From Xylanibacter rarus (GTDB lineage: Bacteria; Bacteroidota; Bacteroidia; Bacteroidales; Bacteroidaceae): a stretch of DNA of 64,000 nt. Numbering within the stretch: position 1 is the first letter of the stretch; every line of letters starts with the position of its first letter. Below, piece by piece: positions 1 through 64,000 of this stretch. Under the pieces are notes generated by a model. The model was not told the DNA's origin, did not search any database, and saw only the letters and a list, made by a program, of their open reading frames with translations. The position numbers and the translations under genes are program-made. Where the stretch lies: positions 1 to 64,000 of the forward strand of contig NZ_LFQU01000016.1 in assembly GCF_001275135.1 (NCBI RefSeq), read 5' to 3'.

Positions 1-257
1 ATTTTATTTTTTAATGTTTTGTGATATTGAATTTTATTTTGTCGGGTCATTTTATTTGGCTGTACATAAGGTGAGTGATTAATGCATGTAAGGGAGTAGT
101 TCAAGCAAGATAAATGATTTATAATGAAATGCTTGTGACTAAGGACGTATTCTATTCAGTCTAAAATAAATGTTAATGCTATGTATTGTGGAATACTAAA
201 AGTTTTTTGCTAATGAAAAAGTATTATATGCTAATTCATAAAAATCGTATTGAAATA

Positions 258-289
258 TTTGCAGCATTGAGAATAAATATGTAATTTTG
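258..289 (+). promoter_or_regulatory. Promoter of the ribE leader
   Basis: A -33 TTTG lies at 258-261 and a -7 box TAATTTTG at 282-289, separated by 20 bp, which matches the Bacteroidetes housekeeping promoter. Transcription should begin near 296, about 260 nt before the riboflavin synthase start codon. Bases 1-257 hold no gene that I can recognise. Confidence 0.6.
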
Positions 290-311
290 CATCATCAAAA
301 GATGTAAATAC

Positions 312-491
312 AGACCGTATTAGTTCGATCGGGATACTCATCAAATTAAAACTGAAAACCGAGAAGACTTCTTTTGCTAATGGCGGGCCACAATATCTTA
401 TGGTATAGCTGTAAAGCCGGTGGATTACAAAGGCGGAGAGCTCTCAAATCCTTATATTGCTCGGAGTTTCATCACATCACTGGTACGGTCT
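312..491 (+). ncRNA. Candidate structured leader RNA upstream of ribE
   Basis: A perfect 8-bp helix (AGACCGTA at 312-319 with TACGGTCT at 484-491) closes a region of about 180 nt. Inside it, GAAA plus CCGAG (354-357, 359-363) pair with CTCGG plus TTTC (460-464, 467-470), and GGATT (422-426) pairs with AATCC (447-451). The domain starts just after a good promoter and is followed by a hairpin at 505-525 and then ribE, an arrangement that resembles a riboswitch or a separate small RNA. I could not match it to the conserved FMN-riboswitch core, so its identity is open. Confidence 0.4.
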
Positions 492-504
492 TTTTCAGTA
501 TAAA

Positions 505-525
505 GGGCAGGATTGTATCCTGCCC
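505..525 (+). terminator. Hairpin in front of ribE
   Basis: A perfect 9-bp stem (GGGCAGGAT with ATCCTGCCC, 3-nt loop) lies 30 nt before the ribE start codon. It is followed by a T-rich but not pure U tract. It may end the upstream small RNA or act as an attenuator for ribE. Confidence 0.5.
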
Positions 526-555
526 ATATTGTTTAATTTAAAAGTTATCATTATT

Positions 556-1158
556 ATGTTTTCTGGAATTATAGAAGATATGGCTATAGTGTCTGCAATT
601 GAAAAAGATAAAGATAATGTAAATTATACATTCAGATGTTCTTTTGCAAATGAATTGAAAATAGACCAAAGTGTTTCACATAATGGCGTGTGTCTTACTG
701 TTGTGAACCTTGATAATGATGAGTATACTGTTACAGCCATGAAGGAGACATTGGAGCGTTCAAATCTTGGCTTGTTATCTGTTGGTGATAAAGTTAATGT
801 TGAACGTTCAATGATAATGAATGGACGTCTTGACGGGCATATTGTGCAAGGCCATGTTGATATGACGGCTGAATGTATTAATATTGAAGACGCCAACGGC
901 AGTACTTATTTTACGTTTAAATATCCGTTTGACAAAGAGATGGCTCGTCGTGGATATTTTACAGTAGATAAAGGTAGTGTAACGGTAAATGGTGTTTCTC
1001 TTACTGTATGTAACCCGACCGCGGACACATTTCAGGTCGCGATAATTCCTTATACATTTGAACATACAAATTTTTGTGATATTAAATTAGGAAGTAAGGT
1101 CAATATCGAGTTTGATATTCTTGGGAAGTATATAGCCAGGTTAAGTTCTTTATCATAA
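556..1158 (+). CDS. ribE: Riboflavin synthase alpha subunit
   Basis: The enzyme dismutates two 6,7-dimethyl-8-ribityllumazine molecules to riboflavin in the cytosol. The 200-residue protein starts MFSGIIEDMA, the usual start of the family, and contains the two tandem lumazine-binding barrels: the first with SVSHNGVCLTVV, the second with GSVTVNGVSLTVC. An upstream in-frame start at 457 would add 33 residues unlike the family, so 556 is preferred. The gene is preceded by a structured leader and hairpin, which suggests flavin-related or other RNA-level control. No other riboflavin genes lie next to it. Confidence 0.93.
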   Translation: MFSGIIEDMAIVSAIEKDKDNVNYTFRCSFANELKIDQSVSHNGVCLTVVNLDNDEYTVTAMKETLERSNLGLLSVGDKVNVERSMIMNGRLDGHIVQGHVDMTAECINIEDANGSTYFTFKYPFDKEMARRGYFTVDKGSVTVNGVSLTVCNPTADTFQVAIIPYTFEHTNFCDIKLGSKVNIEFDILGKYIARLSSLS

Positions 1159-1238
1159 TTAAATAACTTTTGTTAAGACTTTTGGCGAAAATCGACAAAA
1201 TGGATAATTGTCTCTACTAAGTAGTTACATATATCCAT

Positions 1239-1273
1239 TTTGTTTTTTATGTATTTTTTTCTTCTTATTTTTG
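1239..1273 (+). promoter_or_regulatory. Promoter of the efflux operon
   Basis: The -7 box TATTTTTG is at 1266-1273 with TTTG at 1239-1242. The 23-bp spacing is longer than usual, so the -33 assignment is weak. The ATG follows 26 bases downstream of the -7 box. Confidence 0.45.
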
Positions 1274-1298
1274 CATACAGATTATTTAATGCAAGGAT

Positions 1299-2624
1299 AT
1301 GAAGATAACAAAATTTTTTATGATCGGTGCATTGTTTTTGACACCTGCGATAGCGTTCGCTGGCGAGGTAAAACAGTGGACTTTAAAGGAATGCATTGAT
1401 TATGCGATTAAGAACAACATAAAGATACAAACCGGTATCCTTTCTGTTGCATCTACAAAAGAAGATGTTAAAGAGGCAAGCGCAAGTCTTTTTCCGTCAT
1501 TGTCGTTTTCAACTACTCATCAGGCCGGTTATCAACCTTTTTTAAGTGGTGATAAATCTCAAACGGATAAAGGTAGCTATGCTGGCGATTATGGATTAAA
1601 TGCAACTTGGACTGTATGGAATGGAAATAAAAATCATAACAATATAAAATTGCAGAAGATAACAAGCCAGCAGGCCAATTTAAGCTTAGAAGAAAATGTT
1701 AATAGTATTCAGGAGCAGATCGTCCAGCTTTATGTTCAGATTTTATATGTCAGCGAAGCTGTTGATGTAAACGCTCAAATACTTGAGATAAGTAAACAGA
1801 ATGCGGCAAGGGGAAAGGAAATGTATGATGTCGGCTCGTTGTCAAAAGCTGATTTGGCTCAACTTGATGCGCAGGTCGCTACAGATGAGTATAATCTTGT
1901 AAATATTAAAGGTGAATTAGAAGATTATAAGCTTCAGATGAAAAACCTTCTTAGGTTAAACTATGATTATGTTTTTGACATAGCATTGCCTAGTTCAACA
2001 GATGAACAGGCTCTTGGAGTTATACCTTCTGCAAAAGAAGTCTTAGATAATGCTCTTTCGCTTCGCCCGGAAATGCAAAATGCAAAATTAGGTGTTGAGG
2101 CCAGTAATTTGGATATTGAGATTGCTAAAGCTGGTTATAGTCCCACAATAAGTCTTTCTGGAGGAGTGGGGACAAACACGCTAACAGGTATCGGGCAAAA
2201 TTGGGCAAATCAAATGAAAAGCAATTTTAATGGTTCGCTAGGCGTCACCTTAAGTATACCAATATTTGACAATCGTTCAACTAAAACAGCAATTAATAAG
2301 GCAAAGATGGGGCTTCAGCAATCAGAGCTTGAAGTTGCAGATGCTCAAAGTAATCTTGCTTTAACAATTCAAGGATTTTGGATAAATGCGATGACAAATC
2401 AACAGCGTTTTAGGTCGGCACAAGTTAGTGTTAGTAGTGCAAAAGAAAGTTATGGGCTTTTAAGTGAACAATTTCGTTTAGGTCTTAAAAATATTGTTGA
2501 GCTTACTAATGCAAAAACAGTATTACTTAATGCTCAGCAGAGTCGTTTAGAGAGCAAATATATGACCATTCTTTATTTGCAACTACTTAATTTCTATAAA
2601 GGTGAAGAAATGAATTTAATATAA
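1299..2624 (+). CDS. TolC-family outer membrane efflux protein
   Basis: This is the outer-membrane channel of a tripartite exporter. The 441-residue protein has a signal peptide (MKITKFFMIGALFLTPAIAFA) and two long alpha-helical coiled-coil repeats typical of OEP/TolC proteins. The second repeat begins near residue 250 with the LRPEMQNAKLGVEASNLDIEIAKAGYSPTISLSG pattern of family members. It is the first gene of a run in which the adaptor begins 9 bases after its stop codon, followed by ABC ATPase and permease, so its partner is almost certainly the MacA/MacB-like pump encoded beside it. The transported substrate cannot be read from sequence. Confidence 0.9.
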   Translation: MKITKFFMIGALFLTPAIAFAGEVKQWTLKECIDYAIKNNIKIQTGILSVASTKEDVKEASASLFPSLSFSTTHQAGYQPFLSGDKSQTDKGSYAGDYGLNATWTVWNGNKNHNNIKLQKITSQQANLSLEENVNSIQEQIVQLYVQILYVSEAVDVNAQILEISKQNAARGKEMYDVGSLSKADLAQLDAQVATDEYNLVNIKGELEDYKLQMKNLLRLNYDYVFDIALPSSTDEQALGVIPSAKEVLDNALSLRPEMQNAKLGVEASNLDIEIAKAGYSPTISLSGGVGTNTLTGIGQNWANQMKSNFNGSLGVTLSIPIFDNRSTKTAINKAKMGLQQSELEVADAQSNLALTIQGFWINAMTNQQRFRSAQVSVSSAKESYGLLSEQFRLGLKNIVELTNAKTVLLNAQQSRLESKYMTILYLQLLNFYKGEEMNLI

Positions 2625-2633
2625 CCCGGTAAA

Positions 2634-3821
2634 ATGAAGAAAAAGATTATCATTAGTTTGGCAGTCGTTGTCATTATCGTTGTTTGTTGCAGCTTGTTTT
2701 TCTGCGGCAAAGGAAAGCATGAGATTTCATATGACACTGCTGTAGTTGGTGTGAGCAATATTTCTAATAGTGTTACAGCGACAGGTACGATAGAGCCTGT
2801 GACCTCTGTTGACGTTGGTACACAGGTCTCTGGTATAGTTGATAAAATCTATGTCGATTATAATACTGTTGTAAAAAAAGGACAGGTTATAGCTGAACTG
2901 GATAAGACAAATCTTATCAGCGAGTTAAATATTGCAAAGGCTAATTTGAGCGATGCAACTAGTAACTTGCGTTACCAGCAGGCTAATTATAAACGCTATA
3001 ATGCGCTATATAAAAAAGGTCTAATTAGCGCTGATGATTATGAGAATGCATTATTGTCATACCGTCAGGCACAAGATGCAGTCAGACAGCAAAAAGAGAG
3101 CGTTCAGAAAGCTCAGACTAATCTTGGATATGCTACTATCACATCACCAATTGATGGAGTCGTACTGTCAAAAGAGGTTGAAGAAGGGCAGACTGTTGCG
3201 GCTAGCTTTGAAACTCCTACATTGTTCACTATTGCAAGAGATCTTACGGACATGAGAGTGATTGCAGATGTTGATGAAGCTGATATTGGTGATGTTAAAG
3301 AAGGAGAACGCGTTTCTTTTACAGTTGATGCTTATCCGGATGACACTTTTTCAGGTACCGTTACTCAGGTTAGGCAGGAGGCCACGACAACTAATAATGT
3401 CGTTACTTATGAGGTGGTAATTAGTGCTCCTAATAAGGATTTAAAGTTAAAACCAGGTCTTACTGCCAATGTTACAATTTATACACTTGAGAAATCTAAT
3501 GTGTTGAGTGTCCCGAATAAGGCATTAAGGTTTACTCCTACAAAGGAACTGATAGGAGATGCTGTAATAAAAGATTGTAAAGGCAGTAAAAAAGTTTGGA
3601 CATTTAGTAATAATGTTTTTGAGGCTCATCCTGTAACTGTTGGAATCAGTGATGGAATTAATACAGAGTTGCTTGGTGGTATCAAAAAAGGTGCAAAAAT
3701 AATAACAGAGATAAAAGTCGGTATGGGCAATGGGGGCAATGCTGTTCCGCCATCTGAGGCTTCAATGCAGGAGTCTAGTCCGTTTGCTCCAAAAGGGCCT
3801 GGTCAAAACAAGAAAAAATAA
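2634..3821 (+). CDS. MacA-like periplasmic adaptor (HlyD/RND-MFP family)
   Basis: Periplasmic adaptor that couples an inner-membrane MacB transporter to a TolC channel. The 395-residue protein has an N-terminal membrane anchor (residues 4-24, followed by a Cys-rich stretch), a lipoyl-type half motif GTIEPVTSVDVGTQVSG, a helical hairpin around residues 100-165, a second lipoyl half (ATITSPIDGVVLSKEVEEGQ), and beta-barrel and membrane-proximal domains. The C-terminal tail is Pro/Gly/Lys rich. It sits between the TolC-like protein and the ABC ATPase with gaps of about 10 bases, so it is probably co-transcribed. A run of seven A at 2874-2880 is in frame here, which is useful as a contrast to the broken A-runs elsewhere. 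Confidence 0.9.
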   Translation: MKKKIIISLAVVVIIVVCCSLFFCGKGKHEISYDTAVVGVSNISNSVTATGTIEPVTSVDVGTQVSGIVDKIYVDYNTVVKKGQVIAELDKTNLISELNIAKANLSDATSNLRYQQANYKRYNALYKKGLISADDYENALLSYRQAQDAVRQQKESVQKAQTNLGYATITSPIDGVVLSKEVEEGQTVAASFETPTLFTIARDLTDMRVIADVDEADIGDVKEGERVSFTVDAYPDDTFSGTVTQVRQEATTTNNVVTYEVVISAPNKDLKLKPGLTANVTIYTLEKSNVLSVPNKALRFTPTKELIGDAVIKDCKGSKKVWTFSNNVFEAHPVTVGISDGINTELLGGIKKGAKIITEIKVGMGNGGNAVPPSEASMQESSPFAPKGPGQNKKK

Positions 3822-3832
3822 TTAATAAGGAA

Positions 3833-4600
3833 ATGTCAGATATTAATTCAGATAATCGTAAGGTAGTCATTGAACTTCAGAATGTGTTTCGTGATTTTCA
3901 TGTTGGTGATGAGACTGTACATGCCCTGCGAGGTGTATCTTTTAAAATATATGAAGGAGAATTCGTTACCATAATGGGTAAGTCTGGTTCTGGTAAATCA
4001 ACTCTTCTTAATCAATTAGGATGTCTCGATACTCCTAGTCGTGGTGAGTATTATCTTGACGGCATATCTGTACGTAAAATGAAAAAGCCGGAAAGGGCTG
4101 TATTGAGGAATCGCAAGATAGGCTTTGTATTTCAAAATTATAATCTTTTGCCAAAGACAACCAGTATAGAGAATGTTGAGCTTCCTTTAATGTACAATCC
4201 TGGTATTAGTGCAAAAGAACGTCGTGAGCGTTCAATAGAAGCTCTGAAAGCTGTAGGATTGGGCAATCGTCTTTATCATAAGTCAAATCAGATGTCTGGA
4301 GGTCAGATGCAACGTGTCGCCATTGCGCGTGCATTGGTCAACAATCCTGCTGTTTTACTTGCAGATGAGGCTACAGGAAATCTTGACACGCGCACGTCTT
4401 TCGAGATATTGGTCCTATTCCAAAAATTGCATGCAGCAGGAAGAACTATTATTTTTGTAACGCATAATCCTGATATTGCGAATTATTCGAGTCGGAATAT
4501 AGTCCTTCGTGATGGTATTGTAAGAAGTGATGAAGTTAATAATAATATTCTTTCTGCTGCTAAGGCTCTTGCAGAGCTGCCGCCTTCTCGAGATGATTGA
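3833..4600 (+). CDS. MacB-type ABC transporter ATP-binding protein
   Basis: Cytosolic nucleotide-binding subunit of the LolD/MacB class. The 255-residue protein shows Walker A GKSGSGKST, Q-loop FQNYNLLP, ABC signature MSGGQMQRVA, Walker B VLLADEATGNLD and the switch His in FVTHNPD. In E. coli MacB the ATPase is fused to the membrane domain, whereas here the two are separate genes, which is common in Bacteroidetes. It follows the adaptor gene by 11 bases. Confidence 0.92.
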   Translation: MSDINSDNRKVVIELQNVFRDFHVGDETVHALRGVSFKIYEGEFVTIMGKSGSGKSTLLNQLGCLDTPSRGEYYLDGISVRKMKKPERAVLRNRKIGFVFQNYNLLPKTTSIENVELPLMYNPGISAKERRERSIEALKAVGLGNRLYHKSNQMSGGQMQRVAIARALVNNPAVLLADEATGNLDTRTSFEILVLFQKLHAAGRTIIFVTHNPDIANYSSRNIVLRDGIVRSDEVNNNILSAAKALAELPPSRDD

Positions 4601-4668
4601 TTTATTTATATGGTGAGATTAATTCGTATTTATATGGGCTTGGACTTTCATATAATGTAGATTTATCG

Positions 4669-4676
4669 TACCTTTG
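4669..4676 (+). promoter_or_regulatory. Possible internal -7 box before the permease
   Basis: TACCTTTG at 4669-4676 fits the -7 consensus and lies in the only sizeable gap (118 bases) of the exporter operon. No good -33 TTTG is seen at the correct spacing, so an internal promoter is only a possibility. Confidence 0.25.
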
Positions 4677-4718
4677 GGAAATTTAAAAGCTGAGGTTTAA
4701 AAAGAGATTAAAGAACAA

Positions 4719-5957
4719 ATGAGTATAACCAATTTATTTAAGATAGCATTACGTGCGATAGCAGCAAACAAGCTGCGCTCTTTTCTTACGATGCTTGGTA
4801 TAATAATTGGTGTGGCATCGGTTATTACCATGTTGGCAATAGGACAGGGCAGCAAGCAAAGTATACAAAAACAAATATCCGAAATGGGGTCAAATATGAT
4901 AATGATTATGCCTGGGCAGGATATGCGTGGAGGTGTGCGACAAGAAGCTTCTTCAATGGAAACGCTTAAATTGACAGATTATGAAGCACTAAAAGATCAA
5001 TGCAAATATATTAGTGCAATAAGTCCTGTAGTAAATAGTTCTGGCCAGTTTATCAATGGTAATAACAATACACCATCAACGATATATGGAGTGAACCAGG
5101 ATTATTTGACAATACGAAAATTGGACGTTGAAGACGGAGAGATGTTTTCAGATGAAGATATAAAGTCTAGTGCAAAAGTTTGTGTTGTTGGAAAAACTGT
5201 TGTTGATAATCTTTTTCCTGATGAATCTGATCCCGTAGGGAAGGTTATACGTTTTAACACGATTCCTTTTCGTATTGTAGGTGTCCTGAAAAGTAAAGGA
5301 TACAATTCTATGGGTATGGATCAGGACGATTTGGTGCTTGCGCCTTATTCGGCTGTTATGAAACGTATACTTGCTATAACCTACGTACAGAGTATTTCAT
5401 GTTCTGCTCTTACTGAGGACTTGACAGATAAAGCTACAGAAGAAATTACATCGATTTTACGTTCTCAGCATAAACTAAAGGATGCCACAGATGATTTTGA
5501 AGGCGATGAGGATGATTTTAATATACGTTCTCAAGAAGAGTTGGCTACCATGATGAACTCAACGACAGACCTAATGACAATCTTGTTGGCATGTATTGCA
5601 GGCATATCTCTTGTCGTAGGAGGTATTGGAATAATGAACATCATGTATGTCAGTGTTACTGAACGTACTCGTGAAATCGGTTTGCGTATGAGTGTCGGAG
5701 CAAGAGGGGTAGACATCCTGAGCCAGTTCCTCATAGAGTCAATTCTTTTAAGTGTTACTGGTGGATTAATTGGGGTACTCATTGGTATCGGTGCTACTTT
5801 TGGAGTAAATATATTTGCCAAATGGCCAGTGCTTATACAGCCTTGGAGTGTATTCCTTAGCTTTTTTGTCTGTACGGCAACTGGAGTTTTCTTTGGATGG
5901 TATCCGGCCAAGAAGGCTGCTCAACTTGATCCGATAGAAGCTATTAGGTATGAGTAG
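4719..5957 (+). CDS. MacB-like ABC transporter permease
   Basis: Inner-membrane permease of the FtsX/MacB fold. The 412-residue protein has an N-terminal transmembrane helix following LRAIAANKLRSFLTMLGIIIGVASV, a large periplasmic MacB_PCD domain (about residues 45-265), and three C-terminal helices with the family signature VTERTREIGLRMSVGAR between them. The C-terminus PAKKAAQLDPIEAIRYE is diagnostic of the family. Together with the preceding three genes it forms a complete tripartite mechanotransmission exporter for an unknown substrate (peptides, antibiotics or lipids are typical). Confidence 0.92.
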   Translation: MSITNLFKIALRAIAANKLRSFLTMLGIIIGVASVITMLAIGQGSKQSIQKQISEMGSNMIMIMPGQDMRGGVRQEASSMETLKLTDYEALKDQCKYISAISPVVNSSGQFINGNNNTPSTIYGVNQDYLTIRKLDVEDGEMFSDEDIKSSAKVCVVGKTVVDNLFPDESDPVGKVIRFNTIPFRIVGVLKSKGYNSMGMDQDDLVLAPYSAVMKRILAITYVQSISCSALTEDLTDKATEEITSILRSQHKLKDATDDFEGDEDDFNIRSQEELATMMNSTTDLMTILLACIAGISLVVGGIGIMNIMYVSVTERTREIGLRMSVGARGVDILSQFLIESILLSVTGGLIGVLIGIGATFGVNIFAKWPVLIQPWSVFLSFFVCTATGVFFGWYPAKKAAQLDPIEAIRYE

Positions 5958-5999
5958 GCTAATATGAATTGATTAAGAAATTAGAATTGATTGGAAACT

Positions 6000-7079
6000 A
6001 TGAGCAAAAAGAACGCATTCTTAATTATTTTTCATCTGTTTTGTTGGATTATCGTTGCCTTGCCTTCGGTTATCTTTGTTCCACAGCGCATACAGTATGA
6101 TGCCGTGATGTATCTTATCCGCTTGTGTTTTCCTGCGTTTATGTGCGTCATATTTTATCTTAATTATTTTTGGCTTGCTCCACGTTGCATAATTTCAAGT
6201 CGTCGAAAAAATGTTTATATTGTAATTAACGCTTTTGTTATTACAATATTGGCGATATGTATGCAATTTATGATGGATTATATACATATACGTGAGATGG
6301 AGGCTGGTTGGACGCCACCACAACATGAACGCTTTACAAAAATGTCTGTATTCTTATCATTGACCATTCGCAATGGTTGTTCATTTGCTTTTTCTGCAGC
6401 AGTGGGAACCTTATTGTGTCTTGCGATGAAATGGCAAAAAGCCGAAGCCGCAAGACGCGAAATGGAAATACAAAAAACAGAGGCCGAATTAAAAAATTTG
6501 CGTAACCAAATTAATCCACATTTTCTGCTTAATACATTAAATAATATATATGCACTTATCTCTTTTGATCAGACAAAGGCACAGAAGGCCGTTCTTTCTT
6601 TGAGCGCTTTATTGCGTCAGATGCTTTATGGTACACAGAAAAATGCTATAACCTTGAAAGAAGAGGCTGATTTTATTACACATTATGTTGATTTAATGCG
6701 TATTAGAACAGGTGAAAACGTTAATATAAAATTAAATATATCCATACCGCCTTCTAATGATATATTCATTGCGCCGGTAATATTAATCTCATTAGTAGAG
6801 AATGCTTTTAAACATGGTATTAGTCCTACTATGACTAGCTTTATTTCAATCAATCTGTTTTCTGATGGTGAAAAAATTGAGTTTGAAATAAAAAACAGCA
6901 ATTTCCCTAAAAATAATTCAGATAAAAGTGGTCATGGCATAGGTCTTAAGCAAGTTGCGAAACGTTTGGACCTTGCATATAAAGATAAATATGAATGGAT
7001 AAAAGGTGTAGATGATTTAAATAAAGTATATTACTCTAAAATTATTATTTATGATATTAAATTGTGCGATAATAGATGA
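6000..7079 (+). CDS. LytS/YehU-type sensor histidine kinase
   Basis: Membrane sensor kinase. The 359-residue protein has four N-terminal hydrophobic segments (about residues 5-150), a short coiled coil, then the His_kinase domain with the phosphoacceptor block NQINPHFLLNTLNNIYALI, and an HATPase segment with VENAFKHG and GHGIGLKQV. ATG at 6000 is preferred over a TTG three codons upstream. The 3' end overlaps the response regulator gene by 29 bases, so the two are translationally coupled. Placement directly after the exporter genes suggests the pair senses envelope stress or the exporter's substrate, which is inference. Confidence 0.88.
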   Translation: MSKKNAFLIIFHLFCWIIVALPSVIFVPQRIQYDAVMYLIRLCFPAFMCVIFYLNYFWLAPRCIISSRRKNVYIVINAFVITILAICMQFMMDYIHIREMEAGWTPPQHERFTKMSVFLSLTIRNGCSFAFSAAVGTLLCLAMKWQKAEAARREMEIQKTEAELKNLRNQINPHFLLNTLNNIYALISFDQTKAQKAVLSLSALLRQMLYGTQKNAITLKEEADFITHYVDLMRIRTGENVNIKLNISIPPSNDIFIAPVILISLVENAFKHGISPTMTSFISINLFSDGEKIEFEIKNSNFPKNNSDKSGHGIGLKQVAKRLDLAYKDKYEWIKGVDDLNKVYYSKIIIYDIKLCDNR

Positions 7080-7764
7080 TGAACCATTAGCAGCGAGATT
7101 GCTTGCCAGTTATGCAGAGAAGACTCCTGAATTAAAACTTACAGGAACTTATGATAGTGCTGTTTCTGCAATGAAAGTGTTAAGAAATAATCCTGTTGAT
7201 TTGTTGTTCCTAGACATTCAGATGCCTGAACTTAGTGGGCTTGAGTTTGCTAATATTATACCGAAGGAAACTCGTATTATTTTTACAACGGCTTTTGACC
7301 GTTATGCTATTGATGGCTACAAGGTTAATGCTATAGACTATCTTTTAAAACCGATAAGTTATGAGCAGTTTGTTATGGCTGTCAATAAGGCTGTTGAATG
7401 GTTTAAGACAATGAACCGTCAGGAGACAATGTCTCAAGACAAGTTTTTGTATATTAAAAGTGAGTATAAACTAGTAAAGGTTAGATTTGATGATATCCTT
7501 TATATCGAAGGCCTAAAAGACTATATTAAAGTGTATCTTGTTGATAACAAGAAACCAGTATTGTCTCTTATGAACATGAAGAAGTTGGAGGATTTTCTTC
7601 CGCATCCGCCTTTTATGAGAGTTCATCGGTCTTTTATTGTCAATATGACAAAAGTGGAGATGATTGATCGTGGGCGCATCATTATTGGCAGTACGATTAT
7701 TCCTGTTTCAGAAAGTTATAAAAATCAGTTCCAAAGTTTTATTGATAACCATATTTTGCAATAA
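7051..7764 (+). CDS. LytTR-family response regulator
   Basis: DNA-binding response regulator, partner of the overlapping kinase. The 237-residue protein has an N-terminal receiver domain with acidic pair DDEP, phospho-acceptor Asp in LLFLDIQMPELSG, conserved Thr in IIFTTAF and Lys in YLLKPI. The C-terminal LytTR domain contains DILYIEGLKDYIKVYL and FMRVHRSFIVN. It likely controls the upstream exporter operon. The direct target sites are not evident by eye. Confidence 0.92.
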   Translation: MILNCAIIDDEPLAARLLASYAEKTPELKLTGTYDSAVSAMKVLRNNPVDLLFLDIQMPELSGLEFANIIPKETRIIFTTAFDRYAIDGYKVNAIDYLLKPISYEQFVMAVNKAVEWFKTMNRQETMSQDKFLYIKSEYKLVKVRFDDILYIEGLKDYIKVYLVDNKKPVLSLMNMKKLEDFLPHPPFMRVHRSFIVNMTKVEMIDRGRIIIGSTIIPVSESYKNQFQSFIDNHILQ

Positions 7765-7930
7765 TAGACAGAAGGCTACTTGGGGATATTTATGTAATTT
7801 ATATTTTAAATGATATACGTATTTATCCTTATGTGGGTGAAATTGTGGTAATGAAGAGCAGAATGACATGATAAGTTCCTTTATTCATGTGAATAATGCC
7901 CATGCTCATATTATTTTGAATACGAATGTA

Positions 7931-7977
7931 CAATAAAGATAGGCGGCAAGTATATTACTTGCCGCCTATCTTTATTG
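7931..7977. terminator. Bidirectional terminator with a 20-bp perfect stem
   Basis: A 20-bp inverted repeat without mismatch (7931-7950 and 7958-7977, loop TATATTA) lies between the convergent response regulator and ppdK. The A/T flanks on both sides would supply U tracts for both strands. Confidence 0.9.
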
Positions 7978-7994
7978 TTAACTGTTTTTAGTCT

Positions 7995-10715
7995 TTATTC
8001 CTCAACAGCAGCTTGCGCGGCCGCAAGACGTGCGATAGGCACGCGGAATGGAGAGCAGCTGACGTAATTTAGGCCAACTTTATGGCAGAACTTAACTGAT
8101 GAAGGTTCACCTCCATGTTCTCCACAAATTCCACATACAAGTTCAGGACGAGTTGCGCGGCCTTTTTCTACTGCCATCTTAACAAGCTGTCCAACACCAT
8201 TCTGGTCGAGAACCTGGAATGGGTCAACGTTAAGTATCTTCTTGTCAAGATATACAGGCAGGAAGCTAGCGATATCGTCGCGGCTGTATCCAAATGTCAT
8301 CTGTGTCAAGTCGTTAGTTCCAAAGCTAAAGTATTCTGCTTTCGCAGCAATGTGATCAGCTGTTAAAGCTGCTCGCGGTATCTCAATCATAGTTCCAACA
8401 CGGAATGCTATTTCTATACCTTCCTCTTCGAAAATCTCTTTTGCCGTTTCACGAATGACCTTCTCCTGCATATCAAACTCATTGACGATACCGATGAGAG
8501 GCACCATGATTTCTGGTTTAGGATCAAATCCTTCTTTCTTTAACTGAACTGCAGCACCCAATATGGCTCTTGTCTGCATTGCCGTAATCTCGGGATATGT
8601 GTTGCCAAGGCGGCATCCGCGGTGACCAAGCATAGGATTGTGCTCACTTAGGCAGTTTACTCTCTGCTGAATCTCCTGAACGGTTATTCCCATTTCTTTG
8701 GCCATGATTTGCTGACCTTCAAGATCGTGGGGTACGAACTCGTGCAAAGGAGGATCAAGTAAGCGGATGTTGACAGGATATCCGTCCATTGCTTTCAATA
8801 TACCATAGAAATCTTGTTTCTGATATGGTAAAAGTTTTGCAAGTGCTTTTTCGCGACCTTCAACTGTATCCGACAGAATCATTTCGCGCATTGCCTTTAT
8901 CTTCTCATTTTCGAAGAACATGTGTTCTGTGCGGCAGAGCCCGATTCCGACTGCACCAAAATTACGGGCTACAGCTGCATCGTGCGGAGTGTCAGCATTT
9001 GTTCGTACGACGAGTTTTGTGTATTTGTTGCACAAATCCATAAGTGAAGCAAAATCACCTGTAACCTCTGCCGGCTTGGTTTTTACCTCACCAAGATAGA
9101 TTTCACCTGTAGATCCGTTTATAGAGAGATAATCGCCTTCTTTAAGCATTACGCCGTCTATTTCAACTGTACGTGCTTTATAGTCAATATTCAAAGCTCC
9201 TGCACCAGACACACAGCATTTACCCATGCCTCTTGCAACAACTGCAGCGTGAGAAGTCATACCGCCTCTTGCTGTAACAATACCTTCTGCTGCTGCCATA
9301 CCGGCCAAATCTTCAGGACTAGTTTCTATACGGACCATTATTACGCGCTTGCCGTCATCATGCCATTTTGCCGCATCATCGGCAAAGAAAACAATTTGTC
9401 CGCAAGCTGCACCAGGTGAAGCAGGAAGACCTCTTGTGAGTACCTTTGCGGTCTTTAATGCGTTCTTGTCAAAAATAGGGTGGAGCAGCTCGTCTAGCTT
9501 ATTAGGCTCGCAACGTTTTAAGGCTGTCTTTTCATCTATTTCTCCTTCACGCAGCAGGTCCATCGCAATTTTAACCATTGCTGTACCTGTACGTTTTCCG
9601 TTACGTGTCTGCAGGAACCAAAGCTTTCCTTCTTGAACGGTAAACTCCATGTCCTGCATGTCATGATAGTGGTGTTCAAGCTTTTCCTGAAGCGCATTGA
9701 GCTGTGCATATATTTCAGGCATAGCTTCTTCCATTGACGGGTATTTAGATATTCGCTCCTCTTCAGAAATGCCTTGCTGCTTAGCCCATTCGATAGAGCG
9801 TGCCTTTGTTATCTGTTGAGGTGTGCGTATTCCGGCAACAACGTCTTCACCCTGTGCATTAACAAGGTATTCACCATTGAAACAGTTTTCTCCGGTGGCT
9901 GCGTCACGGCTAAAGCATACGCCTGTTGCTGATGTCTGTCCCATGTTTCCGAATACCATGGCCATAACAGTTACAGCAGTACCCCATTCTGCAGGTATTC
10001 CTTCCATCTTACGATAAAGGATGGCACGTTCATTCATCCAGCTGTCGAATACGGCACATATAGCTCCCCAAAGCTGTTCCATTGGGTCGTCAGGGAATTC
10101 CTTGCCTGTTTGTTTCTTTATAGCCTCTTTGAATAATTTGACAAGTTGCTTGAGTTCGTCAACAGTCATTTCATTGTCAAGAGTTATATTTCGTACAGCC
10201 TTTACCTTCTGAATTATAGCTTCAAACGGATCGATGTCTTCTTTGTTTACAGGTTTCATTCCTAAAACCACATCACCGTACATTTGTACAAAACGTCTGT
10301 AACTGTCGTATGCGAATCGTTCATTTCCGGTTTTCTTTGCCAAACCTTCAACAACCTTGTCGTTTAGACCGAGGTTCAAGATTGTATCCATCATACCAGG
10401 CATTGAAGCACGTGCTCCGGAACGTACGCTGACGAGCAGAGGATTCTCTACGTCGCCAAATTTGCTGTTCATCAAAGTTTCTATATGATGTACAGATGCT
10501 TTTACGTCGTCGCTTAAAAGTGCAACTACACTTTCTTTGCCTTTTTCAAAATATTCGTTACAAACATCTGTTGTAATAGTGAAGCCAGGAGGAACTGGCA
10601 CTCCGATAAGGTTCATTTCGGCCAAGTTGGCACCCTTTCCGCCTAGCAGATTACGCATATCTGCTTTTCCTTCAGCTTTTCCGTTACCGAAGGTGTAAAC
10701 TCTTTTTTCTGTCAT
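7995..10715 (-). CDS. ppdK: Pyruvate, phosphate dikinase
   Basis: Interconverts pyruvate, ATP and phosphate with PEP, AMP and pyrophosphate in the cytosol. The 906-residue protein contains the N-terminal ATP-grasp nucleotide-binding domain (GGKGANLAEM, SVRSGARASMPGMMDTILN), the central phosphohistidine domain with the catalytic His in GGMTSHAAVVARGMGK, and the C-terminal PEP-binding TIM barrel with RTEHMF, GTMIEIPRAAL, SFGTNDLTQMTFG and the catalytic Cys in VCGICGEHGG. Length and domain order are normal. The pyrophosphate it makes or uses links it to the membrane pyrophosphatase at 16278-18479. It has its own promoter and converges on the bidirectional terminator. Confidence 0.97.
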   Translation of the reverse strand: MTEKRVYTFGNGKAEGKADMRNLLGGKGANLAEMNLIGVPVPPGFTITTDVCNEYFEKGKESVVALLSDDVKASVHHIETLMNSKFGDVENPLLVSVRSGARASMPGMMDTILNLGLNDKVVEGLAKKTGNERFAYDSYRRFVQMYGDVVLGMKPVNKEDIDPFEAIIQKVKAVRNITLDNEMTVDELKQLVKLFKEAIKKQTGKEFPDDPMEQLWGAICAVFDSWMNERAILYRKMEGIPAEWGTAVTVMAMVFGNMGQTSATGVCFSRDAATGENCFNGEYLVNAQGEDVVAGIRTPQQITKARSIEWAKQQGISEEERISKYPSMEEAMPEIYAQLNALQEKLEHHYHDMQDMEFTVQEGKLWFLQTRNGKRTGTAMVKIAMDLLREGEIDEKTALKRCEPNKLDELLHPIFDKNALKTAKVLTRGLPASPGAACGQIVFFADDAAKWHDDGKRVIMVRIETSPEDLAGMAAAEGIVTARGGMTSHAAVVARGMGKCCVSGAGALNIDYKARTVEIDGVMLKEGDYLSINGSTGEIYLGEVKTKPAEVTGDFASLMDLCNKYTKLVVRTNADTPHDAAVARNFGAVGIGLCRTEHMFFENEKIKAMREMILSDTVEGREKALAKLLPYQKQDFYGILKAMDGYPVNIRLLDPPLHEFVPHDLEGQQIMAKEMGITVQEIQQRVNCLSEHNPMLGHRGCRLGNTYPEITAMQTRAILGAAVQLKKEGFDPKPEIMVPLIGIVNEFDMQEKVIRETAKEIFEEEGIEIAFRVGTMIEIPRAALTADHIAAKAEYFSFGTNDLTQMTFGYSRDDIASFLPVYLDKKILNVDPFQVLDQNGVGQLVKMAVEKGRATRPELVCGICGEHGGEPSSVKFCHKVGLNYVSCSPFRVPIARLAAAQAAVEE

Positions 10716-10766
10716 ATTAATTTATGGTTTTCATGTATATTTTTTATCCAAGATTTTTGTTATGTG

Positions 10767-10797
10767 CAAATATACTTAAATTTTATTAACTAACAAA
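10767..10797 (-). promoter_or_regulatory. ppdK promoter
   Basis: On the minus strand, -33 TTTG (10794-10797) and -7 TATATTTG (10767-10774) are 19 bp apart, a near-ideal Bacteroidetes promoter. The predicted leader is about 45 nt. Confidence 0.75.
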
Positions 10798-11484
10798 TTT
10801 TTTTCTCTGTTTTTAGGTACAATCAATATAATTTGTTTTGTAGATATGCGTTTATTATGTCATTTGGAAATTATTGTTTGCATACTCGTTTTTTTTGTAA
10901 ACAGGCCATTTTACAAGTTTAATTATCTAAATGTTAAATAATGTAATTTGCGTGTGTTATATGGTTAATTGACAATTTGTAATGTATTTACTAAAAAATG
11001 GTCCAATGTGTTAGTTGCTGTGTGTAAGAATAATGGGATGAAATAGACTTTGCTTTACTTAATGTCATGGTTACGTTGGCGGTTTATGAATATTTTTGTG
11101 CGAAACTTGTGGCTTGTGTTTGATAATTAATCGCTTTTTAACATGTAATTCATTGGGTTTCGGACTCTAAATCAATATAAATTTATATGTAAAAGCATAT
11201 GTTTGGCAATGTGTTTAATATGGATTTGTACTGTTTGATTCTTGTGTTTTTTGTAATGTGTTGATTTCCAGTGTGTTATTGAGTCTGAATTCCTGTGCGT
11301 TTTGTGGATGTAATTTGTTATATTAAGGTCTGTTACTGTTTTTTTTAGCTGTTCGTAAATCCAAAAAGTAAGCATGATGCAAATAAAAGTTTCAATGTGA
11401 AACTTAGGTGGCCGGCTGATAAATGTCAATTATGCCTTAGCAATGTGATTATATTTGAATGTATGCTAAAATAGAATTGGAAAA
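10798..11484. other. AT-rich intergenic region between divergent ppdK and glnA
   Basis: About 690 bases without a supportable gene. Short open frames on the minus strand (for example 11172-11429) lack family features, promoter or ribosome-binding context. I see no repeat or RNA signature here. Confidence 0.6.
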
Positions 11485-11515
11485 TTTGTTTTACTAATTA
11501 AAATTTCTACCTTTG
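11485..11515 (+). promoter_or_regulatory. glnA promoter
   Basis: -33 TTTG (11485-11488) and -7 TACCTTTG (11508-11515) are separated by 19 bp. The predicted transcription start near 11522 leaves an untranslated leader of about 195 nt. Confidence 0.75.
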
Positions 11516-11521
11516 TAAAAG

Positions 11522-11717
11522 AATGTAAATGGGTATGGAGATGATATGGGTGCGCCCTGTTGTATGGGGCTTCCGCTCGATTCTGCACTTTATAATTGTA
11601 ATTCTAAATATACCTTATTATATAAGGATAGCGGAAACAAAATAGGTGTAATGCCCTTTATAAATTTAATGTGATTATATTTTAAATCTAAATTACTTAT
11701 ATTAAACACTTTATTGT
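11522..11717 (+). promoter_or_regulatory. Long, foldable 5' leader of glnA
   Basis: The leader contains a 7-bp perfect long-range helix (TTCCGCT 11571-11577 with AGCGGAA 11630-11636) enclosing a hairpin CCTTAT/ATAAGG (11613-11618 with 11622-11627), plus GCCC/GGGC pairing at 11554-11557 and 11567-11570 just upstream. A fold of this kind in front of a nitrogen-assimilation gene suggests RNA-level control. It does not match a riboswitch class that I know. Confidence 0.4.
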
Positions 11718-13217
11718 ATGGATAAGACAATTGAAATGAATGCGAACCCACTAGTTGAGTTCCTGCGTAAACCTTCAAAATGCTTTACTAAAGCAGACAT
11801 AATTGCATTTATACGTGAAAAGGGTATACGTATGATAGATTTTATGTATCCGGCTGAAGACGGACGCATAAAAACTCTAAACTTTATGATTAATGATTAT
11901 GCTTATCTTGAAACTATATTAACAGACGGCGAGCGAGTTGACGGTTCTAGCTTGTTCCCTTCATTTATAGAGGCAGAAAGTAGTGATTTGTATGTAATAC
12001 CACGTTTCCGCACTGCATTTGTAAGTCCGTTCTCAGAGATTCCTACTTTGTGCATGTTATGCTCATTCTTTGACAAGAATGGTGAACCATTTGAATGTTC
12101 TCCTGAACGTACATTGCATAGAGCAGCAGCAGCGTTTGAAGAGTCTACAGGCATGACTTTTGAGGCGATGGGCGAATTGGAATATTATGTTATAGCAGAT
12201 GACAATGGAATGTTCCCTGCTGTAGATCAGAGAGGATATCACGAATCAGGTCCTTTTGCAAAGTTTAATGAGTTCCGTAAGCAGTGTATGGCATACATTG
12301 CTCAGACTGGCGGACAAATCAAGTATGGACATTCTGAGGTTGGAAACTTTACTCAGGATGGAAAAGTTTATGAGCAGAATGAAATAGAGTTCTTGCCAAA
12401 CCCTGTAGAAACAGCAGCTGATCAGTTGGTGTTGGCAAAATGGGTAATCAGAAATCTTGCACAAATGAATGGGCTTGATGTTACTTTCGCTCCTAAAATA
12501 ACTGTAGGAAAGGCCGGCTCAGGTTTACACATACATATGCGTATGATGAAAGACGGAAAGAACTGCATGATTAAAGACCACAAGCTTTCAGAAGAGGCTA
12601 GAAGAGCTATTGCCGGTATGATGATTTTAGCTCCATCTATTACAGCATTTGGCAATAAGACATCTGTGTCATACTTCAGATTGGTTCCTCATCAGGAAGC
12701 GCCAACAAATGTTTGTTGGGGTGATTGCAACAGATCTGTACTTGTGCGCGTTCCCCTTGGATGGACTTCTGGCCGTGACATGTCTGTTCAGGTTAACACT
12801 CTTGAAGCAGAAGCTAATAATGATACAACTCTCAAACAGACTGTTGAGATGCGCTCACCTGACGCTTCTGCAGATATATATCAGCTTATGGCAGGTTTGT
12901 GCGTAGCATGTAGATATGGCTTGGAGATGGAAAAAGAAGAGGCCTTACAGATTGCTACAGATAAGTATGTCGGAATTGATGAAGCTAAAAAAGGTCTGTC
13001 AAAATTTGAGCAGCTTCCTGATTCATGTGTAGCTTCTGCAAAATGGCTTGAGAAGCAGCGTGGATTATATGAGGACAAAGGTGTCTTCTCTGCAAGAATG
13101 ATAGATGGTATCATTAGAGCTTTAAACAAACAGGATGACTCTAACTTGCGTGAGTCTGCAGAAAAGGATAGCAAACTGATGCAGAAGTTAGTTGAGTCTT
13201 CTTTCTATTGCGGATAA
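11718..13217 (+). CDS. glnA: Glutamine synthetase, type I-like (about 500 aa)
   Basis: Condenses glutamate and ammonia to glutamine using ATP. The 499-residue protein has an N-terminal beta-Grasp domain (DFMYPAEDGRIKTLNFMIND, DGERVDGSSL) and a C-terminal catalytic domain with metal and substrate motifs EYYV, GHSEVGNFTQDGKVYEQNEIEF, GKAGSGLHIHM and NRSVLVRVP. Bacteroidetes carry this enzyme of about 500 residues as well as the much larger GSIII, and the length clearly fits the former. Regulation probably involves the long structured leader. A terminator follows the gene, so it is likely monocistronic. Confidence 0.9.
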   Translation: MDKTIEMNANPLVEFLRKPSKCFTKADIIAFIREKGIRMIDFMYPAEDGRIKTLNFMINDYAYLETILTDGERVDGSSLFPSFIEAESSDLYVIPRFRTAFVSPFSEIPTLCMLCSFFDKNGEPFECSPERTLHRAAAAFEESTGMTFEAMGELEYYVIADDNGMFPAVDQRGYHESGPFAKFNEFRKQCMAYIAQTGGQIKYGHSEVGNFTQDGKVYEQNEIEFLPNPVETAADQLVLAKWVIRNLAQMNGLDVTFAPKITVGKAGSGLHIHMRMMKDGKNCMIKDHKLSEEARRAIAGMMILAPSITAFGNKTSVSYFRLVPHQEAPTNVCWGDCNRSVLVRVPLGWTSGRDMSVQVNTLEAEANNDTTLKQTVEMRSPDASADIYQLMAGLCVACRYGLEMEKEEALQIATDKYVGIDEAKKGLSKFEQLPDSCVASAKWLEKQRGLYEDKGVFSARMIDGIIRALNKQDDSNLRESAEKDSKLMQKLVESSFYCG

Positions 13218-13251
13218 TTTATAGATAAGCAAGTTTAGCTATTTTTAGTAT

Positions 13252-13307
13252 AAAGGCAAATATCTTTAGATGATTTCAGATTATCATTTAAGGGTATTTG
13301 CTTTTTT
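13252..13307 (+). terminator. Terminator after glnA
   Basis: An imperfect stem pairs the segment beginning AAAGGCAAATA (from 13252) with GTATTTGCTTTT, which ends in a T tract. Confidence 0.65.
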
Positions 13308-13673
13308 ATTCTGACATAAAGTATTTTGGGCGTTAGGATATATTCCGTTCGGGTGTATTTTGATTATATTTGTTATAATTAAGTAGTGTTCTGATGATGG
13401 CGCTTAGCAGGATTGTACTCGCCTAAATTGTTATGACATTTAGTGCTATTCATGTAAAGTTTTAATCATACACACATTTGTGTATGTCTTATTGACTTCT
13501 TTATTAATAAGGTAAATTGTTATTTTCTTAATTTTTAGATTATACGTTGTTGTATTTTAAAAATATCAGTTAACTTTGCATAATAATTATATGCATGCGT
13601 ATAAATATGGGCTGGTTCGGGCCGCTTTATTAATATGTATGTGAGGTGTTGCATTACATTAATTAATATTAAA
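13308..13673 (+). other. Intergenic region with promoter of the methyltransferase gene
   Basis: No gene is recognisable. A -7 box TAACTTTG lies at 13571-13578 without a clear -33 TTTG, giving a leader of about 90 nt to the start at 13674. Confidence 0.45.
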
Positions 13674-15098
13674 ATGAGCAGAAAGAAAAAATCACTACCG
13701 GTTTTAGAAAATATAACAATAACTGATTATGCAGCAGAGGGGAAAGCTTTGGCAAGAGTAAATGAACTTGTCGTGTTTGTCCCATTTGCTGTTCCTGGTG
13801 ACGTTGTTGATTTGCAGGTGCGGAGAAAGAAACATAGCTATTGTGAAGCAGAGATAATAAGATTTATAAAATATAGCGAAAGGAGGGTTAAGCCATTCTG
13901 TCAACATTTTGGAATTTGTGGAGGATGTAAATGGCAGAACATACCATATGATGAGCAGCTTAGAATGAAACAAAAGCAGGTCTATGATCAGTTGACTCGT
14001 ATTGGTAAAGTTAATCTACCGGAATTCAATCAGATATTAGGCTCTGTTAAAACCCAAGGCTATCGTAATAAATTGGAATTCGGCTGTTCGAATAGACGAT
14101 GGCTAACTCAAGATGAAATAGCTTCAGGTTCGGATTTTACACAGATGAATGCTGTTGGATTCCATATAACAGGTGCGTTTGATAAAATTTTGCCGATAGA
14201 AAAATGTTGGTTAATGGATGATCTGCAAAATAAAATCAGAAATGCAATCAGAGACTATGCCTATGAACATGATATCGTATTCTATGATATCAGGAAACAA
14301 TGCGGGTTGTTGCGTGATATTATGGTCAGAAACTCTGATACAGGTGAGTGGATGGTTTTAATACAATTTCATTATGAAAAGGATGAAGATGAGGTTATTG
14401 CCAAAAACTTACTTCAGCATATTGCAGACAGTTTCCCTGAGATAACGTCGTTGTTATATGTTAATAATCAAAAAGGTAACGATACCTTTAATGATTTAAA
14501 TATTGAAGTGTTTAAAGGTAATGATTATATATATGAAACTATGGACGGCTTGACATTTAAAGTCGGAGCTAAAAGTTTTTATCAGACAAACACGAAGCAG
14601 GCCTATCATCTTTATTCTGTAGTACGTGATTTTGCAAATCTTACAGGTAACGAACTTGTTTATGACTTATATACAGGAACAGGAACGATTGCTAATTTCG
14701 TTTCTAGATATGCTAAACGTGTTATAGGTATTGAATATGTTCCGGAGGCTATTGAGGATGCTAAAATTAATTCTGAAATAAATAACATATCTAATACCTT
14801 ATTCTTTGCAGGTGATATGAAAGATATATTAACAGAATCGTTTATATCTGAAAATGGTACTCCTGATATAATAATTACAGATCCTCCTAGAGCAGGAATG
14901 CATCCTGATGTGGTTCAAACTATAATTAAAACAGCTCCAAAGAGAATAGTGTATGTAAGTTGTAACCCTGCAACACAGGCACGTGATTTATCTCTTTTGG
15001 ATAATTTGTATGAGGTCGTTGCTGTACAGCCTGTAGATATGTTCCCGCATACGCCTCATGTTGAAAACGTCGTGTTATTAAACAGACGTGTAAATTAA
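13674..15098 (+). CDS. rlmD: 23S rRNA (uracil-5-)-methyltransferase, RlmD/RumA family
   Basis: SAM-dependent m5U methyltransferase of the TrmA/RlmD family. The protein has an N-terminal TRAM domain (about residues 10-65), an iron-sulfur Cys cluster in CQHFGICGGCKWQ, a SAM-binding motif YDLYTGTGTIANF, the DPPRAG motif, and the catalytic Cys in YVSCNPATQARDL. An upstream in-frame ATG at 13635 would add 13 residues of no family character. MSRKKKSLPV at 13674 matches the usual start. Whether it modifies U1939 (RlmD), U747 or both cannot be settled from sequence alone. Confidence 0.88.
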   Translation: MSRKKKSLPVLENITITDYAAEGKALARVNELVVFVPFAVPGDVVDLQVRRKKHSYCEAEIIRFIKYSERRVKPFCQHFGICGGCKWQNIPYDEQLRMKQKQVYDQLTRIGKVNLPEFNQILGSVKTQGYRNKLEFGCSNRRWLTQDEIASGSDFTQMNAVGFHITGAFDKILPIEKCWLMDDLQNKIRNAIRDYAYEHDIVFYDIRKQCGLLRDIMVRNSDTGEWMVLIQFHYEKDEDEVIAKNLLQHIADSFPEITSLLYVNNQKGNDTFNDLNIEVFKGNDYIYETMDGLTFKVGAKSFYQTNTKQAYHLYSVVRDFANLTGNELVYDLYTGTGTIANFVSRYAKRVIGIEYVPEAIEDAKINSEINNISNTLFFAGDMKDILTESFISENGTPDIIITDPPRAGMHPDVVQTIIKTAPKRIVYVSCNPATQARDLSLLDNLYEVVAVQPVDMFPHTPHVENVVLLNRRVN

Positions 15099-15178
15099 AT
15101 TTTGATGATAAGGTTATACCTTCATTTTATATGTTGTGTGTGAATTATTAGCTTTTATAGGTTTAAATTTATAGAAAA

Positions 15179-16264
15179 TTGAAAAGAATAATATCATTTT
15201 TTGTATTTTGTGCGATTATTTGCAATGTGTGTGCGCAAAAGAAAGAAGTGTTTAGTATGCCTAAGTTAAGCGGTTATGCAATTGGGCAATATCAATATTC
15301 TGGTAAATATAATTCAGAAAGCAATACTTTTAGTTTACGAATGGTTAGATTGTCTTTGGACGGACGTATATTAAATGACTTTGCATATAAACTCCAGGGA
15401 CAAGTTAATGGAAATACAACAACTCTTGGTGAAAGTCCGCGAATCGTTGATGTCTTTATTGAATGGCAGAAATATGATTTTATCAAGATAAAAGTAGGAC
15501 AGTTTAAACGTCCGTTTACGTTTGAGAATCCTATGAATCCCATTGACCAGGGATTTATGAGCTATGCTCAAAATGTGACTAATCTTTCGGGATTTAATGA
15601 TAGAACAGGTGAACATTCATCGAATGGTCGTGATATTGGAATACAATTACAAGGTGATTTACTAAAAATAAAAGAAGGGAGGGCACTGTTACATTATCAG
15701 ATCGGTGTGTTTAATGGCCAGGGTATAAATACGAAGGATGTAGATAACCAGAAGGATATTATTGGGGGATTGTGGGTTATGCCAATATCTGGTATGCGTT
15801 TGGGAGCATTCGGGTGGACTGGTTCATATGCACGTAAAGACAATAATGGAATAAAAAGTTTATCTAAACGTCGCTATGCCATTAGTGGTGAGTATGTTAC
15901 AAATGACTGGACTTTCCGTTCTGAATACATACACTCTACAGGATATGGCTTTAAAACTGTTTATAATGATAAAACAAATTTAAGTGAAACTGAAGTAGAT
16001 TATGAAAAAGGTAATAAGGCTGATGGATTTTATGCATTAGCTATAGCGCCAATAATAAAAAATAAGTTTCATGTAAAAGCTCGTTATGATATGTATCGGC
16101 CAAGTGCAGAATGGAATAATAGCAAGACATATTATGAAATTGGTGCAGATTATGAATTCGTAAAGAATTTGAAGATTTCAGCAGAATACATATTGGTTAA
16201 TGACCGTTCTTTAGAAAAACATAATTATAGTATGATTGATACACAGTTATCATTCAGATTTTAA
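15179..16264 (+). CDS. Phosphate-selective porin O/P-like outer membrane protein
   Basis: Predicted outer-membrane beta-barrel. The 361-residue protein starts at a TTG codon, has a signal peptide ending near CAQ (residues 18-20), and consists of alternating amphipathic strands (GYAIGQYQYSG, FKRPFTFENPMNPIDQGF) ending in Phe (DTQLSFRF), as expected for BAM substrates. It resembles the OprO/OprP porin superfamily, which in Bacteroidetes often carries phosphate or polyphosphate. It lies 13 bases upstream of the membrane pyrophosphatase, and the two may be co-transcribed. The ligand is not determinable. Confidence 0.75.
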   Translation: MKRIISFFVFCAIICNVCAQKKEVFSMPKLSGYAIGQYQYSGKYNSESNTFSLRMVRLSLDGRILNDFAYKLQGQVNGNTTTLGESPRIVDVFIEWQKYDFIKIKVGQFKRPFTFENPMNPIDQGFMSYAQNVTNLSGFNDRTGEHSSNGRDIGIQLQGDLLKIKEGRALLHYQIGVFNGQGINTKDVDNQKDIIGGLWVMPISGMRLGAFGWTGSYARKDNNGIKSLSKRRYAISGEYVTNDWTFRSEYIHSTGYGFKTVYNDKTNLSETEVDYEKGNKADGFYALAIAPIIKNKFHVKARYDMYRPSAEWNNSKTYYEIGADYEFVKNLKISAEYILVNDRSLEKHNYSMIDTQLSFRF

Positions 16265-16277
16265 AAAATGTAATACC

Positions 16278-18479
16278 ATGAATATACCGTCAGTATTTTG
16301 GATTGTGCCTTTCGCATCTGTTTGTGCGTTAATAATGGCTTTTTATTTTTATAAGTCAATGATGAGAGAAGATGAGGGCACAGAAAGAATGAGAGAAGTT
16401 GCAGGGTATGTAAGAACTGGTGCAATGGCATATTTAAGACAGCAGTATAAAGTTGTAATAATTATATTTGTTGTTATCAGCCTGATATTTGCATTTATGT
16501 CTTATGTACTACACGTGCAAAATCCATGGGTACCGTTTGCATTTATTACAGGCGGTTTGTTTTCTGGATTATGTGGCTTCTTTGGCATGAAGACAGCTAC
16601 ATATGCATCGGCACGTACTGCAAATGCAGCTAGGCATAGCCTTAATAAAGGATTAAAAATTGCATTTCGGAGTGGAGCTGTGATGGGTTTGGTCGTTGTT
16701 GGTTTAGGCCTTATGGATATAGCATTGTGGTTTGTCATATTAAATGCATTTTATGATGGTGAAGCCAATGCTCTTGTTACAATTACGACAACAATGCTTA
16801 CATTTGGTATGGGTGCGTCTACTCAAGCCTTGTTTGCCCGTGTTGGTGGAGGTGTTTATACTAAAGCTGCAGATGTTGGTGCAGACCTTGTCGGTAAGGT
16901 TGAAGAAAACATACCGGAGGATGATCCGAGAAATCCGGCAACAATTGCAGATAATGTAGGCGATAATGTCGGTGACGTTGCAGGAATGGGTGCTGATCTA
17001 TATGAGAGTTATTGTGGCAGTATCTTAAGTGCTGCTGCATTGGGTGCCATGGCTTTTGGGGTTAATTATGAAATGCAGCTTAAAGCAGTTATAGCTCCAA
17101 TGCTAATAGCGGGTGTTGGAATATTTTTATCTTTAATCGGCATTTTTGTGGTTAAGACAAAGGACAATGCTACAATGAAGGATTTGCTGCATTCGTTAAA
17201 TTTAGGTACAAACGTTTCGGCTGTTCTTATTGCAGTTGCATCATTTTTAATCTTGTATTTGTTAAAAGTTGAAAATTGGATCGGACTTTCGTTTTCTGTA
17301 ATTAGTGGACTTCTCGCAGGTGTTATAATAGGAGCAGCAACCGAGTTCTATACAAGTCAAAGTTATGGTCCGACAAAGGATGTGGCTAAGTCTTCCGAAA
17401 CGGGATCAGCAACAGTAATTATTAAAGGTATAAGCACAGGAATGATTTCTACCATGATTCCTGTAATTACAATTTCTGTTGCTGTAATGTTAAGTTATTT
17501 GTGTGCGAACGGCTTTGACATGTCTATGAATTCAGAAAGTATTTCTAAAGGACTATATGGTATAGGTGTTGCTGCTGTCGGCATGCTTTCAACTTTAGGT
17601 ATAACATTAGCGACGGATGCTTATGGCCCTATAGCAGATAATGCAGGTGGTAATGCCGAGATGTGTGGATTGGGAGAAGATGTAAGAAAAAGGACCGATT
17701 CACTTGATGCTTTAGGAAATACTACAGCCGCAACAGGAAAGGGATTTGCTATAGGAAGTGCAGCATTGACTGCTCTCGCTTTATTGGCGTCATATATTGA
17801 GGAAATAAAAATAAATATGGTAAGAGCGGCTAACGAAGGTGTTGTCTTTATTGATAATTTAGGAAATGTTTTTGAACCTAAAAATGCTCAGCTGTTAGAT
17901 ATGATAAGTTTCTTCCAGGTTAACCTCATGAACCCAAAGGTTTTAATAGGAATCTTTATTGGTGCTATGTCTGCATTTATATTCAGTGGTATCACGATGG
18001 GAGCTGTTGGACGTGCAGCAGGTTCAATGGTAGAAGAGGTTAGAAGACAATTCAGAGAGATAAAGGGTATCTTGGAAGGTATAGCAACTCCGGATTATGG
18101 CCGATGCATACAAATTTCTACAAAGTCAGCTTTGCGTGAAATGATATTGCCTTCTTTATTGGCTATAGCTATTCCTGTGTTAGTAGGTATAGTTCTAGGT
18201 GTTTCCGGCGTTCTGGGACTTTTAATAGGTGGAATGTCCACTGGATTTACTCTTGCTATTTTTATGTCAAATGCTGGAGGGGCATGGGATAATGCTAAGA
18301 AAATGATTGAAGAAGGTAACTTTGGCGGTAAAGGTTCTTCTTGTCATAAGGCGGCAGTTGTAGGTGATACGGTTGGTGATCCTTTTAAGGATACTTCAGG
18401 TCCCTCTTTAAATATATTAATTAAGCTGATGTCGATGGTTAGTATTGTGATGGCAGGTCTGACAGTAGCCTTAATTTAG
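16278..18479 (+). CDS. hppA: Membrane-bound ion-translocating pyrophosphatase
   Basis: Hydrolyses cytosolic pyrophosphate and pumps Na+ and/or H+ across the inner membrane. The 733-residue protein has about 16 hydrophobic segments and the substrate motifs [35 protein letters not shown] and a C-terminal [26 protein letters not shown] carries Ala at the position that marks K+-dependent enzymes. Residues T91, F95, D147 and M178 correspond, within one position, to the four residues I recall as the Na+/H+ dual-pump signature of the Bacteroides vulgatus enzyme. Start 16278 (MNIPSVFW) is chosen because an earlier in-frame ATG lies inside the porin gene. Confidence 0.93.
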
Positions 18480-18596
18480 AAACTCGACATGTCAAAATGA
18501 CACTAATAATTAGTCGATTTTGTACTTTCGGCCAATCGTACCCAATATTTTATATAATTTAATAATATGAAATAACTTTATTATAAAAAAATAATG

Positions 18597-18604
18597 TAAC
18601 TTTG
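18597..18604 (+). promoter_or_regulatory. -7 box of the GAPDH gene
   Basis: TAACTTTG at 18597-18604 is followed by a leader of about 125 nt. The -33 region is not clear. Confidence 0.5.
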
Positions 18605-18716
18605 CGGGCGAAAAAAGAAAGGCCGTATTTAATGCGGACACTTGGGAGTAATTAACGTTGATTAGACAGCGCTTTTAACAAACATTAGGTATAATTATTT
18701 AAGGAAATTATTTTAA

Positions 18717-19766
<1,050 letters not shown>

Positions 19767-19789
19767 TTGATACTTGATTATAATTTGAT

Positions 19790-19828
19790 AAAAAAACCAT
19801 TCGACATTGTCGGTATGGTTTTTTTTAT
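19790..19828 (+). terminator. Terminator after gapA
   Basis: AAAAAACCAT (19791-19800) pairs with ATGGTTTTTT (19815-19824), with an inner CGAC/GTCG stem and a T run. Confidence 0.85.
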
Positions 19829-19877
19829 TAATTTTGTACAGACTACAGTATCATTAAACTTTATATTGCATAAAAAT

Positions 19878-20792
19878 ATGATAACCATTTTAGGTCCGAC
19901 TGCATCAGGAAAGACATCGTTTGCGGCTGCTTTAGCTGCAGAAATTAATGCTGAAATAATTAGTGCAGACAGTAGACAAGTTTACCGTAATATGGATATA
20001 GGTACGGGTAAGGATCTTGACGATTATAAAATTGGTGATAAGCTTATAAAGTATCATTTAATTGATATTGCTGAACCTGGTACAAAATATAATTTATTTG
20101 AATATCAGAAGGATTTCTATAATGCATACAATGATATTATAGGGCGAGGAGTCACACCGATATTATGTGGTGGAACAGGATTGTATATTGAGGCTGTGTT
20201 GAATGGATATAAGTTGTTGCCTGTGCCGGAGAATAAGGAACTCCGTTTGGAATTAGAGAAGAAGGATTTGGATGAGTTGACAAAATTACTTATACAGCTA
20301 AAAAGAGACAATAAGTCTAATATGCATAATTCTACCGATATTGATAATAAGAAGCGGGCGATACGGGCAATCGAAATTGAAACATATTATAAAAATTGCC
20401 ACAATCTTGAAGAACGTAATATTCCTCCAATTGACTCGTTGATTTTTGGAATTGAAATAGATAGAGATTTACGGCGCAAGCGAATAACAGAGCGGCTATT
20501 GCAGCGCCTTAATAATGGCATGGTAGATGAGGTTAAGATGTTGCTCGACAGAGGTATTTTGCCTGAAGACTTGATTTATTATGGACTTGAGTACAAATAT
20601 GTCACCAAATATTTGATAAATGAAATAACTTATGATGATATGTTCCGTTCATTGGAGATTGCGATACATCAGTTTGCTAAGCGTCAAATGACATGGTTCA
20701 GAGGCATGGAAAGAAGAGGATTTAAAATACATTGGATCGATTTTTCACTTCCGATGGAACAAAAAATTAAATATGTAAAAAGCTATTTATAA
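19878..20792 (+). CDS. miaA: tRNA dimethylallyltransferase
   Basis: Adds dimethylallyl to A37 of tRNAs reading codons that start with U. The 304-residue protein has the P-loop GPTASGKTS, DSRQVYRNMDIGTGK, the substrate motif GGTGLYIEAVL, and the C-terminal RQMTWFRG. The first Met giving a normal N-terminus (MITILGPTASGKT) is at 19878. The open frame extends further upstream through the gapA terminator, which cannot be coding. Confidence 0.93.
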   Translation: MITILGPTASGKTSFAAALAAEINAEIISADSRQVYRNMDIGTGKDLDDYKIGDKLIKYHLIDIAEPGTKYNLFEYQKDFYNAYNDIIGRGVTPILCGGTGLYIEAVLNGYKLLPVPENKELRLELEKKDLDELTKLLIQLKRDNKSNMHNSTDIDNKKRAIRAIEIETYYKNCHNLEERNIPPIDSLIFGIEIDRDLRRKRITERLLQRLNNGMVDEVKMLLDRGILPEDLIYYGLEYKYVTKYLINEITYDDMFRSLEIAIHQFAKRQMTWFRGMERRGFKIHWIDFSLPMEQKIKYVKSYL

Positions 20793-20831
20793 TTAATAGT
20801 CTAATTATTTACTATAAAATAAGATTATAAT

Positions 20832-21767
20832 ATGTCAGGTGAAGATAATCGTTGGGGAATATTATATTGTCCGAAACATGGTATAACGGCATCTAAAAAG
20901 AGATGGGCAAAAATTGAGAACTGCTTGAAGGATAATGATATAAAGTTTGATTTTGTCCAAAGTGAGGATCAAAGCAGTGTTACAAGACTTATTAATATGT
21001 TTATAAACAATGGATATAAAACCATTGTAATTGTTGGCGGTGATTCTGCATTAAATGACGCAGTAAATTGTCTTATGTCTGTAGATTCTTCTATACGTGA
21101 AAAGATATGTTTGGGTTTGATACCTAATGGACTGATGAATGATTTTGCTCATTACTGGCAATTGAAAGAAAACGACGTTAATCAGATAATCGGATGGATA
21201 AAACAGCGTCGTGTTAGGAAAATTGATTTGGGCTGTATTCATTATACAAACTCAGAAGGAGATATTTGTCATAGATACTTCTTGAATTGCGTTAATATTG
21301 GACTCATTTCGGCAATAATGAACTTGAGGCAGCGCACACACAGACTTTTTGGCTCCAGAACACTGTCTTTTCTGTTTTCATTAATTTTGATGATTTTTCA
21401 ACGTTTGGATTATAAAATGTCGTTAAAAATTAATTCGGATATTATTAAAAGGAAAATTATGACAGTGTGTATTGGGAATGCGTCTGGTTATGGTCAAACT
21501 CCCAATGCTGTTCCATATAATGGTCTCCTTGATGTTTCTGTTGTTTACCATCCGGAGATGACACAGCTTTTTGAAGGATTTTATTTGTTATTTACAGGTA
21601 AATTTCTCAATCATCATAGCGTACATCCTTATAGAACTAGAGAAATTATCGTTAATGAAGCGGTTAAGGCAATGGTGAGTATTGACGGTCGGTTAATGAA
21701 AACACCGGTCGGCTCATATAAAATTACTGTTGAACAAGAAGTTATTAATTTTCTTATTCCGGCATGA
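20832..21767 (+). CDS. Diacylglycerol kinase-family lipid kinase
   Basis: Probable lipid kinase of the DAGK catalytic family. The 311-residue protein has an N-terminal domain with the nucleotide loop VVGGDSALNDAVN, then LGLIPNGLMNDFAHYW (compare the family's P-x-G-T-x-N-D-F-A), and a C-terminal beta sandwich with GNASGYGQTPNAVPYNGLLDV and VSIDGRLM. The usual GGDGT appears as GGDSA, and the GT of the second motif is GL. These are notable substitutions in the ATP-binding region, so activity or substrate may differ. It is 39 bases downstream of miaA on the same strand. Confidence 0.75.
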   Translation: MSGEDNRWGILYCPKHGITASKKRWAKIENCLKDNDIKFDFVQSEDQSSVTRLINMFINNGYKTIVIVGGDSALNDAVNCLMSVDSSIREKICLGLIPNGLMNDFAHYWQLKENDVNQIIGWIKQRRVRKIDLGCIHYTNSEGDICHRYFLNCVNIGLISAIMNLRQRTHRLFGSRTLSFLFSLILMIFQRLDYKMSLKINSDIIKRKIMTVCIGNASGYGQTPNAVPYNGLLDVSVVYHPEMTQLFEGFYLLFTGKFLNHHSVHPYRTREIIVNEAVKAMVSIDGRLMKTPVGSYKITVEQEVINFLIPA

Positions 21768-22031
21768 TGTCGTACTGTAATTTGCTCGTCTAAAGTATTG
21801 ACATTTGACTATATTGTGACTTAGATTAAAAACCATAGGTTTATGGGGCAGAATTCAGTGAGTTTTATCTTGAAATACACTGAGTTTTATAATGGAAACC
21901 ATTGACTTTTGTTTTGACTATAGTTATGTAAAAATGATAGGGGGTAGTTGTAAACAATAATGCCAAAATAGTGAGTAAATATATTAATCTCCTATTTTAG
22001 CATTAAAATATTATTAGTGTGAAAAATATGC
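21768..22031. repeat. Intergenic spacer with direct repeat
   Basis: Contains CAGTGAGTTTTAT (21856-21868) and CACTGAGTTTTAT (21878-21890), a direct repeat with one mismatch, and a small palindrome CCATA/TATGG near 21831-21845. Function is not evident. Confidence 0.4.
21957..22007. terminator. Terminator between lipid kinase and rpoD
   Basis: TAATGCCAAAATAG pairs with CTATTTTAGCATTA (one mismatch) between two convergent genes. A/T flanks on both sides could serve both directions. Confidence 0.7.
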
Positions 22032-22903
22032 TTATCCTAAATATTTTATTAATATTTTTGCATTTCCACTTTCACGCAATTTCGCGATACTTTTTTCTCT
22101 AATCTGACGTACGCGCTCTCGTGTTAAACCTAATTGGTCACCGATTTCTTCAAGACCTTTCTCATGGCATCCGATACCAAAGCATTCGCGTATAATGGTT
22201 ATTTCACGCTCTTTCAGAACTTTGCTTAATACTGTATTAAGCTCTAGTGCCATTGATTCATGATCAACGTGTCTGTCTGTTCGGCTGTCATCTCCGCTAG
22301 GCATTACGTCAAGCATGCAGTTGTCTTCACCATCCTGAAATGGAGCATCAATACTAACATGATGACCGTCAGCTGCTAAAGATTGGCCAATTTTGCTTCA
22401 TCAAGTTTTGTTACTTCTGATAGTTCTGAAACAGATGGATGACGCTGGTTTTCCTGTTCGAACTTGTTTATTTCATGATTGATCTTATTTAGAGAGCCAA
22501 CTTGATTTAATGGCAGGCGGACAATACGGCTTTGTTCAGCAATAGCCTGCAAAATGCTTTGACGAATCCACCATACTGCATAAGAGATAAATTTAAATCC
22601 GCGAGTCTCGTCAAACTTTTGAGCTGCTTTAATCAGACCAATATTACCTTCATCTATAAGGTCGGTTAATGTGAGTCCCTGATGTTGATACTGTTTAGCC
22701 ACAGATACAACGAATCTCAGGTTTGCTGTTACAAGTTTGTTTTTAGCCCGTTCGCCTTCAGGTCCGCCTTTTTTTATTTTCTGAGCTAACTCTATTTCCT
22801 CGTCAATTGAAATTAAAGGAGCTCTACCTATTTCTACAAGATATTTATCCAAGGCTTCACTTGAACGGTTGGTAATACTTTTCTGAATCTTTAATTGTCT
22901 CAT
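22032..22903 (-). CDS. rpoD: RpoD-type primary sigma factor, reading frame interrupted
   Basis: Sigma-70 family, Bacteroidetes primary type: it starts [22 protein letters not shown], followed by region 1.2/2 ([37 protein letters not shown]), region 3 and region 4 ([20 protein letters not shown]). Reading is open from 22903 to a TAG around 22378 after KLANL. Reading resumes in another frame as [19 protein letters not shown]. Adding one T in the TTT at 22379-22381 restores one frame of about 290 codons that aligns without gap to the known family. The gene is otherwise intact, and the primary sigma factor is essential, so a base-call or assembly error is likely. It has its own -7 box at 22972-22979. 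Confidence 0.85.
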
Positions 22904-22971
22904 CTATTTGCCTTATATTTTGTAAGTATCTGATTTTCAAGCCAATAGCTTGATTGTTTCTGAAAACGCTG

Positions 22972-22979
22972 CAAAATTA
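22972..22979 (-). promoter_or_regulatory. -7 box upstream of rpoD
   Basis: TAATTTTG on the minus strand is followed by about 65 nt of leader. No clean -33 element was found at the expected distance. Confidence 0.5.
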
Positions 22980-23230
22980 CAAAAAATATCAATACGTTGT
23001 ACCGTTCTGTGGTTAAAAAATAATAAATAATAACATTAAAGTGTTCTTTCTACGCTTAAATAAAGTTGCAAAAATGTAATGTAATTTTATTTTGCAAATT
23101 AAAATAAAAGAAATTATAATTTATTTTATGTAAAAATCATGTATAAATATTTTGTTTTTTCTAAGTGTATATCATTCTTTTTCTTATATTTGCCATTGAA
23201 TTAATTTTTTAACTTTAAAACCTATTTATT
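22980..23230. promoter_or_regulatory. Divergent rpoD/ald spacer
   Basis: Very AT-rich spacer. It holds the -7 box TATATTTG (23185-23192) for alanine dehydrogenase, with no good -33 at the normal distance. Confidence 0.4.
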
Positions 23231-24337
23231 ATGAAAGTCGGAATTCCAAAAGAAATTAAGAACAACGAGAGTAGGGTCGGTATGACTCCGGCTGGTGTAT
23301 CAGAGTTAGTAAAACATGGCCATTCTGTATATGTTCAACATACTGCGGGTGTAAATAGTGGATTTTCAGACGAAATGTATGAAAATGTAGGAGCAACCAT
23401 ATTGCCGACTATTGAAGATGTTTATCAGACTGCTGATATGATAGTTAAAGTTAAAGAGCCAATAGAATCGGAATATAAACTTATACGAAAAGGGCAACTG
23501 GTTTTCACTTATTTCCATTTTGCATGTGATAAGAAATTAACAGAGGCAATGATTGAAAGTGAAAGCGTATGTCTTGCATACGAGACCGTACAATTAGATG
23601 ATAATTCACTTCCGTTGTTGACACCAATGAGTGAAGTTGCCGGTCGAATGGCGACAATTAACGGCGCATATTATCTACAGAAGACCAAAGGCGGTAAGGG
23701 TAAACTCATTTGCGGAGTGCCTGGTGTGCGTCCGGCTAAAGTAGTAGTCCTTGGTGGTGGAATTGTTGGTCAGGCTGCAGCACGTGTTGCTGCAGGAATG
23801 GGTGCAGATGTGGTTATAACAGACATTTCTTTAAGTTTACTGCGAGAATTGTCAATTACGATGCCTGCAAATGTTAATGCTATATATTCTTCGCATCATA
23901 ATGTCGTTAATGAGATTAAGGATGCTGACATCGTTATTGGTGCTGTGCTTATTCCCGGTGATAAAGCCCCTCATTTGATTACAAAAGACATGTTAAAGAT
24001 AATGGAGCCTGGAACTGTTTTGGTTGACGTTGCTATTGATCAGGGAGGATGTTTTGAAACATCACATCCAACAACGCATAGCGATCCTGTGTATGTCGTT
24101 GATGGAATTGTACATTATGCTGTAGCTAATATCCCCGGAGCGGTGCCAAACACATCAACATATGCCTTGACTAATGCAACACTGAAGTATGCCTTGGCTT
24201 TAGCTGATAAAGGGTGGAAGAAAGCATGCAAGGATGATGCTGCTTTATGCAAGGGATTGAATATTGTTGAAGGTAAGGTAACTAATAAGGCCGTTGCAGA
24301 TGTCTTCAATTTAGAATATGTTCCAGTAGAATTGTAA
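23231..24337 (+). CDS. ald: Alanine dehydrogenase
   Basis: NAD-dependent reversible deamination of L-alanine to pyruvate. The 368-residue protein starts MKVGIPKEIKNNESRVGMTPAGV, the typical family N-terminus, with the catalytic YFHFACD segment, the NAD-binding motif VVVLGGGIVGQAAARVAAGMGADV, and VDVAIDQGGCFETSHPTTHSDPVY. It connects carbon and nitrogen metabolism, as does glnA earlier in the window. It ends in a terminator shared with the convergent tamB. Confidence 0.95.
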   Translation: MKVGIPKEIKNNESRVGMTPAGVSELVKHGHSVYVQHTAGVNSGFSDEMYENVGATILPTIEDVYQTADMIVKVKEPIESEYKLIRKGQLVFTYFHFACDKKLTEAMIESESVCLAYETVQLDDNSLPLLTPMSEVAGRMATINGAYYLQKTKGGKGKLICGVPGVRPAKVVVLGGGIVGQAAARVAAGMGADVVITDISLSLLRELSITMPANVNAIYSSHHNVVNEIKDADIVIGAVLIPGDKAPHLITKDMLKIMEPGTVLVDVAIDQGGCFETSHPTTHSDPVYVVDGIVHYAVANIPGAVPNTSTYALTNATLKYALALADKGWKKACKDDAALCKGLNIVEGKVTNKAVADVFNLEYVPVEL

Positions 24338-24348
24338 TTGTTTTAGAT

Positions 24349-24395
24349 AAATAAACAGCCCGTCTCTATATAGGAAAGAGATGGACTGTTTATTT
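24349..24395. terminator. Bidirectional terminator between ald and tamB
   Basis: AAATAAACAG...GTCTCT pairs with AGAGA...CTGTTTATTT between convergent genes. Confidence 0.8.
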
Positions 24396-27300
24396 AAAAT
24401 ACATAATAGGGGGGAATTGCTTTATGTCCGATTCCATTTAATGGATAATTATTTGTCTTGTAAAATACTTTTTCTGTTTTTCTTTTAAATCCAAATAATT
24501 CCATTAGTGAGTTGAAGTCTTTTTTCATGATTAGTCCAATTCCCTGTGTATTTAATGATGATTTAGTAAAATATCGATCATTTGTTTGATTGTAGACTTT
24601 GAGCGATATATTTCCATTTGGAAGTAGCAAATAATTCACATCGAAGTCACCGATAAACGATGTCGTAGCATTTGCGTTATCGCGATATCCAAACTGTCCG
24701 TTAATTATCAGGCGGTTATTTAATAGTCTTCCGGATAATAAGCCTTCATATTCTGCATTGTTGAAACCTTCATCACCGGTGCTAATGTTGGCTCCAAATG
24801 TCCAATTGTTGTTTTTAACTAGATTTCCTAAAAGAGAGTTTATTTGCTGGCTTATTGTTCCGCTCAGCAAACTCTGCATTGCAAGGCTTGTTTGGTTCTG
24901 TTGATTTTCTTGGTTTGATGAATTGTTGTTGTCTTGCATATAAAATCGTCCAATGCTTAACAAATATACAACTTGCTGATTCATTTCTTCTTCACTGTTA
25001 ATTACAGTGCGAACCATCTGTTCTGCCTCATTGCTTACGGTTGGCAGGTCAAGATCAAAGTCGATGTGAGGTGTTTGTGGCGTACCGCTAATATTCATGA
25101 TACAATCTACCCTGATGTTGTTGCTCGAGAAGCTATTGCCGATTTGCAAGTCAGAAAGAGGCACACTATTTACGGTGTATAAGGCCTTAAGGTCAAGTGA
25201 TGCATTGTAAGGGTCGCCTCCGAATACAATGGTGCCACCATTCTGGAATTGGAAGATTTTCTTAATTATATTTTGTATCGTAAGTTTATATATACCATTT
25301 TCAATTTGGTATGTACCAAACATGTTAAATGAGCCTTTGTTAAAGTATGTGGCACGAATGCTGCCAGTTCCGTTTAAAGCAATATAGTCATAGTTTGACT
25401 GGTCCATTAATACGCGTAATGTCGCATCTGGATTCATATTAACGAGGAAGTTAATATATAAATCAGAAGGTTTGTCAATCTCTGCTGCTTCCTTGACAGA
25501 CTCTTTGGCTATAGAGTCTTTACTAACTGTTTGGCTGATTGCCGTTTTGTCATGCCATGTAATAAATTGCTGGTCTGATATTGTTTCAGGACTTGCGGCA
25601 TTATATTCTATAAAGGAGCCTTTTTCCGGAGTAATATTTATATCTATGTCTATTCTTCCGTTACCTCCTTTTATCGTACATAGTCCGGTGCCGTATGCAG
25701 TACCGTAAAATGTATTATTAGAATAACTTTGTGTGTCATAACACAGCAAGTTGTGAGTCCTTATGTTTAAATCGTATGTTAGGTTTGTTAAATGTTTATG
25801 GTGGAGTGCCCCGCTGACGATACCAATATTTCCATTTCTGTCTCTTATTGTGTCTGCAGCAAAGATAATATTGTCTGGACGGAATCGTATCGTGTCGTTT
25901 ATTAACGTATAAGTTGTATTTAAGGGGATTATTCTTATGCTGCCATTTGTTACGAGATTTCCTGTTAGATTAATGTTGTTTAATGGACCGTGTAGTCTAA
26001 CGTTTCCGTTTGCATTAGCTATAATATTATTCATAAATGATCCACAAAAGCCTTCAAGAAATTCAATGTTTGTATTCCTTGCACCAATGTTTAAATCAAT
26101 ATAATTCCTGTCAGGAGAAACATAACCTTCAATTCTGGTTTCTACATTATCTTTATCTTTAGCTATAGCGTTGATATCAATTTGTTTTTCTGATTTATTC
26201 CATGATACGTGGGCAGCTAAATCTCCCATACGGCCATCTTGAAATTTGAATTGACTGATATTTAGATTTGCATATAACTCAGGATCGTAAAAAACAGATT
26301 TTATAAAAGCTTTGCCTGTTGAATAGCCTTTAAAGTCGACAGAATGAAAATTTACCAAATTCAATACATAATTGACATCAACATCTTGCATGTCGACAAC
26401 GATTGAATCTGACAAATCCTTTGTTGCCATGCCATATATTTTGATATGTTGTTTATTATGCTCAATAGAAAAATGATCTATCATTAAATTGCCATTATTG
26501 TATTTTATGCTTGCAGGTTGTACATGCCATGTGGTATCATTGATAAGTATATCTGAAGGCTTGATGTCAACGTTGATGTCTGGCTTACCTGCATCATTCT
26601 TAATAAATCTCGTTTCTGCATTTAGCGACCCTAAAAAAGGCTTACTTTGATTGTTGTTCCATTTAATCTCTGTTAATAATTTGTCGTTAATGGTACTTAA
26701 ATTTAAATCAAGAGACAACTTTTGACCATTGTTCATGATTTTATCAATTTTACCTTCTAATAATAATGTATCGTTAGGGGTATGGGCATTAATGAAGATA
26801 TTTTCATAAGGATTATTTTTGTATATAATTTTATCCGCTTTACAATACATTGAAAATGTCTTCTTTTCGTCATCGATTGTAGCGGTTAAGTTCATCGGCG
26901 CTTTTAACTCTAAAGGAACGTTGAAAAATTTATTAACCCATTCAGAATTAGATATATTTGCTTTAATTTGAAATTTATTGCCTACATTAGGCTGCTCCGT
27001 AAACATTGTCGGTAATTTGTCATGGAGCAAATTGTTTATACTTTTAGCTAATGTGCTAATATTATATTGGCCATTTATAGCGATATTCCCAAAATCGCTT
27101 TGCAGTGACATGGAATCTTTACAAGCATTTAAGCTTATTGTTTTGATTGTATATAAATCAGATGGGGAAACCATTGTGAAATCTTTTATGGCTAAATTAC
27201 CATTAAACGGATTTATATTTTGATGATTATAAGTTATGTTTGAGTTTATATCAAAATTGAATTTTGTATCTTTCCATTTATTTGTAATATTAAGTTTTGA

Positions 27301-28855
27301 CAAATTCAAATTTCTGACAGATGCAATTATGGATGTTTCTTTTGATATATCTGTTGATAGTCTGCCTTCAATGTTTATTTGTCCATTGGGGTCATCCAGT
27401 TTGAAAAGGCCATCAAATATATTTTTGTCATATAATCCTTTTACAAGTATATTCTTGTATTGGTAATTATTATATTCAAATATTGGAAAAATGCCATCAA
27501 TATATATGTTTTTATTTGTTTTTGATATGTTATTGCATTTAACTGTTATTTTTGATGAGATTTGCCCAAGATGCTTATTGGGAAACAATTTGCCCAAATT
27601 AATATTATCTGTATCAATATTGGCATAAATGTCGTTAACATTTTTGCTTAATTTGACTAAAATATTTCCTATGTCAGTTTTTAAATTACCATTAATCGAT
27701 ATATATTTATCATGTCCATTAGTGTTGCCGGTATAGTAGATTTTACCTATACTATTTATAAAATCAGGTATTTTTATACTTGGATTTATTTCTTTGATAG
27801 TATGTGCAATCCATTCAGCAGAACTTTCTATCTTTCTGATATTAGCATTCCAAATGAAACCGTTTTTATCTTTTTTTAGCTTGCCATTACCAATAAAGAC
27901 CAATCCTTTATCTATAGAATGCAGATTAAAGCTTTCTATGTTAATACTATTGTAAGTTCCTGTAAATGTGGTTTTTAATGATAAAGGCGTGATGTTATGT
28001 TTAATCCTAGGCAGAAAGCATTTTAGGTCAGAAAAATTAATTCTATTGATATTTATGGCTCCTGAATAAGCGATGGTCTTATTGTCGATTTTGCCGTTAA
28101 TTGTTTTGTAAACTAAAGATAGTGATTCAGATTCAATTTTGGAGTTAGGTAAAGATAAGTTGAAATTATGAAGCTTAGCGCACTTCTTATTGAAAGAGAA
28201 ATCAAACGATAACTTTCTCAGGTCTAAGCCTGAAGACTCTTTAAAGGATAAGTTTTTTTACAGAAATGTAGGTGCTGTCCTGTGTGTAATATGGAATAAT
28301 AATATGAGCGCTGATGTCATTTAATTTGATGTGTTTGAGATTGAAATGTGATGATGTATAAGGTGCGTCATAGATATCATAACTAATGGCGCCATGTCGG
28401 ATTATTAATGAATTAATACTTAGCTTTAAATTTGATTTTTTATTTTTATCTTTAGATGAAAGTGAGTCTAATACGAATTGGTAATTTGGTTTTGAAGTGT
28501 TAGTCTTTTTGTAAAAGTTCCCGTCAAATCCAAATATCTGTGCAGAAGATATGTATATACATCCGTTTTTAATTAGTTGATAATAATCTATTTTTGCTGC
28601 AAGGCGTGATGCTGAAATCATTTTTTTTGATGTCTGATCATATATTTCAACGTCATCGATAATTATTCTATTTAGAAAACCTAAGTCAACATTTCCAATG
28701 CTTACATGTGTGTTGAGTTTTGTTGATAGGGCATTACTTATGCGTGTACCGAACCAATTTTGTATAAACGGTATATGAATAAATATGATTATAGACCAAT
28801 ATCCAATTATTGCAGTCCATAATATCCCATTAACAATATGCTTTAATGTTTTCAA
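24394..28855 (-). CDS. tamB: TamB-like translocation/assembly module protein, frame interrupted
   Basis: Very large envelope protein of the TamB/AsmA-like bridge family, thought to move phospholipids or help outer-membrane protein assembly. The N-terminus has a single membrane anchor (HIVNGILWTAIIGYWSIIIFIHIPFI). The body is a long run of beta-taco strands. The C-terminal DUF490 segment contains ATLRVLMDQSNYDYIALNGTGSIRA and ends near residue 1486. The frame from 28855 stops at 28241, but skipping one A in the run of seven A (plus-strand T at 28253-28259) continues as KNLSFKESSGLDLRKLSF and stays open through to 24394. The interruption is therefore one base, probably a homopolymer error. A -7 box (TATTTTTG) is at 28919-28926. 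Confidence 0.85.
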
Positions 28856-29168
28856 TATTCGTTATGCTTTAATGAATGTTTAAAGGCAAAAGTGGTATAG
28901 CCATTTCGAAATTTCCTACAAAAATACATGAATTCATTGTAATAAACGAATAAAATATGGAAAATGGTATAAACAACATTTACATTGGATGTATTATGAG
29001 TATGATTAATTTGTTTGGATAGCACAAACTTTAATTTTTGATTTATTTAGATTAGTTATTGCGCATGTAAATAATACACTTTTCTTAAATTTTGTTCGTT
29101 TTTTACGTTGATTTTATGTAGATTTGCGCCATAATAAATTAAAATATCCAGTTCTTTTAACTGACACT
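28856..29168. promoter_or_regulatory. Divergent tamB/nqrA regulatory region
   Basis: Contains minus-strand -7 TATTTTTG (28919-28926) for tamB and plus-strand -7 TAGATTTG (29119-29126) for nqrA. The nearest -33 TTTG for nqrA (29091-29094) is 24 bp away, longer than ideal. No gene is seen. Confidence 0.5.
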
Positions 29169-30518
29169 ATGACAAAAGTTATTAAATTACGTAAAGGATT
29201 AGACATTCACCTTAAAGGCAAGGCCGAGAAAGTAAAAATGAAAATCAATATTGGCAAAGAAGTTGCGCTTTGCCCGGATTCTTTTCCCGGAATACAGCCT
29301 AAAGTTGTTGTAAAAGAAGGTGAACATGTAAAAGCAGGTGAAATCTTATTTGTCAATAAGCAATTCCCATCAGTGGGTTTTTCTTCTCCTGTCAGTGGAA
29401 ATGTTTCTTCAATTGTACGAGGTGAAAGAAGAAAGGTTTTACAGGTTGTTATTAGTTTGGACGAAAATCAGGAATACGTTGATTTTGGAGTAAGAAATGT
29501 TAATGATGTCTCTTCGAAAGAAATAATCGATTCATTGCTGCGTGCTGGGCTTTTCGGTTATATAAATCAATTACCTTATGCGATATCTACAAATCCAGAT
29601 GTTTTGCCAAAAGGAATATTTATTAGCGCATTACGCGATAAACCCCTTGCTTGTGATTTTGAGTATGAACTGATAGGTAATGAAATAGATTTTCAAACGG
29701 GTTTGACTGCTTTATCAAGGATATCTAAGACATATTTAGGCATTGGACGTAATCAGTGTTCTGAAAGTTTGCGCCGTGTAAAGGATGTTGAGGTAAACAT
29801 ATTTGATGGTCCGTGCCCGGCAGGTAATGTAGGCGTTCAGATAAATCATATTAATCCTGTGAATAAGGGAGATGTTGTTTGGACCGTAGATCCTACTACT
29901 GTCATTTATATTGGAAGATTATTTAATAAAGGTAAAGTGGACTTACATCACACAATAGCTATTGTTGGAAGTGAAGTGCATGAGCCTTGTTATGCTGATG
30001 TTTTGGTAGGGCAGAAGATAGAAACTTTATTGAAAGATAAAATTTCACACGAAAGAAATGTCAGAATTATTAATGGAAATGTACTTACAGGACGTAAGTG
30101 TTCTTTAAATGATTTTGTAGATGCTCATGCTTCAGAACTGACTGTGATTCCTGAAGGTGATGAAACAAATGAACTGTTTGGATGGATTATGCCGCGTTTC
30201 AAGGACTATTCTGTTAATAGAAGCTATTTTAGCTGGTTGACGAAGAATAAAGAATATGCATTAGATGCGAGAGTAAAAGGTGGCAGAAGAAATATGATAA
30301 TGAGTGGAGAGTATGACAGCGTATTGCCCATGGATATTTTAGGTGAATATCTTATAAAAGCAATAATTGTTGGAGATATTGACAAAATGGAGGCATTGGG
30401 TATATACGAAGTCTCTCCTGAAGATTTTGCTTTGCCTGAATTTGTTGATTCTTCAAAACTGGAACTTCAAGATATAGTGAGAAGAGGGTTGGATATGTTG
30501 CGTAAAGAGAATGCTTAA
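29169..30518 (+). CDS. nqrA: Na+-translocating NADH:quinone oxidoreductase subunit A
   Basis: Peripheral cytosolic subunit of the six-subunit sodium-pumping NADH:quinone oxidoreductase. The 449-residue protein starts MTKVIKLRKGLDIHLKGKAE. An in-frame ATG 45 bases upstream lies over the -7 box and is rejected. Recognisable segments include FPGIQPKVVVKEGEHVKAGE, NIFDGPCPAGNVGVQINHINPV and TGRKCSLNDFVDAHASELTVIPEGDETNELFGW. First gene of nqrABCDEF with gaps of 7-23 bases, clearly one operon. Confidence 0.96.
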   Translation: MTKVIKLRKGLDIHLKGKAEKVKMKINIGKEVALCPDSFPGIQPKVVVKEGEHVKAGEILFVNKQFPSVGFSSPVSGNVSSIVRGERRKVLQVVISLDENQEYVDFGVRNVNDVSSKEIIDSLLRAGLFGYINQLPYAISTNPDVLPKGIFISALRDKPLACDFEYELIGNEIDFQTGLTALSRISKTYLGIGRNQCSESLRRVKDVEVNIFDGPCPAGNVGVQINHINPVNKGDVVWTVDPTTVIYIGRLFNKGKVDLHHTIAIVGSEVHEPCYADVLVGQKIETLLKDKISHERNVRIINGNVLTGRKCSLNDFVDAHASELTVIPEGDETNELFGWIMPRFKDYSVNRSYFSWLTKNKEYALDARVKGGRRNMIMSGEYDSVLPMDILGEYLIKAIIVGDIDKMEALGIYEVSPEDFALPEFVDSSKLELQDIVRRGLDMLRKENA

Positions 30519-30530
30519 ATATTACTTAAT

Positions 30531-31688
30531 ATGTTGAGAAATTATTTAGATAAAATAAAGCCTTTATTTGAGGATGATGGAAAGCTCCATTGTTTTCGTA
30601 GTGTTTTTGAAGGTATAGAAACATTTTTATATGTTCCAAATTCCACATCAAAGACGGGGACAAATATACATGACGCTATTGATTCAAAGCGTATTATGAG
30701 CATTGTCGTGATAGCATTGCTGCCCGCTTTATTATTTGGTATGTATAATGTCGGTTATCAGAATTATTTGGCTGCTGGCCGGTTAGCTGATGCAACTTTT
30801 TTTGATCTCTTCATATATGGATTTCTCGCCGTTTTGCCTAAAATTCTTGTTAGTTATATTGTTGGCTTGGGCATCGAGTTTATTTGGGCTCAGATGAAAG
30901 GAGAAGAAATTCAAGAAGGTTATCTTGTTAGTGGAATATTAATACCTTTAATTATACCAATTAATTGCCCGCTGTGGATATTGGCTATAGCTGTAGCGTT
31001 TTCTGTAATCTTTGTGAAGGAGATTTTTGGCGGTACAGGTATGAATATCTTTAATGTGGCGTTGGGAGCACGTGCATTTTTATTTTTCTCTTATCCAACA
31101 GAAATGAGTGGTGACAGCGTGTGGGTAGCAAATGACACAATATTTGGTTTGGGTAATGTTTTGCCTGATACATTTACGCAGGCAACACCTTTGGCTCTGA
31201 CAGCACAGAATATGAGTATTGGATATGACCTTCGTGAGCTTATTGTAGGTTTAATTCCTGGTTCTATTGGTGAAACAAGCGTAATTGCTATAGGCATAGG
31301 AGCATTAATACTATTGTTTACGGGCATCGCAAGTTGGAAGACAATGTTAAGTGTCTTCTTTGGTGGGGCATTTATGGCCTTTGTCTTTAAAGAATTAGGT
31401 ATGACATCTATTACATGGTATGAACATTTGTTCCTTGGAGGCTTCTGCTTTGGTGCTGTGTTTATGGCTACTGACCCTGTTACATCTGCAAGGACTGAAA
31501 CCGGAAAATATATCTATGGATTTCTTATTGGCGTTGTTGCAATAGCAATAAGGATTATGAATCCAGGATATCCGGAGGGAATGATGCTCTCCATATTATT
31601 AATGAATATGTTAGCGCCTCTTATTGATCATTGTGTCGTTCAGCACAATATTTCAAAGAGAGCTAAGCGTACTTCACAAAAAATCTAA
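30531..31688 (+). CDS. nqrB: Na+-NQR subunit B
   Basis: Membrane subunit with about ten transmembrane helices that carries a covalently bound FMN on a Thr and riboflavin at the membrane interface, and takes part in Na+ transport. The 385-residue protein has GEEIQEGYLVSGILIPLIIPINCPLW and FGGTGMNIFNVALGARAFLFFSYP typical of the family. The expected flavinylation site D-G-F-S-G-A-T-P-L appears as DTFTQATPLA near residue 219: the acceptor Thr is kept, but the Gly of the SGAT motif is Gln. The C-terminal part has ATDPVTSARTETGKYIYG. Confidence 0.95.
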   Translation: MLRNYLDKIKPLFEDDGKLHCFRSVFEGIETFLYVPNSTSKTGTNIHDAIDSKRIMSIVVIALLPALLFGMYNVGYQNYLAAGRLADATFFDLFIYGFLAVLPKILVSYIVGLGIEFIWAQMKGEEIQEGYLVSGILIPLIIPINCPLWILAIAVAFSVIFVKEIFGGTGMNIFNVALGARAFLFFSYPTEMSGDSVWVANDTIFGLGNVLPDTFTQATPLALTAQNMSIGYDLRELIVGLIPGSIGETSVIAIGIGALILLFTGIASWKTMLSVFFGGAFMAFVFKELGMTSITWYEHLFLGGFCFGAVFMATDPVTSARTETGKYIYGFLIGVVAIAIRIMNPGYPEGMMLSILLMNMLAPLIDHCVVQHNISKRAKRTSQKI

Positions 31689-31700
31689 ATTAATAGCATT

Positions 31701-32426
31701 ATGGCAAAAGATAAAAAGATATTGAATACTAATTCAAATATTTATACCATCGTTTATTCTGCGATAATTGTTGTTGTTGTTGCTTTTTTGCTTGCATTTA
31801 TTTCAAGTTATCTGAAGCCTGCACAAGACGTAAACGTCGCATTAGATAAGAAAAAGCAGATATTGGCAGCACTTAATATTCGTGGGCTTAGTGATAATGA
31901 GGTAGCTGAGCAATACAAAAGTATTGTAGAAAGTGATGATGTTATAAACTCCGATAATCAGATTTTGACAAAAGGAACAAAAGGAGGAGAGCAGGCCGGA
32001 TTTAAATTAAATAGTGCAGATTTCAAAGCTGGGCGTCTTGCTTTGTATGTCTGCAAGATTAATAATGAAACAAAATATGTTATACCCATATATGGAATGG
32101 GCCTTTGGGGACCGATAAGCGGATATATAGCAATTGATTATGACAAGAACACCGTTTTCGGAGCATATTTCACACATGAAAGCGAAACGGCAGGCTTGGG
32201 TGCAGAAATTAAAGATAATATAGAATGGCAAAAACAGTTTATCGGTAAAAAACTTACAAAAGATGGTGTTTCCGGTATAGCTCTTTCTGTGGTAAAAAAG
32301 AATGACGTTAAAGACAAACACACGCAATGTGATGGCATAACTGGAGCGACATTGACATCTAATGGTGTTGACTTAATGCTAAAGGATTGTTTAGGCAAAT
32401 ATATGAGTTTTCTTAATGACAAATAA
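31701..32426 (+). CDS. nqrC: Na+-NQR subunit C
   Basis: Membrane-anchored periplasmic subunit with a covalently attached FMN. The 241-residue protein has one N-terminal helix (residues 15-35) and an FMN-binding domain whose attachment motif DGITGATLTS is fully conserved near residue 210. ApbE would perform the flavinylation, but apbE is not in this window. Gap to nqrD is 13 bases. Confidence 0.95.
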   Translation: MAKDKKILNTNSNIYTIVYSAIIVVVVAFLLAFISSYLKPAQDVNVALDKKKQILAALNIRGLSDNEVAEQYKSIVESDDVINSDNQILTKGTKGGEQAGFKLNSADFKAGRLALYVCKINNETKYVIPIYGMGLWGPISGYIAIDYDKNTVFGAYFTHESETAGLGAEIKDNIEWQKQFIGKKLTKDGVSGIALSVVKKNDVKDKHTQCDGITGATLTSNGVDLMLKDCLGKYMSFLNDK

Positions 32427-32439
32427 AAAATAATGTGTT

Positions 32440-33066
32440 ATGGGAAAGTTAATTTCAAAAGAAAATAAAAAGATTTTCACCACGCCGTTGAGTGTAGATA
32501 ATCCTATACTTGTTCAGGTCCTTGGTATTTGTTCAGCCTTGGCTGTTACTTCTCAATTGAAACCTGCGATAGTTATGGGACTAGCTGTAACAATCATTAC
32601 GGCTTTCTCAAATGTAATAATATCTCTTATAAGACATACAATACCCAACCGAATCAGAATTATAGTCCAGCTTGTAGTTGTTGCGGCATTAGTAACTATA
32701 GTAAGTCAGATTCTAAAGGCTGTGGCATATGACGTAAGTGTGCAGTTGTCTGTATATGTCGGTCTTATTATTACAAACTGTATATTAATGGGACGTCTGG
32801 AAGCTTTTGCTATGATAAATAAACCCATTCCAAGCTTTATAGACGGTTTGTCAAATGGTCTTGGATATGCGATGATATTGGTAATAGTCGGTGCTGTGAG
32901 AGAATTTCTTGGTAGAGGTTCTTTGCTGGGAATACAGATTATTCCTGACAGTTTCTATGATGCCGGTTATATTAATAACGGTATGATGACAATGCCGGCG
33001 ATGGCATTGATACTTCTGGGGTGTGTTATTTGGATACATAGGGCATTCTTTTCCGAAAAAGATTAA
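32440..33066 (+). CDS. nqrD: Na+-NQR subunit D
   Basis: Integral membrane subunit with six helices, homologous to RnfE. The 208-residue protein has [27 protein letters not shown] at the N-terminus and [30 protein letters not shown] in the middle, both typical. With NqrE it forms the pseudo-symmetric core that holds an intramembrane iron-sulfur cluster (one Cys in GICSALA and one in TNCILMG are the ligands expected from the family). Confidence 0.95.
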
Positions 33067-33089
33067 ATGTTTTGAATAAGATATTTGTT

Positions 33090-33717
33090 ATGGATCACAT
33101 TATAAGTTTATTTTTCAGGTCAATATTTGTTGACAATATGATTTTCGCATTCTTTCTTGGAATGTGTTCGTTTCTAGCTGTTTCAAAAAATGTTAAGACC
33201 TCATTAGGGCTTGGTGTGGCAGTTACTTTTGTTCTTATTATCACTGTACCTGTTGACTATTTGTTGCAGGTCTATGTATTAGGACCAGACTGTCTTGCGG
33301 AAGGCGTTGATTTGTCATATTTGAGCTTTATTCTATTTATTGCCGTTATAGCCGGAATAACGCAACTTGTGGAGATGGTTGTAGAAAGATTCTCACCATC
33401 TTTATATTCTTCTTTAGGAATATTTTTACCTTTGATAGCTGTTAACTGTGCTATTATGGGAGCGTCCTTATTTATGCAGCAGCGAATAAATCTTGATCCG
33501 TCTAATTCTCAGTATATCGGTTCTGTTGTAGATGCTGTGGTATATGCGGCAGGTAGCGGAATTGGCTGGACCTTAGCAATTGTTTCTATGGGAGCTATAA
33601 GAGAAAAAAATGCAATATTGTGATGTGCCACGTCCCTTGCAAGGGCTAGGCATTACATTTATAACGGTAGGTCTCATGGCGATGGCAATGATGTGTTTTT
33701 CTGGATTTAAAATATAA
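33090..33717 (+). CDS. nqrE: Na+-NQR subunit E, reading frame interrupted near the 3' end
   Basis: Integral membrane subunit homologous to RnfA. Starts [32 protein letters not shown] and contains INCAIMG-like [12 protein letters not shown]. The frame from the start hits a stop at 33623 after [10 protein letters not shown], about 30 residues short of normal. Removing one A from the run of seven A at 33604-33610 continues as [20 protein letters not shown] and ends FSGFKI with TAA at 33715-33717, eight bases before nqrF. That restores the normal length of about 208 residues. An in-frame TTG at 33072 was rejected as start. Confidence 0.9.
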
Positions 33718-33724
33718 ATTTAAT

Positions 33725-34993
33725 ATGGTACAGTTTATTTTTACGAGTATAGCAGTATTTCTTATAATAATTCTTTTGCTCGTTACTATTTTGCTGATTG
33801 CAAAGCGCTATTTGTCGCCAAGCGGCAATGTTAGTATCAATATAAATGACAAGACAACTATATCGGTGCCTCAAGGAGCGTCGCTGATGTCTACACTGAC
33901 AGAAAATGGTATATACCTTCCGTCTGCCTGTGGTGGAAAGTCAAGCTGCGGACAATGCAGGCTTCAGGTGCTTGAAGGAGGTGGAGAAATTCTTGATTCA
34001 GAAAAACCACACTTTACACGTAAGCAAATAAAAGATCATTGGCGACTTGGATGTCAATGCAAGGTGAAGGGTAATTTAAAGATTAGAGTTCCAGAAAGCA
34101 TTTTGGGCGTAAAGGAGTGGGAATGTACTGTAATCAGCAACAAAAACGTAAGTTCTTTTATTAAAGAATTTATTGTTGCCCTTCCTGAAGGCGAGCATAT
34201 GGACTTCGTTCCAGGATCATATGCTCAAATTAAAATACCTGCATATGATTGTATTGATTATGACAAGGATATTGACAAAGACAGCATAGGGGAAAAATTT
34301 CTTCCTATGTGGGAGAAGTTTAATATATTCTCGCTAAAGGCAAATAATCCAGAACCAACAATTAGGGCATATTCAATGGCAAACTATCCTGCAGAAGGCG
34401 ACAGGATCATGCTTACAGTCCGTATTGCCACGCCTCCATTCAAACCAAGGCCTCAGGTCGGCTTTCAGGATGTTCCTACAGGAATAGCGTCATCTTATAT
34501 TTTTAGCCGTAAACCTGGTGATAAGGTAATAATGAGCGGACCTTATGGAGATTTCCATCCTATTTTCAACAGCAAGAAAGAAATGATTTGGGTTGGCGGT
34601 GGAGCTGGTATGGCTCCTTTGCGTTCACAGATAATGCATATGACGAAAACTTTGAATGTTAGAGATCGTGAACTTCATTATTTTTACGGAGCAAGGTCGC
34701 TTGCAGAAGTGTTCTATCTTAATGATTTCTTGGAATTAGAGAAGGAGTTTGATAATTTCCATTTCCATCTGGCATTGGATAGACCGGATCCTGAGGCAGA
34801 TAAGGCCGGTGTAAAATATACGCCAGGATTTGTACATCAGGTAATGTATGATACTTATCTTAAGTTTGTCGACTCTCCTGAGGATATTGAATATTATATG
34901 TGTGGTCCTGGCCCAATGAGTAATGCAGTAGTAAAAATGCTCGACAGTCTAGGAGTTGAACCTGAGTCGATAATGTATGATAATTTTGGATAA
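33725..34993 (+). CDS. nqrF: Na+-NQR subunit F (NADH-oxidising)
   Basis: Entry subunit: takes electrons from NADH. The 422-residue protein has one N-terminal membrane helix, a ferredoxin domain with [2Fe-2S] ligands in SACGGKSSCGQCRLQV plus a later Cys in GCQCKV, an FAD-binding domain with RAYSMANYPAEG, and an NAD-binding domain with GGGAGMAPLRSQI and YYMCGPGPM. It ends with VEPESIMYDNFG, the normal C-terminus. Terminator follows at 35024. Confidence 0.97.
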   Translation: MVQFIFTSIAVFLIIILLLVTILLIAKRYLSPSGNVSININDKTTISVPQGASLMSTLTENGIYLPSACGGKSSCGQCRLQVLEGGGEILDSEKPHFTRKQIKDHWRLGCQCKVKGNLKIRVPESILGVKEWECTVISNKNVSSFIKEFIVALPEGEHMDFVPGSYAQIKIPAYDCIDYDKDIDKDSIGEKFLPMWEKFNIFSLKANNPEPTIRAYSMANYPAEGDRIMLTVRIATPPFKPRPQVGFQDVPTGIASSYIFSRKPGDKVIMSGPYGDFHPIFNSKKEMIWVGGGAGMAPLRSQIMHMTKTLNVRDRELHYFYGARSLAEVFYLNDFLELEKEFDNFHFHLALDRPDPEADKAGVKYTPGFVHQVMYDTYLKFVDSPEDIEYYMCGPGPMSNAVVKMLDSLGVEPESIMYDNFG

Positions 34994-35023
34994 TTGGGCA
35001 ATGTTTATGCCTAGTATCTTAGC

Positions 35024-35070
35024 AATAAAGCCGAAAGAGAAATATTTTAATATTCTTTTTCGGCTTTATT
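35024..35070 (+). terminator. Terminator of the nqr operon
   Basis: AATAAAGCCGAAA (35024-35036) pairs perfectly with TTTCGGCTTTATT (35058-35070). Confidence 0.85.
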
Positions 35071-35185
35071 ACGTTCAGTTATTGAATGTCTTTTGTATGA
35101 AAAGAACTATTATATATCTTTTACAATTGGTTACAGTCTTCCGTTCAATGGGCTTTTATGATATAAAAATATATGGAGACCAATC

Positions 35186-36148
35186 TTATTTTAGAACTAA
35201 AGACAAACATTTCCGCAGCATTCTGTTCTTTGTCAGTTTTCTTAATATAGTGTAACTGCGACTATATCTTTTATCCGGCAATGGGAACAGTCCGCAATCT
35301 TCAAGGCGTTTCAAGCGTGAGCTAAGCTGTTTAGAAGAACGTGTAAGCCTTATAATGCTGAAGATGTAATCAATCGTAAGTTGTGAAACACGTCTTTGTA
35401 ATGCCTGGCTGTCTGCGATTGGCAATTGTTCAGATAGTTCTTTCAAATGAAATATAATGTGTTCTATGTCATTCAGGCGTTTTAGTATAAGTCGGGGATC
35501 TTTATCCTTTATCGAATCAGATGGTCGTTTCTTGTATGAATAGGCGACAATGTCTGTGCTGTAAACTTTTTCAGCACGTAGAAACAGTTGTGGGGTGAAT
35601 TCTTCATCCGTATTCAATAAGCTTGGGTTGAAACGTAAGTCCAACAATATTTTTCGGTTAAATATATAACCCCATGCCGTGGCATGAAGATTGTTGTGAC
35701 GCATATAGTGGGCACCATCCATAGGCTCCGGTATATAAAAAGATGATGTTTCCTTCTTTTTACCGGAAGAGTTGAACAGTACAATATCGGGTACGTTATA
35801 TCTGACTATATCCAAACAATGTTCGTATGCATCAGGGATTAGTTTGTCTTCACCATTTATAAATTGTATAAAGTTACCAGAGGCCATTCTTAAGCCAAGG
35901 TTTCTTGCTGAACTGACGCCGTTCTTTTTCTGTCTGACATATATTATTTCATCGCGATATTTTTCTAAACAGTCAATTATCGAAACATCAGAACCGTCGT
36001 CGATAACGATTATTTCTTTCTCTTGTGTTCTAAGCGATAGGCCTGTGATGCTGTCTAGGCATTCAGTTATTTGTTTTACAGGCAGGTTTCTGCATGTAAT
36101 AATAAAACTTACTAAGGGACTATTGCTGCTGTCAAAACTAGTATTCAT
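35186..36148 (-). CDS. Family 2 glycosyltransferase
   Basis: Predicted GT-A fold glycosyltransferase. From MNTSFDSSNSPLVSFIITCRNLP the protein has 320 residues: nucleotide-sugar motif EIIVIDDGSDVS, GVSSARNLGLRMASGNFIQFINGEDKLIPDAYE (the usual DxD position reads GED), and a helical C-terminal half rich in Leu/Arg. The upstream in-frame ATG at 36241 would add 31 residues of non-GT sequence. A minus-strand -7 box TAATTTTG sits at 36154-36161, right before the start, so the transcript would be almost leaderless if that box is used. Acceptor and pathway are unknown, and no other polysaccharide genes are adjacent. Confidence 0.75.
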   Translation of the reverse strand: MNTSFDSSNSPLVSFIITCRNLPVKQITECLDSITGLSLRTQEKEIIVIDDGSDVSIIDCLEKYRDEIIYVRQKKNGVSSARNLGLRMASGNFIQFINGEDKLIPDAYEHCLDIVRYNVPDIVLFNSSGKKKETSSFYIPEPMDGAHYMRHNNLHATAWGYIFNRKILLDLRFNPSLLNTDEEFTPQLFLRAEKVYSTDIVAYSYKKRPSDSIKDKDPRLILKRLNDIEHIIFHLKELSEQLPIADSQALQRRVSQLTIDYIFSIIRLTRSSKQLSSRLKRLEDCGLFPLPDKRYSRSYTILRKLTKNRMLRKCLSLVLK

Positions 36149-36842
36149 AATTGCAAAATTAATGTTTAATTTGCAAATTTGCAACATTACAGATTGCTTA
36201 ATAAGTATTTTTATTGCATATAATAATCTGTGTTTAGGCAAATGGTAGTATTATATAATTTGCATTTTGTGTCTTAATCAAACAATGTCGTTTTTAGCGG
36301 GTTTAAGGCTGGTTAACATTGCTGTATGCAAAAATTAACTTACGGCGGATTTGCGTTAACACTTTTATTGCGTGTGCTCTAGCTTTGTTTTTGTTCGATA
36401 AGTAATGCCGATAGGACAGTTTCTGTTCGGTTTTTCTGTTTTTAGTAGGGATGTTATCATTGATTTATGATTATTTCTACACAAAAACATATTGTCTTAT
36501 AAGTCAAAACACATTGATTTGTGTTATGAAACATGCTTAATTAGCCGGTAAAAGGCGGTATATTATAGGTGCGTTTTTTATGTGTTCTTCAAGCGATATT
36601 ATAAGTGCTTGATATTCAGGCTGTTATATCGGTGCTGTTTTTGCGTCTGTTTTGCAGAAAACTATAGCCAATATTGGAAATAATATGAAATATAAGGCTT
36701 GAATTTAACACAAATGAGATAATTTAACTGACATTAGGTTAATATACGTTTACTTGACATACGGAATGTTTGCCGGTCTATTGCTATGTTTTTATTTGCA
36801 TGGAATATCAGGTAATACATAAGTCAGTTTTTATTTGAAACG
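36149..36842. other. Intergenic region between the glycosyltransferase and pheT
   Basis: About 690 bases between divergent genes. Apart from possible -7/-33 elements for the glycosyltransferase (TAATTTTG at 36154-36161 with a weak GTTG at 36182-36185), I find no gene, RNA or clear repeat. Confidence 0.5.
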
Positions 36843-36874
36843 TTTGTATAAATGATTTAAAATTAGTACTTTTG
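36843..36874 (+). promoter_or_regulatory. pheT promoter
   Basis: -33 TTTG (36843-36846) and -7 TACTTTTG (36867-36874) are 20 bp apart. Leader of about 30 nt. Confidence 0.75.
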
Positions 36875-36908
36875 CGTCCGATTAAAGGAAAGTATAAAAC
36901 TAATTTCA

Positions 36909-39371
36909 ATGAATATATCTTATAAGTGGCTCAAAGAGTATGTCGATTTCGACCTGACTCCACAAGAAGTGTGTGACGCACTTACGTCAGAAGGTCTTGA
37001 AGTTGATGCTCTTGAGGAGGTTCAAAGCATCAAAGGCGGCCTGAAAGGCCTGTATGTAGGCAAGGTGCTTACATGTGAAATGCATCCAAATTCTGATCAT
37101 CTGCATGTTACGACCGTTGACTTGGGTCGTGAGACTCCGTCGCAAATTGTTTGTGGCGCACCAAATGTTGCTGCCGGTCAGAAAGTTATTGTTGCAGACT
37201 TAGGATGCGTGTTGTATGATGGTGACAAGGAATTTGTCATTAAAAAGTCAAAATTACGTGGAGTAGAAAGCTTTGGAATGATTTGTGCTGAAGACGAAAT
37301 AGGCGTTGGCACAGATCATAACGGCATAATAGTTTTGCCTGAAGATACCAAGGTCGGTATGCCTGCTGCAGAATATTATAATCTGGAAAGCGACTGGCTG
37401 ATAGAAGTAGATATAACAGCCAACAGGGCAGATGCCCTTTCTCACTGGGGCGTAGCGCGTGATTTGTACGCTTGGCTCGTGCAAAATGGATACAAAACAT
37501 CACTTCATCGTCCTGATTGTGAAGCATTCAGTGTTGACAATGAAGATTTGCCTGTAGAAGTAACCATTGAAAACAACGAGGCCTGCAAGCGTTATGCATG
37601 TGTAAGTATTACTGGATGTGACGTAAAGGAAAGTCCTGAGTGGCTTCAGAATAAATTACGCACAATTGGTCTGCGACCGATAAATAATATAGTTGACATT
37701 ACAAACTACATCATGATGGCCTATGGACAGCCGCTGCACTGCTTTGATGCGGACATGGTTAAAGGACATCATATTGTCGTTAAGACAATGCCGGAAGGCA
37801 CGCCATTTGTTACGCTGGACGGCGAGGAGCACAAGCTGAGCAATCATGACCTCGCGATATGCAATGAGGAAGATGCCATGTGTATAGCCGGTGTGTTTGG
37901 TGGAAAGGGTAGTGGTACATATGATTCAACTACAAATGTAGTTCTTGAGAGTGCATATTTCCATCCGACATGGATTAGAAAGAGCGCGCGTCGTCATGGA
38001 CTTAGCACCGATGCGTCGTTCAGATTTGAACGTGGTATTGATCCCAATGGAGTAATTTATGCTTTGAAACAGGCCGCCATAATGTGTAAAGAACTTGCCG
38101 GTGGTAAGGTTTCAATGGAGATAAAGGACGTTTATCCGGAGCCAATACAGGACTTCAAGGTGTCATTGAAATATGACTATGTCAATAGCCTTGTGGGTAA
38201 GGAAATACCTGCAGAAACGGTTAAAAGCATTGTTACAAGCCTTGAAATGAAGATAGAAAGCGAAACTTCTGAAGGGCTTGAACTGTGCGTGCCGCCATAT
38301 CGTGTTGATGTTCAGCGTCCATGTGACGTTGTAGAGGACATTCTCCGAATATATGGTTATAATAATGTGGAAATCTCTACACAGCTTAAAAGCTCATTGG
38401 TTATTAAGGGCGATGAAGACAACAAGCATAAGCTTGAAAACCTTATAGGCGAACAGCTCGTAGGTGATGGCTTTAACGAGATTCTTAACAATTCTCTGAC
38501 AAAGGCAGCATATTATACAGACCTTAATTGTTATAGTCAGGAAAATCTTGTTAAGATTATGAATCCGCTGAGTTCTGACCTGAATGTTTTAAGAGGTACA
38601 TTGCTTTTCGGCGGCTTGGAGAGCATAGCATACAATGCAAACAGAAAGAATCCTGATCTTAAATTCTTTGAGTTCGGCAATGTTTATCATTATTCTCCCG
38701 AAAAGAAGAACAATGACAATCCAATGCAGGCTTATAAGGAAGAAACACATCTTGGACTATGGATAACAGGTAAGCGAGTGTCAGGAAGCTGGATTCATGC
38801 AGATGAAGATTCTTCGTTCTTTGAACTTAAAGCTCATGTGTTGAATATATTCCGCCGTATTGGTTTGCCATTGGGAAGCGTTGTTTTCAAGGAGTGTTCT
38901 AATAATATTTACCATAAGGGACTTTCTGTCATGAATCGTGGAGGCAAACTTCTGGCAGAGTTAGGCATTATATGCAAGAAGCTGCAAAAGGCTATGGGCA
39001 TAGAGAACGAGGTTTATTATGCAGATATCAATTGGACTGCTGTTACAAAGGCTGTAAGAAAATCGACAATAAGCTTCCGCGAGATAAGCAAATATCCTGC
39101 TGTGAGTCGTGACCTGGCTTTGTTGCTCGATAAGGATGTAAAGTTTGAAGCAATTGAGCGTATTGCATATCAGTCTGAAAAGAAATTCCTTAAGGAAGTT
39201 GACCTTTTCGATGTTTATGAAGGTAAGAATCTTCCGGAAGGCAAAAAGAGCTATGCCGTCAACTTTATCCTGCAAGATGAAAGCAAGACATTGAACGACA
39301 AGCAGATAGATGCTATAATGACAAAGATTATAGCTAACTTGAAGAAAGAGCTTAAAGCCGAACTTAGATAA
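36909..39371 (+). CDS. pheT: Phenylalanyl-tRNA synthetase beta subunit
   Basis: Beta chain of the (alpha-beta)2 enzyme that charges tRNA-Phe. The 820-residue protein has the N-terminal MNISYKWLKEYVDFDL segment, a tRNA-binding OB fold (VGKVLTCEMHPNSDHLHVTTVDLG), the B3/B4 editing domain (NNIVDITNYIMMAYGQPLHCFDAD), B5 domain, catalytic-like core (NPLSSDLNVLRGTLLFGGLES) and a C-terminal ferredoxin-fold anticodon-binding domain (ISKYPAVSRDLALLLDKDV). The alpha chain gene is not in the window. It is followed at 31 bases by yebC. Confidence 0.96.
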   Translation: MNISYKWLKEYVDFDLTPQEVCDALTSEGLEVDALEEVQSIKGGLKGLYVGKVLTCEMHPNSDHLHVTTVDLGRETPSQIVCGAPNVAAGQKVIVADLGCVLYDGDKEFVIKKSKLRGVESFGMICAEDEIGVGTDHNGIIVLPEDTKVGMPAAEYYNLESDWLIEVDITANRADALSHWGVARDLYAWLVQNGYKTSLHRPDCEAFSVDNEDLPVEVTIENNEACKRYACVSITGCDVKESPEWLQNKLRTIGLRPINNIVDITNYIMMAYGQPLHCFDADMVKGHHIVVKTMPEGTPFVTLDGEEHKLSNHDLAICNEEDAMCIAGVFGGKGSGTYDSTTNVVLESAYFHPTWIRKSARRHGLSTDASFRFERGIDPNGVIYALKQAAIMCKELAGGKVSMEIKDVYPEPIQDFKVSLKYDYVNSLVGKEIPAETVKSIVTSLEMKIESETSEGLELCVPPYRVDVQRPCDVVEDILRIYGYNNVEISTQLKSSLVIKGDEDNKHKLENLIGEQLVGDGFNEILNNSLTKAAYYTDLNCYSQENLVKIMNPLSSDLNVLRGTLLFGGLESIAYNANRKNPDLKFFEFGNVYHYSPEKKNNDNPMQAYKEETHLGLWITGKRVSGSWIHADEDSSFFELKAHVLNIFRRIGLPLGSVVFKECSNNIYHKGLSVMNRGGKLLAELGIICKKLQKAMGIENEVYYADINWTAVTKAVRKSTISFREISKYPAVSRDLALLLDKDVKFEAIERIAYQSEKKFLKEVDLFDVYEGKNLPEGKKSYAVNFILQDESKTLNDKQIDAIMTKIIANLKKELKAELR

Positions 39372-39402
39372 AACTTTTGTTGAATATTAAAATATAGATA
39401 TA

Positions 39403-40128
39403 ATGGGAAGAGCGTTTGAGTATCGTAAAGCTACGAAATTAAAGAGATGGGGCCACATGGCCAGAACATTTACAAAAATTGGTAAGCAGATAGCTATAGC
39501 TGTGAAAGCAGGTGGACCGGATCCGGACAACAATCCTCATCTTCGTTCTATCATTCTTAACGCTAAGCGTGAGAATATGCCGCTTGAGAATGTTAAGCGT
39601 GCAATCAAAAATGCTATGGGTAAGGATCAGAGTGATTATAAGGAGGTTACATATGAGGGATATGGTCCTCACGGAATAGCCATATTTGTTGATGCTGCCA
39701 CAGATAACACAACACGTACGGTAGGAAACGTAAGAGCTATATTTAATAAATTCAGCGGTAACCTCGGCACAATGGGAAGTCTGTCTTTCCTTTTTGATCA
39801 TAAATGTGTGTTCACATTCAAGAAAAAGGATGGTGTTGAAATGGATGAGCTGATACTTGATCTTATCGATTATGGTGTTGATGACGAATACGACACAGAT
39901 GAGGAATCTGGTGAAATAACCATCTATGGCGATCCGAAATGTTTCGGTGAAATTCAGAAACACCTTGAAGAGAATGGCTTTGAAGTTACCGGTGCGGAGT
40001 TTACACGCATACCTAACGACCTGAAAGACGTTACACCGGAAGAGCGTGAAACTATCGATAAGATGGTTGAGCTGCTTGAGGATGATGACGATGTTCAGAA
40101 CGTTTATACAAACATGAAACCGGAATAA
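39403..40128 (+). CDS. yebC: YebC/PmpR-family protein
   Basis: Member of the TACO1/YebC family, described as transcriptional regulators and more recently as ribosome-associated factors that help translate proline stretches. The 241-residue protein has the characteristic start MGRAFEYRKATKLKRWGHMARTFTKIGKQIAIAVKAGG and the segments KRAIKNAMGKD and YEGYGPHGIAIFVDAATDN. Placed between pheT and a small TSCPD protein, all on one strand with short gaps. Confidence 0.92.
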   Translation: MGRAFEYRKATKLKRWGHMARTFTKIGKQIAIAVKAGGPDPDNNPHLRSIILNAKRENMPLENVKRAIKNAMGKDQSDYKEVTYEGYGPHGIAIFVDAATDNTTRTVGNVRAIFNKFSGNLGTMGSLSFLFDHKCVFTFKKKDGVEMDELILDLIDYGVDDEYDTDEESGEITIYGDPKCFGEIQKHLEENGFEVTGAEFTRIPNDLKDVTPEERETIDKMVELLEDDDDVQNVYTNMKPE

Positions 40129-40151
40129 TCATTCCTTGACTTTTTGTAATA

Positions 40152-40403
40152 ATGAAAAGTATATCTTATAAGACTTCAGGCACTTGCAGCCAGATGATTA
40201 ATCTAAAGGTTGATGATAATGGCTGCATAGTAGACGTTAGCTTTGAAGGCGGCTGCAACGGAAACTTACAGGGAATATGTTCCTTGGTAAGAGGGATGAA
40301 TGTCAACGATGTTAAAGCGCGGTTAGACGGAATACGTTGTGGCTACAAGGCGACAAGTTGTCCTGATCAGCTTTGTAGGGCTATTGATGAACTTTATAAG
40401 TAA
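40152..40403 (+). CDS. Small TSCPD-domain protein (TIGR03905 type)
   Basis: An 83-residue protein with four spaced Cys-containing motifs: GTCSQMI, GGCNGNLQGIC, IRCGYKATSCPDQLC. The TSCPD motif is also found at the C-terminus of some ribonucleotide reductases, where it may bind metal. Stand-alone forms are common in anaerobes and their role is unknown. It begins 23 bases after yebC and ends at a strong terminator. Confidence 0.8.
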   Translation: MKSISYKTSGTCSQMINLKVDDNGCIVDVSFEGGCNGNLQGICSLVRGMNVNDVKARLDGIRCGYKATSCPDQLCRAIDELYK

Positions 40404-40416
40404 AAAATAGTCAATT

Positions 40417-40463
40417 TTTTGCCGTTAATCCAAATGCACTTAGAACTTGGGTTAACGGCAAAA
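40417..40463. terminator. Bidirectional terminator
   Basis: TTTTGCCGTTAA (40417-40428) pairs with TTAACGGCAAAA (40452-40463), extended by CCAA/TTGG. Lies between convergent genes. Confidence 0.85.
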
Positions 40464-40482
40464 TTATATATCAGGTTTGATT

Positions 40483-40875
40483 CTATTTGGTATTGTATTC
40501 TTTTGGAGTGATTTTTACATCCAATAGTATTTGGCCTTTGTTCTTCGTTGAATAGTAAGTGTATGCAAAGTTGAAACCGTTTTCTTTGTAGTTGCGTATT
40601 CCTGTTGCATCTTTTATTCCTTTTATAAGTTCTGCTTTCGCCTGCTTCTTGTCTAATGCAGTTGTATCAGCCTTGCCCTTTATTGAGTAATAATAGTGTA
40701 TCGTGCGGGAGTCTTTTTCGTATGTCATACTATCGTTTGTGACATATTCAGATACTTTCATGGGACAATTCTTTTTGGTAAACTCTTTGGCTTCACGCTC
40801 GGCCCTTTCCTCGAGGCTTTCATGGCATGAGGCCAGAAAGACGGCAACAAATGGAATAAACAAATACTTTTTCAT
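40483..40875 (-). CDS. Small lipoprotein of unknown function
   Basis: A 130-residue protein with a lipoprotein signal peptide: MKKYLFIPFVAVFLASC, the Cys at residue 17 being the lipidation site. The mature part begins with a charged helix (EERAEREAKEFTKKN) and then shows a DSRTIHYYYSIKGKAD strand-rich region. I do not recognise a named family. A -7 box TACTTTTG lies at 40897-40904 on the minus strand, giving a short leader. No operon partner is evident. Confidence 0.75.
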   Translation of the reverse strand: MKKYLFIPFVAVFLASCHESLEERAEREAKEFTKKNCPMKVSEYVTNDSMTYEKDSRTIHYYYSIKGKADTTALDKKQAKAELIKGIKDATGIRNYKENGFNFAYTYYSTKNKGQILLDVKITPKEYNTK

Positions 40876-40996
40876 AAATCCTCTTTATTTTGTTTGCAAA
40901 AGTAATTAATATCTTTTGATAAGAACCAATGTATATTGTTTTTTTATTTTATTCATAAAAACGGCTAATTTATTAGGAACGAAATGCATTTTTTTG

Positions 40997-41004
40997 TATA
41001 TTTG
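40997..41004 (+). promoter_or_regulatory. -7 box of lepA
   Basis: TATATTTG at 40997-41004 is 21 bases before the chosen lepA start, which rules out the earlier in-frame ATG at 40984. Confidence 0.6.
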
Positions 41005-41025
41005 CGTTCCAAAAATAAATTACTG

Positions 41026-42807
41026 ATGAACGAAATAAGAAACTTCTGTATAATCGCACATATTGACCACGGAAAATCAACTATAGCTGACCGACTTCTT
41101 GAGTATACAAAAACCATTCAGATAACAGAAGGTCAGATGCTTGATGATATGGATCTAGAGCGTGAACGTGGAATAACAATCAAAAGCCATGCAATACAAA
41201 TGGAGTATGAGCTGAACGGAGAAAAATACATACTTAATCTTATTGACACTCCGGGGCATGTCGATTTCTCTTATGAAGTTTCACGTAGTATAGCAGCATG
41301 TGAAGGAGCCTTGCTGGTTGTTGATGCAACTCAGGGTGTTCAGGCTCAAACTATTAGTAACCTTTACATGGCGTTAGAGCATGATTTGGAAATTATTCCT
41401 GTTATAAACAAAATAGATATGCCTTCTGCTATGCCCGACGAAGTTGAAGATGAAATTGTAGACTTGTTGGGTTGTGACAGAACGGAAATAATTCGTGCCT
41501 CAGGAAAAACCGGTGAAGGTATTCCGGAAATTCTTAATGCAGTTGTAGAACGTATTCCTCATCCGTCAGGTAATCCTGATGCCCCTCTACAGGCTCTTAT
41601 TTTTGATTCTGTATTCAATTCTTTCAGGGGAATTATTGCTTATTTCAAGATTGAAAATGGCAGTATAGCAAAAGGTGATAAAGTTAAGTTTTACAATACC
41701 GGAATGGAGTATACTGCTGACGAAGTTGGCGTATTAAAGATGGATATGATTCCGCGACAAAGGCTGTCAACTGGAGATGTCGGATACATTATCAGCGGTA
41801 TAAAAGACAGTAAGGAGGTTAAGGTCGGTGATACTATTACGCATGTGGCACGTCCATGTGAGAAAGCTATTTCTGGATTCCAGGAAGTGAAGCCAATGGT
41901 GTTTGCTGGCGTTTATCCTATAGACCCGTCGGATTATGAAAATTTGAGAGCATCATTAGAGAAGTTGCAGCTTAATGATGCGTCTTTGACTTTCTCACCG
42001 GAATCGTCTGTAGCGTTAGGCTTCGGCTTCAGATGCGGCTTCTTGGGACTTCTTCATATGGAGATAGTTCAGGAGCGTCTTGACCGTGAGTTTGATATGG
42101 ACGTGATAACAACAGTGCCGAACGTTTCATATATGGTTTATGATAAGCACGGCAATGTTAAAGAAGTACATAATCCGTCAGGACTACCTGACAGCACATT
42201 GATAGACCATATAGAGGAACCATATATCAGAGCCTCAATAATAACAAGTTCTAATTTCATTGGCCCGATAATGAAATTGTGTCTTGACAAGCGAGGTGAG
42301 CTCATAAATCAAGAATATGTTAGTGGCAATAGAGTTGAACTTCATTTTATGATTCCTTTGGGCGAAATCGTCATAGACTTTTATGATAAATTAAAAAGTG
42401 TATCAAAGGGTTATGCGTCTTTTGATTATCATGTTGACTGCTTCCGTCCTTCAAAACTTGCCAAACTTGACATATTGTTGAATGGTGAGCCTGTAGACGC
42501 CTTGTCTACTTTAACTCATCAGGATAATGCTGCAACATTTGGGCGACGTATGTGTGAAAAGTTGAAGGAGCTGATTCCGCGTCAGCAATTTGATATTGCA
42601 ATTCAGGCTGCTATCGGAGCAAAAATAATAGCAAGAGAAACAATTAAATGTGTCAGAAAAGACGTAACAGCAAAGTGTTATGGAGGAGATGTCAGCCGTA
42701 AGCGTAAACTTCTTGAAAAGCAGAAGAAAGGAAAGAAGAGAATGAAGCAAATCGGTAATGTCGAAGTACCCCAGAAGGCTTTTCTTGCAGTATTGAAATT
42801 GGATTAA
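41026..42807 (+). CDS. lepA: Elongation factor 4 (LepA)
   Basis: Ribosome-associated GTPase that back-translocates or helps ribosome biogenesis. The 593-residue protein starts [19 protein letters not shown], with G1 AHIDHGKS, G2/G3 DTPGHVDF, G4 NKIDMP, then EF-G-like domains and the LepA-specific C-terminal domain ([43 protein letters not shown]). Length is normal. Confidence 0.96.
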
Positions 42808-42833
42808 TCTTAATCAAGAAGAAGGAGGACACA

Positions 42834-43430
42834 ATGAAGGAAGTATTGAAAACAACACGTGACATTGCACGTGAGCTTGCGCGTAAATATAGTACGATGA
42901 CTCATGATGAGCTAGACATATTAGAGAATATCCTTGTGCCGATGAAATTTGCAAAGGGGCAGATGATTCTAAGTGAGGGCGAGATATGTAAGCACATTTA
43001 CTATATAGAGAAGGGGCTTGTCAGGCAATTCTATTTTAAAAAAGGTAAAGAAGTTACAGAGCATATGGCTGTTGAGGGCAATATCGTTATGTGTATAGAA
43101 AGCCTTTTTAAAGAAGAACCTACGAGTCTGCAGGTGGAGGCTTTGGAGCCTGTATTGATATATGCTTTACCAAAAGCGCGTTTGGAGGAAGTTGCTCTGC
43201 ATAATGTGAATATACAAATATTGTACAGGAAAATATTGGAGGAGTCATTAATCCTCTCACAGATACATGCAGATTTACTTAGGTTTGAAACTGCGCAAGA
43301 CAGATATCGCAAAATGTGTAAACTGGCTACGCAAGTAACACTTCGTGCCCCATTGGTTTATATTGCAAGCTATTTGCAGATGACTCCCGAAACATTAAGT
43401 CGAGTACGTTCTAATATAGTATTAGGTTAA
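42834..43430 (+). CDS. Crp/Fnr-family transcriptional regulator
   Basis: Cyclic-nucleotide-binding-domain regulator. The 198-residue protein has the cNMP-binding beta barrel (about residues 25-120: FAKGQMILSEGEICKHIYYIEKGLVRQFYFKKGKEV) and a C-terminal HTH ending SYLQMTPETLSRVRSN, the recognition helix of Bacteroidetes Crp-like proteins. No [4Fe-4S] Cys set like FNR is present. It is 26 bases downstream of lepA and preceded by an AAGGAGG-like site. Ligand unknown. Confidence 0.85.
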   Translation: MKEVLKTTRDIARELARKYSTMTHDELDILENILVPMKFAKGQMILSEGEICKHIYYIEKGLVRQFYFKKGKEVTEHMAVEGNIVMCIESLFKEEPTSLQVEALEPVLIYALPKARLEEVALHNVNIQILYRKILEESLILSQIHADLLRFETAQDRYRKMCKLATQVTLRAPLVYIASYLQMTPETLSRVRSNIVLG

Positions 43431-43475
43431 ATGTCTTTTATTTCTATCTAAAATGGGTAGAAATAAAAGACATTT
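43429..43475 (+). terminator. Terminator after the Crp/Fnr gene
   Basis: An 18-bp perfect stem (43429-43446 with 43458-43475) ending in T/A-rich sequence. Confidence 0.85.
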
Positions 43476-43953
43476 TAAATATTTGTGGTATTATCAGCTC
43501 TTGAGGCCTGCTAATTTAATAGGTTTTGAAAATATTTGTAAGAAAAATATTTTCAAATATATAATGCTGTACTTGTGATGACAATCTTCTGTAAAGGAGG
43601 GTTTTTAACATAGTGTAATTTTATGTATATAAGATGCGGTTTATATCTCCGTAGTATATATATTTAAATGGTACATAAAATTACTTTTATATTTAAAAAC
43701 TTTGCTCAATTTTGAAAGTAAAGTTGACGTGAAATCTGTTAATCACAGACGGATTTTATTAGAATACGCCTATAAAATAGAATCCTTAATGATAAATTGT
43801 TTATAAGTAGGCTTATTCAATTAAAAAAAATAGAATTTGTTCTTGTTTTAAAAATAATTTTAGTACTTTTGAACTGTCTTTTGAGATGATAGGATCAATT
43901 GGTCTCAAAATGATTTAAGAAATGCAAACTTTAAATCTTATATATATACAACT
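43476..43953. other. Intergenic region upstream of the glycogen operon
   Basis: No gene. Contains a 13-bp inverted repeat TTTGAAAATATTT/AAATATTTTCAAA (43525-43557) and a -7 box TACTTTTG at 43864-43871, which would give an 80-nt leader to the debranching enzyme. Confidence 0.5.
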
Positions 43954-45897
43954 ATGAGTTATCTTCGATTCGAAAAAGCTCTTATGACTAATCTTGAAGA
44001 ATCTCTTTCAAGAGAGTTGTTGCGTACAAACCGTTCAGGGGCTTATTCATGTTCTACAATTGTGGATTGTAACACTCGTAAGTATCATGGTTTACTTGTT
44101 GTTCCTGTTCCGGAACTAGATGATGATAATCATGTTTTGCTTTCATCGTTAGACGTTACTGTGGTTCAGCATGGTGCTGAGTTCAATTTAGGACTGCATA
44201 AGTATCAAGGTAATAACTTTAGTCCAAAAGGGCATAAATACATTCGTGAATTTTATTGTGAAAAAGTGCCTACAACAATTTATCGTGTTGGAGGAGTTCT
44301 CTTGAAAAAAGAAGTTGTTTTTCAGCATTACGAGCATCGTATATTGATACGTTATACATTGTTGGATGCACATAGTGAAACAACCTTAAGATTCAAGCCT
44401 TTCATGGCATTTAGAAGTGTTAACCAATGCACGCATGAGAACAATACAGCCAGCCGCGACTTTCAGATGGTTGACAATGGTATTAAAACTTGTATGTATG
44501 CAGGTTATCCTGATCTCTATATGCAGTTTAGTAAGGCAAATGAATTTGTTTTTGTTCCTGATTGGTATCGTGGTATCGAATATCCGAAAGAGCAAGAACG
44601 CGGCTATTCTTATGTTGAAGACCTATATGTCCCCGGATATTTTGAGATGAACATAAAGAAAGGTGAAAGTATTGTATTTGCAGCTTCAACTTCAGAAATT
44701 AAAACAAGTACAATGAAGCACCTTTTTGACAAAGAAGTAGATGACCGTTCTCCGCGTGACAATTTTTTTCATTGTTTAGTGAATGCGGCCCATCAGTTTC
44801 ATAATAGTGCCAATAAGACAGAGAGGTATCTTCTTGCTGGATATCCGTGGTTTAAATGCCGAGCTCGTGATACATTTATATCTCTTCCAGGACTAACCCT
44901 TTCAATAGACGAGCAAGATTATTTTGAACTTGTTATGAAAACGGCAGAAAAGGGGTTGAGAGAGTTTATGCAAAACAAGCCACTTACAGTTAAAATTACG
45001 GAGATAGATCAGCCGGATGTTTTGTTATGGGCAATTTGGGCTATACAGCAATATGCAAAGTCTGCCGGTGACGAAAAATGCATAAGCATGTATGGTAAGT
45101 TGATAAGTGATATTATATGTTATATCATAGACGGCAAACATCCAAATTTGCGTCTCGACACTAATGGTCTTCTTTATGCAAATGGCCATGATAAGCCGAT
45201 AACATGGATGAATTCTATTGTTAATGGTAAGCCGGTTGTACCAAGATCTGGTTATATCGTGGAATTTAATGCTCTATGGTTTAATGCACTTAAGTTTGGA
45301 GCTAAATTAGCAAAGCAGAATAACAATGAGACAAAAGCTAACCAATGGGAAGACTTGGCAGAATCATGTAAACAATCATTCGTAAGGACATTCTTGAATG
45401 ATTATGGATATCTGTTTGATTATGTGGATGGCAATATGATGGATTGGAGTGTGCGCCCGAACATGATATTCCCGGTCGCTTTTGATTATTCTCCTTTATC
45501 ACCAGAACAGAAAAAAAGTGTTTTGGATATTTGTACACGTGAATTGTTAACTCCTAAAGGATTACGTTCGCTTTCACCTAAGAGCGGAGGTTATAGTCCT
45601 GTATGTTCAGGAGCAAATCGTGATTATTCTTATTATCAGGGTACAGCATGGCCTTGGCTTGGCGGATTCTATATGGAGGCTTGTCTAAAACTATATAAAC
45701 GTACAAGATTAAGTTTTATTGAAAGGCAGATGGTTGGATACGAGGATGAGATGATTATTAATTGTCTAGGAACTATTCCGGAACTATTCGATGGTAATCC
45801 GCCATTCAAGGCTAGAGGAGCGATATCTTATGCTATGAATGTCGCTGAAATTCTTCGTACTTTAAATCTTTTGGAAAAATATTCATATGTAAAATAA
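43954..45897 (+). CDS. Glycogen debranching enzyme (amylo-alpha-1,6-glucosidase type)
   Basis: Hydrolyses alpha-1,6 branches of glycogen. The 647-residue protein has an N-terminal GDE_N domain (TNRSGAYSCSTIVDCNTRKYHGLLVVP) and a C-terminal (alpha/alpha)6 GH133-like domain with LAGYPWFKCRARDTFISLPGL, MDWSVRPNMIFPVAFDYSPL and YYQGTAWPWLGGFY. First of three genes for glycogen metabolism, followed after 16 bases by the glycogen synthase-like gene. Confidence 0.92.
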   Translation: MSYLRFEKALMTNLEESLSRELLRTNRSGAYSCSTIVDCNTRKYHGLLVVPVPELDDDNHVLLSSLDVTVVQHGAEFNLGLHKYQGNNFSPKGHKYIREFYCEKVPTTIYRVGGVLLKKEVVFQHYEHRILIRYTLLDAHSETTLRFKPFMAFRSVNQCTHENNTASRDFQMVDNGIKTCMYAGYPDLYMQFSKANEFVFVPDWYRGIEYPKEQERGYSYVEDLYVPGYFEMNIKKGESIVFAASTSEIKTSTMKHLFDKEVDDRSPRDNFFHCLVNAAHQFHNSANKTERYLLAGYPWFKCRARDTFISLPGLTLSIDEQDYFELVMKTAEKGLREFMQNKPLTVKITEIDQPDVLLWAIWAIQQYAKSAGDEKCISMYGKLISDIICYIIDGKHPNLRLDTNGLLYANGHDKPITWMNSIVNGKPVVPRSGYIVEFNALWFNALKFGAKLAKQNNNETKANQWEDLAESCKQSFVRTFLNDYGYLFDYVDGNMMDWSVRPNMIFPVAFDYSPLSPEQKKSVLDICTRELLTPKGLRSLSPKSGGYSPVCSGANRDYSYYQGTAWPWLGGFYMEACLKLYKRTRLSFIERQMVGYEDEMIINCLGTIPELFDGNPPFKARGAISYAMNVAEILRTLNLLEKYSYVK

Positions 45898-45913
45898 TCG
45901 AGGAGGGACTATA

Positions 45914-47183
45914 ATGAAAGTTTTAATGTTTGGTTGGGAATATCCTCCTCATATTTTGGGAGGTCTTGGAACTGCAAGTTATGGTATAACTAAAGGTTTG
46001 GCTGCTCAGGGAGACGTTGAAATAACATTTTGTCTCCCTAAACCATGGGGTGATGAAGATCGCAGTTTCTTGAATGTTATTGCAATGAATGCCGTTCCTG
46101 TAGTTTATCGTGATGTAAATTATGATTATGTGAAAGAACGTGTCGGTAATATAATGGATCCGGATTTGTACTACAAAATGCGGGATCACATATATGCTGA
46201 TTTCAATTACATGTTGGTAAATGACCTTGGTTGTATTGAATTTTCCGGTAAATATCAAGACAATCTTCATAGTGAAATAAACAATTATTCAATTGTTGCT
46301 GGCGTCGTTGCACGTCAACAGGAGTTTGATATTATACATGCACATGATTGGCTTACATATCCGGCTGGAATACATGCTAAAAAAGATTAGTGGAAAGCCT
46401 TTGTGTATACATGTTCATGCAACGGATTTTGACCGTAGCCGTGGCAAGGTGAATCCTACTGTTTATTCTATAGAGAAAGATGGTATGGATAATGCTGATT
46501 GTATAATGTGTGTTAGTGAACTCACACGTCAAACGGTGATTAATCAGTATCATCAAGACCCACGTAAATGCTTTACTGTACATAATGCTGTATATCCATT
46601 GCGTCAGGAATTACAAGATATCCCGCGTCCAGATCATACGAATAAGGAAAAAGTTGTGACTTTCTTGGGACGAATAACAATGCAAAAAGGACCTGAGTAT
46701 TTTGTTGAAGCTGCAAATATGGTATTACATCGTACAAGAAATGTGCGTTTTTGCATGGCTGGAAGTGGTGACATGTTGGATGCAATGATATATCTTGCAG
46801 CAGAACGTGGTATTGCTGACCGTTTCCATTTTCCTGGTTTTATGCGTGGCAAGCAAGTTTATGAATGCCTTAAGGATTCTGATGTATATGTAATGCCGTC
46901 TGTTAGTGAACCCTTTGGAATATCTCCGCTGGAGGCCATGCAATGCGGTACTCCAACTATTATATCAAAGCAAAGTGGATGTGCTGAAATACTGACCAAT
47001 TGTATTAAAGTTGATTATTGGGATATCCATGCACTTGCAGATTCAATTTATTCAATCTGCCACAATGAAAGCCTGTTTAAATATCTGCAAAGTGAGGGTA
47101 AGCGTGAAGTTGACGATATTACGTGGGAGAAAGTTGGTTTATGGATACGTGAACTTTATGAACGTACTTTAGGGTACAGATAA
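45914..47183 (+). CDS. glgA: Glycogen synthase-like glycosyltransferase, frame interrupted
   Basis: GT4/GT5-type retaining glucosyltransferase, the second gene of the glycogen operon. N-terminal half: MKVLMFGWEYPPHILGGLGTASYGITKGLAAQGDVEITFCLPK and IIHAHDWLTYPAGIHAK. C-terminal half: VVTFLGRITMQKGPEYFVEAA and VMPSVSEPFGISPLEAMQCGTPTI, the nucleotide-sugar binding signature. The first frame stops at 46390 just after HAKKD. Removing one A from the run of six A at 46379-46384 joins it to KISGKPLCIHVHATDFDRSRG and gives a protein of about 423 residues. SD-like GAGGAGGG precedes the start. The A-run makes a sequence error likely. Confidence 0.88.
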
Positions 47184-47236
47184 TCATATACAACAAATAA
47201 TATTTAAGACAAATACAAATAAAAAAGACTTTTGCT

Positions 47237-48646
47237 ATGAAAACAATATGCCTATATTTTGAAATACATCAAATTATTCATTTAAAACGTTATCGTTTCT
47301 TTGATATAGGAACTGACCATTATTATTATGATGATTTTGAAAATGAGCGTAGTATAAGTGATATCGCGGAGCGCTCATATATGCCTGCATTAAATGCATT
47401 TCAAGAAATGATTCGTGATAATGGAAAATATTTTAAACTTGCATTTTCTATTTCTGGCGTAGGTTTAGAGCAGTTGGAGATGCATGCTCCTCAGGTAATA
47501 ACCAAATTGCAAGAATTAAATGACACTGGGTGTGTAGAATTTCTCGCAGAACCATATTCGCATGGTTTGTCTTCTCTTGTCAACGAAGAGACATTTGCAG
47601 ATGATGTTAAGAAACAGGCTGCAAAAATGCAGGAATATTTTGGTAAGAAACCTACTGTATTGCGTAACTCTTCTCTGATTTATACAGATTCTATTGGTGC
47701 ACAAGCGGCAGCGATGGGATTCAAGGGAATGCTTACTGAAGGTGCAAAACATGTTTTGGGATGGAAGTCTCCACATTATGTTTATAATTGTCCGATGGCT
47801 CCAAATCTTAAACTGTTATTAAGAGATATTGAACTTAGTGATGATGTAAGTTTACGTTTTAATAACAGTGAATGGGATGGGTATCCTTTGTTTGCTGACA
47901 ATTATATGGACCGAATTGCATCTCTTCCGGAAAATGAACAAATAATTAATATTTTTATGGAGCTTTCTGCTATAGGAATTGCTCAACCATTATCTTCAAA
48001 TATACTTGAGTTTATAAAAGCATTGCCGGCATGTGCAAAAGCTAGAGGCATCAATTTCTCTACACCGACAGAAATTTGTTTAAAGATGAATAGTGTTGGT
48101 GATTTGGATGTTCCCGACACTTTATCTTGGGTAGACGAGGAGCGTGACGTAAGTTGTTGGCTCGGAAATCCGATGCAAAGAGAAGCATTCAACAAATTAT
48201 ATAGTGTTGCAGATCGTGTCAGGATAGCAAATGATCCGCGCATTAACCAGGATTGGGATTACTTACAGGCAAGTAATAATTTCCGATTTATGACAACCAA
48301 ACCATCAAATGTTGGTTTAGATAGAGGTATCTATAGTTCTCCTTTTGATGCCTTTACAAATTACATGAATATATTAGGTGATTTCATGAATCGTGTGAAT
48401 ACGCTTTATCCAGAGGAGATAGACAATGAAGAACTTAATTCTTTACTTACAACCATAAAGAATCAAGGTGATGAAATCGAAATGAAGGATAAAGAAATTG
48501 TACGCCTAAAAGCTAAAGTTGAAAAGATGCAGGCTGCTGAAGAAAAATTAAAGGTGAAGATGGAAAAGGCAAAATCTGCAAAACCAGCAGCAAAGAGAAC
48601 ATCAACAAAAAGGGTCGCCTCGAAGACTCCTGATACTGAAAAATAA
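47237..48646 (+). CDS. GH57-family glycoside hydrolase
   Basis: Glycoside hydrolase family 57 protein, third gene of the glycogen operon, presumed to act on alpha-glucans in the cytosol. The 469-residue protein has MKTICLYFEIHQ (region 1-like), CVEFLAEPYSHGLSSL, MGFKGMLTEGAKHVLGWKSPHYVY, and a C-terminal coiled coil followed by a Lys/Ala-rich tail (about residues 425-469). The segment INIFMELSAIGIAQ near residues 237-250 lies where GH57 enzymes normally have an Asp and Glu next to FG, and both appear changed. Catalysis is therefore uncertain. The tail resembles a flexible anchor. Confidence 0.85.
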   Translation: MKTICLYFEIHQIIHLKRYRFFDIGTDHYYYDDFENERSISDIAERSYMPALNAFQEMIRDNGKYFKLAFSISGVGLEQLEMHAPQVITKLQELNDTGCVEFLAEPYSHGLSSLVNEETFADDVKKQAAKMQEYFGKKPTVLRNSSLIYTDSIGAQAAAMGFKGMLTEGAKHVLGWKSPHYVYNCPMAPNLKLLLRDIELSDDVSLRFNNSEWDGYPLFADNYMDRIASLPENEQIINIFMELSAIGIAQPLSSNILEFIKALPACAKARGINFSTPTEICLKMNSVGDLDVPDTLSWVDEERDVSCWLGNPMQREAFNKLYSVADRVRIANDPRINQDWDYLQASNNFRFMTTKPSNVGLDRGIYSSPFDAFTNYMNILGDFMNRVNTLYPEEIDNEELNSLLTTIKNQGDEIEMKDKEIVRLKAKVEKMQAAEEKLKVKMEKAKSAKPAAKRTSTKRVASKTPDTEK

Positions 48647-48679
48647 TATTTGACAATTATATTATTGATGAATAAAGGA

Positions 48680-48714
48680 TTGAGACTTGTCATTTAATTT
48701 GTGGCAAGTCTCAA
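48680..48714 (+). terminator. Terminator of the glycogen operon
   Basis: TTGAGACTTG (48680-48689) pairs with CAAGTCTCAA (48705-48714), followed by a T run. Confidence 0.85.
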
Positions 48715-48869
48715 TTTTTCTATCATTGAGATACTATCTATTTTATAATATAAAACGTGTGCGGTGTCGTTTGGTTAGGATATAATTTATTGCATAATTT
48801 CAATTATTCCATATCTCATCGAAATTATATATAATGTTTTTCTAGAATTTAAAAACTTAAAATTATAGT

Positions 48870-49055
48870 CTAATATTTTATGTTATTTGATTTTTCGGAT
48901 GATTTACAATTGTCTTTCTTTTTTCCTTTTGAACATGCATCACTAAGAGGACATCCTGTACATGGACCATTATTGTGTGTAAATGTTCGATATATTTTTA
49001 TACCAATATATACGATGCCGGAGATGAGTATTATTGCTACTATGATAATCTGCAT
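48870..49055 (-). CDS. FeoB-associated Cys-rich membrane protein
   Basis: A 61-residue protein: one N-terminal transmembrane helix (MQIIIVAIILISGIVYIGIKIY) and a Cys cluster PCTGCPLSDACSKGKKKDNC at the C-terminus. This matches the small family usually encoded beside feoB (ferrous iron transport). No feoB is present in the window, so here it is an orphan at the end of a minus-strand gene series, separated from ruvC by 218 bases. Role in iron handling is inference from the family name. Confidence 0.7.
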   Translation of the reverse strand: MQIIIVAIILISGIVYIGIKIYRTFTHNNGPCTGCPLSDACSKGKKKDNCKSSEKSNNIKY

Positions 49056-49273
49056 GTTGAAATTTCGACTGAAATAGATTATTGATTTTGAGATGCAAAT
49101 TAGAAAAAGCTTACCACTGATATTGTTATAGAATTGTTAGAATCTTAATTTATCGACATTGATAAGCAGTTTAATCTTCTTTCTAAAAAGGACAAATGTG
49201 GTTTACTGAATTAAAACGTGTGTTTACTATTTCTTTTATTATATTTGCTTATGAGAAAATTAAATCTCTTCTT

Positions 49274-49840
49274 TTAGGCATGTATTTTTTCTTTATTCTT
49301 GTTTATAAAATCTTTCCAACTTCTATATGTATGGCTTGTAGTTGGGGCGTTAGACTGCAGGAAATGACAATATGCAGCAGCCAATGCATCTGTTGCATCC
49401 ATAAATGGGGTCAATTCTTCTTCTTTTATATTTAATAAACGTTTGAGCATACCGGCAACTTGTTCTTTTGAGGCAAGCCCCTGTCCTGTTATTGCCATTT
49501 TAATTTTTAATGGGGCATATTCGTGTATTGGAATATCGTAGTGTATCGCTGCTGCAATAGCAACTCCTTGTGCTCTGCCAAGTTTGAGCATCGATTGTAT
49601 GTTTTTACCGAAAAAAGGTGCTTCAATCGCCATTTCGTCAGGTAAAAATTCTTTTATAAGACTACTCACTCGGTCGAAGATGCGTCCTAGTCTTAGATAT
49701 GGATCATGAATTTTTCTCATATCTATGACGCCCATAGCCATCATTGAAGCTTTGTTGCCATTAACTTTGAGTAACCCATATCCCATTATATTTGTTCCGG
49801 GGTCTATGCCTAATATAATCTTTTCCGGTTTAATTGTCAT
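49274..49840 (-). CDS. ruvC: Crossover junction endodeoxyribonuclease RuvC
   Basis: Holliday-junction resolvase. The 188-residue protein has catalytic acidic residues in [24 protein letters not shown] and the C-terminal [12 protein letters not shown], plus [14 protein letters not shown] typical of the family. Transcribed with the MBL hydrolase and rsmG genes upstream (gaps about 16 bases). A small additional C-terminal basic tail is present. Confidence 0.93.
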
Positions 49841-49856
49841 TACGTTGTTTAAATAT

Positions 49857-50501
49857 TTATTTAAAATATGGGTTATATGTTATCTCGTCTTTGAGTGTTG
49901 TCTTGTCGCCATGCCCAGGAAGTATTATTGTTTCTGCAGGGAGAGACGAGGCAATTTTCTTTAAACTATTTATTATTTCATTATAACTACCAAATTCAAA
50001 GTCAGTCCTGCCTATACTCATTCTAAATAAGGTATCTCCAGAAAATGCTATAGATTCATCTTTACAATAAAACAATACGGAACCGGGCGTATGGCCTGGG
50101 GTTTGCAGTATGCTGAAACAATGTGTACCAAATGAAATTGTATCTGCTTCTTTTAAATATTTTTCAACTTCAGGGATTTCTTCGTTGTAAGTTAATCCGA
50201 TAAAAGTATAGGCTTGTTCTTTTAATTTATGCATCAATATTTTATCATTAATGCATACTTCCGGTTTAAGCCCAAATTCTTTACATATAGCATAATTCCC
50301 AAAATTATGATCAATATGTGCATGTGTACAAAGCAGATGTTTTGGAATGAGTTGGTTGTCTCTTATATAATTTGTAATTTCCTTTTTCTCTTCTTCATAA
50401 AAAGCACCACAATCAATGATAACACATTCTTTGGTGTCATCGCTTACAATGTAACAGTTTTCTTGAAACATGTTACATACGATTCTTTGTATGTTCAGCA
50501 T
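49857..50501 (-). CDS. Metallo-beta-lactamase-fold hydrolase (glyoxalase II-like)
   Basis: A 214-residue MBL-fold protein with the metal-binding motif [11 protein letters not shown], a further His in [22 protein letters not shown], and the C-terminal His in [11 protein letters not shown]. It resembles the GloB/YcbL branch, which hydrolyse thioesters such as lactoylglutathione. The exact substrate is not known. It overlaps the operon with rsmG and ruvC. Confidence 0.87.
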
Positions 50502-50516
50502 TGCATTTAATATAAC

Positions 50517-51137
50517 TTAAAGTGGAACGTAAATAAGATATTTATTCTTAAACCATTCTTCATTAAACATTTTGCTTATATCTGTAACTTCTGCAATATG
50601 CTTAAACTTGCTTATTTCATTAGAGACGTCTCCTCCTTTGAGGCAGAATATGCCATTGGGCATAGAATTGCGGTGATTATTACTTATATTTTTCTTTATT
50701 ATGCGTATTAAATCAGGCAATTGCATTACAGCCCTGCTAACGACAAAATCATATTTACCCTGCTCGTTTTCACCTCTTATTTGTTCAGCTTCACAGTTCT
50801 TCAGCCCGATAGCTTTCGAGACTTCATTTACAACTAATATTTTTTTACCTGTACCGTCTATTAATTTGAATTGAGTTTCAGGAAACATTATTGCAAGAGG
50901 AATACCAGGAAATCCGCCTCCGGTACCAAAATCTAATACTTTTGTTCCAGGTCTGAATTTTATCGCATTAGCTATTGCCAAGGAATGTAAAACATGATGT
51001 TCATATAAAGAATCAATGTCTTTTCTTGATATAACATTTATTTTATTGTTCCAGTCGTGATATAAATCATACAATGCTTCAAACTGCTGCTTTTGAGCAT
51101 CTGTAAGTTTGCTGAAATATTTTAATATTGTCTCCAT
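50517..51137 (-). CDS. rsmG: 16S rRNA (guanine-527-N7)-methyltransferase RsmG
   Basis: SAM-dependent methyltransferase for G527 of 16S rRNA. The 206-residue protein has the motifs WNNKINVISRKDIDSLYEHHVLHSLA, VLDFGTGGGFPGIPLAIMFPE and FVVSRAVMQLP. Length and order are normal. It lies between a lipoprotein gene and the MBL hydrolase with short gaps. Confidence 0.94.
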   Translation of the reverse strand: METILKYFSKLTDAQKQQFEALYDLYHDWNNKINVISRKDIDSLYEHHVLHSLAIANAIKFRPGTKVLDFGTGGGFPGIPLAIMFPETQFKLIDGTGKKILVVNEVSKAIGLKNCEAEQIRGENEQGKYDFVVSRAVMQLPDLIRIIKKNISNNHRNSMPNGIFCLKGGDVSNEISKFKHIAEVTDISKMFNEEWFKNKYLIYVPL

Positions 51138-51143
51138 TAGGCA

Positions 51144-51962
51144 TTATTTCTTCTTAAAAAGATTTTCCAATTCAGAATTACTAATATCAACTCTAATTTC
51201 TCCTGCTGCATGATATGCAATTTCGTCAGGCGAATAAATGAAAGTTATTCCATTATCATTAATTATAAAATTATCTGAAGGGTAAACATCTATACCCATA
51301 AAGATGCTTTTTTCGTTAAGTTCATTCAAATTTTTCACATTATATGTCTTACATAGATTTTTTACAATCAAATCATTCAGCTCAATTTCATAACCAGGTA
51401 CAAAAAGGTCTTTTAATGAAACAATTTTACCGCTTTTTTTATCTATGTTCTTTGTTATTATAACAGAACTCCCATGAGCACCGCCACCATAACTATAAAT
51501 GTTTGCTATATAGGTATAGTAATCTTCAGCTTCTTGGCTGACATATGTTTTGACAATATATTCACAATTGTATGAACTGCCATGAGTTTTGTCTGCTTTA
51601 TATAAACTACCATAATCAACCTTATAATCATTCAGATACCTTGTCATAAAAGAATCTGCAGCTTCAGGTACAGATATTTTCTGTGGTGTTATAGAAAAGT
51701 AGTCAGGACACAATACTCCAGATCTTATAATAGAATCGTTTATATATTCAGCGTTTTTCCCTTTTGCATAAGTGAGACATAAACTGATATGGCATCGTGG
51801 ACCTGCCGTATCTTCTGTAAGAAATACTGTAGAATCCATTTTGATACTGTCAAACATGATGCTGTCCGTTCCACTCTTATTGGAACTAGATGTGCCTCCG
51901 CATGAACAAATTATTGATAATACGGAAAAAACAAAGCATAAGGAAATTATTAATCTTCTCAT
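51144..51962 (-). CDS. DUF3298/RsiV-like lipoprotein
   Basis: Predicted envelope lipoprotein. From MRRLIISLCFVFSVLSIICSCGG the 272-residue protein has a lipobox and a Ser-rich linker, a DUF4163-like middle, and a C-terminal DUF3298 segment with YSYGGGAHGSS, LKDLFVPGYE and FIINDNGITFIYSPDEIAYHAAGE. The -7 box at 51981-51988 is centred just upstream, so an earlier in-frame ATG (51983) would lie upstream of the transcription start and is rejected. Function is unknown. Relatives include anti-sigma factor RsiV. First gene of the rsmG/ruvC operon. Confidence 0.8.
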   Translation of the reverse strand: MRRLIISLCFVFSVLSIICSCGGTSSSNKSGTDSIMFDSIKMDSTVFLTEDTAGPRCHISLCLTYAKGKNAEYINDSIIRSGVLCPDYFSITPQKISVPEAADSFMTRYLNDYKVDYGSLYKADKTHGSSYNCEYIVKTYVSQEAEDYYTYIANIYSYGGGAHGSSVIITKNIDKKSGKIVSLKDLFVPGYEIELNDLIVKNLCKTYNVKNLNELNEKSIFMGIDVYPSDNFIINDNGITFIYSPDEIAYHAAGEIRVDISNSELENLFKKK

Positions 51963-51980
51963 TTTATCACTATTTAATTG

Positions 51981-52012
51981 CAAAATTAAATCAAACCAAG
52001 GAAAACCACAAA
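51981..52012 (-). promoter_or_regulatory. Promoter of the minus-strand operon
   Basis: Minus-strand -33 TTTG (52009-52012) and -7 TAATTTTG (51981-51988) are 20 bp apart, driving the lipoprotein-rsmG-MBL-ruvC operon. Confidence 0.7.
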
Positions 52013-52040
52013 TAATTTCTGTTTTATTTTATAAATTGAT

Positions 52041-52048
52041 TAATTTTG
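52041..52048 (+). promoter_or_regulatory. -7 box for the HAD gene
   Basis: TAATTTTG at 52041-52048 lies 22 bases before the start codon at 52071. The -33 is weak. Confidence 0.5.
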
Positions 52049-52070
52049 CAGTCGTAAAATTATATTAGTT

Positions 52071-52730
52071 ATGGCAAGTAAACAGATTCGTGCAGCACTT
52101 TTTGATTTAGATGGTGTTGTCTTTAATACAGAGGACCAGTATACTGTTTTCTGGGGCAGTCAGTGCCGTTTATATCATCCTGATAAACCTGGATTGGAAT
52201 ATACCATTAAAGGACAAACTCTTGTGCAAATATTTGATAAGTATTTTGCAGGAATGGAGAAAGAACAGTCTGAAATAGTAAAGCGACTCGATGAATTTGA
52301 GCATACAATGAAGTTCGAGTATGTAGACGGATTTATTGATTTTATCAAGGATCTTAAGGAGAATAATATAAAGACAGCGGTAGTTACCAGTTCTAATATA
52401 ATGAAAATGAATTCAGTGTATGAGTCAAGACCAGAATTTAAATCATTATTTGATATTATACTTACTTCTGAGGATTTTGAGAGAAGCAAGCCAGATCCTG
52501 ATTGTTATTTAAAAGGTGCAAAACACTTTGGTCTGTCACATGATGAATGTGTCGTTTTTGAAGATAGTTTTAACGGATTGAAATCGGGAAGGGCCGCACA
52601 AATGATGGTTGTCGGATTGGCTACAACAAATACAAAAGAGTCGATTTCTCCATATTCCGATTATGTCATATCTGATTTCAAAGGGCTTAATTATCAAAAT
52701 TTATGCAAAATATTGTGTAACTTAATTTAA
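52071..52730 (+). CDS. HAD-superfamily phosphatase (beta-phosphoglucomutase-like)
   Basis: A 219-residue HAD subfamily IA hydrolase. Motif I is FDLDGVVFNTED, motif II TAVVTSSN, motif III KPDPDCYLKGAKHFG and motif IV CVVFEDSFNGLKSG. A four-helix cap lies between motifs I and II. Substrate could be a sugar phosphate or phosphoglycolate. It is unrelated to the adjacent panB by product, and each has its own -7 box. Confidence 0.85.
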   Translation: MASKQIRAALFDLDGVVFNTEDQYTVFWGSQCRLYHPDKPGLEYTIKGQTLVQIFDKYFAGMEKEQSEIVKRLDEFEHTMKFEYVDGFIDFIKDLKENNIKTAVVTSSNIMKMNSVYESRPEFKSLFDIILTSEDFERSKPDPDCYLKGAKHFGLSHDECVVFEDSFNGLKSGRAAQMMVVGLATTNTKESISPYSDYVISDFKGLNYQNLCKILCNLI

Positions 52731-52736
52731 AAGCAT

Positions 52737-52744
52737 TAATTTTG
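52737..52744 (+). promoter_or_regulatory. -7 box for panB
   Basis: TAATTTTG at 52737-52744, 63 bases before the panB start. The -33 region is poor. Confidence 0.45.
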
Positions 52745-52807
52745 CAGCCAATTTTAAGATAGGGGTTTAATTGTAAATACTCAAAACATATCAAATAAAA
52801 GATAAAT

Positions 52808-53629
52808 ATGACAGGATATTTGGTTAACGACACCCGTAAGGTAACAACCCATCGTTTTATTGAGATGAAGCAGCGTGGAGAAAAAATATCTATGCTGACA
52901 TCTTATGATTTTACGACAGCAAGCATTGTAGACGGAGCCGGTATTGATGGAATATTGATTGGTGACTCAGCTTCAAATGTTATGGCTGGTAACGGAACTA
53001 CGTTGCCTATAACAATAGATCAGATGATTTATCATGCAAAATCTGTTGTACGCGGAGTTAGTCGTGCTTTAGTTGTATGCGACATGCCGTTCGGCAGTTA
53101 TCAGGTTGACCGCAAGGAAGGCATAAAGAATGCTATCCGCATAATGAAGGAAAGCGGATGCGATGCTTTAAAGCTTGAAGGTGGTGCTGAAATTATAGAC
53201 ACGATAAAAGGTATACTTGATGCCGGAATTCCTGTAATGGGCCATCTCGGTCTGACACCACAGAGCATCAACAAGTTTGGCACTTATGCTGTACGTGCTA
53301 AAGATGATGCAGAGGCTAATAAATTGCTTTCAGATGCCAAGTTGCTTTCTGAGGCAGGGTGTTTTGCCTTGGTTCTTGAAAAGGTTCCATCTGTTTTAGC
53401 TACAGAAGTTTCAAAGGAAATTCATATACCTACAATTGGTATTGGTGCAGGAAATGGCACTGACGGTCAGATTCTTGTTGTTGATGACATGTTAGGTAAA
53501 ACAAAAGGATTTAATCCTCGTTTCTTACGTAGATATGCAGATCTTAATAGCATCATGACTGATGCAATAGGACAATACATCACTGACGTGAAAGATTGCT
53601 CCTTCCCGAATGAAAACGAATCTTATTAA
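52808..53629 (+). CDS. panB: 3-methyl-2-oxobutanoate hydroxymethyltransferase
   Basis: First committed step of pantothenate synthesis: adds a hydroxymethyl group from methylene-THF to ketoisovalerate. The 273-residue protein has [70 protein letters not shown] and [15 protein letters not shown], all family signatures. Its stop codon TAA overlaps the ATG of the next gene (TAATG), so the MFS gene is translationally coupled. Confidence 0.95.
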
Positions 53630-54810
53630 TGTACACACAAAATACTCCAGTACATGTAAAGCTTTGGCATAAGGATTTTTGGCTAATGGCGGTAGCCAAT
53701 TTGTTATTGACAGTTGCCGTTTATATCCAAATACCCTTATTGCCAATATGGATGATAAAGGATGCCGGATTTTCGCCTGGTGTAGTAGCTGTATCATTAG
53801 GAATATTTGGCCTGGGAGTTTTTTCTCTTGGCTTTTTTTGTTCCTATCTTGTGCAGAAGTATCGCAGAAATCTTGTATGTATCAGATCGATTTGGGTATT
53901 GGTCATATGTTTTTGCGCACTTTACTACATACAGCGTGGGCATGTATTTCAGATAGAGGGATACATACTGATTCCTGTACTTCGGTTTATTCAGGGAGCC
54001 GCCTTTGGCTTAGCTCAGATGGTATTGTCCAGTACATTAATAATTGATACATGCGAGTCTTTCCAACGTACAGAAGCAAATCATTCTTCTGCTTGGTTTT
54101 CCAGATTGGCATTATCTGTCGGACCATTAATATCGATATTACTCATGCCAATGTTGAGCGTTAGCACTATTACTTTAATTTCTGCTGTATTGTGCTTATT
54201 GTCAACGTTTTTGATATTATCGGTGAAGTTTCCGTTCAGAGCACCTGAAGATGTGATATGTAAGGTTTCATTAGATAGATTCTTTCTCCCTCAAGGCAAA
54301 TGGCTGTTTCTAAATCTTTCATTGGTTGCCGTTGTCGTAGGGTTGTTTCTATCCGCAGAACATACGTCCACTTTTTACGCCATGCTGATGGCGGGATTTA
54401 TTCTTGCTATGTTGTCGCAGCGTTTTGTGTTCGTAAATGCAGAATTAAAGAGTGAGGTTGTCACTGGAATATTGCTGATGATGGCAGCGTGCCTGATGTA
54501 TTTTTCGGGTGACAGGAATGCGATTAATTTAATTTCACCAACATTGTTGGGATGTGGAATTGGCATAATTGGAGCACGTTTTCTTTTGTTCTTTCTGAAG
54601 TTAAGCCTTCATTGTCAGCGTGGAACGTCGCAAAGCACGTTTTTCTTGTCATGGGAATTTGGTATTTCCTTAGGAATATTTTTGGGATATTATTTTTTCT
54701 ATAATGACATTAGTGCTATGTACATTGTGGCATTGACAATATTGTGTATGGCCATGCTGATGTATCTGCTGTTTACGCATACTTGGTATATTAAAAATAA
54801 GAACAGATAA
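53629..54810 (+). CDS. Major facilitator superfamily transporter
   Basis: A 393-residue membrane protein with about 12 hydrophobic segments in two six-helix bundles, starting [43 protein letters not shown] typical MFS loop-2 motif is seen as LGFFCSYLVQKYRRN. Substrate is unknown. Coupling to panB may hint at a pantothenate-related or unrelated efflux role, which is speculation. Terminator follows at 54866. Confidence 0.75.
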   Translation: MYTQNTPVHVKLWHKDFWLMAVANLLLTVAVYIQIPLLPIWMIKDAGFSPGVVAVSLGIFGLGVFSLGFFCSYLVQKYRRNLVCIRSIWVLVICFCALYYIQRGHVFQIEGYILIPVLRFIQGAAFGLAQMVLSSTLIIDTCESFQRTEANHSSAWFSRLALSVGPLISILLMPMLSVSTITLISAVLCLLSTFLILSVKFPFRAPEDVICKVSLDRFFLPQGKWLFLNLSLVAVVVGLFLSAEHTSTFYAMLMAGFILAMLSQRFVFVNAELKSEVVTGILLMMAACLMYFSGDRNAINLISPTLLGCGIGIIGARFLLFFLKLSLHCQRGTSQSTFFLSWEFGISLGIFLGYYFFYNDISAMYIVALTILCMAMLMYLLFTHTWYIKNKNR

Positions 54811-54865
54811 GGAATATAAACTTTCGTGCATATTTAGATAGTTTTATTCTGAATGTGCCAGAAAA

Positions 54866-54920
54866 GAATAATGGCGGGGAATATAGACTTTGTTCTGCTT
54901 TCCGTCATTATTCTTTTTTT
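54866..54920 (+). terminator. Terminator after the MFS gene
   Basis: GAATAATGGCGG (from 54866) pairs with CCGTCATTATTC (54902-54913) followed by seven T. Confidence 0.85.
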
Positions 54921-54952
54921 AAAGCCATTTGGTCAAAAAAAATATAATAATA

Positions 54953-54990
54953 TTTGTTGATTTAAAAATATGTTCGTATATTTGCGAACA
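54953..54990 (+). promoter_or_regulatory. arsR promoter with superimposed operator
   Basis: -33 TTTG (54953-54956), 20-bp spacer, -7 TATATTTG (54977-54984). The palindrome TGTTCG (54971-54976) / CGAACA (54985-54990) exactly brackets the -7 box, its 8-bp spacer being the box itself. This is a clear autoregulatory operator position for the repressor encoded 12 bases downstream. Confidence 0.85.
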
Positions 54991-55002
54991 ATATTTGATT
55001 AT

Positions 55003-55332
55003 ATGGATGAAAAAAGGGATTATACAATAAAGCAGGAAAGACTTGCCAGATTTGCAAAAGCATTGGGCCATCCGGCACGTATTGCCATAATGAATTTCTT
55101 GGCAAAGCAAAAAACTTGCTATTTTGGTGACATTAATGAAGAGCTTCCTATTGCAAAGGCTACTGTTTCTCAGCATCTAAAGGAACTTAAAGATGCCGGT
55201 CTGATACAGGGTGAGGTAGAGGCTCCTAAAGTGAAATATTGTATTAATAATGAGAATTGGAATTTGGCTAAAGCCTTATTCTCAGAATTCTTTGGGCAAT
55301 GCATATGTAAAGCAGGAGGGTGTTGCGACTGA
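55003..55332 (+). CDS. arsR: ArsR/SmtB-family metalloregulatory repressor
   Basis: Winged-helix repressor that leaves DNA on binding trivalent arsenic. The 109-residue protein starts MDEKRDYTIKQERLARFAKALGHPARIAIMNFLA, has the recognition helix segment PIAKATVSQHLKELKDAGLIQG, and Cys residues at KTCYFGD and at the C-terminus (FGQCICKAGGCCD), the latter a likely As(III) site. The upstream in-frame ATG at 54970 lies before the transcription start. Two further copies of its putative operator stand in front of the following genes, making a three-operator regulon. Confidence 0.9.
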   Translation: MDEKRDYTIKQERLARFAKALGHPARIAIMNFLAKQKTCYFGDINEELPIAKATVSQHLKELKDAGLIQGEVEAPKVKYCINNENWNLAKALFSEFFGQCICKAGGCCD

Positions 55333-55355
55333 CAACCTTCTCTTTTTATGTCTTA

Positions 55356-55375
55356 TGTTCGTTGTTTTGCGAATA
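55356..55375 (+). promoter_or_regulatory. Second ArsR operator copy
   Basis: TGTTCG (55356-55361), N8, CGAATA (55370-55375), the same geometry as the arsR operator with one changed arm base. The spacer TTGTTTTG differs by one base from the -7 consensus. It precedes the small thioredoxin-like gene by 25 bases. Confidence 0.7.
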
Positions 55376-55400
55376 ACGTTTAACTAATAAATATTGTAAA

Positions 55401-55631
55401 ATGGAAATTAAAGTTTTAGGTACTGGATGTGCAAATTGTAGAGCACTTTATTCTGCGGTAGAGCAGGTTGTTAATGAGTTAGGCTTAAAAGCTGATTTAG
55501 TGAAAGAGGAGGATTTGATGAAAATAATGGAATATAACGTCATGAGTCTTCCTGCTTTGGTTGTTGATGGAAAAGTTGTAGCCAAAGGACGTATAACTAA
55601 AGATGAGATACGCACAATTTTGACAAAATAA
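55401..55631 (+). CDS. Small thioredoxin-like redox protein (ArsE-like)
   Basis: A 76-residue thioredoxin-fold protein with an N-terminal CxxC (GTGCANCRAL), as in the TM0996/MTH895 family, and a cis-Pro loop (SLPALVVDGKV). In gene order and size it resembles ArsE of the nitroarsenical-reducing arsEFG operon of Shewanella. That assignment is by position and size, from memory, and not proven. It is 13 bases upstream of the next gene. Confidence 0.7.
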   Translation: MEIKVLGTGCANCRALYSAVEQVVNELGLKADLVKEEDLMKIMEYNVMSLPALVVDGKVVAKGRITKDEIRTILTK

Positions 55632-55644
55632 GAATATTGAAATT

Positions 55645-56049
55645 ATGAAGAAATTCGTGTTGCTTTCATTATTGTGCATGTTCTTGTCTACAGGATGGGC
55701 TTTTGCACAAACCGGCAAGTATGTTGAGGTTATTTATTTTCATGGCAAACAGCGATGTCCGACATGTAGAGCTATTGAAAAATACACCAAAGAAGTTGTG
55801 TATAACGATTTTGCCAAGTTTGTCAAGAGCGGCAAAGTACGTTTCAAAGAGGTTGATATTTCTACACCACAAGGCGAAAAGATAGCCGATAAATATCGTG
55901 TCAGCTGGTCTTCGTTATATGTAAACGGATGGAATAACGGAAAAGAAAAAAGGAACGACCTGACACGTATGGGTTTTAAGTATGCCAGAAATAATACGGC
56001 ACAATTTAAAACCGAGCTTAAGAAAAAGATTAATCAGTTGTTGAAATAG
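55645..56049 (+). CDS. Periplasmic thioredoxin-fold protein, ArsF-like nitroreductase subunit family
   Basis: A 134-residue protein with signal peptide (MKKFVLLSLLCMFLSTGWAFA) and the motif HGKQRCPTCRAIEKYTKEV, a CxxC redox site in a thioredoxin-like fold, followed by DISTPQGEKIADKYRVSWSSLYVNGW. This matches the family annotated as nitrophenyl-compound nitroreductase subunit ArsF. With the preceding gene it may reduce nitroaromatic arsenicals, and the product would then be exported by the next gene. Function is inferred from context. Confidence 0.65.
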   Translation: MKKFVLLSLLCMFLSTGWAFAQTGKYVEVIYFHGKQRCPTCRAIEKYTKEVVYNDFAKFVKSGKVRFKEVDISTPQGEKIADKYRVSWSSLYVNGWNNGKEKRNDLTRMGFKYARNNTAQFKTELKKKINQLLK

Positions 56050-56058
56050 CATTTACGT

Positions 56059-56772
56059 ATGGAATACTTGCAAAGCTTGCTTGATAGCAGCGAGATACCT
56101 GTTGTTACAGCATTTTTGCTTGGGCTGCTTACAGCTGTAAGTCCTTGCCCTCTTGCAACCAATATTACTGCAATAGGTTTTATCAGTAAAAATCTTGACA
56201 GCCGTAATCGCATATTCTTGAATGGTTTGTTATACACAGCCGGCCGTATGATTGCGTATTCCGTCCTTGGCGCAATACTTATAGTGTTGCTTAGGCGTGG
56301 AGCCGACATGTTTTTTATACAAAAAGGTGTTAGCGAGTGGGGCGAGCTGCTTCTTGCTCCAGCATTGGTTCTAATCGGCTTGTTTATGCTTTTTAGCGAC
56401 AAACTTCATTTGCCGAAATTTGGCTTCAGTGCCTCGGAAAGGACTGAAAGGCTGAAAGGAGCATGGGGCAGCCTTCTTCTTGGGATATTATTTGCTATGG
56501 CATTTTGTCCTACAAGTGGACTGTTTTATTTTGGTATGCTTATTCCTATGGCTGCTATGGAAGGTGAGGGCTATTTCCTGCCCGTTGTCTATGCCCTGGC
56601 TACAGGCTTGCCGGTCATGCTGGCGGCATGGGTATTAGCCTATAGTGTGTCCGGAATAGGAAAATTCTATAATAAAATGCAAGTCTTTCAGAAATGGTTC
56701 AGCCGTATAGTTGCAGTTGTGTTTATATTTGTCGGAATATATTATGGCTTGATGATGTATAATTTGATATGA
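56059..56772 (+). CDS. CcdA-like permease, ArsG-type aromatic arsenical efflux
   Basis: Integral membrane protein of the CcdA/DsbD superfamily, 237 residues with six or seven helices and Cys in SPCPLATN and AFCPTSG. Downstream of arsE/F-like genes this architecture fits ArsG, an efflux permease for trivalent aminoaromatic arsenicals. An alternative is a cytochrome-c biogenesis-type electron conduit feeding the periplasmic thioredoxin, which is structurally equally compatible. Overlaps the next gene by four bases (ATGA). Confidence 0.7.
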   Translation: MEYLQSLLDSSEIPVVTAFLLGLLTAVSPCPLATNITAIGFISKNLDSRNRIFLNGLLYTAGRMIAYSVLGAILIVLLRRGADMFFIQKGVSEWGELLLAPALVLIGLFMLFSDKLHLPKFGFSASERTERLKGAWGSLLLGILFAMAFCPTSGLFYFGMLIPMAAMEGEGYFLPVVYALATGLPVMLAAWVLAYSVSGIGKFYNKMQVFQKWFSRIVAVVFIFVGIYYGLMMYNLI

Positions 56773-57215
56773 AAATTTTGATATTGTGTACCGGAAACAG
56801 TTGCCGGAGTCAAATTGCGCATGGTTTCTTACAGTCGTTTGACGATAGTCTTTATGTACGTTCAGCCGGAACAAAGCCGGCTGAACAGGTAAACTCGAAA
56901 GCTGTGGCCGTAATGAAAGAGGCCGGAGTTGACATAAGTAGTCATATTCCTGTGAATGTGATGGAATATCTTGATGAGTATTGGGATTACGTCATAACAG
57001 TATGTTCCGATGCCGATGCAACATGTCCGGCATTTAAAGGCAGGGTGGGCAAGAGGCTGCATATCGGTTTTGATGATCCTTCAAGATTGTCGGGTGACGT
57101 AAATTTTATTATGACGGAATTTAGGAGAGTGCGCGACGATATTAAAAATGCCTTTGCCAGATTTTATCTGACAGAAATAAAAAAAGCGGAACAGCCCCGC
57201 TACGTGTGTGAATAG
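56769..57215 (+). CDS. arsC: Arsenate reductase, low-molecular-weight phosphatase type
   Basis: Reduces arsenate to arsenite. The 148-residue protein has the phosphatase-like P-loop CTGNSCRS (residues 7-14) with the catalytic Cys, and further Cys at VCSDADATCP that match the thioredoxin-coupled cascade of Staphylococcus-type ArsC. Asp in DDPSRLSGD is the general acid. Its start overlaps the upstream permease gene, indicating coupling. Confidence 0.9.
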   Translation: MKILILCTGNSCRSQIAHGFLQSFDDSLYVRSAGTKPAEQVNSKAVAVMKEAGVDISSHIPVNVMEYLDEYWDYVITVCSDADATCPAFKGRVGKRLHIGFDDPSRLSGDVNFIMTEFRRVRDDIKNAFARFYLTEIKKAEQPRYVCE

Positions 57216-57232
57216 TATTTTTTTATATTTTC

Positions 57233-57252
57233 TGTTCGTATTTTTACAAACA
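57233..57252 (+). promoter_or_regulatory. Third ArsR operator copy
   Basis: TGTTCG (57233-57238), spacer TATTTTTA, CAAACA (57247-57252): the same 6-8-6 geometry, one arm base changed. The spacer differs from the -7 box by its last base. It precedes the ArsP-type permease by 16 bases. Confidence 0.65.
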
Positions 57253-57268
57253 TAAAAGATGTGATATT

Positions 57269-58237
57269 ATGATACAAAGTTTTGCAGATTGGCTTGTGTA
57301 TGATGTGTTTGGTCTTAATGCAGGTACGGCGTTGGGATCGTCAGTTAATTTCTTTTTTTATGATACGATTAAAATATTGCTGCTGTTGCTTCTGATTAGT
57401 ATAATCATGGGCATTATTAATGCATATTTTCCAATAGAGCGTCTGCGCGAATATCTGGTTTCGCGTAAGTTATATGGCTTGCAGTATTTTTTCGCTTCGC
57501 TGTTTGGTGCAATAACACCATTCTGTTCCTGTTCGTCAATACCATTGTTTATAGGCTTCGTAAAGGGCGGAATACCATTGGGAGTTACTTTTGCATATCT
57601 TATAACCTCACCATTGGTAAATGAGGTGGCTGTAGCAATGTTTATCGGAACATTTGGCATAAGGATAACTGCCATATATGTAATAAGCGGCATTTTACTT
57701 GGAATGATTGGCGGTTACATTCTGGGAAAAATGAGATTGGAGCGTTATCTGAGCGATTGGGTAAGGCAGATTCAACTTAATTCCATCGCCGGTTCTAATG
57801 CATGGGAACGAGATAATACTCCGTTCATGCAGCGTTTGCCGATAATAGTAAAAGAATCGTTAGGTATAGTTAAGGGTGTGTTGCTTTATGTGGTAATAGG
57901 TATTGGCATTGGGGCTTTCATGCATGGTTATGTACCAGAAGGCTTTTTTGAACAGTATATGTCAGAGACAAACTGGTTTGCTGTTCCTCTTTCTGTTCTG
58001 TTTGCAGTTCCCATGTATGCCAATGCAGCAGGAATAGTGCCTGTTATTGAGGTGTTTGTGGCAAAAGGCATTCCTGTGGGCACGGCTCTTGCTTTTATGA
58101 TGGCAGTTGTGGGCTTGTCTTTGCCGGAAGCAACACTTCTTAAAAAAGTTATGACATGGCGTCTCATCGGCATTTTCTTTGGGACAATAACGTTATTTAT
58201 AATTATCTCCGGTTACTTGTTCAACATCATCTTGTGA
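57269..58237 (+). CDS. ArsP-type permease (DUF318 family), trivalent organoarsenical export
   Basis: A 322-residue polytopic membrane protein with eight or nine helices. The family segment ITPFCSCSSIPLFIGFVKGGIPLG carries a Cys-x-Cys pair, and the C-terminal half shows the related motif MYANAAGIVPVIEVFVAKGIPVG. Permeases of this family (ArsP) export methylarsenite and trivalent roxarsone. The position after an arsC and operator copy supports arsenical export, though related proteins carry other metals. It has its own operator/promoter copy. Confidence 0.8.
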   Translation: MIQSFADWLVYDVFGLNAGTALGSSVNFFFYDTIKILLLLLLISIIMGIINAYFPIERLREYLVSRKLYGLQYFFASLFGAITPFCSCSSIPLFIGFVKGGIPLGVTFAYLITSPLVNEVAVAMFIGTFGIRITAIYVISGILLGMIGGYILGKMRLERYLSDWVRQIQLNSIAGSNAWERDNTPFMQRLPIIVKESLGIVKGVLLYVVIGIGIGAFMHGYVPEGFFEQYMSETNWFAVPLSVLFAVPMYANAAGIVPVIEVFVAKGIPVGTALAFMMAVVGLSLPEATLLKKVMTWRLIGIFFGTITLFIIISGYLFNIIL

Positions 58238-58513
58238 TATCTTGTTACAAATTAGGCTGTCCAGTTCAGGGCGTATGATGTTGAATGGTCATATGCGGTT
58301 GTTCGTAAATAGGACAATTGTTAATAGCGTAAGTAGTAAAAAGTTTTGTCATTATTTTTTTCTGTTCTAGAAAAAATGTTCCGTGTTATTCTTAATAAAA
58401 GCCGTAATGTAAAGCGGCTTTTATTGAGTTTTATGTCCTTTTTCACTGATTTTACTTTGAAAAATCAGTCGTTTTTTACTTAAAATGTGCTGAGTTTTGT
58501 TGCAAAATACATT
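58238..58513. other. Intergenic region with terminator
   Basis: Contains a terminator hairpin AATAAAAGCCG (58394-58404) / CGGCTTTTATT (58415-58425). The rest has no gene. A weaker stem CTGATTTT/AAAATCAG follows near 58447-58469. Confidence 0.5.
58394..58425 (+). terminator. Terminator after the arsenical cluster
   Basis: 11-bp perfect stem AATAAAAGCCG/CGGCTTTTATT with T-rich 3' end. Confidence 0.8.
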
Positions 58514-58553
58514 CTTTTATTATGTAAAAGATGACCTTTTATCTTGTAAAAGG
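58514..58553. repeat. Tandem pair of similar palindromes
   Basis: TTTTATTATGTAAAAG (58515-58530) and TTTTATCTTGTAAAAG (58537-58552) are direct repeats with two mismatches, 22 bp apart (start to start), and each is itself nearly palindromic (CTTTTA/TAAAAG). Function unknown. Confidence 0.5.
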
Positions 58554-58915
58554 CCGTTAATGACGATGGTATTGTCATTGATGCAAAATACAGAATTATA
58601 TAATACATTGATTTTCAGATGATTACGAATAAGTGGTGTTTTGCCTAAAATTTTGATGTTTTAGTCGTATTTGCTTTGAGCATGGCTATTCTGAGCGCTT
58701 TAAATGAAAATAGAATAAATTTAACAGTTCCGTAATAGTACAATTTGACGAAAAGTCAGTCGAATATTTAGGGTGGTTGAAACATCCTTGTTTTATGTTA
58801 TTCTGCTTTGTTTTTTGTTACATTGCAATAGCTTATAAAAAATAATGTTTAAATTTGTAATTACATTATGAAAACCATTTACAAGTAGATATATTTTAAT
58901 AATACCAATATAAAT
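58554..58915 (+). other. Upstream region of the transketolase operon
   Basis: About 360 bases with no gene. A possible -7 box TAAATTTG lies at 58850-58857, with no good -33 at the right distance. Confidence 0.4.
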
Positions 58916-59764
58916 ATGGACAAATTAATGAGCATTCCTGAGTTGACATTGAAATGCGAGGAAATCAGAAAACGTTTGTTAGAGGTCGTATATAAAGCCA
59001 AAGCCGGTCATATCGGCGGCGATCTCTCGTCTTTGAATGTATTGACAGCATTGTATATGCGTGTCATGAACGTAAACCCTGAGAATCCGAAAATGGAAGG
59101 GCGCGACCGTTTCATTATGAGCAAGGGTCACTGTGTGGAAGCACTTTATTGTGTGCTCGAGGCAAAAGGTTTCATAACAAAAGAACTTGTCGACACTTAT
59201 GGTGATTATCTGTCTGTGTTGGCAGGTCATCCTACGGTTGAAGTCCCGGGTATAGAATTTAACAGCGGTGCATTAGGTCACGGTCTTTCAATTGGTGTAG
59301 GTTGTGCCATTGCCGCAAAAATGGATAAGAAGCCTTATCGTACATTTGTACTTATGGGCGACGGCGAGCAGGGCGAAGGCTCAATATATGAGGCAGCCAT
59401 GGCCGGAAGCAATTATAAGTTGGATAATCTTGTTGCAATGATAGACCGAAACGGCTTGCAGATAAGTGACACAACTGAGAATGTGATGAAACTTGAGTCT
59501 CTTAACGAGCGCTGGAAGGCTTTCGGATGGGATGTATATGATGTTGACGGCAACGATATTGAGGCTATTGTTAACTGCCTTGAATCGATAGATTATAACA
59601 ACGGAAAGCCTCACATGGTTGTGCTTCATACAACAAAGGGCTTCCACGTTTCATACATGGAAAATGTGCTGAAATGGCATCATGGCGTGCCTACGGCAGA
59701 GGAGTATGAGAAAGCTATCGCTGAGATTACTAACCGTATTGAAGAACTTAAAAAGAATTGTTAA
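58916..59764 (+). CDS. Transketolase, N-terminal (thiamine-binding) subunit
   Basis: Two-subunit transketolase, subunit with the thiamine diphosphate pyrophosphate-binding domain. The 282-residue protein has AKAGHIGGDLSSLNVLTALY, MSKGHCVEALY, GALGHGLSIGVGCA, MGDGEQGEGSIYEAAMAGSNY and MIDRNGLQISD. The partner gene starts two bases after its stop codon. Split transketolases occur as ordinary enzymes and also as specialised ones, such as apulose-4-phosphate or sulfosugar transketolases. The neighbours favour a specialised role. Confidence 0.92.
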   Translation: MDKLMSIPELTLKCEEIRKRLLEVVYKAKAGHIGGDLSSLNVLTALYMRVMNVNPENPKMEGRDRFIMSKGHCVEALYCVLEAKGFITKELVDTYGDYLSVLAGHPTVEVPGIEFNSGALGHGLSIGVGCAIAAKMDKKPYRTFVLMGDGEQGEGSIYEAAMAGSNYKLDNLVAMIDRNGLQISDTTENVMKLESLNERWKAFGWDVYDVDGNDIEAIVNCLESIDYNNGKPHMVVLHTTKGFHVSYMENVLKWHHGVPTAEEYEKAIAEITNRIEELKKNC

Positions 59765-59766
59765 CA

Positions 59767-60705
59767 ATGGAAATAAAAAGTGTTGCTTGCCGTAAAAGTT
59801 TTACCGATGCACTGGTTGAACTTGGTAAAAAAGATAAGAATATTGTAGCCGTAACGACCGATGCCCGTGGCTCGGTTACTCTGACTGACTTTGCAAAAGA
59901 ATTGCCTGAGCAGTTTGTTGAGTGCGGTATTGCAGAGCAGGATGCTGTAGGCATTTCTGCCGGTTTGGCTTCATGCGGAAAAAAAGTGTTCGTATGTGGT
60001 CCTGCATGCTTTTATGTAGCACGCAGTCTTGAGCAGGTAAAGGTTGACGTGGCTTATTCAGGCCAACCGGTTAAGATCCTGGGCGTAAGTGGTGGCGTTG
60101 CATATGGAGCTTTGGGCGCCACTCATCATAGTTTGCATGATATTGCTGTGCTGCGCACATTCCCCGGCATGCAGGTTGTACTTCCTTGCGATGCACGACA
60201 GACACGTAAACTTGTTGAGCAGCTTGTAGATTATCCTCATCCTGTTTATGTTCGCGTTGGCCGTAATGCTGTTCCTGATGTTTATGAAAATAATAATTTT
60301 GATTATCAGATTGGAAAATCTATACAGCTTCAGGATGGTAAGGACCTGACAATTATTGCTACTGGTGAAACAGTTTGGCATGCTCTTCAGGCCGGAAAGC
60401 GCCTTGCAGAGGAGGGTATAAGCACTCGTGTCATCGACATGCATACTCTTAAACCTGCTGATACTGAGGCTATAGTTAAGGCTGCACACGAGACTGGACG
60501 AATAATGACAGTAGAAGAGCACAGCATGTATGGTGGCTTGGGAGCAATTGTTGCAGAAACAGTGAGTCAGAATTGCCCTGTTCCTATGCGTATACTCGGT
60601 ATTCCTGACGAAAACGCTATTCATGGCAAGCCATTGGAGATATTCCATTATTATAAGTTAGATGCTGAAGGCATTTATGCTACAGCTAAAGACTTTTTGA
60701 AGTAA
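59767..60705 (+). CDS. Transketolase, C-terminal subunit
   Basis: Pyrimidine-binding and C-terminal domains. From MEIKSVACRKSFTDALVELGKK the 312-residue protein has the acidic FVECGIAEQDAVGISAGLASCGKKVFV (containing the conserved Glu), VSGGVAYGALGATHHSLHDIAVLR, YPHPVYVRVGRNAVPDV and RVIDMHTLKPADTEAI. The open frame begins with a TTG inside the previous stop. The ATG at 59767 is preferred. Confidence 0.92.
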   Translation: MEIKSVACRKSFTDALVELGKKDKNIVAVTTDARGSVTLTDFAKELPEQFVECGIAEQDAVGISAGLASCGKKVFVCGPACFYVARSLEQVKVDVAYSGQPVKILGVSGGVAYGALGATHHSLHDIAVLRTFPGMQVVLPCDARQTRKLVEQLVDYPHPVYVRVGRNAVPDVYENNNFDYQIGKSIQLQDGKDLTIIATGETVWHALQAGKRLAEEGISTRVIDMHTLKPADTEAIVKAAHETGRIMTVEEHSMYGGLGAIVAETVSQNCPVPMRILGIPDENAIHGKPLEIFHYYKLDAEGIYATAKDFLK

Positions 60706-60736
60706 AAGCCTTTAGTAACTTATAGAAGGTTTTGAA

Positions 60737-62215
60737 ATGAGATATATTATAACCGTTGATCAAAGTACGTCAGCCACAAAGGCAGTGCTCTTTAACGAGC
60801 ATTGCCAGTTGGTCTGTCGTAAGAATGTTGCCCATAAGCAATATTATCCTCAGCCGGGATGGGTTGAGCATGATGCAGAGGAGATATATAATAATATGGT
60901 CGAGGCCATACGTGAGGTGGTTAAGACTGTAGATGATGCCGAAGCATCTTATTCTTTGGCAATTACAAACCAGCGTGAAACGGCTGTGGTTTGGAACCGT
61001 TTTACTGGTAAGCCGGTATACAATGCCGTGGTTTGGCAGTGTCAGCGTGGAGCCGCTATATGCAATGAATTGAGAGAGCGTGGATATACAGACCTGATTC
61101 GTGAGCGTAGCGGACTGCTCATTGACCCATATTTTGCCGCTAGTGGTGTCAAATGGATATTGGATAATGTTCAGGGAGCACGTCAGGCTGCAGATAATGG
61201 AGAACTTCTGATGGGTACGATTGACACATGGCTTGTGTGGAAACTGACAGGTGGCAAGGAGCATGTGACAGACTATACCAATGCGTCGCGTACTATGTTG
61301 TTTAATATCCATACATTAGACTGGGATGATGAACTCCTCAACTTGCTGACAATACCCCGCAATATGATGGCAAAGCCTATGCCTTGCGATTCTGTGTTCG
61401 GTGAAACAACTGTAGAGGGAGTTTTTGATGAGCCTATTGTTATTGCCGGTATGCTTGGCGATTCACATGGTGCTTTGGCTGGTCAGATGTGTTTTGAGGC
61501 TGGTATGGGTAAAGCAACATATGGAACAGGTTCGTCTGTTATGGTGAATATCGGCGAAAACGCTGTGGCTGCTCCCGAAGGTCTCGTAACTTCAGTTGGC
61601 TTTGCTGCAAAAGGCAAGATTTTCTATGCTTTTGAAGGAAATATTCATTGTACGGGTGCGACAATCAAATGGATGACTGACAACCTGCATCTTATTGAAA
61701 GTCCTGCGGAGATAGAGAAGTTTGCTCTTGAAGTTCCGGATAACGGAGGAGTTTATATGGTACCGGCATTTGCAGGTCTCGGTGCTCCGTGGTGGAACTC
61801 TCAGGCAAAGGCTATGATATGTGGAATGACTTTGGCTACAGAGAAAGGACATATCTGTAGGGCTGCATTGGAGGCAATAGCCTATCAAATAAAAGATTTG
61901 ATTGACCTGATGACAAAACAAGCCGGAATAACTTTAAAGGAGCTGCGTGTGGACGGAGGACCAACAAAGAATCAACTTTTGATGCAATTTCAGGCAGATA
62001 TGCTTGATGCATGCATCAATCGCTCTGATATAGAAGAGGCATCTGCAATGGGAGCTATGATTATGAATGGTCTGGCACGCAAGGTTTGGAAGGATATGGA
62101 TGAGGTGGCTGCATTGCGCACATCTGACAATCGTATATTCCCGACCATGTCACGTGACGAACGTGAACGCCTTTATGCAGGTTGGACAGAGGCCATACAT
62201 ACTGTTAATAGATAA
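60737..62215 (+). CDS. FGGY-family carbohydrate kinase (glycerol-kinase-like)
   Basis: A 492-residue FGGY kinase: MRYIITVDQSTSATKAVLFN, ITNQRETAVVWNRFTGKPVYNAVVWQCQRGAA, GTIDTWLVWKLTGGKEHVTDYTNASRTMLF, ATYGTGSSVMVNIG and GVYMVPAFAGLGAPWWN. It is closer to glycerol kinase than to xylulokinase by these motifs, but stands between a split transketolase and a sugar isomerase. A ketopentose kinase, such as apulose kinase, would fit this context. True glycerol kinase remains possible. Confidence 0.85.
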   Translation: MRYIITVDQSTSATKAVLFNEHCQLVCRKNVAHKQYYPQPGWVEHDAEEIYNNMVEAIREVVKTVDDAEASYSLAITNQRETAVVWNRFTGKPVYNAVVWQCQRGAAICNELRERGYTDLIRERSGLLIDPYFAASGVKWILDNVQGARQAADNGELLMGTIDTWLVWKLTGGKEHVTDYTNASRTMLFNIHTLDWDDELLNLLTIPRNMMAKPMPCDSVFGETTVEGVFDEPIVIAGMLGDSHGALAGQMCFEAGMGKATYGTGSSVMVNIGENAVAAPEGLVTSVGFAAKGKIFYAFEGNIHCTGATIKWMTDNLHLIESPAEIEKFALEVPDNGGVYMVPAFAGLGAPWWNSQAKAMICGMTLATEKGHICRAALEAIAYQIKDLIDLMTKQAGITLKELRVDGGPTKNQLLMQFQADMLDACINRSDIEEASAMGAMIMNGLARKVWKDMDEVAALRTSDNRIFPTMSRDERERLYAGWTEAIHTVNR

Positions 62216-62245
62216 TAAATCATAAATAATAAAGACGAAAACACT

Positions 62246-63676
62246 ATGAAGAAACAAGCTAAAACAGGAAAGGAAACGTTTGGACTGATTATCGGTACCC
62301 GTGCGTATTTCAACTCAGAGTTGGCTGTTGATGTACGTAAGACGTTGTTGGAAGAGTTAGATAAAGCCGGATACGGCTATGTTATATTGGATGAGCAGGA
62401 CACTCCTACCGGTGGTTCTATGGAGACGGTTGAAGACGGCAAAAAATGTGCTGCGCTGTTCCGTGCTAACCGTGATGACATCGACGGAATAATTGTGTCT
62501 CTGCCTAACTTTGGCTTTGAAGTAGGAATAATCAATGCTATCAGTCGCGCAGAGTTGCATGTACCTGTTCTGGTGCAGGCTTGCGACGACCAAAACGACA
62601 AAGTTGATCTTGATAGCCGCCGTGATGCCTTCTGTGGAAAGATATCTGTTTGTAACAACCTGTATCAGTATGGAATACCGTTTACAGACACAACATTCCA
62701 TACCTATTCTATACACAGCGACCTGCTGATGAAGGATATCAACAAGTTTGCTGCCATCTGCCGTGTTGTACGTAAACTTACTCATGCACGTATAGGCCAG
62801 ATTGGTACACGTCCACTCGGATTTAACACATGTCGTGCAAGTGAGAAACTTCTCCAGGCAAGTGGTATAACTGTTGTGCCTGTAGACCTCAGTGAGATTC
62901 TTTTCAATGCAAGAAAAATAGATAATGAAGCATCTGCTTTGAAGGCAAAAATGGAGGAGATAAGCCATTATGCAAAGGTACCAGAGGCTTATCAGGAAAA
63001 GTTGGCATTACAGGCTAAGTTCGGATTGGCAGTAGAAGAATGGATACAGACTAATGAGGTTGATGCAGCTGCAATTCAGTGTTGGGATTCTCTTGAGCAG
63101 AACTATGGATGCGCAGCATGCGTTACAATGAGTATGCTTGGCGAAAAGCTTATTCCTTGTGCTTGTGAAACTGATATCGCCGGAGCGGTGTCTATGTATG
63201 CTCTGAGTCTTGCTTCAGGCAAACCGGCTGCATTGCTAGATTGGAATAACAACTTTGCTGAAGACCGTAATAAATGTGTATGTACTCACTGTGGAAACTT
63301 CCCGAAGAGTTTTGTTAATAACGACCTTAAGCTTGGACCGCTTGGCGTTCTTGGCAGAACCTTGGGTAAGGTTAATACATTCGGTGCTGTGTATGGAAAA
63401 TGCACTGAAGGAGATTTTACATACTTCCGCATCTCTACGGATGATACGCTCGGCTGTATAAAGAGTTATCTCGGAAAGGGAGAGCTTACAAATGATCCAT
63501 ATGGTATGGATGGATGTATAGCTGTCACCAAAGTGAACAATTTGCAGAAACTTATGAAGTTTATTTGCAAGAACGGCTTTGAACATCATGTGGCAATGGT
63601 TCGCACTGATGTAGTAGATATATTGAGTGAGGCCGTAGAAAATTATCTTGGTTGGGATATTTATGTTCATGAATAA
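62246..63676 (+). CDS. L-fucose/L-arabinose isomerase-family protein
   Basis: A 476-residue protein of the fucose/arabinose isomerase superfamily. It has LIIGTRAYFNSELAVDVRKTLLEELD at the N-terminus, GIIVSLPNFGFEVGIINAISRAELHVPVLVQACDD, IQCWDSLEQNYGCAACVTMSMLGEK and the C-terminal metal-binding segments LIPCACETDIAGAV and CTHCGNFPKSF. An aldose-ketose isomerase that supplies the kinase and transketolase would be a complete pathway. Substrate is not known. It is the last gene before a terminator and the window end. Confidence 0.85.
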   Translation: MKKQAKTGKETFGLIIGTRAYFNSELAVDVRKTLLEELDKAGYGYVILDEQDTPTGGSMETVEDGKKCAALFRANRDDIDGIIVSLPNFGFEVGIINAISRAELHVPVLVQACDDQNDKVDLDSRRDAFCGKISVCNNLYQYGIPFTDTTFHTYSIHSDLLMKDINKFAAICRVVRKLTHARIGQIGTRPLGFNTCRASEKLLQASGITVVPVDLSEILFNARKIDNEASALKAKMEEISHYAKVPEAYQEKLALQAKFGLAVEEWIQTNEVDAAAIQCWDSLEQNYGCAACVTMSMLGEKLIPCACETDIAGAVSMYALSLASGKPAALLDWNNNFAEDRNKCVCTHCGNFPKSFVNNDLKLGPLGVLGRTLGKVNTFGAVYGKCTEGDFTYFRISTDDTLGCIKSYLGKGELTNDPYGMDGCIAVTKVNNLQKLMKFICKNGFEHHVAMVRTDVVDILSEAVENYLGWDIYVHE

Positions 63677-63681
63677 ATAAT

Positions 63682-63717
63682 AAAAGTCTTGCTGTTATTT
63701 ATAACTGCAAGACTTTT
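63682..63717 (+). terminator. Terminator after the isomerase gene
   Basis: AAAAGTCTTGC (63682-63692) pairs with GCAAGACTTTT (63707-63717). Confidence 0.85.
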
Positions 63718-64000
63718 GTTTAGTTGCCTAACTTTGCTGTCTTCTTTGATGGCCAAGTTAGGTTTCCTTTTCTCTATCAATTGATTTTTGGTAGAATTTA
63801 TATAGACATTTTCTTTATTATAGAGAAAACATAAAGATACTTATAAGGTATGAATATTTAGATTATGGAAGACATAAAATCCGTTTTGTGTTAAAATATA
63901 TGTATTAAACTTGCATAATGATTCTATTTCTTTATGAAAGAAATAGTTTTTCATATAAAAATATTTACCAATAATTTTCATTTATAGTGTGGATTGTGTA
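63718..64000. other. Intergenic end of the window
   Basis: No gene. Holds an inverted repeat CCTAACTT/AAGTTAGG (63727-63734, 63755-63762) and a hairpin CTATTTCTT/AAGAAATAG (63924-63946, 5-nt loop). Confidence 0.5.

Follow-up and report, generated by a model that had tools for sequence, protein, structure and literature searches.

Autorepression of ars operons by repressors of the ArsR/SmtB family is the closest described counterpart of the locus considered here: arsR comes first, a palindromic operator lies at its own promoter, and the resistance genes follow downstream. The locus, contained in a stretch of 64,000 nucleotides (the window), shares these traits but departs from the scheme, as its operator shares bases with the -7 box of the promoter and two more operators lie inside the cluster. 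A second ArsR site placed directly after arsR has a precedent in engineered arsenic reporters (Stocker et al., 2003, as cited in PMC3918153), where it lowers the background. By contrast, the site found here is natural, recurs in relatives and is accompanied by a T-run at a fixed distance. Repressor sites downstream of the start point are also a trait of roadblock repression, and PMC10310618 lists ArsR among the roadblock proteins, together with PurR, GalR, CcpA and CodY. The present case differs in the fixed 8-nt register between T-run and operator, and the roadblocking itself is putative here, being suggested by geometry and conservation. Promoters of Bacteroides fragilis contain TTTG at -33 and TAnnTTTG at -7 (PMC9330008); the promoter of arsR has both boxes, but its -7 box doubles as the spacer of an operator. 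A search of titles and abstract openings in one library of open-access papers found no description of this operator or layout in Bacteroidetes.

The ars cluster, its repressor and the loci compared

The cluster lies on the forward strand, as do its promoter boxes, operators and T-runs and the hairpin over the arsR stop codon, and its gene order is arsR-E-F-G-C-P according to open reading frames and profile matches. The first gene, arsR (55003..55332), encodes a repressor of 109 aa with the winged-helix helix-turn-helix (HTH) of the ArsR/SmtB family (NF033788, 66.8 bits, cut-off 55; PF01022, 47.9 bits, cut-off 22). The mechanically called arsR frame opens at an ATG at position 54970, one base before the first operator, and would read through that operator; the start adopted is 55003, from which the homologues align. 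Next come an arsE-like gene for a thioredoxin-fold protein (55401..55631; TIGR00412, 106.6 bits, cut-off 62), an arsF-like gene (55645..56049; NF040494, 125.7 bits, cut-off 60) and a gene for an arsG-like permease (56059..56772; NF040495, 283.8 bits, cut-off 200). With the arsE, arsF and arsG families together, all above their cut-offs, the cluster is of the ArsEFG type. The arsC-like protein (56769..57215) belongs to the low-molecular-weight phosphatase family (PF01451, 66.5 bits, cut-off 23.2) and scores under the cut-off of the arsenate reductase model (TIGR02691, 112.4 bits vs 174.3), and the arsP-like permease (57269..58237) belongs to the ArsP_1 family (PF03773, 213.6 bits, cut-off 32.3), its matches to the SaoE and SO_0444 models being below their cut-offs. 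Some 150 nt beyond the permease gene, at 58391-58428, lies a hairpin of 15 pairs that has a T-rich tail and resembles a terminator.

In the whole genome, the ArsR-type HTH models PF01022 and PF12840 have one match each, and both matches are the arsR of the window, which leaves a narrow choice of regulator. E. coli ArsR has a cysteine triplet. This triplet is missing from the ArsR of the window, which has only Cys39 in that region; Cys39 and Cys80 are present in 110/110 homologues, and the C-terminal Cys107 in 93 and Cys108 in 91, which makes them candidate thiols for holding an inducer. The inducer is probably As(III) or an organoarsenical, as deduced from the neighbouring genes. Among solved structures, the best sequence match to the protein is YgaV (1.3e-08), which is of little help.

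Of 100 related genomes, 39 contained ArsR homologues, with 30 loci among the matches listed, the window's own included, and 80 loci kept from a scan of genome contigs brought the sample to 110. Three loci identical to others over 901 bases (L059, L096 and L110) were left out, as was L108, giving 106; L108 is no copy of L095 and has both a displaced first operator and a second operator, so that including it shifts counts by one. Cysteine counts use all 110 loci, and counts of operators, T-runs, hairpins and half-sites use the 106. The first operator (O1) was present within two mismatches in 85 of these and the second (O2) within three mismatches in 83, numbers that fall to 84 and 82 once identical contexts are removed; 29 further loci were found through an O1-type element. 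Selecting the sites by their arms makes the conservation of the arms in part a product of the selection, which does not hold for the counts of spacers, -33 boxes and T-runs. Many of the loci are related, and thinning was applied in the pooled analysis of T-runs and hairpins only.

An operator wrapped around the -7 box of the arsR promoter

Three sites of the form TGTTCG-N8-CGAACA are found exactly where the initial annotation had placed them. O1 (54971..54990), conserved upstream of arsR, is a perfect palindrome; O2 (55356..55375), 23 nt past the arsR stop codon, and O3 (57233..57252) have one mismatch each and recur in relatives, O3 before arsP homologues. The spacers also agree with that description: the first is the -7 box TATATTTG, and the other two, TTGTTTTG and TATTTTTA, are each one base off TAnnTTTG. 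No other match within two mismatches occurs in the 64 kb, and all three lie in gaps of one arsR cluster. Shuffled windows held a mean of 1.61 matches at up to two mismatches, with at least three in 27 of 100 shuffles, and at up to one mismatch the whole genome has 8 places vs 17 for a reversed control pattern. These counts do not exceed chance, so the numbers from this genome alone prove nothing; it is the confinement of the three sole matches to one arsR cluster, together with their recurrence in relatives, that raises them above chance, and the three sites are real. As to a wider regulon, the genome has five one-mismatch places beyond these sites, and the listing of open reading frames covered the surroundings of three of them (L002, L003 and L004).

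At O1, the window reads TTTG-20-TATATTTG, a promoter of the Bacteroides type, with the -33 box TTTG at 54953..54956 and, 20 bp from it, the -7 box at 54977..54984 as the spacer of the operator. Among distinct O1 sites of relatives, the spacer is TAnnTTTG in 69/84, and 74/84 have a -33 TTG whose end lies 18-21 bp before the spacer. Over all 106 loci, the operator before arsR has an exact TAnnTTTG spacer in 73, a spacer with 5/6 of these bases in 9 and another spacer in 12. The remaining 12 have no inverted repeat before arsR under the rule used; some of these are near-palindromes with an altered arm (L008) and some have short sequence.

A natural control is provided by nine of the 106 loci (L030, L032, L033, L071, L078, L084, L086, L088 and L095), several of them close relatives of one another, in which the operator is displaced, ending 43 nt or more ahead of arsR, and lacks TAnnTTTG as its spacer. 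An exact TAnnTTTG lies outside and downstream of the operator in eight of the nine, and in seven the spacer is TA-N4-TA. The position of the -7 box outside the displaced operators indicates that the TTTG of the usual spacer serves the promoter and not the repressor. L098 is an exception to this division: its operator lies 106 nt upstream and still contains TATATTTG. The conservation of TAnnTTTG and of the -33 box, combined with the displaced operators, establishes that O1 does contain the -7 box, as the initial annotation had proposed for a repressor covering this element. O1 is thus a clean case of overlap between operator and promoter box, for which the displaced operators serve as natural controls, and it holds whatever the inner operators do. 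At four arsR loci (L071, L078, L085 and L086), the half-sites are of the ATCG/CGAT type and the operator is displaced by about 84 nt upstream.

The element also marks arsR more widely. The exact 20-mer TGTTCGTANNTTTGCGAACA occurs at 28 places in 27/295 genomes of the order, and its reversed control at none. The window's own copy included, 22 of the 28 precede a same-strand arsR by no more than 200 nt, and three adjoin a divergent arsR (L145, L148 and L168). Three are neither upstream of nor divergent to arsR (L147, L158 and L169); at L147 just 81 bases separate the element from the contig end, and that of L158 lies 39 nt past the stop codon of an arsR on the opposite strand. The exact 20-mer stands beside arsR in 25 of 28 cases across the order; some of the genomes that carry it also fed the profile used to recognise arsR. 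Taken with the sole PF01022 and PF12840 match in the genome, this favours ArsR as the regulator of the operators, an assignment that had been made from position. With the inner 16 bases alone, 91/301 genomes of the family match, the control pattern matches too, and arsR lies downstream in 14 of the 30 loci kept, one of them by a weak match. TTCGTAnnTTTGCGAA was also seen with other outer bases (e.g. ACTTCG..CGAAGT) at L118, L115, L121, L123 and other loci where no arsR was found downstream, and the -7 box may be enclosed in this way by the operators of other repressors.

Inner operators and the T-run register

O2 was found within three mismatches in 83/106 loci, being absent at that limit in 23/106, and in 25/29 of the further distinct loci. 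It lies most often about 22 nt past the arsR stop codon, and the genes that follow it vary. For O3, a palindrome within three mismatches is present upstream of 18/51 arsP homologues; upstream of the other 33/51 there is none within that limit.

The initial annotation read the three sites as a regulon of three promoters, and in this it does not hold up, whereas the regulator and the -7 box inside O1 were borne out. Neither O2 nor O3 of the window has a TTG ending 15-25 bp upstream of the spacer, and with their spacers one base off (TATTTTTA at O3) neither has the boxes of a Bacteroides-type promoter. Distinct O2 sites of relatives have a TAnnTTTG spacer in 3/82 and a -33 TTG at the right distance in 4/82. 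A promoter with its -33 box in the O2 spacer and its -7 box at +34 was considered and rejected, since the matching sequences, TAAATTTA or TAACTTTA, occur in some relatives and are not general: at least 5/6 bases of the -7 box are present at +34 in 12/82, and no exact box lies between +26 and +50.

What does accompany the inner operators is a run of T residues in a fixed register. In the window, a T5 run (55343..55347) ends exactly 8 nt upstream of O2 and a T7 run (57218..57224) exactly 8 nt upstream of O3. In the pooled O2 sites, a run of TTT or longer stops exactly 8 nt short of the operator in 88/116, vs 1/85 O1 sites, and the run is kept in 9/14 O2 sites after thinning to ArsR proteins below 70% identity. 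At this spot the coding strand reads TTT in 92/116 O2 sites and AAA in 0/116. A stricter rule, at least six T in seven positions, was used for O2 gaps, for the further loci and for other operator-like sites. By this rule, 68/82 O2 sites have a T-run within 40 nt upstream, 53 of them at gap 8, and 14 have none; O2 of the window scores gap 6 because of one T that follows an A. Among 25 O2 sites of the further loci, the gap is 8 in 16, 7 in two and 6 in one, with no run in six. Thirty-nine other operator-like sites, several of which lie in genes and are probably chance matches, gave gap 8 in 12, another gap in 3 and no T-run in 24. Ten of these gap-8 runs lie before arsP and two, at L062 and L081, before other ars genes. 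Background spots had T-runs at gaps 7-10 in 6/347. The layout of an operator behind a T-run thus recurs across Bacteroidales after arsR, before arsP and, at two loci, before other ars genes, and across these loci the distance from operator to next gene varies widely.

A weak hairpin, a possible terminator that a generic terminator scan did not list, spans the arsR stop codon in the window (55316..55339). At the end of arsR in relatives, a stem of at least 5 pairs with at least 2 GC pairs precedes 54/82 O2 sites. Among 62 representatives, the energy of the hairpin before the O2 T-run is -5 kcal/mol or below in 30 and above -2 in 20. Judged by eye, the O3 sites of arsP homologues mostly have no hairpin directly upstream, and several divergent loci have a tract that would make a poor terminator, an A-run with no more than 2 to 6 T after it. 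That the T-run is a mere terminator tail was rejected as the full explanation, as the run is also present where no stable hairpin precedes it.

Possible roles of the inner operators

These features are best accommodated by a scheme in which one ArsR dimer species reads O1, O2 and O3. At O1, the repressor would cover the -7 box of an ordinary promoter of the Bacteroides type and block initiation at arsR. O2 and O3 would be internal operators lacking a canonical promoter, at which the bound repressor would meet polymerase arriving from upstream. The polymerase would stall with its active site over the T-run, where the weak U-A hybrid would favour release, and in many relatives the hairpin at the arsR end would help. 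As(III) or an organoarsenical, held by the conserved cysteines, would free ArsR from all three sites. The stall position is plausible in view of a dead EcoRI roadblock, at which E. coli polymerase halts 14 nt short of the EcoRI site (PMC5499547); although measured with another polymerase and another protein, this distance lies within the 9-15 nt that the T-run usually spans, so that the active site would sit on it. The listing of ArsR among roadblock proteins and the effect of a second ArsR site in engineered reporters also favour this scheme. The half-sites of O1 and O2 seem to shift jointly from TTCG to ATCG in a few relatives (L019, L031 and L078), which suggests one reader for both; since the scan required TCG, the joint change is a lead only. 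The general proposition, that one ArsR serves all three sites, acting on initiation at O1 and on elongating polymerase at the inner operators, has about an even chance of being right. The specific version is more tentative, and is offered as a possibility: a repressor-gated termination module, in which an ArsR operator 8 nt behind a U-tract would park polymerase and lead to release, and the inducer would open the initiation and elongation gates together. The 28/116 O2 sites that have no T-run at exactly 8 nt count against such an elongation gate, as do the 23/106 loci that have no O2 within three mismatches, the many sites at which no stable hairpin precedes the run, the A-runs of the divergent loci and the 42/82 O2 spacers close to a -7 box.

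The main rival explanation, somewhat unlikely on balance, is that arsE-arsC and arsP are transcribed from weak ArsR-repressed promoters at O2 and O3, where the operator would enclose a -7 box close to the consensus. It draws on the window spacers, a single base from TAnnTTTG, on the 42/82 O2 spacers that retain at least 5/6 of these bases, and on the similar A-rich stretches that follow O1 and O2; moreover, where arsR ends in a hairpin and T-run, as it does in many relatives, a separate promoter would be useful. A -33 TTG at the right distance is nevertheless rare at O2 (4/82, vs 74/84 at O1), and the second base of the spacer is A in 94% of O1 and T in 51% of O2. Downstream of O2 no alternative -7 box shows general conservation, and the fixed distance of the T-run would be left unexplained.

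A further explanation is that the T-run, or the A/T tract as a whole, plays no part in elongation and is a DNA-shape aid to the binding of ArsR or of a second protein, or else belongs to an unusual promoter as its upstream element. The imperfect right arm of O2 (CGAATT-like) and the divergent loci that have an A-run and a short T-run in place of a stable hairpin would suit this explanation, which is improbable all the same given the strand bias of the run (TTT on the coding strand in 92/116, AAA in 0/116) and its absence from O1 (1/85). Far less credible still is the view that the second and third sites are chance palindromes. The window and genome counts, being within chance, and the 33/51 arsP homologues that have no upstream palindrome within three mismatches would agree with it; what led to its rejection despite those counts is that relatives have the sites too, O2 at the same place and O3 in 18/51.

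Should the elongation gate proposed above prove correct, one regulator would govern initiation and elongation in the same operon by means of one DNA word, and the cluster would present in nature what the builders of reporters made by adding a second ArsR site. The T-run register would then be a simple sequence rule by which elongation gates might be found elsewhere.

Compared with L036, L037, L040, L041 and L043, the ars cluster of L035 is 91-99% identical over 3.4-6.4 kb, and the records involved are named Phocaeicola, Coprobacter, Parabacteroides, Bacteroides and Odoribacter. In these comparisons, about 100-340 bases of one flank match the opposite flank of the second record, as if direct repeats bound the unit. 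From this identity across genera and the flank matches, the unit looks mobile.
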